From Sedimenticola sp. (lineage in GTDB: Bacteria > Pseudomonadota > Gammaproteobacteria > Chromatiales > Chromatiaceae): a stretch of DNA of 22,119 bases. This document shows, in pieces, positions 1 to 22,119 of this stretch; the stretch's first letter is position 1; each line of letters begins with the position of its first letter. A program made the position numbers and the translations under genes. The notes beneath the pieces were generated by a model. That model did no database searches and was not told where the DNA came from. It worked only from the letters and a program-made list of their open reading frames with translations. The stretch covers positions 1-22,119 of the forward strand of contig JALULB010000282.1 in NCBI GenBank assembly GCA_027041035.1, in the 5' to 3' direction.

Positions 1-10
1 AAATACACCT

Positions 11-211
11 GTAACTATTCAGCATAGTCGTCTAAAACATGGGTAACTGCTCAGATCACCGCTGAAATGTGTCAGATCAAGGCAAAAAATGTGATCGTTA
101 CAGGGATGTAACTTAATTAGGGCAATGCAGGAGCAATTGCCGGTTTACAAGTGTAAATGACCATTTTTGAACGCAGAGCTGGCGCATTTCAGCGGTTAGC
201 TGAGTAGTTAC
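11..211. mobile_element. MITE-like element, copy 1, IS66-type GTAA ends and 8-bp target duplication
   Basis: This is a 201-bp non-coding element flanked by an exact 8-bp direct repeat, ATACACCT, at 3-10 and 212-219. It starts GTAACTATTCAGC and its right end, read inward, starts GTAACTACTCAGC. A second end-like sequence, GTAACTGCTCAG, lies inside the left end at 43-54. From there the left side matches the right end as an imperfect inverted repeat of about 33 bp. Bases 43-211 match the reverse complement of 14517-14684 with three substitutions and one 1-nt indel by eye. GTAA termini and 8-bp duplications are known features of the IS66 family. No transposase is encoded, so it would be a non-autonomous derivative moved in trans. 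Short palindromes inside include GTTACA-GGGA-TGTAAC and TTTACA-AG-TGTAAA. Confidence 0.85.
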
Positions 212-229
212 ATACACCTAAGCCTTGAT

Positions 230-434
230 GTAACTACTCGCTCACTGCAAGAGTCGTCACCGCTATCGGCTGTTTCTTCCGGAATACGCCGTCAATACAT
301 CCCTGTAGGCTCGACGGCGGCGCATTCCATGCTGCGCCTCAGCGTCCGGCTCCACCCTCCCTGGTGGAGCGTTCGTCCAGAAACAGTCAATAGCGGCGAC
401 TGTGCGGCGTCGGGCGCCATGGGCAAGTAGTTAC
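230..434. repeat. Structured element with GTAACTACT ends, probable second MITE type
   Basis: This is a 205-bp non-coding stretch that begins GTAACTACTC and ends with the inverted match AAGTAGTTAC. The flanking octamers GCCTTGAT (222-229) and CCGTTGAT (435-442) agree at 6 of 8 positions, as an old target duplication might. Inside, 256-277 and 379-400 are inverted copies with 3 mismatches in 22. Bases 349-356 and 363-370 form a perfect 8-bp stem with a 6-nt loop. Bases 281-293 and 314-329 also pair imperfectly. The interior is unrelated to the 11-211 element and only the tips are alike. Either it is a different non-autonomous element using the same kind of transposase, or it is a palindromic intergenic repeat. 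No coding sense was seen. Confidence 0.5.
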
Positions 435-573
435 CCGTTGATTTTCCAAAATCCGAGGTGGCGCCGAACTGAAGAAGATTCCTGTGGAATCAAGTGGCAG
501 GCGAGGGCGCGTGCAATGCGTGAATTTTCCAGGTTAGGATGGATGCTCGTCATCGATTCGAAGGCAGGCTGTG
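435..573 (+). other. Leader region upstream of nfo
   Basis: This is 139 bp between the structured repeat and the nfo start. The ribosome binding site AAGGCAGG (561-568) sits 5 nt before the ATG at 574. I see no convincing -35/-10 pair and no reading frame with family resemblance. Any nfo promoter must lie here or inside the upstream repeats. Confidence 0.5.
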
Positions 574-1416
574 ATGAAACGTGTCGGCGCGCATGTCAGT
601 ACGAAAGGCGGCGTGGAGAATGCGCCGTTGAACGCCAAGGCGATCGGCGCGAAGGCGTTCGCGCTGTTCACCAGGAATCAGCGCCAATGGCGGGCGAAAC
701 CGTTGGAGCCGCTCCAGATCGAAACCTTCAAGGCGAATCTGGCGGAAGCCGGCATCGCGCCGCGCCATGTGCTGCCGCACGATTCCTACCTGATCAATCT
801 GGCGCATCCGGAAACGGCAGGCTTGGAGAAATCCCGCGCGGCCTTCGTCGACGAGATGCGGCGCTGCGCTTTGCTCGGACTGGAGTTGCTGAATTTCCAC
901 CCCGGCAGTCACCTGCGCAAGCTGTCTGAATCAGAAGCACTGGCGCGCGTCGCCGCGTCCATCGATATCGCGCTGGAGCGGGTGCCGGGGGTGACCGCGG
1001 TGATCGAGACCACCGCCGGACAGGGCAGCAATCTGGGCTACCGCTTCGAGCATCTGGCGGCGATCATCGACCAAGTGGAGGACAAGTCGCGTGTCGGGGT
1101 GTGCATCGACACCTGCCATATCTTCGTCGCCGGCTACGATCTGCGCACCCCGGCCGCCTGCGAGGCAACCTTCGCCGAGTTCGACGAGGTGGTCGGGTTC
1201 CGTTATCTGCGCGGCATGCACCTGAACGACAGCAAGCCCGGGCTGGGCCAGCGCGTCGACCGCCACGCCAGCCTCGGCGCCGGCCACATCGGCTGGGAAG
1301 CGTTTCGCTATATCATGCGGGATGCGCGCTTCGACGAGATTCCGATGGTGCTGGAAACGCCGGACGACGCGCTGTGGCCCGACGAGATCCGCCGGCTGTA
1401 TGCGTTGACCGCGTGA
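574..1416 (+). CDS. nfo: Deoxyribonuclease IV (AP endonuclease)
   Basis: This is a zinc-dependent AP endonuclease of the base excision repair pathway. It cleaves the backbone 5' to abasic sites and removes blocked 3' ends. The protein is 280 residues, close to the usual 280-285. Started at the ATG at 574, all nine metal ligands fall at the numbers of the E. coli enzyme: His69, His109, Glu145, Asp179, His182, His216, Asp229, His231 and Glu261. They lie in recognisable blocks: [39 protein letters not shown] and LETPDD. A GTG at 571 is in frame directly before the ATG, but the numbering and the ribosome binding site AAGGCAGG favour 574. The gene stands alone on the plus strand and its stop lies 6 bp from the convergent manC stop. 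No terminator-like hairpin is visible in that gap. Confidence 0.95.
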
Positions 1417-1422
1417 CCCGGT

Positions 1423-2877
1423 TCAGCTGCTGGAGTTGCGATTGTAGTCGTCGTCGAAACGCACGATGTCGTCCTCGCCGAGGTAACTACCGGACTGCAC
1501 CTCGATAATCTCCAGCGGCACCTGGCCGGGGTTCTCCAGGCGATGGGTCGCGCCCAGCGGGATGTAGGCGGACTGGTTCTCGGTGAGCAGAAACTCCTCG
1601 TCGTTGCGCGTCACCCGGGCGGTGCCGGTGACGACGATCCAGTGCTCGGCGCGATGATGATGCATCTGCAACGACAGCTTGGCGCCGGGATTCACCGTCA
1701 GGCGCTTGACCTGGTAGCGCGAACCGAAACCGATGCCCTCGAAGCTGCCCCAGGGACGATGCACGCAGCGGTGGAACTCGTGTTCGATGCGACCGGTCCG
1801 CTTCAGGTAGTTGGAGACCTCCTTGACCTCCTGCGCCCTGTCCTTGTGGGTGATCAGCACCGCGTCCGGGGTCTCGACGATGATCAGGTCGTCGACGCCG
1901 ACGACCGCCACCAGGCGATCCTCGGAATGCACCAGGTTGCCGCGGGCGTTGTTGGTGAACACGTCGCCCTGCAGAACATTGTCGTTCTCGTCCGCCGTGT
2001 TGATCTCGTGCAGCGCCGGCCAGGCGCCGAGATCCGACCAGTCGGCATCCATCGGCACGACCACCGCCGAGGAATCGGCCGCCGGCAGCGCCGACAGCGG
2101 TTCCATCACCGCGTAGTCGATGGAATCTGAACGGCTGGCGCGGAAGTGACCGGCATCCGGGCGCAGGAACAAGCCGTCGCGCTCGGCGGCCGCCATCGCG
2201 CGTTGCACCTCGGCGAGGATATCCGGCGCGTAGGCCTGCATCATATCGATCCAGCGCGACGCCTTCACCATGAAGATACCACTGTTCCACAGGTAGTCGC
2301 CGGATTGGAGATAGGCTTCCGCCGTGGCCTGATCCGGCTTCTCGACGAAGGCATCGAGACGCCGCGCGCCGGTGTCGCCGATGGCGTCGGCGGCGCGGAT
2401 GTAGCCAAAGCCGGTCTCGGCGCGATGCGGCACGATGCCGAAGGTGACGATGTTGCCCTGGTCCGCGAGGCGGCAGCCGGTCTCGACCAACTCGCCGAAG
2501 CGTGCCTCGTCACCGATGCGATGGTCGGCCGGCATCACCAGCAGCACCGGGTCGCGCTCGCCGTCCACCGCCGCGATCGCCGCCAGGGTCAGCGCCGGCG
2601 CGGTATTCCGTCCCTCGGGTTCGAGGATGATGGCAGCCAGCGGCTTGCCGATCCCGGCCATCTGCTCGGCGACCAGGAAGCGGTGCGATTCGTTGCACAC
2701 GACGAGGGTGTCCAGCACCTCGCAGTCGTCGCTCAGGTCGTCGGCGCGGCGCGCGGTCATCTGGAGCATGGTCTGCTCGCCGCACAGGGCGAGAAACTGT
2801 TTTGGATAGGCTTCGCGCGACAGCGGCCACAGGCGCGTGCCCGAGCCGCCCGAAAGGATTACCGGTTGTAAGTACAT
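1423..2877 (-). CDS. manC: Mannose-1-phosphate guanylyltransferase / mannose-6-phosphate isomerase (type II PMI-GMP)
   Basis: This is a bifunctional cytosolic enzyme that makes GDP-mannose. The N-terminal nucleotidyltransferase joins GTP and mannose-1-phosphate, and the C-terminal cupin interconverts fructose-6-phosphate and mannose-6-phosphate. At 484 residues it matches AlgA/ManC/XanB-type proteins. The pyrophosphorylase signature GGSGTRLWPLSREAYPKQF is at residues 10-28. The C-terminal region has the RPWGSFE block, then a metal-binding LSLQMHHHRAEHW block typical of the isomerase half. GDP-mannose feeds exopolysaccharide, lipopolysaccharide O-antigen or alginate-like polymers. No polymer genes are in the window, so the end product is unknown and manC is used as a generic symbol. 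It lies 95 bp downstream of the STAS gene on the same strand. It may be co-transcribed or have its own promoter, and no clear one was seen. The start MYLQPVILSGG fits the family. Confidence 0.93.
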   Translation of the reverse strand: MYLQPVILSGGSGTRLWPLSREAYPKQFLALCGEQTMLQMTARRADDLSDDCEVLDTLVVCNESHRFLVAEQMAGIGKPLAAIILEPEGRNTAPALTLAAIAAVDGERDPVLLVMPADHRIGDEARFGELVETGCRLADQGNIVTFGIVPHRAETGFGYIRAADAIGDTGARRLDAFVEKPDQATAEAYLQSGDYLWNSGIFMVKASRWIDMMQAYAPDILAEVQRAMAAAERDGLFLRPDAGHFRASRSDSIDYAVMEPLSALPAADSSAVVVPMDADWSDLGAWPALHEINTADENDNVLQGDVFTNNARGNLVHSEDRLVAVVGVDDLIIVETPDAVLITHKDRAQEVKEVSNYLKRTGRIEHEFHRCVHRPWGSFEGIGFGSRYQVKRLTVNPGAKLSLQMHHHRAEHWIVVTGTARVTRNDEEFLLTENQSAYIPLGATHRLENPGQVPLEIIEVQSGSYLGEDDIVRFDDDYNRNSSS

Positions 2878-2937
2878 GAGATCGTTTCCGCGTCGCGAAC
2901 CCGTGCCCGCGACTCAAGTATTAAATTCCGGCAATGA

Positions 2938-2956
2938 GGCCGCACGATCCGCGGCC
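2938..2956 (-). other. GC-rich hairpin between the STAS gene and manC
   Basis: GGCCGC (2938-2943) and GCGGCC (2951-2956) form a 6-bp stem with a 7-nt loop in the 95-bp gap. Neither strand shows a T-run after it, so it is a weak candidate at best for an intrinsic terminator. It could instead be a processing or attenuation site. Confidence 0.25.
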
Positions 2957-2972
2957 GTGTCAAACCATCCGG

Positions 2973-3272
2973 TCACTGAACCTGAAACAGCTTGCCGAAA
3001 TTGGCGATGCGCAACACCTCCATGACGGTCTCGTTGGCATTCTTCAGCGCGACACGATGCTGCGCGGCGTACTCGCGCAGTTGCAGCAACATGCCCATCG
3101 CCGAGCTGTCCATGTAGTCGGCATTGCGCAGATCCACGACATAGGCTTTCTCACCTTTCTCGTCGGACTTGTAGGCCTTGATGAAATCCTGGTGGGCGGT
3201 GAAATCGAAGCGCCCGTTGATGCTGATGATCTTCTCTTTCTGATCGGCTGATAATGTGGTTGTGACAGGCAT
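2973..3272 (-). CDS. STAS-domain anti-sigma factor antagonist (HsbA/SpoIIAA-like)
   Basis: This is a 99-residue single STAS domain. The stretch DLRNADYMDSSAMGMLL carries the phosphoacceptor motif of this family, with Ser56/Ser57 as the likely site. Such proteins bind a partner when unphosphorylated and release it when a HATPase-type kinase phosphorylates them. The true start is the ATG at 3272, preceded by AGGAG. It lies 2 nt after the stop of the REC-PP2C-HATPase gene, so the two are translationally coupled and very probably act on each other. Longer upstream reading in this frame overlaps that gene and has no family resemblance. In Pseudomonas the HsbR/HsbA pair has this same arrangement and links to FlgM and a diguanylate cyclase. 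Whether those partners exist here cannot be seen. Confidence 0.9.
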   Translation of the reverse strand: MPVTTTLSADQKEKIISINGRFDFTAHQDFIKAYKSDEKGEKAYVVDLRNADYMDSSAMGMLLQLREYAAQHRVALKNANETVMEVLRIANFGKLFQVQ

Positions 3273-3274
3273 GA

Positions 3275-5062
3275 TTATTCTCCTGGGTGTGGGTTGGCGT
3301 GTTCGGTGTCGTGCCGCCAGGCATAGGCGGCCTCGGTCAGGTTTCCGGGCGGATGCACGATGATGTTGTCGCACAGCTGACGCAGCAGGCTGAAGCCCCG
3401 GCCGCAGAACAGCTCGGCATTGTCATGGCAGACCCTGTCGGTCGCTTGCTCCAGGATCTTCGGATCGAAGCCGGCGCCGCTGTCGCTTATCTGGATATTC
3501 AACTGACCGCCGTCCATGCTCGGTTGATGGTTCAGCGAGATATCGACCCAGCCGTCGGCCAGTGCCGCCAATCGCTCGGCGCGCAATCGGTAGTACTCGG
3601 AAAAGCCTTCGGAGCTGCGTTTCATCGCGCTGTCGAGTCCGAGCACGCCGTGGTCCAGCGCATTCGAGAACAGCTCGGCGAGTATCGTGAAGAGACGCTC
3701 GCGATGGTTGTACAAACCCTGTACGTCCATCACCAGTTGGGTGACTACCGGACGCGGATCGAAATCGCGCAGGGCTTCCGCGTTCAGGTGCATGTCGATG
3801 TGCCATTCGGTGCTGACCTGCCGACGCGAGCCCGCGCCAATCCGCAGACGCTGGGATATGCGATGTTCCAGGCCGGGGTTGCATACGTATTCCAGCAACG
3901 TGACATCATCGTTCTGCGCATGGCCGGCGCGGAAGGTTTCCAGGTTCGTCATCACGCGATCGAATATCCCGTCCGGATCGGCATGCTCGCCAATACTCTG
4001 CTTCAGGCGCCCGATACCGAACATCTCGCCGCTCGCGTTCTCGGCCTCGGTCACGCCATCGGTCAGCATGTACAGGCGGTCGCCGGGTTCCAGCGCGAGC
4101 ATGTCGAAGCTGCGCTCGAAGAGTTCGTCGCCGCCGATGCCCAGCGGCAGATGGCGCGCGGCGATGTGCTCGATAGATCCGCTGCCGAAGCGCCGGATCA
4201 GGATGTCCGGCACGCCGCCGGCCCAGACCATCGCCGAGCCGGTGCGCGCCGAGATCTCTATCCCGGCGGCGACCAGAAACATGCCGGTCGGCATCAGCGA
4301 GTGCAGGCGTCGATTGATCTCCGCCATGATGTCGACGATGCCGAAGCCCTTCGCCGCCATCGCATGGAATATCTCCGAGGTCGGCAGACTGCCGATGGAG
4401 GCGCCCAGGCCATGGCCGGTGAAATCGCCGAGCAGGATCTGCAGATCACCATTCGGGGTGCGCGCGCCCAGCAACAGGTCACCGTTGAACACCGCCATCG
4501 GCGAGATGCTGTAGCGGATGTTCTCGGCATCCAGTTCGTCACGCTTCATCACCGCGCGAAAGATCGATGTCGCCACCTCCTGCTCGCGCGCGACCATATC
4601 CTCATAGCGCGACAACTGCTTTTCCTGCTCGATCAGGCGCCGGGCGCGTTCGCGATTGCGCAACAAGGCATGGATGCGTGCCATCAGAATGGTTTCGTTG
4701 ATCGGAAAGGTGATGAAATCATCACCACCGGAATCCAGGCAGGTCGCCAACGAGGCATCATCGGTCAGCGAGGTCACGAACATCACCGGTATCACCGTCT
4801 GACCGGCGCCTTGCTTGATGCGGCGCACCGCCTCGTAGCCGTTCATCAACGGCATGTTGATGTCCATCAGCACGATATCCGGATGCGCCACGGCAACCGC
4901 TTCGACTGCCTCGTGACCGTTGCGCGCCGTCGCGACCCGGTAGCCGTGATCCTTCAGAATGGTCTTCAGGATCTGCCGGTTGGTCTTGCTGTCATCGACG
5001 ACCAACACCTTTGGGCTAGTTTTGTCGAGAGGGTACTGGATGATGTTTTCCGCGGTTTGCAC
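3275..5062 (-). CDS. Response regulator with PP2C (SpoIIE/RsbU) phosphatase and HATPase (RsbW-like) domains
   Basis: This is a 595-residue partner-switching regulator. Residues ~17-135 are a receiver domain with acidic pocket Asp23/Asp24 and phosphoacceptor Asp67 (LMDINMP). A coiled linker of about 135-165 follows. Residues ~185-395 are a PP2C phosphatase with metal-binding acids in NGDLL (195), LGDFTGHG (213), LTDGVTEA (335) and NDDVTL (385-386). Residues ~425-585 are a GHKL ATPase with N-box ELFSNALDHG (463-472), DSGAGFD (527-533) and GRGFSLL. Kinase and phosphatase on one chain would set the phosphorylation of the adjacent STAS protein, as in Pseudomonas HsbR. The receiver is odd: the nearly invariant lysine before Pro is Phe119 (FITFPIN). 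The start is GTG with AGGAG 6 nt upstream. It lies 69 bp after the small receptor gene, so the chemosensory CheA or a phosphotransfer protein is a plausible phosphodonor. Confidence 0.9.
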   Translation of the reverse strand: MQTAENIIQYPLDKTSPKVLVVDDSKTNRQILKTILKDHGYRVATARNGHEAVEAVAVAHPDIVLMDINMPLMNGYEAVRRIKQGAGQTVIPVMFVTSLTDDASLATCLDSGGDDFITFPINETILMARIHALLRNRERARRLIEQEKQLSRYEDMVAREQEVATSIFRAVMKRDELDAENIRYSISPMAVFNGDLLLGARTPNGDLQILLGDFTGHGLGASIGSLPTSEIFHAMAAKGFGIVDIMAEINRRLHSLMPTGMFLVAAGIEISARTGSAMVWAGGVPDILIRRFGSGSIEHIAARHLPLGIGGDELFERSFDMLALEPGDRLYMLTDGVTEAENASGEMFGIGRLKQSIGEHADPDGIFDRVMTNLETFRAGHAQNDDVTLLEYVCNPGLEHRISQRLRIGAGSRRQVSTEWHIDMHLNAEALRDFDPRPVVTQLVMDVQGLYNHRERLFTILAELFSNALDHGVLGLDSAMKRSSEGFSEYYRLRAERLAALADGWVDISLNHQPSMDGGQLNIQISDSGAGFDPKILEQATDRVCHDNAELFCGRGFSLLRQLCDNIIVHPPGNLTEAAYAWRHDTEHANPHPGE

Positions 5063-5131
5063 AAGCGCTCCTCACGCGATACGTCACTGCGAACAGCGAG
5101 TGATTTATGATGTAGATATATTCCGTGAACT

Positions 5132-6325
5132 TCAGAAAAGTTCGATATCGCCTTCCGAGAGATCGTTCTGCGCGACCGGCCGGGACAATGCCGCGCGCGC
5201 TTCGGTCCAGCTGTTCGTCAGCGCCTCGACATACCGCTGCCCCGCCATCTCGCCGTCCGGATCACGCTGCGCGGCCACCCATTCCGATAGCAGCTCGCGA
5301 TAACGGTTGTTCCCTTCGCCGGCTATCCTCACCTGCCCGTCCGCATAGCTGACCAGTTGGGTGACCAGGTCCTCGAATTGCAGCGAGCGCACCGCGTCGC
5401 CGACCGAGCCATCGATGGCCTCGCTGAGCCGGGCGACGGAAGACAGGCTGGTTTCCAGCTTGCTATTGAAGGCGGCGATCTGCTCGATCATGTCGTCCAC
5501 CCGCGCCTTCGAGCGAATGGCGAAATTCATATCCTTGGAGGCCAGCTTGCGCACCGCTTCCCTGGCGTTCTCGATATAGGTTTTCGAGTCTCCGAGCGCG
5601 GTGCGGATCTCTTCACTGAAGCGGCTGGAACGCTGCGACAGGTTGCGCACCTCGTCGGCGACCACGGCAAACCCCCTGCCCGCCTCGCCGGCGCGCGCCG
5701 CCTCGATCGCCGCGTTCAACGCCAGCAGATTGGTCTGGTCAGCGATCTGGTTCATGTCGTTGAGCAGGGATTCCGCGGACGCCAGCCGCTCGACGACATC
5801 GTCGATATGCTCGACCATGCCCATGCTCTCGGCGCTGGTGTTGACGATGTGGTCGACAAAATAGCGCAGCACGCCGTCGGTTTCCTCGGCAAACTGGCTG
5901 AAGGAGATGCGCTCGTCGCCCTCGCCCATCGCGTCCATGATCGACATCACCACGTCCTGCTGCTCGCGGGTCTGCTCATGCAGATTGTTGAAGCTGGATT
6001 GCAGCGAGACCACGGAGTCCGATACCAGCTCGTTGATCTGACCGAGACTGGCATGGATGTCGGTGTTCGCGTTGTTCAGCTCGTCGACATGAACCTCGCC
6101 CAAACGGGCGATCTCATCCAACGAGCGATAGCGCTCCCGCGTCTGCTCCTGAGGCACCTGCCCGGCGGGCCGCCGGGCGAGCAGACCGATGGCAATCGAC
6201 ATGAAGACGAAAAAGGCCGCCAACACGCCAACATCGACGCCATTATTCCAGGCAAACATCAGAACGCCGACACCCGCGACGAACAGTATGAGGATGGCTC
6301 TACGATTGCTGGGACTTCCGCTCAC
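5132..6325 (-). CDS. Methyl-accepting chemotaxis protein without a periplasmic domain, with CheZ-like C-terminal motif
   Basis: This is a 397-residue receptor. Two membrane segments (about 9-26 and 33-50) are joined by only a few residues, so it has no extracellular sensor domain. The cytoplasmic part carries the conserved hairpin tip (about 190-235; [33 protein letters not shown]) that contacts CheA and CheW. After the signalling helices comes LQFEDLVTQ, with Asp319 and Gln323 spaced like the CheZ catalytic pair. The protein ends GDIELF, a tail shared with CheD and the CheZ-like protein of this locus. There is no NWETF-type CheR tether. The start is GTG at 6325 with GGAAG upstream; the nearby ATG runs straight into a stop. 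It lies 72 bp after cheB. It likely senses membrane or cytoplasmic state, or relays from other receptors. Confidence 0.92.
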
Positions 6326-6397
6326 TTCATGCTTCCAGTTGAACTGACACTACCCTGGCTATCGGCTCACAACCCGGAAACTGAAACGCAAACACGC

Positions 6398-7471
6398 TCA
6401 CGTCCGTGTCTTCAGCACGCCCAGCAGATGGTCGGCCAGCTTGTCCAGACTGACCACGTCGTCGGCGAAGCCCCGCTTGACCACCGCGCCGGGCATGCCC
6501 CAGACCACGCTGGAACGTTCGTCCTGCACGATGATCGGCGCGCCGGCTGCTTTCATCTCGCCCATCGCGTCGGCGCCATCCGCGCCCATGCCGGTCAACA
6601 TGATGCCGATCGCGTTCTTGCCGACATTCCGCGCCAGGGACTGGCACATCACCTCGACCGAAGGCTTGTGGCGGTTGACCGGATCGCCATCGTCCAAACG
6701 ACAGATATAACGGGCGCCGTTGCGTTCGACACGCAGATGCCGGTCACCGGGCGCGATGTATGCATGCCCGGGCAGGATCTGCTGGCCGTCGCTGGCCTCG
6801 GCGACCACCAACGCGGATTCCTTGTCGACGCGCGCCGCGAACGGCCGGCTGAACGCCGCCGGGATATGCTGCGAGATGACGATCCCCGGCGTATCCGGCG
6901 GCAAGCGACTCAGCACCGCCCTGACCGCCTCGGTGCCACCCGTGGACGAACCGATGCCGATGACCGTGTCGGTGGTTTTGATGTTCAACGCACCACCGCG
7001 CGACGCCGCGCCGCCGGCAACCGACACATCGCTGCCGACCACCTTTTTGGCGGTACCCAGGTCGATCGCGCTGACCCTGGCAACCGCGGCCGCGCGTACC
7101 TTCTCCAGCAGCTCCTCGGTATATGCCGACAGGGCCGCGCGCACGTCGATCTTCGGTTTGGTGACGAAATCCACCGCGCCCAGCTCCAGGGCGCGAAAGG
7201 TGACATCGGCGCCCTTCTCGGTGAGCGTGGAAACCATCACTACCGGCATAGGCCGCAGGCGCATCAGATTGCTCAGAAAGGTAACGCCGTCCATGCGCGG
7301 CATCTCGACATCCAGGGTCAAGACATCCGGATTCAACTGCTTGATCTTCTCGCGCGCGTCGAAGGGATCCTGCGCCACGCCGACCACCTGAATATCCGGT
7401 GCCTGCTCCAGTATCTTCGTCAATACCTGGCGCACCAGCGCGGAATCATCGATTATCAGTACCTTGATCAT
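6398..7471 (-). CDS. cheB: Chemotaxis response regulator, protein-glutamate methylesterase/deamidase CheB
   Basis: This is a 357-residue methylesterase that demethylates, and may deamidate, receptor glutamates when phosphorylated by CheA. The receiver domain (1-~110) has Asp8/Asp9 in the acidic pocket, phosphoacceptor Asp54 (TLDVEMPRMDG) and Lys105. The esterase domain has the catalytic triad Ser176 (GSSTGGTEA), His202 (SQHIP) and Asp298 (TGMGADGA). The length is normal. The start ATG at 7471 is preceded by AGGA. It follows cheD after a 134-bp gap, one of the larger gaps in the operon, and precedes the small receptor gene by 72 bp. Confidence 0.97.
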   Translation of the reverse strand: MIKVLIIDDSALVRQVLTKILEQAPDIQVVGVAQDPFDAREKIKQLNPDVLTLDVEMPRMDGVTFLSNLMRLRPMPVVMVSTLTEKGADVTFRALELGAVDFVTKPKIDVRAALSAYTEELLEKVRAAAVARVSAIDLGTAKKVVGSDVSVAGGAASRGGALNIKTTDTVIGIGSSTGGTEAVRAVLSRLPPDTPGIVISQHIPAAFSRPFAARVDKESALVVAEASDGQQILPGHAYIAPGDRHLRVERNGARYICRLDDGDPVNRHKPSVEVMCQSLARNVGKNAIGIMLTGMGADGADAMGEMKAAGAPIIVQDERSSVVWGMPGAVVKRGFADDVVSLDKLADHLLGVLKTRT

Positions 7472-7605
7472 GCCATCATCCTGTCAACTTGGAAATGTTA
7501 TACCTGAGCGCGCCGATCGCGTATCCGCGATTACGCGCAACTGAAGAAGCGTGCTTGTGGAAGCGACAGGCAAGCGAGTATGTGCGTATTTCATGATTTT
7601 CCGGC
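7472..7605 (-). other. cheD-cheB intergenic region with small hairpin
   Basis: This 134-bp spacer holds a perfect 6-bp stem with a 4-nt loop: ATCGCG (7516-7521) and CGCGAT (7526-7531). No T-run follows on either strand and no clear promoter was found. It may be an mRNA stability element, or simply spacer. Confidence 0.3.
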
Positions 7606-8247
7606 TTAAAACAATTCAACGCTGCCCTGAACCGGCTTCTGTTCGATCTGCGACTTGTACTCCTGCTCACGCTGGACGACCGTGTCGTTGTGCAGATGTT
7701 TGAGTTTCTTGACACGCGCGACGCCCGTGCTGGGTATGAAGATGACCTTTCGCGGATAGATATCGCCGACATCCTCGGCCAGCAGATCGAGTCCTTCCGC
7801 GCGCAGATACTCATGCACGAATTCGATATTGCGATCACCGATGCTGGTCATCTTCTCTATCATGCGGCCACCACCGAATACCTTGACCTCGAGGTTCTCC
7901 TTGCGACCACCGAGCTTGAGTATCTCGTTGATCATGTGTTCCATGGCAAAGTTACCGAAACGGGTCGCGTTGCTCAGCACATCGGCGCCCAGCGAAACCG
8001 TGTCCTCGGCGCCTATCGGCAGCATGAAATGGTTCATGCCACCGATGCCGAAGACGCGATCCCGAACGCACGCCGACACGCAGGAACCCAACACCGTGGT
8101 GATCAGCTCCTCCTTGACGGTGACATAGTATTCGCCCGGCAGGATCTTCGCCGCCGGCATCTCGTGGCTGGTATCCCAGTAGCGCGAGATGTGCTCGAAC
8201 CCGCGTGTCGGCGGCGGCAGGTTCTTGTGTCTTTTTCTGAACGGCAT
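7606..8247 (-). CDS. cheD: Chemoreceptor glutamine deamidase CheD
   Basis: This is a 213-residue CheD, which deamidates receptor glutamines to glutamates before methylation. The catalytic Cys56 (TVLGSCVSAC) and His73 (GGMNHF) are 17 residues apart, the same spacing as in the Thermotoga enzyme. The first ~30 residues extend beyond the core and the C-terminus adds ~25 residues that end GSVELF. That tail resembles the ends of the small receptor and the CheZ-like protein here. The ATG at 8247 lies 10 nt after the cheR stop, with GAGG overlapping that stop, which points to coupled translation. Confidence 0.95.
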   Translation of the reverse strand: MPFRKRHKNLPPPTRGFEHISRYWDTSHEMPAAKILPGEYYVTVKEELITTVLGSCVSACVRDRVFGIGGMNHFMLPIGAEDTVSLGADVLSNATRFGNFAMEHMINEILKLGGRKENLEVKVFGGGRMIEKMTSIGDRNIEFVHEYLRAEGLDLLAEDVGDIYPRKVIFIPSTGVARVKKLKHLHNDTVVQREQEYKSQIEQKPVQGSVELF

Positions 8248-8257
8248 GACGACAGCC

Positions 8258-9100
8258 TCAACGTATCTTGCGATAGACGGTATTTCCCAGCGATTCGAAA
8301 CGCTCGCTGACCTTGTACAACGATTCCGAATGGCCGATCACCAGGTATCCGCCCGGCGCCAGCGCGTCGGCATAACGATCGGCCAGGCGTTGCTTGGTTT
8401 CCTTGTCGAAGTAGATGATCACGTTACGGCAGAAGATCACATCCTGCGGCGGCATGCGCCAATCGCTCATCAGGTTCAGTTGGGAAAACTCGATGAGCCT
8501 CTTCAACTCGTCCTTGACCCGTACCTTGCCGCTGTTCGCGCCGGAACCCTTCAAAAACCATTTCTTCTTGCGCTCGGTGGAGATGCCCTCGACCCGCGCC
8601 AGATCGTAGACGCCGGCACGGGCGGTCGCGAGCACGTTGGAATCCAGATCGGTCGCTTTCAGATTCACCTTGGCGCGTGTCGGCAAGCCAACTTCGAGCA
8701 GGGTCATCGCGAGTGAATACGGCTCCTCTCCGGTGGAGCATCCGGACGACCAGATATTGAACTCGCGCCCACCACGCTGGAGAAACTCGGGCACGATGTT
8801 TTTCGCCAATAACTCGAAATGATGGTTCTCGCGAAAGAAGGCCGTCAGGTTCGTGGTGATCGCATTGATCAGGTGGCGTTCTTCCTCCTCGTCGCCGGAG
8901 CGGATCAGCGCGCAGTATTCGGCGAAACTGCCGAGCCTCAACTGGCGCACGCGACGCGACAGGCGCGAATAGAACATGTCGAACTTGTCGTCGTCGACGA
9001 CGATGCCGGTCTTCGCCCGGGTCAGGGTGCGCAGGAAGTCGAAGTCCTGTTGCGTGAACGGGAACTCGCGCGCGCGTTCTTCTGCCATTGCCTGCGCCAT
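8258..9100 (-). CDS. cheR: Chemotaxis protein methyltransferase CheR
   Basis: This is a 280-residue S-adenosylmethionine-dependent enzyme that methylates receptor glutamates for adaptation. It has the N-terminal helical domain (about 12-85) followed by the Rossmann domain with SSGCSTGEEPYSLAM, the SAM-binding block, and ILF/IFCRNVIIYFD further on. The length is usual for the family. Its ATG overlaps the stop of the CheZ-like gene by one base (TGATG). Neither receptor in this locus ends in the NWETF-like pentapeptide, so if CheR is tethered it must use another contact. Confidence 0.97.
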   Translation of the reverse strand: MAQAMAEERAREFPFTQQDFDFLRTLTRAKTGIVVDDDKFDMFYSRLSRRVRQLRLGSFAEYCALIRSGDEEEERHLINAITTNLTAFFRENHHFELLAKNIVPEFLQRGGREFNIWSSGCSTGEEPYSLAMTLLEVGLPTRAKVNLKATDLDSNVLATARAGVYDLARVEGISTERKKKWFLKGSGANSGKVRVKDELKRLIEFSQLNLMSDWRMPPQDVIFCRNVIIYFDKETKQRLADRYADALAPGGYLVIGHSESLYKVSERFESLGNTVYRKIR

Positions 9101-9660
9101 CAGAACAACTCTATCTCGTCGCCGAGATCCGCCATGGTATCGTGCACCTCGGCGAGCGCTTCATCGATGCTCTTGCCGGCAAGCACGGCGTCGAACATCT
9201 TCTGTTCCTCGCGCATGCTGTAGCGCGAACGGATGCGGTCCTGCAATTCACGCCACGCGTAGGGATTGAACAGACGACCATCGTCGGATACCAGCCCACC
9301 GAGTGAATCCAGCATGTCGCTGACGTGTCCGAGACGCTGGCTGAGCTTGTCGTAGAACTGAAAGGCGACCACGCTCTGACCCATCTGCATCGCGACGCCA
9401 TGACAGAGATGTAGAATCCGCTCTTTCAATGGGTCGTCGTCGATCTCCGCGCCCTCGACCAGGGACTGTATCTCGCCGACATTGTTCATCATGCCGGCGA
9501 AGCTCTCGGTCAGGGTATTCACCGAATCATTGCCGTCATGCATTGCAATCTCGACCTGAGCCACCGCGACATTCAGCATGCGCACTGTTTCCTTCACCTG
9601 ACTCCAGTCGAGATCGGGTTTGTCCGCGACCGAAGTCATCTCCTTTGCTGGGTTATTCAT
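9100..9660 (-). CDS. CheZ-like protein, probable CheY-P phosphatase
   Basis: This is a mostly helical protein of 186 residues and I do not recognise an exact family name. Residues ~22-115 look like a long amphipathic helix pair. FQFYDKLSQRL at 100-110 places Asp104 and Gln108 four apart, as with Asp143 and Gln147 of E. coli CheZ, where the aspartate and glutamine contact the CheY-phosphate site. It ends GDEIELF, an acidic-hydrophobic tail recalling the C-terminal CheY-binding helix of CheZ. No CheC, CheX or classical CheZ is in the window, so this is the best candidate for signal termination. The start ATG at 9660 has TAGGAGA upstream. A longer reading to 9759 would overlap the STAS gene and lacks a site. 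It is coupled to cheR by a TGATG overlap. Confidence 0.75.
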   Translation of the reverse strand: MNNPAKEMTSVADKPDLDWSQVKETVRMLNVAVAQVEIAMHDGNDSVNTLTESFAGMMNNVGEIQSLVEGAEIDDDPLKERILHLCHGVAMQMGQSVVAFQFYDKLSQRLGHVSDMLDSLGGLVSDDGRLFNPYAWRELQDRIRSRYSMREEQKMFDAVLAGKSIDEALAEVHDTMADLGDEIELF

Positions 9661-9674
9661 TGATTCTTGGTCTC

Positions 9675-10091
9675 CTATGCGGCCCGGTCGATACACAACA
9701 GCTCGCGCAGCCCGAGCACGTCGGCGGCTTCGACGAGCGTCGCCGAAACGCCCGCCCATTCGACGCTGATCTGGTGAACGACGGCCTCCTTGAAAAACGC
9801 CGCCAGTAACTGGATGCCGGCACCGTCGACACTCTCGACACCACTGGCATCGAGTTGGATGCCGCCACCGGCATCGAGCATGTCGCGCAATACCGCGTGC
9901 AGTTCACCGACCTCCTGGATACTCATCTGCTCCGGCAGCGCAAACGCCGCGCCGGTATCGATATCCGATGTCGCCGTGGGCACATCCCGCGGCGGGTCGG
10001 CCGGATCATCCGGCACGGCGGCGCTGTCATCCGACTGGGCCAACACCTCGGCCAGCGGATCGTGGTTCATGATCGTTTCGACATCACTCAT
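9675..10091 (-). CDS. STAS-domain protein in chemosensory operon
   Basis: This 138-residue protein has an acidic, low-complexity N-terminus (1-~50) and a STAS domain (about 51-138; IQLDASGVESVDGAGIQLL). At the position where anti-sigma antagonists carry a phosphorylated Ser or Thr it has Gly90, so regulation by phosphorylation there is unlikely. Its start overlaps the parA stop (ATGA, 10088-10091), and 14 nt separate it from the CheZ-like gene. It may partner ParA or act as a scaffold at the array. An internal Met at residue 8 could also serve as start, but the ATGA overlap supports the longer form. It is distinct from the 2973-3272 STAS protein, which keeps its serines. Confidence 0.85.
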   Translation of the reverse strand: MSDVETIMNHDPLAEVLAQSDDSAAVPDDPADPPRDVPTATSDIDTGAAFALPEQMSIQEVGELHAVLRDMLDAGGGIQLDASGVESVDGAGIQLLAAFFKEAVVHQISVEWAGVSATLVEAADVLGLRELLCIDRAA

Positions 10092-10855
10092 GCCATCATC
10101 CTCCTCTCGACCAGATCCTGGGCGAGGCTGGAAAAATCATCCGCGCCATTGCTGTTGCGGCGGTATTCGAAAATGGTTCGCCCGGCGGCGGGACACTCGG
10201 CCAGGGCTGCGGCTTCGCGGATCGGCGTGGAGAGCACGCGCTCGGGGAAATGGTTCAACAAGCGTTCGGCAACCTCTTTCGACAGCCGCCGACGGGCGAC
10301 GAAACGGCTCAGAAAAAACCACTGTTCCATCGGCCGATCGCGGTAGGGCTCGAAGCGTTTCAGGGTCATCAACAGATGCGCCAGTCCGTTCAGCGACAGA
10401 TAGTCACCGGTCACCGGCACGAGAATCTCGTCGACCGCGAGTATCGCGTTTGCCACCAGCAGGCCGGACGAAGGCGGACAGTCGAACAGGATATAGTCGA
10501 AATCCTCCATGTCGCGCCGCAGGGCTTCCTGCAACAGGCGCGCGCGCTCCGACGGACTGCCGGGCATCTCCTCGAACTCGCGCAGTCGCCGGCCCGCCGC
10601 CAGCAGGCTGAGGTTCTCGCGGGTGTGTACGATCAACTCGTCGAGCGGCGCTTCGTCCAGCAGCCACTCACAGGTGCCACGACGTGGCGCCTTGAACAGG
10701 CCCAGACTCGGCGCCAGATGACTTTGCGGGTCGAGGTCGACCACCAGCACGCGGTGGCCGGACCTTGCCAGGGCGTGCCCCAGGTTGGTCGTCGACGTGG
10801 TCTTGCCGACGCCGCCTTTCTGATTCAACACGCCGATCAGTTTTCTGTCACTCAT
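10088..10855 (-). CDS. parA: ParA-family ATPase, probable chemosensory array partitioning protein
   Basis: This is a 255-residue deviant-Walker ATPase. Residues 12-20 read QKGGVGKTT, with signature Lys13 and Lys18. VVDLDPQSHLAPSLG follows at about 38-52 and ILFDCPPSSG later. ParA relatives inside chemotaxis operons (ParC of Vibrio, PpfA of Rhodobacter) position chemoreceptor clusters and pass them to both daughter cells. The context between cheW and the STAS/CheZ-like genes fits that role rather than chromosome or plasmid partition, and there is no ParB gene here. The ATG has AGGAG 7 nt upstream. The 50-bp gap after cheW contains two small inverted repeats (for example GTTCC 10868-10872 with GGAAC 10877-10881). 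The stop overlaps the STAS start by 4 bp. Confidence 0.9.
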   Translation of the reverse strand: MSDRKLIGVLNQKGGVGKTTSTTNLGHALARSGHRVLVVDLDPQSHLAPSLGLFKAPRRGTCEWLLDEAPLDELIVHTRENLSLLAAGRRLREFEEMPGSPSERARLLQEALRRDMEDFDYILFDCPPSSGLLVANAILAVDEILVPVTGDYLSLNGLAHLLMTLKRFEPYRDRPMEQWFFLSRFVARRRLSKEVAERLLNHFPERVLSTPIREAAALAECPAAGRTIFEYRRNSNGADDFSSLAQDLVERRMMA

Positions 10856-10905
10856 GATTCACTCCTGGTTCCACTCGGAACGGCATCCCGACCGGGACGT
10901 CGGGC

Positions 10906-11427
10906 CTACCCGGCGGCCTGTCGCGGCGGGACGGCCAGGCCACCCAGCTCCTCGAATTCCTTCGGGTTGAACACCTTGTTGGCATCCAGCAGCACGATCA
11001 TCTGCCCGTCGATGCTGACCATGCCTTGCAGATAGCGTGTATCCACATTGCCGCCCAGGTTCGGACTCGGCATGATCTCGTGGTCGTGCGCGTCGAGTAC
11101 GTCCGACACGCTGTCGACGACCGCGCCGAAGGTCTGCGAACCTTCCTCCAGCGCGGCGCGCACGACGATGATCACCGTGGTCTCGGTATACTCCACCTGC
11201 TCCTGGCCGAAACGCAAGCGCAGATCGATCACCGGAATGATGCTGCCACGCAGGTCGAGAACGCCTTTCACGAAGCTGGGCATTGCTGGCAACGCGCGCA
11301 CCGCTTCCCAGCCGCGGATCTCGCGCACCGACAGGATATCGATCGCATAGGTCTCGTCATTCAGCAGGAAACACAGATACTGGTTGTCCGACTGGTTCAG
11401 GTGCACATTGATATTTGCCTTGTTCAT
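10906..11427 (-). CDS. cheW: Chemotaxis coupling protein CheW (copy 2)
   Basis: This is a 173-residue coupling protein that links receptor tips to CheA. The CheW fold runs from about residue 15 to 155. It has YLCFLLNDETYAIDILSVREIRGW at its start, VKGVLDLRGSIIPVIDLRLRFG in the middle and IVLLDANKVF near the end. It begins 23 nt after the large receptor stop, with AGAGAAG upstream. The locus has two CheWs. This one shares the REIRGW and LRG core with the other but differs elsewhere, so it may be matched to the large receptor encoded just upstream. Confidence 0.95.
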   Translation of the reverse strand: MNKANINVHLNQSDNQYLCFLLNDETYAIDILSVREIRGWEAVRALPAMPSFVKGVLDLRGSIIPVIDLRLRFGQEQVEYTETTVIIVVRAALEEGSQTFGAVVDSVSDVLDAHDHEIMPSPNLGGNVDTRYLQGMVSIDGQMIVLLDANKVFNPKEFEELGGLAVPPRQAAG

Positions 11428-11450
11428 GTTGGCTTCTCTTGTGATTGGCG

Positions 11451-14400
11451 TCAGGCCGCGGCCTTCTCGACCTGCTTCAACAGGAAGACGATCTTGCCGG
11501 AGAGCTTCTCGATATCGGCGAAACGCGCCTCGGCCTCGGTATCATTGCCTTCGTTCTTCAAGCGGACGATGTCGCGGATGGTGGCGTGTAGTACCTCGTG
11601 CTCCTTCTCCATGGTGCGCATCGCCGGGATATTGCCGTACTGTTCCAGGCCGAAGCTGTACAGCCATTTACCCAGCTTGCAATCACGATGGGAGACCGCC
11701 TCGTCCTCGGTGAGTCCCTCGGCGCCGTCGAGAAAGTCGCGAATACGCTGGCGCCAGGCAAGATGCGCGGTGCGCGCGGCAAAGAAATCGAAGGTCGCAT
11801 CACCGCCGTGGTCATGCGCGTGATCGTGGCTGCTTTCGTTGACCAGCTCGCTCCACTCCTGCTCGCTGCCCTCGAATACACTGAAGCGCCGGATACCGCT
11901 TTCCATCTGCAAGGCCTGCTCCCGCAGTGACGCGGAGTTGGCGGCGATCTCCTCGGCCAGCGCGGCGTTCTGCTGGGTGGTGTCGTCCAGGCTGGTGACC
12001 GCGTGATTGATCTGATCCAGACCGGCCGTCTGCTCCTGGCTGGCGGCGGCGATCTCGGCGATGATGTCGCCGACATGCTTTACGCTGGTGACGATCTGTT
12101 CCAGCGTCTCGCCGGACTTGTTCACCAGCTCGGAACCAGCATCGACCTTCTCGACGCTGTCCTGGATCAGCTCCTTGATCTCCTTCGCGGCGGTCGCGCT
12201 GCGACCGGCGAGATTGCGCACCTCGGTGGCGACCACGGCGAAACCGCGGCCTTGCTCGCCGGCGCGCGCGGCTTCCACCGAGGCGTTCAGCGCGAGCAGG
12301 TTGGTCTGGAAGGCGATCTCGTCGATCACCCCGATGATCTCGGCGATCCGGCTGCTGGCATCATTGATCTCGCGCATCGCCTGCACCGCGTCGCGCACGA
12401 CCTGGCCGCCAGTCTCGGCGACACCGCGCGCGGTGGCGGCAACCTGGTTGGCCTGCTGCGCGTTATCGGCATTGTTGCGTACCGTGCTCGACAGCTCCTC
12501 CATGCTCGAAGCCGTCTCCTCCAGACTGGCGGCCTGTTGTTCGGTACGCGTCGACAGGCTGTGGTTACCGGACTGTATCTCGTCCGAGGCGACGTTGATC
12601 GCGTCCGCCGCCTGGCGCAGGCCATCGATGATGTCGCCGATGTGCTTCATCGAGAGGTTCACGTCGTCCTTGACCTTGCCGAACGCGCCTTCGTAGCTGG
12701 CCTGTATCGGCTGGGTCAGATCACCCTTGGACATGCGGTCCATCGCCGCGCCGATGTCGCTGAAGACATCACCCATCTCTTCGAGCAGGGAGTTGATGCC
12801 GACACCCAGGGTGCGGAAGAAGCCCTGCTTGCCGTCCAATGCCACGCGCTTCGACAGGTCGCCGGAACGCGCCGCGACGACGATACTCTCGACCTCGTCC
12901 TCGACCGAAACCTCTTCGCTGCGATCCGTCCATTCCACGGCGGTACCCAGGCGCGCGCCCTCGCCGTCGAGGATCGGCGAGGCAATGAATTTCATCGTGC
13001 GCCCGCCGATCGACAATTCGGCATCGTGCTGGCCATCGAGCTGTTTCAGCATATGCCGCTGGTGCTCTGGATGCTTGTGGAACTGATCGATGTTCGAACC
13101 GAGCAGGCTGGCCGCGTCGAAACCCGGCAGATCCTCGCGAAAATCCGCTTCGTTGTCGGAGAACAGCTGCTGCGCGGTCTTGTTCAGGTAGATGATGTTG
13201 CGCTCGTTGTCGGCCAGCATCACGCTGGTGGAGACATTGTCCAGTGCCGAGCGAATGCGCGAGTTCTCGCGCGATAGCTGGCGTTCCTTCTCCAGGGCCT
13301 GCTGTTCCGCCGCTTCGGCCGCCAGTTGCTCGGTCAGATCCAGCCATTCGACAGCGGTGCCGATACGCTTTCCCGCATCATCGAGCACCGGCGTGGCAAT
13401 GATCTGGAAGGTGCGCGAACCCGCCTCGATACGTCCCTTGAAGGTTTCCGTCAAGCCGGCGAGCATGTCGCGCTGGTGCTGGGGATTCTTGTGGAACACG
13501 TCGATATTCTGCCCGATGAGTCTGCTCGCATCGAAGTTCGGCAGTACCTCGCGCAGGTCCTCCTGCGCGTCGGCGAACATCCGGCGAGCCGCTTCATTCA
13601 TGTACACGATGTTGTTGTCCACGTCGGCGACCATCGCATTTGCCTGCGCGACATCCAGCGCGGTCTTGACGCGCCCGGTCTCGGCGGCCTTCTCGCGCAT
13701 GTCCATGACCTCGAAACCGAGCTTGATCTGGGTCTGACGCACCCGGTCGAGCAATTCGCCGATCTCGCCACCGTGGCGGATCTCCGCCCAGTCGAAATAG
13801 TTGCCCTCCGCGATCTGTCCAAGCTTGTCGCGTACATAGTCGATCGGCCGGGTGATATAGCTCGCCAACCCCAGGCCGGCGAGCAGCGCGGCTACCGCCA
13901 TCACGGCCAGCGCGCCGAGTATCACGTCGGATGAAACCCCCGTCGACACCATCACACCGAGACCGCCGAGCATCAGGCAGAACAGCACGACCGCGCTGGT
14001 CAACAGGCCGCGGATACTCAGCCGGCGAAAGGCGGCGCCAAGACGCGCGAACAAACCTTTCGGCCCGAGTCCCGCCTTGCCGGCGTTGATCTTCCGATAC
14101 AGACTTTCTGTCGCGTCTATCTCATCGCGCGATGGCTTGGTGCGTACCGACATATAGCCGGTGACGACGCCGTCGCTGGTCAGCGGCGTGACGTTCGCGC
14201 GCACCCAGTAGTGATCGCCGGATTTCGCCCGGTTTTTCACCAGTCCGGACCAGGAGCGCCCCGACTTGATCGTGCGCCACAGATCCTCGAATGCCGCCGC
14301 CGGCATCTCCGGGTGGCGCACCAAGTTATGGCTGCTGCCGATCAACTCGTCCATGGAGAAACCGGATATGTCTCGAAACGGCTGGTTCACATAGGTGATC

Positions 14401-14486
14401 CGGCCTTTCTTGTCGGTCTGTGAAACCAGGATCTCCTCACCCGGGTATTCGATCTCTTTGCCGGTGACCGGCTCGTTCAATTTCAT
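11451..14486 (-). CDS. Large chemoreceptor: PAS, two membrane segments, HAMP, tandem PAS, MCP signalling domain, CZB zinc domain
   Basis: This is a 1011-residue receptor. An Aer-like cytoplasmic PAS domain (about 18-115) comes first. Membrane segments at ~161-181 and ~187-209 follow, with almost no periplasmic loop, then HAMP (~212-262). Two very similar PAS domains (~275-385 and ~410-525) both carry the NIDxFHKxPxHQR block. A HAMP-like region (~530-625) leads into the signalling hairpin (tip 722-760; [19 protein letters not shown]). A His-rich run SHDHAHDH (886-893) precedes a CZB zinc-binding domain (about 903-1005) with candidate ligands His908, Cys936, His963 and His967. The layout suggests intracellular sensing of redox or energy state plus zinc or oxidant. 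The start ATG has AGGGG upstream. A MITE sits 30 bp before it and splits it from the preceding cheW. Confidence 0.94.
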
Positions 14487-14516
14487 CTGTCTCTATCCCC
14501 TTGCTTCAGTCGTTTC

Positions 14517-14715
14517 GTAACTACTCAGCTAACCGCTGAAATGCGCCAGCTCTGCGTTCAAAAATGATCATTTACACTTGTAAACCGGCAATTGCTCCTG
14601 CATTGCCCTAATAAGTTACATCCCTGTAACGATCACATTTTTTGCCTTGATCTGACGCATTTCAGCGGCGATCTGAGCAGTTACCCTTTGTTTGAGTTAC
14701 GCGCTGAGTAGTTAC
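14517..14715. mobile_element. MITE-like element, copy 2, inverted relative to copy 1, inside che operon
   Basis: This 199-bp element is flanked by an exact 8-bp repeat GTCGTTTC at 14509-14516 and 14716-14723. Both ends start GTAACTACTCAGC when read inward. It is the reverse complement of the 11-211 element over 14517-14684. An 18-bp segment at 14685-14702 does not match its 19-bp counterpart (24-42). It sits 7 nt beyond the cheW stop and 30 nt before the large receptor start. Without it and one duplicate, the cheW-receptor gap would be 37 bp, in line with the operon's other gaps. It encodes nothing. It could act as an mRNA hairpin, but I cannot identify a convincing promoter or terminator in it. 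Confidence 0.9.
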
Positions 14716-14730
14716 GTCGTTTCACTGAGT

Positions 14731-15255
14731 TCATTCATCCGCTTGATGGTCTTCATCACTGCTGTTCGCGCCGGCGATGGGTAAGCGGTCGGCGTCGAGG
14801 AGCATCACCATGGCGCCGGCCCTGGCTGTTGCCAGCGAGGCGATGAACTCGGTTTTGATGTGTTCGCCAAAGCTTGGCGAGCTGCTGATCTCGATGTCGT
14901 TCTCGTTGATCACGTCCGACACCGCGTCGACGATGACGCCGACATGTTTTTCACTGTCCCGCTGGCGCACCTTGATGATCACGACGACGGTCTCCGCGCT
15001 GTAGTCGACCCAATCCAGTTCGAGCATCAGGCGCAGGTCGTAGACCGGCACGATGGCGCCACGCAGGTTGAGCACGCCACGCACGCAGTCGTGCGCGTTC
15101 GGGATGCGCGTCACCGGCTCCCAGCCACGAATCTCCTGCACACGCAGGATATCCACGCCGTAGGTTTCGCCGGCAACGGTGAAGGTGAGATACTGGCTGC
15201 CGGCCTCCTCGGTGGAGAGCGGCGCGATGTCCAGCTGTTCGGCTGTTGCTGTCAT
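14731..15255 (-). CDS. cheW: Chemotaxis coupling protein CheW (copy 1)
   Basis: This is a 174-residue CheW. An N-terminal lead of ~20 residues precedes the coupling fold, with YLTFTVAGETYGVDILRVQEIRGW, VRGVLNLRGAIVPVYDLRL and VMLLDADRLPIA. It bridges receptor and CheA in the array. Its ATG is 10 nt after the cheA stop with AAGAGGAAAACC upstream, so it is coupled to cheA. The short acidic tail (SSDEDHQADE) has no partner motif that I recognise. It would have been adjacent to the large receptor gene before the MITE inserted. Confidence 0.95.
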   Translation of the reverse strand: MTATAEQLDIAPLSTEEAGSQYLTFTVAGETYGVDILRVQEIRGWEPVTRIPNAHDCVRGVLNLRGAIVPVYDLRLMLELDWVDYSAETVVVIIKVRQRDSEKHVGVIVDAVSDVINENDIEISSSPSFGEHIKTEFIASLATARAGAMVMLLDADRLPIAGANSSDEDHQADE

Positions 15256-15265
15256 GGTTTTCCTC

Positions 15266-17365
15266 TTAGGCTGAACGCGGCAGGCGGAAATCGTCCTGGC
15301 GGGCTCCGCTGAGGCGGATCACGCCGGTGATGTCGAGAATCAGGGCGACGGATCCGTCGCCGAGTATGGTCGCGCCGGAAACGCCTTCGACATTGCCGTA
15401 GTTCTCTTCCAGCGATTTGATCACCACCTGGTGCTGGCCGAGCAGGTCGTCGACGAACAAGCCACACTTGCGTCCCTCGGCCTCGACGATGACCAGCAGG
15501 CCCTCGGTGAGCTCCTCGACGTGCTCGGCGGAGACATCGAACACCTCGTGCATGCGCACGATCGGCAGGTATTCGTCGCGTAGCTTGAAGGCCTCGCCCT
15601 TGCCGCCGACCAGGTTGATCATCTCCGGACGCACCTGGATGGACTCGATGATGGATACCAGCGGCACGATGTAGGTTTCGTCGCCGACGCGCACCACCTG
15701 GCCATCGAGTATCGCCAGCGTCAGCGGCAGGCGGATGACGATGCTGGTGCCAACCCCCAGTTCCGACTCGATCTCGATGCTGCCGCCGAGCTCGTTGATG
15801 TTCTTGCGCACCACGTCCATGCCGACACCACGCCCGGACACGTCGCTGATCTGCTCGGCGGTGGAGAAGCCGGCCATGAAGATCAGTTCGTATTTCTGCT
15901 GCTGGGTGAGTACATCGTCTTCCTTCAGCAGTCCCTTGCTGACCGCCTTGTTGAACAGGAAGTCACCATCCAGGCCCTTGCCGTCGTCCTTGATCTCGAT
16001 GACGATGTTGCCGCCCTTGTGGTAGGCATTCAGCACCACCGTGCCGGTCTCCGGCTTGCCGGCCGCCGCGCGGACCTCGGGCAGTTCGATACCGTGATCC
16101 AGGCTGTTGCGCACCAGATGCACCAGCGGATCGCCGATCTTCTCGATGACGGTCTTGTCCACCTCGGTGCTCTCGCCAATCATCTTCAGCTCGATCTTTT
16201 TGTTCAGCTTGCTGGAGAGATCGCGCACCAGCCGCGGGAAGCGGCTGAAGGTGAAGCTGATCGGCATCATGCGCACCTGCATGACGCTTTCCTGCAATTC
16301 GCGCGTATGGCGTTCCAACTGGGCCAGACCCTCCAGCAGCTTCGGCACGTCCTGCATGTCGAAGTCCTCGCCGAGCATGCTCAGCATGGACTGGGTGATG
16401 ACCAGTTCGCCGACCATGTTGATCAGGCTGTCGATCTTGGGTACGTCGACACGGATGGAACCCGCGCTGGTGTTCGCCGCCGGCTTGGACGGCTTGCGTC
16501 GGTCGACGCCTGCACGCCGCTCGGGAGGAGGATCGGCCAGCTTCAGATCGGGCTTGCTCTCGGCGGCCGGGGCTGGCGCCGGCGAGGGCGCTTCACTTGC
16601 CGCCGGAGTCGCCTCGGCTGGCGCGCTTTCGTCGTGGATTTCCATGATCGCCAGATCGCAGTCGTCCTCGACCCAGTCGAAGATCTCCTGTACCTGGTAC
16701 TTGTCCACGGCTTCATGCAGGTGGATATCCCACGAAAGACAGGCATCCTCGGGCTCGTATTCGTGAAACTCGGGTATCCCGCCGATATCGCAGCTGACGC
16801 TGGTGTCGCCCAGGTCGCGAAACTCTTTCAGCAAGCGCAGCGGATCGTTACCGGTACGCATCAGGTGCGCATGCGGCCTGAATACCACGTGCCAGCCGAT
16901 CACCGGCGCCGACGTGGCCTCGGAGACGGTCTCGCTTTCACCATCACTCACGGCGGCTGGCGCCTCCTGGCCTGGACGGCTGTCGAGTACGCGCTTCAGT
17001 TCCGCGCTCTGTGTGTCGACGTTCGCCTGATCGACCTCGCCACCATCCTGCGCGGCGGTCAGCATGTCGCGCAGCACGTCGACCGATTTCAGCAACACAT
17101 CCACCGCGTCGGTGGTGATCTCGCGGCGACCGTCGCGCATCTCGTCCAGCAGGGTCTCCATGGTATGCGTGAAACCGGAGATGTCGGCGAAACCAAAGGT
17201 TCCCGCGCCCCCCTTGATGGAGTGCGCGGCGCGAAAGATGGCGTTGATCTGCTCCGAATCCACCGCGCCCGGATCCATGTCCAGCAGACCGCTCTCCATG
17301 ATGTCCAGGCCCTCGAAACTCTCCTCGAAGAACACCTGATGAAACTGAGCCATGTCGATGCTCAT
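15266..17365 (-). CDS. cheA: Chemotaxis sensor histidine kinase CheA
   Basis: This is a 699-residue CheA with the five classical domains. P1 (1-~110) has phosphorylated His48 in AAHSIKGGAG. A P2-like CheY/CheB docking domain (about 155-243) starts GWHVVFRPHAHLMRTGNDPLR. A Pro/Ala-rich linker follows (~250-300). P3 is the dimerisation hairpin (~305-370). P4 (~372-550) has N-box HLVRNSLDHG (Asn420), DDGKGLD, FMAGFSTA and GRGVGMD. P5 (~555-699) is the CheW-like regulatory domain. All kinase motifs look intact. It lies 49 bp downstream of cheY and 10 bp upstream of cheW. It would phosphorylate CheY and CheB, and possibly the REC-PP2C-HATPase regulator at the operon's end. Confidence 0.98.
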   Translation of the reverse strand: MSIDMAQFHQVFFEESFEGLDIMESGLLDMDPGAVDSEQINAIFRAAHSIKGGAGTFGFADISGFTHTMETLLDEMRDGRREITTDAVDVLLKSVDVLRDMLTAAQDGGEVDQANVDTQSAELKRVLDSRPGQEAPAAVSDGESETVSEATSAPVIGWHVVFRPHAHLMRTGNDPLRLLKEFRDLGDTSVSCDIGGIPEFHEYEPEDACLSWDIHLHEAVDKYQVQEIFDWVEDDCDLAIMEIHDESAPAEATPAASEAPSPAPAPAAESKPDLKLADPPPERRAGVDRRKPSKPAANTSAGSIRVDVPKIDSLINMVGELVITQSMLSMLGEDFDMQDVPKLLEGLAQLERHTRELQESVMQVRMMPISFTFSRFPRLVRDLSSKLNKKIELKMIGESTEVDKTVIEKIGDPLVHLVRNSLDHGIELPEVRAAAGKPETGTVVLNAYHKGGNIVIEIKDDGKGLDGDFLFNKAVSKGLLKEDDVLTQQQKYELIFMAGFSTAEQISDVSGRGVGMDVVRKNINELGGSIEIESELGVGTSIVIRLPLTLAILDGQVVRVGDETYIVPLVSIIESIQVRPEMINLVGGKGEAFKLRDEYLPIVRMHEVFDVSAEHVEELTEGLLVIVEAEGRKCGLFVDDLLGQHQVVIKSLEENYGNVEGVSGATILGDGSVALILDITGVIRLSGARQDDFRLPRSA

Positions 17366-17414
17366 ACCACGCCCCCTGTCAACGCTTTACCGAATGTATG
17401 TCCCGCACGGCGGA

Positions 17415-17777
17415 TCAACCGAGTACTTTCTTGACCGTGCCGAGCAGCTGGTCCGGGTTGAACGGCTTGACGATCCAGCCAGTGGCGCCGGCCGCCTTGC
17501 CCTGCTGCTTCTTTTCGGCGCTGGACTCGGTGGTCAGCATCAGCAATGGCGTGAACTTGTAACTCGGCAGGTTGCGCAGCTCGCGGATCAACGAGATGCC
17601 ATCCATGTTCGGCATGTTCACATCGGTAATCACCAGGTTGACGGATTTGTCGCGCGCGATATTCAATGCTTCCACGCCATCCGCGGCTTCGATCACGTCG
17701 TAGCCGGCGCCTTTCAGCGTGAAGGAAACCATCTGCCGCATGGATGCGGAATCGTCGACAGCAAGAATACTGGCCAT
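17415..17777 (-). CDS. cheY: Chemotaxis response regulator CheY
   Basis: This is a 120-residue stand-alone receiver. It has acidic pocket Asp8/Asp9 (AVDDSASMR), phosphoacceptor Asp52 (VITDVNMPNMDG), the Thr/Ser switch in LTTESS and Lys104 (IVKPF). The ATG at 17777 has GGGAG upstream and gives the normal CheY length. An in-frame extension to 17801 (MAGRGRK...) reads through the ribosome binding site and is rejected. It is the first gene of the minus-strand chemosensory operon. It lacks a DNA-binding output domain, so it acts by protein contact, on a motor or another target. Confidence 0.96.
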   Translation of the reverse strand: MASILAVDDSASMRQMVSFTLKGAGYDVIEAADGVEALNIARDKSVNLVITDVNMPNMDGISLIRELRNLPSYKFTPLLMLTTESSAEKKQQGKAAGATGWIVKPFNPDQLLGTVKKVLG

Positions 17778-17867
17778 GCTTTTTCTCCCTCTCCCGGCCA
17801 CGGCCGGAAACTGTTTGGATTCAATTCAGCGCATACCGACCAGAACCGTCGGTTGCTTACGGCATGG

Positions 17868-17894
17868 TTAACGACCGCCTCGGGAGGGGCTTTA
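17868..17894 (-). promoter_or_regulatory. Candidate sigma-28-like promoter for the che operon
   Basis: On the minus strand, TAAAGCCC, an 11-nt spacer and GTCGTTAA resemble the FliA (sigma-28) consensus of TAAAGTTT, 11 nt and GCCGATAA. The match is 5 of 8 in the -35 and 6 of 8 in the -10. It would start transcription about 80 nt before the cheY ATG. This is sequence matching only; the spacer length is exact but the -35 is partial. Confidence 0.35.
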
Positions 17895-17980
17895 GGAAAG
17901 CTTTTCAGTGAATCTCGCGATGCGCGACGAAATATCCGGCGAGGGAATCACGGGGTCGCGCGACATCACGAAAAGATAAG

Positions 17981-17996
17981 AATATATGCATATATT
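17981..17996. promoter_or_regulatory. AT-rich perfect palindrome between divergent che and moxR operons
   Basis: AATATATGCATATATT is a 16-bp perfect palindrome in an otherwise GC-rich region. It lies 72 bp before the chosen moxR start and about 200 bp before cheY. It could be an operator, or part of an AT-rich promoter for the moxR operon. No known regulator site is assigned. Confidence 0.4.
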
Positions 17997-18068
17997 TCTA
18001 CTCCTTGCGCTTCATCACAAAATTCCCCACGATAGGTGACCGTTTATGCATCGCAGTATTTCAGCAGT

Positions 18069-19025
18069 ATGACTCCCAAGGCTCTCGATTCCGTTCGACA
18101 ACACATCTCCTCCCGTATCATCGGCCAACAGAACCTGATCGACAGCATGTTGATCTGCCTGCTCAGCGACGGCCACATGCTCGTCGAAGGCATGCCCGGC
18201 CTGGCCAAGACGACCGCGGTGAACGCGCTGTCCGAGGCCATCGAGGGGGATTTTCACCGTATCCAGTTCACCCCCGACCTGTTGCCATCCGACCTGATCG
18301 GCACCGATATCTACCGGCAGGAAAAGGGCGAGTTCGAGTTCAGCCCCGGCCCGCTGTTTCACAACATCCTGCTCGCCGACGAGGTGAACCGCGCGCCGGC
18401 GAAGGTACAGTCCGCGCTCCTGGAAGCGATGGCGGAACGGCATATCACCGTCGGCCAGAAAACCTATCCGCTGGCGCGCCTGTTCATGGTGCTGGCGACC
18501 CAGAACCCGGTGGAGCAGGAAGGCACCTACCGTCTGCCGGAGGCCCAGCTCGACCGTTTTCTGATGCAGGTCGAGGTGGATTACCCGAACCACGAGGAAG
18601 AACTCCAGATCCTGGAGCTGGACAACGCCCAGCAGGGCAAGAGCCCGCCAGAGGCGAAAGACCCGCTGCCCGAGCACGTATTGTTCGAGATCCGCGACAA
18701 CGTCAGCGAGCTGTTTCTCGACCCGAAGCTGAACCGTTACATCGTCGACCTGGTACAGGCCACGCGCAACCCGCAGGCCTATGACAAGGAACTCAGCAAC
18801 TGGTCGCGTCTCGGCGCCTCGCCGCGCGCTTCCATCGCGCTGGCGCGCTGCGCCCGCGCCCGTGCCTGGCTGGATGGCGAGGACTATGTCTCGCCGGAAC
18901 ACATTCAGCGCGTCGCCACCGACATCCTGCGCCACCGCTTGATCCTGACCTTCGAGGCCGAAGCGGAAGGCGTCACCGCCGAGGACTTCATCCAGCGACT
19001 GCTGTCGCTGGTCGCCATTCCCTGA
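18069..19025 (+). CDS. moxR: MoxR-family AAA+ ATPase
   Basis: This is a 318-residue MoxR-type AAA+ protein. It has Walker A GMPGLAKTT (41-49), Walker B LLADEVNRAP (101-110) and sensor-1 LATQNPVEQEGTYRLPEAQLDRF (about 142-164). MoxR proteins act as chaperone-like ATPases, usually together with VWA proteins, in metal insertion, protein complex maturation or stress tolerance. It opens a plus-strand operon with DUF58, DUF4381 and two VWA proteins, the usual companion set. The start is uncertain. The ATG at 18069 gives the family-like N-terminus, while an in-frame GTG at 18036 would add 11 residues; neither has a strong ribosome binding site. The next gene starts 9 bp after its stop. Confidence 0.92.
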   Translation: MTPKALDSVRQHISSRIIGQQNLIDSMLICLLSDGHMLVEGMPGLAKTTAVNALSEAIEGDFHRIQFTPDLLPSDLIGTDIYRQEKGEFEFSPGPLFHNILLADEVNRAPAKVQSALLEAMAERHITVGQKTYPLARLFMVLATQNPVEQEGTYRLPEAQLDRFLMQVEVDYPNHEEELQILELDNAQQGKSPPEAKDPLPEHVLFEIRDNVSELFLDPKLNRYIVDLVQATRNPQAYDKELSNWSRLGASPRASIALARCARARAWLDGEDYVSPEHIQRVATDILRHRLILTFEAEAEGVTAEDFIQRLLSLVAIP

Positions 19026-19033
19026 GCAGGATC

Positions 19034-19948
19034 ATGCATCCTTATCCGCATCTTCAGGAACTGGTCGAGCTGCGCCGTTACGCGCGCAGCCTCGGCATGC
19101 CATCACAGCAGCTCGTCAGCTCCAGCCTCAGCGGTCTGTATGCCTCGGTGTTTCGCGGCCAGGGACTGAACTTCGAGGAAGTACGCGAGTATCGCGAGGG
19201 CGACGACATCCGCAACATGGACTGGAAGGTCACCGCGCGCACCGGCAAGCCGCATCTGAAGGTCTTCCAGGAGGAACGTGAACGCACCGTGGTACTGTGC
19301 GTGGACAAAGGCGCGCACATGCATTTCGGCACGCGCAAGGTGTTCAAGTCGGTACAGGCGGCGCGCGCCGCGGCACTGCTCGGCTGGGCGGCCAACAGCC
19401 AGCACGACCGCGTCGGCGGCATGCTGTTCGGTGGCGACAAGAACGAATATTTCCGCCCGAGCAAAGACCGGCGCGCCATCTGGCGACTGCTGCGCCAGCT
19501 CAGTGATCCGGTCACCGACAACAGCAGCCACGACGGCCTGCTGGCCGATGCCCTGCGTCAGGCCCAGCGCGGCGCCGGCACCGGCGGCCTGGTATTCATC
19601 ATCGCCGACTTCAATCACGACATGCCGGACCTGGAGCATCACCTGCTGCAACTGCGCGACATCCACTCGGTCGTGCTGATCCCGATCGACGACCCGGCCG
19701 ACGAGCGCCTGCCCGACATGGGGCAGGTGCTGTTCCGCGACCCCTCCGGCGAGATCATCGAGGTCGATACCGGCAACGCCAAGGCGCGCGAGAACTATGC
19801 GCGAAGCTGGCGCGGGCGGCGCGCCGAACTGCAACGCCTGGCCAGCCGGCTGCGCATCGCATTGATCCCGATCCGCACCGACGACGACGTCCACCTGGTA
19901 CTGATGAAGGGCCTGGAGAAGCGCGCCCGGCAGAAGGCATTCCAGTGA
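19034..19948 (+). CDS. DUF58 protein of the MoxR/VWA cluster
   Basis: This is a 304-residue DUF58 protein. Its hallmark block, GLNFEEVREYREGDDIRNMDW, is at about 44-64, followed by KVTARTGKPHLKVFQEER. A VWA-like fold is plausible after it (VVLCVDKGAHM, GLVFIIADFNHD), but the first metal-site motif is not standard. No membrane segment was seen. DUF58 proteins sit next to MoxR and VWA proteins in many genomes and their molecular role is not settled. It is 9 bp after moxR and overlaps the DUF4381 gene by 4 bp (GTGA). Confidence 0.92.
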   Translation: MHPYPHLQELVELRRYARSLGMPSQQLVSSSLSGLYASVFRGQGLNFEEVREYREGDDIRNMDWKVTARTGKPHLKVFQEERERTVVLCVDKGAHMHFGTRKVFKSVQAARAAALLGWAANSQHDRVGGMLFGGDKNEYFRPSKDRRAIWRLLRQLSDPVTDNSSHDGLLADALRQAQRGAGTGGLVFIIADFNHDMPDLEHHLLQLRDIHSVVLIPIDDPADERLPDMGQVLFRDPSGEIIEVDTGNAKARENYARSWRGRRAELQRLASRLRIALIPIRTDDDVHLVLMKGLEKRARQKAFQ

Positions 19949-20466
19949 AGCATGACGCCCTGCTCGCCCGCTTGCGCGATATTCACGGCCTGGACCCGAT
20001 CGGCGCCTGGCCGCCCGGCATCGGCTGGTGGCTGCTGGCCGCCGGCATCCTGCTGCTGGCGGCACTGCTGTTCTGGCTGATCCGAGACCTGTACCGCTAC
20101 CCCTGGGGCAGTTGGCGGCGCGACGCCCGCGACCGCCTGGTGGCGCTGCGCCGCCGCCTGGCCCGGCAACCCGCTCGCGGCAGCGCCGAACAGCTCTCCG
20201 AACTGATGCGCCGCATCGCGATGGCGCGTTTCAAGCGCGACGATTGTGCCAGCCTCAGCGGCGATGCCTGGCTTGACTGGCTGGAACAGCACGATCCGAT
20301 CGGCTTTCCATGGGCTACCCATGCCAAGCTGCTCACCCGCCTGCCCTATGCGCCGGACGACGGCAAGGAGGGCGACGAAGCCGGCAAGCGCGCGACCCTG
20401 CGCCTGCTGATCGACGCCGGCCTGCGCTGGACCGCCGGCAAGCCGCGGAAGTCCGGCCATGTTTGA
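19945..20466 (+). CDS. DUF4381 membrane protein of the MoxR/VWA cluster
   Basis: This is a 173-residue protein with one membrane segment (about 27-47; WWLLAAGILLLAALLFWLI), followed by a basic cytoplasmic stretch and a helical C-terminal domain (about 70-140; LSELMRRIAMARFKRDDCASL). The pattern GDAWLDWLEQHD is typical of the DUF4381 family found between DUF58 and VWA genes. The start is GTG at 19945, overlapping the DUF58 stop. Its end overlaps the next VWA gene by 8 bp, so translation is coupled. Its biochemical role is unknown; a membrane anchor for the MoxR-VWA complex is likely. Confidence 0.85.
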   Translation: MKHDALLARLRDIHGLDPIGAWPPGIGWWLLAAGILLLAALLFWLIRDLYRYPWGSWRRDARDRLVALRRRLARQPARGSAEQLSELMRRIAMARFKRDDCASLSGDAWLDWLEQHDPIGFPWATHAKLLTRLPYAPDDGKEGDEAGKRATLRLLIDAGLRWTAGKPRKSGHV

Positions 20467-21490
20467 GTTCCATTGGCCGTGGATGGCGCTGCTGCTGGGC
20501 CTGCCGTTGCTCGCTCGCCTCGGGCTGAAGAGCAGCGAAACCGCCGCCCAGGAGCAACAGGAGCATCGCACCACCCTGCTGCACCCGAATCTGGAACAGC
20601 TTGCCAGCGCCTTCCACGGGCATCGACCGAAGACCCCGCTGGGACGCAAGCTGTACGCCGGGCTGCTGATCACCCTGTGGGCGGGCCTGACGCTGGCCGC
20701 GATGCGGCCACAGTGGATGGAGCCATACACCGAGACGCGTATCGAGGGCTACGACCTGATGCTGGCGGTGGACGCCTCGCATTCGATGGAAGCACTGGAT
20801 TTCAGCGCCAACGGCAAGCCGATCAGCCGCATGCAGGTGGTCAAGGGCGTCATGCGGAAATTCATCGAAGGGCGCGAGAACGACCGCCTCGGCCTGATCA
20901 TCTTCGGTAACCAAGCGTACGTGCTGTCGCCGCTGACGCTGGACCGCGATGCCGTCATCACCCTGCTAAACGATCTGTCCGCGCGCATCGCCGGCGACGG
21001 CACCGCGATGGGCGACGCCATCGGCCTCGGCGTGAAGAAGCTGCGCGAACGTCCGAAAGGCTCGCGCGTGCTGGTGCTGATCGCCGACGGCAACAGCAAC
21101 GCCGGTCTGATTCCACCGCTGGATGCCGCGCGCCTCGCGGCCAGCGCCGGTATCCGCATCTACGCGATCGGCGTCGGCAGCAATCAGAAGGACGTGCCCA
21201 TCATGGAGAACGGCAAACTCATCACGCGCAACGACCTGGTCTTCGACGAAGCGGTGCTGAAACGCATCGCGGAACAGACCCGTGGCGCCTATTTCCGCGC
21301 CACTGACACCCAGGCACTGGAACACATCTACAAGCGCATCGACGAACTGGAGAAAAGCCAGGCGGACGCACGCACCCTGCTGATTCCTCACCCCCTGTTC
21401 CGCTGGCCGCTCGCGGTCGCGCTGCTGGCGCTGCTGGTGCTCGGCTTGTTCCCGAATGCCCGTCCGCGCGGCTTGCGGAGCGAGCCATGA
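20459..21490 (+). CDS. batA: VWA-domain membrane protein, BatA-like
   Basis: This is a 343-residue protein with an N-terminal hydrophobic stretch (~6-22), a second membrane segment (~65-82), a VWA domain (~98-300) and a C-terminal membrane helix (~314-333). The MIDAS metal site is complete: DASHS (105-109), Thr182 (GDGTAMGD) and Asp210 (IADGNSNAG). The VWA face would bind a divalent metal and a partner protein, and MoxR is the usual candidate. BatA-type proteins are linked to stress tolerance and envelope functions. The start ATG at 20459 overlaps DUF4381, and the stop overlaps the next VWA gene (ATGA). Confidence 0.9.
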   Translation: MFEFHWPWMALLLGLPLLARLGLKSSETAAQEQQEHRTTLLHPNLEQLASAFHGHRPKTPLGRKLYAGLLITLWAGLTLAAMRPQWMEPYTETRIEGYDLMLAVDASHSMEALDFSANGKPISRMQVVKGVMRKFIEGRENDRLGLIIFGNQAYVLSPLTLDRDAVITLLNDLSARIAGDGTAMGDAIGLGVKKLRERPKGSRVLVLIADGNSNAGLIPPLDAARLAASAGIRIYAIGVGSNQKDVPIMENGKLITRNDLVFDEAVLKRIAEQTRGAYFRATDTQALEHIYKRIDELEKSQADARTLLIPHPLFRWPLAVALLALLVLGLFPNARPRGLRSEP

Positions 21491-22110
21491 GCGATCCCGC
21501 CAGCATACTCGCCCAACCCGCCTGGCTGTGGGGGCTGCTGCTCATCCCCGCCGTGCTGTTGTGGCGCCACTATACCCGGCCGCGACGCCAGATCGGCAAG
21601 GAACAGCGATATGCCGACGCCCACCTGCTGACCTGGCTGCTGGGCACCCAGGACAGCGACGCGGACAACGCCTGGAAGTCGCGTCTCGCGTGGTCCCTGG
21701 CCTGGGCCTTGCTGTTGCTGGCGATGGCTGGTCCACGCTGGGGCTATGAGCAGATCAGCCCGTTCAGACCCGAAGCGGAACTCGTCGTGCTGCTCGACAT
21801 CTCGCGCTCGATGGATATCAACGATGTCAGCCCATCGCGTCTCGGCCGGGCAAAACAGGAGATCGAGGACATCGCCGCGCGCGGCGCGGGTATCGCCATC
21901 GGCTTGATCGCCTTCGCCACGACACCCCATGTGGTGACGCCGATCACCGAGGATCACGCGGCGGTATTGCACCAGCTCCCCGCCCTATCGAGCGACTTGG
22001 TGCGCCTGAAAGGCAGCCGTATCGTGCCGGCGCTGGAACGCGCGGAACAGTTACTCGGCCAGCGCCGGCACGATACGGCTGCCTTTCAGGCGCACCAAGT
22101 CGCTCGATAG
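21487..22110 (+). CDS. batB: VWA-domain membrane protein, BatB-like; 3' end truncated or artefactual
   Basis: This is the N-terminal part of a BatB-like protein. A membrane segment lies at ~11-27 and another at ~65-82. The VWA domain starts at ~98 with the first MIDAS motif DISRS (104-108) and the family block DINDVSPSRLGRAKQEIEDI. Residues up to about 190 read like the family (GSRIVPALERAEQLL). From 22059 on, the DNA is the exact reverse complement of 21976-22036, so the last ~16 residues and the stop at 22108-22110 are probably not real. The later MIDAS residues and the C-terminal membrane helix or TPR part expected in this family are missing. The start overlaps the batA-like stop (ATGA). 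Confidence 0.8.
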   Translation: MSDPASILAQPAWLWGLLLIPAVLLWRHYTRPRRQIGKEQRYADAHLLTWLLGTQDSDADNAWKSRLAWSLAWALLLLAMAGPRWGYEQISPFRPEAELVVLLDISRSMDINDVSPSRLGRAKQEIEDIAARGAGIAIGLIAFATTPHVVTPITEDHAAVLHQLPALSSDLVRLKGSRIVPALERAEQLLGQRRHDTAAFQAHQVAR

Positions 22111-22119
22111 GGCGGGGAG
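21976..22119. repeat. 61-bp perfect inverted repeat at the window end, probable fold-back artefact
   Basis: Bases 21976-22036 and 22059-22119 are exact reverse complements over 61 bp, separated by a 22-nt loop. The second arm runs to the last base of the window. Perfect palindromes of this length are rare inside coding sequence and the reading frame degrades in the second arm. A snap-back chimera or contig-end misassembly explains it best. Confidence 0.85.

Follow-up and report, generated by a model that had tools for sequence, protein, structure and literature searches.

A shared C-terminal [IV]ELF tail in an F7-like chemosensory cluster and its possible role as a CheY-docking peptide

The window, that is, the whole 22,119-nucleotide stretch of Sedimenticola sp. 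DNA analysed here (contig JALULB010000282.1), carries a chemosensory cluster that, judged by gene set and order, appears to be largely of the F7 "stage 1" type. The stage 1 set comprises an anti-sigma antagonist, cheY, cheA, two cheW-like genes, an aer2-like receptor, cheR, cheD, cheB, an mcpA-like receptor, an anti-sigma antagonist and a serine phosphatase (PMC7184735). The window cluster departs from that set in its STAS positions and in having an extra ParA and an extra CheZ-like protein (CheZL), and a PAS-HAMP-MCP-CZB receptor without a W-tail stands in place of Aer2. The original prediction held that a small McpA-like receptor (sMCP), CheD and CheZL share a C-terminal E-L-F. We confirmed this as [IV]ELF in all three, all encoded on the minus strand: sMCP ends ...SEGDIELF, CheD ...QGSVELF and CheZL ...LGDEIELF (Table 1). 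The NCBIfam PRK13487 match of CheD reaches the last model position (201/201).

Table 1. Features of the window that bear on the shared tail
Feature	Position	Strand	Basis
REC-SpoIIE-HATPase protein (CrsR-like), probable output	3275..5062	-	Response_reg, SpoIIE, HATPase_c_2
sMCP, small McpA-like receptor; tail GDIELF	5132..6325	-	MCPsignal E=3.1e-28
sMCP tail codons G-D-I-E-L-F	5135..5152	-	sequence; family consensus PVxQxSMxEGEVELF
QFEDLVTQ inside sMCP, CheZ-type DxxxQ motif (D319, Q323)	5357..5380	-	
CheB, alternative partner	6398..7471	-	CheB_methylest + Response_reg
CheD; tail GSVELF	7606..8247	-	PF03975 E=6.8e-30
CheD tail codons G-S-V-E-L-F	7609..7626	-	sequence
CheR, alternative partner; long pentapeptide-type loop KGSGANSGKVRV kept	8258..9100	-	alignment to 1af7/1bc5
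CheZL, CheZ-like protein; tail DEIELF	about 9100..9660	-	conserved tail + AF2 hairpin
CheZL tail codons D-E-I-E-L-F	9103..9120	-	sequence
QFYDKLSQ of CheZL, CheZ-type signature (with A102; F105, D107, Q111)	9337..9360	-	
CheA	15266..17365	-	Hpt, H-kinase_dim, HATPase_c, CheW domains
F7-type CheY, proposed tail receptor	17415..17801	-	best PDB match 4h60 'Chemotaxis protein CheY', E=9.5e-42

The tail was conserved over these unrelated families. Of the 120 top-ranking homologues listed per protein, an ELF end was found in 116 for sMCP (6 of the 120 rows being 99-100% identical to the window protein), 118 for CheD and 109 for CheZL. A regular expression that tolerated as many as 3 added residues, T/S/A at -3, and variants with F/M/W found the CheD tail in 108 of 118 loci, the ten without it being L082, L091, L108, L112, L114, L119, L128, L129, L130 and L131. 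In the source MAG (2.26 Mb, 62.7% complete), [IVM]E[LF]F-stop gave 6 matches, 3 of them in this cluster, and the reversed control gave 4. Across gammaproteobacterial genomes, [DE][IVM][DE][LF]F-stop, a pattern that also accepts TGG, a false stop, occurred in 98/114 genomes with CheD (match at E<=1e-20) versus 95/255 without (Fisher p=3.5e-19), with 297 versus 139 matches in total. The motif count in orthologues and genome-wide, proposed as a check with the original prediction, came out in its favour. The sharing of [IV]ELF is commoner than chance, and the conservation strongly supports reading the common C-terminus as a docking peptide.

The set of tailed proteins exceeds these three, relatives adding three GGDEF proteins, small CheZ-like proteins and other receptors. 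Twelve CheD-positive genomes of 98-100% completeness gave 35 pattern matches, with none in 3 of the 12. Thirty of the 35 were inspected: 22 were frames of at least 100 aa (6 CheD, 12 receptors, 1 DxxxQ protein and 3 GGDEF proteins), and the remaining 8 were 5 frames of at most 56 aa and 3 false stops. Several tailed receptors had no DxxxQ by regular expression or reading (L143, L154, L208, L210, L213, L215, L217, L218 and also L176). A third tailed DxxxQ family (L119, L124) carries QFHDM[SA][ST]Q and is encoded immediately before cheY. Tailed ORFs met in L039 and L111 during the scan of loci look like chance occurrences.

Two of the three window proteins carry the catalytic DxxxQ of CheZ, whose signature is AXXFQ+DXXXQ (PMC7750401). 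QFxDxxxQ was present in 120/120 CheZL homologues listed, and in 40/40 aligned rows A102, F105, D107 and Q111 of AFQFYDKLSQ were invariant, as was QFYDKLSQ except for its K and S. CheZL has the catalytic DxxxQ beside AxxFQ, but a Y replaces that Q. In the sMCP family, 119/120 homologues listed had QFxDxxxQ, with D319 and Q323 of SLQFEDxVxQ invariant in 30/30 aligned rows. AF2 predicted for CheZL a helical hairpin (H22-73/H79-128), whose second long helix contains DxxxQ, and a disordered tail (185-189). The catalytic D lies 80-87 residues from the C-terminus in CheZL and 72-114 (median 81) in sMCP; the distance is 71 residues in E. coli CheZ, whose C-terminal peptide is acidic-hydrophobic with a Phe at the end. 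The order of a helical hairpin with DxxxQ, a linker and a C-terminal peptide is that of E. coli CheZ, with its CheY-binding peptide 199-214, whereas the sequence of the tail differs and the tail here is also borne by CheD, a receptor and GGDEF proteins. Profile and fold searches did not return CheZ: Pfam CheZ gave no match to CheZL at E<=0.01, none at E<=10 for CheZL member 1 nor among the 25 of 89 families listed, and was not among the matches listed for the L119/L124 proteins; Foldseek of CheZL gave nothing at E<=0.001 and no CheZ among the 50 matches listed. The best match of the CheZL profile to PDB sequences (E=0.07) was coiled-coil noise.

In CheZL and sMCP the tail stands at the place of the CheY-binding end of CheZ. 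Our best reading is that the [IV]ELF tail is a CheY-docking peptide comparable to the CheZ C-terminus, to which we assign a probability of about 0.57. This retains the CheY option of the original prediction, which appears favoured, indirectly, by the CheZ signature and geometry, by co-occurrence with F7-type CheY, by the 4-5-5 face and residue 99 of CheY, and by the GGDEF tails. As to co-occurrence, among 98 loci with a scored CheY, the strict CheD tail was found in 80/91 with an F7-type CheY versus 2/7 others (p=0.001). A loosened definition (variants, any client), drawn up after the strict misses were known, gave 91/91 versus 2/7 (p=3e-7). Loci with an E. coli-type CheY alone had retained CheD, CheR and CheB and lost the tail; tail loss with CheY change amounts to about two independent events, one in a group of neighbours and one in L131.

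The 4-5-5 face of F7 CheY, as judged from an alignment, is unusual, basic and conserved. In 71 of 76 sequences, 5 divergent ones having been dropped, K95, G98 and W106 (E. coli numbering) were invariant and K/R99 was found in 69 of the 71. The window CheY carries K95/G98/K99/W106, whereas E. coli CheY has Ile95, Ala99 and Tyr106 where F7 CheY has Lys and Trp. Residue 99 seems loosely to follow the acid of the tail: it is Q in L125, L163, L165 and L130, whose tails ITFF, IYFFD, VYFLD and VQFF have no acid at -3. Exceptions were L114 and L063, where K99 goes with a non-acidic tail, and L092/L097, where Q99 stands alongside an extended acidic tail. In V. cholerae, CheY4 of cluster III, taken here as its F7 cluster, is reported not to bind FliM; cluster III contains no cheZ, and the authors expected CheY4 to interact poorly with ordinary CheZ (PMC3774744).

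Some points weigh against the CheY-docking reading, among them the search results without CheZ, the tailed receptors without DxxxQ and the exceptions at residue 99 given above. The basic face of CheY may serve CheA instead, and CheD is no phosphatase. The acid at -3 is discordant between CheD and CheZL tails (E/E 12, D/E 3, E/D 2), and a paired-column search around E/D(-3) switches of CheD (15 pairs) gave no convincing partner column, CheY, CheA and CheW having no usable column.

An alternative, which we consider unlikely, reads the tail as an aliphatic form of the pentapeptide that tethers CheR or CheB; it would bind the CheR of the cluster (through its beta-subdomain) or its CheB. The register is equal (x-W-E-x-F versus x-[IV]-E-L-F), and, like NWETF/GWEEF, the tail is C-terminal and acidic with Glu at position 3 and Phe at position 5. 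In Cycloclasticus (L017, L019), E changes to D jointly in the W-tail, CheD and sMCP. The window CheR retains the long loop with G188, G190 and R197 (the latter from PMC5907407), and a review proposed that E-W/V-E-X-F might serve V. cholerae CheR3 as a site (PMC11940527). Yet the pentapeptide requires aromatic residues at positions 2 and 5 (PMC7390727). The tail has Phe at position 5 but a non-aromatic Ile or Val at position 2, besides Leu/Phe at position 4, and sits on non-receptors, which on sequence sets it apart from the pentapeptide. McpA of P. aeruginosa carries Val at position 2 and reportedly binds none of four CheRs (PMC7184735, citing its ref. 31). By alignment, the GxG of the CheR peptide site is present in most tailed loci (103/138), but it is absent in 35/138 and kept in 10/12 tail-less loci, and a CheR tether would make little sense for CheZL or a GGDEF protein. 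The structure prediction suggested for tail docking lent no help: in an AF2 model of a CheD-CheB read-through fusion, residues 200-224, including the tail, had pLDDT below 50 and did not dock, a weak negative as it comes without a CheD-alone control. An alignment of CheZL-CheR fusions was discarded as a docking test, MAFFT having set the CheZL rows onto CheR.

The original prediction also offered a tether of CheD and the phosphatase to the array, in place of a missing NWETF-type peptide. Such a peptide is indeed missing from this cluster, but not from the genome, another contig of which encodes a receptor ending DDEWEEF (G000:C270, L177). Anchoring of CheD, CheZL and others through CheA, CheW or another receptor would agree with nearly all inspected tailed proteins being chemosensory or GGDEF proteins, and E. 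coli CheZ is localised through CheA binding (PMC7750401). However, sMCP is a receptor already, and in Shewanella its counterpart McpA forms clusters together with CheA3 of the F6 system without relying on the F7 CheA1/CheW1 (PMC9855816). Moreover, the tail is gone from L129, L190 and L197, where CheA, CheW, CheR, CheB and W-tail receptors are still present. With the CheR result for P. aeruginosa McpA, these observations disfavour the tether, to which we give slightly lower odds than to the pentapeptide variant. A signal for proteolysis or assembly that the minor components of the system have in common would suit a short, hydrophobic, extreme C-terminal tail, and the stoichiometry of clients might need control; but tail presence tracks CheY type, and neither the acid at -3 nor its loose agreement with residue 99 would be expected of a degron, making this highly improbable.

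Returning to CheY docking, we infer that [DE]-[I/V]-[E/D]-L-F would be a short C-terminal peptide read by F7 CheY, probably phosphorylated, on its alpha4-beta5-alpha5 face, and would label the proteins that are its clients. CheZL, and sMCP by way of the DxxxQ built into the receptor, would dock CheY-P and dephosphorylate it, in the manner of CheZ with its C-terminal peptide. Docking of CheD would make receptor deamidation track the CheY-P level. Bacillus has a CheC-CheD-CheY-P feedback in which CheD activity is likewise tied to CheY-P; here, in contrast, CheD would dock directly by its own tail, and a scan of ten cluster proteins gave no CheC match. A broader version, with the odds against it and put forward tentatively, is an F7 docking code in which CheY-P is a hub, a terminal [DE][IV][ED]LF denotes a client and clients come and go by tail gain or loss, the code shifting with CheY residue 99 and being lost when F7 took a flagellar CheY. 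Its clients would be a CheZ-type phosphatase, an F6 flagellar-array receptor with built-in phosphatase, a deamidase and a diguanylate cyclase.

The receptor tail was already in print. sMCP looks like one of the McpA-like receptors of F7 systems, whose conserved C-terminus has been reported with a role called unclear, as is what F7 systems of stages 1-2 do; the available text of that study does not report the DxxxQ or the sharing with CheD, CheZ-like and GGDEF proteins (PMC7184735). Searches of open-licence PMC papers turned up no report of CheD and CheZ-like proteins having such a tail in common. If the docking reading is correct, the shared tail would offer CheZL and sMCP as candidate phosphatases, CheD as a candidate feedback enzyme and the GGDEF protein as a candidate output. 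These candidates would serve both the puzzle of the McpA tail and F7 function and that of a V. cholerae CheY4 with neither FliM binding nor a cluster cheZ. It would also provide a simple sequence rule for finding more clients in any genome. In some relatives a GGDEF protein would dock as an output; the three tailed GGDEF genes come from two genomes (L058, L132, L158), and the one in L058, in which Pfam shows no REC, lies directly upstream of cheY.

Translation of the sequence confirmed the original prediction that three proteins of the F7-like chemosensory cluster, namely sMCP (a small McpA-like receptor), CheD and CheZL (a CheZ-like protein), end in [IV]ELF. In the MAG, [IVM]E[LF]F followed by a stop was found at 6 sites, 3 of them within the cluster, versus 4 for the control. 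The terminal motif was then counted among orthologues and genome-wide, which showed that it is conserved in homologues and enriched in CheD-positive genomes. An ELF terminus was present in 109/120 CheZL homologues (best 120 of 743 at E<=0.001), 118/120 for CheD (best 120 of 7,999) and 116/120 for sMCP (best 120 of 7,996, including 6 rows near-identical to the window's own sMCP). Among gammaproteobacterial genomes, the tail pattern was matched in 98/114 with CheD versus 95/255 without. CheD itself was tailed, variants counted, in 108 of the 118 loci surrounding it (the window plus 17 and 100 from searches of relatives) and, outside the window's class, in all 11 loci of one family found by a phylum search (L180, L182-L184, L186-L189, L191, L193, L194; L-numbers denote fetched loci or stretches). 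The acid at tail position -3 mostly agreed between CheD and sMCP, kinship ignored (E/E 29, D/D 6, T/T 1, D/E or E/D 7, E/F 1), and did not agree between CheD and CheZL (E/E 12, D/E 3, E/D 2). The shared tail is more than chance.

The cluster genes, all on the minus strand, lie in the order CheY, CheA, CheW, PAS-HAMP-MCP-CZB receptor, second CheW, ParA-like ATPase, STAS, CheZL, CheR, CheD, CheB, sMCP, REC-SpoIIE-HATPase protein and second STAS. This set largely equals the 'stage 1' F7 system, as far as the available text of PMC7184735 describes it, but adds CheZL and ParA, has the Aer2-like receptor replaced and places the STAS genes elsewhere. The REC-SpoIIE-HATPase and STAS pair is a likely output of the cluster and resembles the RpoS partner switch CrsR/CrsA of Shewanella, which is encoded in the che1 locus and acts on RpoS (PMC9855816, consulted as excerpts). 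On the plus strand at 18036-22110 lies an operon whose products, by reading, look like a MoxR-type AAA ATPase, then DUF58- and VWA-like proteins.

Positions of selected cluster genes in the window
Feature	Coordinates	Strand	Remark
CheY	17801-17415	minus	
ParA-like ATPase	10855-10088	minus	within cluster
CheZL	9660-9100	minus	
CheD	8247-7606	minus	
sMCP	6325-5132	minus	
REC-SpoIIE-HATPase protein	5062-3275	minus	
STAS protein (second)	about 3300-2973	minus	just after REC-SpoIIE-HATPase gene

A scan of loci and genomes enlarged the observation of a common tail to GGDEF proteins, small CheZ-like proteins and additional receptors. Three GGDEF proteins from two genomes carry it (L058, L132, L158): the L058 gene, which is the same as that of L137, adjoins cheY and matches Pfam GGDEF at 1e-36, REC being absent, and the L158 gene is near a second CheD. 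A second small CheZ-like protein with the tail is encoded beside cheY in L119 and L124, and L134 encodes a tailed 207-aa DxxxQ protein. Twelve CheD-positive genomes, each 98-100% complete, gave 35 matches, of which 30 were read; all 22 real-stop matches in frames of at least 100 aa were CheD, receptors, GGDEF or DxxxQ proteins. Twenty further sites, hand-picked among the matches listed, comprised 15 frames of >=186 aa (4 CheZ-like with QFYDxxxQ, 10 receptors with an MCP motif, and L221 with QYEDMASQ only), 4 frames of <=21 aa and one 73-aa frame (L204), which ends in DEGDIELF, has one membrane helix by reading and may serve as a minimal client or anchor in the membrane. Tailed CheZ-like proteins with QFYD[RK][LM][ST]Q (L205, L212, L219, L220) were located outside the stretches around CheD in their genomes. 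The CheD cluster of a different class of the phylum also includes genes for GGDEF-like proteins (L188, L191), which end in VDSELFE and DHQAEIF, perhaps degenerate tails. The receptor tail was already known, its role being unclear in the literature; the accessible text of the open-licence literature searched yielded no report of its sharing across CheD, CheZ-like and GGDEF proteins.

The tailed proteins very likely have one common binding partner, and the most likely candidate is the F7 CheY, with a probability of roughly 0.57. Among 156 loci, 98 had a scored CheY, called F7-type when it had K/R95, G98 and W106, in the numbering of E. coli CheY. Under a strict rule (CheD ending in [IVLMA][ED][LFM][FW], with no more than three residues after it), the tail was found in 80/91 loci with an F7-type CheY versus 2/7 without (p=0.001). 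Each of the 11 misses showed either a variant of the tail or the tail on a different client, and a loosened definition, set after viewing them, gave 91/91 versus 2/7 (p=3e-7). The two exceptions were the tailed loci L022, with only a distant CheY-like regulator in the stretch, and L172, whose CheY has R95, K99 and W106 but A98. Four tail-less loci (L129, L190, L197, L201) had an E. coli-type CheY (I95/A99/Y106); all kept CheR, CheB and CheD, and three had a receptor with a W-tail, the CheR-type pentapeptide with Trp at position 2. A CheB+CheR tree of 148 loci requires at least 6 switches between the tailed and tail-less states. Twelve loci of this tree are tail-less, 5 of them with CheY, and since these five form one nearest-neighbour group plus L131, they amount to about two independent co-losses.

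CheR is an alternative, and a review suggests, in its available part, that CheR3 of V. cholerae may bind E-W/V-E-X-F (PMC11940527). The known CheR/CheB pentapeptide, however, requires aromatic residues at positions 2 and 5 (PMC7390727, available part), whereas the tail has I/V at position 2, and the P. aeruginosa McpA, which has Val at that position, does not interact with any of four CheRs, according to an earlier study (ref. 31) cited in the accessible text of PMC7184735. Nor did the CheR site predict the tail, since its GxG was absent in 35/138 tailed loci and kept in 10/12 tail-less ones. CheY does better than CheR as the tail partner. As for CheB, the tail was disordered in a model of a CheD-CheB read-through fusion, which is weak evidence against it. 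On other contigs of the MAG, one receptor ends in DDEWEEF (L177:1-3153), so that a CheR-type pentapeptide is present in this genome, and another ends in TEIDLF, with QFxDxxxQ not found (L176:330-1850).

Turning to the F7 CheY, an alignment of 71 sequences (5 divergent ones of 76 dropped) showed K95, G98, T104, W106, P113 and L116 to be invariant, and residue 99 to be K/R in 69. The best PDB match of the window's CheY was 4h60, which is V. cholerae CheY4. CheY4 does not bind FliM and its cluster has no cheZ (PMC3774744, accessible text), so the F7 CheY face seems conserved for something other; CheA may be a further user. The divergent systems L125 (ITFF), L163 (IYFFD), L165 (VYFLD) and L130 (VQFF), with no acidic residue at tail position -3, have Q as CheY residue 99; K99 was kept in L112 (sMCP IDFF) and L167 (VEFF, VEFW; one LTFF). 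Exceptions were L114 (K, VVFF/VSFL), L063 (K, VTLF) and L092/L097 (Q, VELF plus two residues). L112, L114, L125, L130 and L162-L167 are divergent CheD systems or CheD genes; their receptors, where seen, end like DDFERF or EGFQRY (WEQF in L130), and client tails are ITFF, VVFF, IYFF and similar.

In E. coli CheZ the CheY-binding C-terminus lies 71 residues after the catalytic Asp, and the tail occupies a similar position, 80-87 residues from the Asp in CheZL and 72-114 in sMCP. The CheZL motif A-F-Q-F-Y-D-x-x-x-Q was invariant in 40/40 aligned rows, with QFxDxxxQ in 120/120 homologues (best 120 listed); in the signature published for CheZ, AXXFQ precedes DXXXQ (PMC7750401, available text). In sMCP the motif is SLQFEDxVxQ, with D and Q invariant in 30/30 aligned rows. 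The AF2 model of CheZL contains the hairpin, and the last five residues of the protein have pLDDT <50. Three results speak against the CheZ likeness: a Foldseek search with the CheZL structure model gave no significant match, the Pfam CheZ model was absent among the matches shown for CheZL and for the L119/L124 proteins, and several tailed receptors lack DxxxQ. In Shewanella, the McpA counterpart is located with the F6 CheA3, independently of CheA1/CheW1 (PMC9855816, in the part available), and therefore a tailed DxxxQ receptor within the F6 array could draw F7 CheY-P to it.
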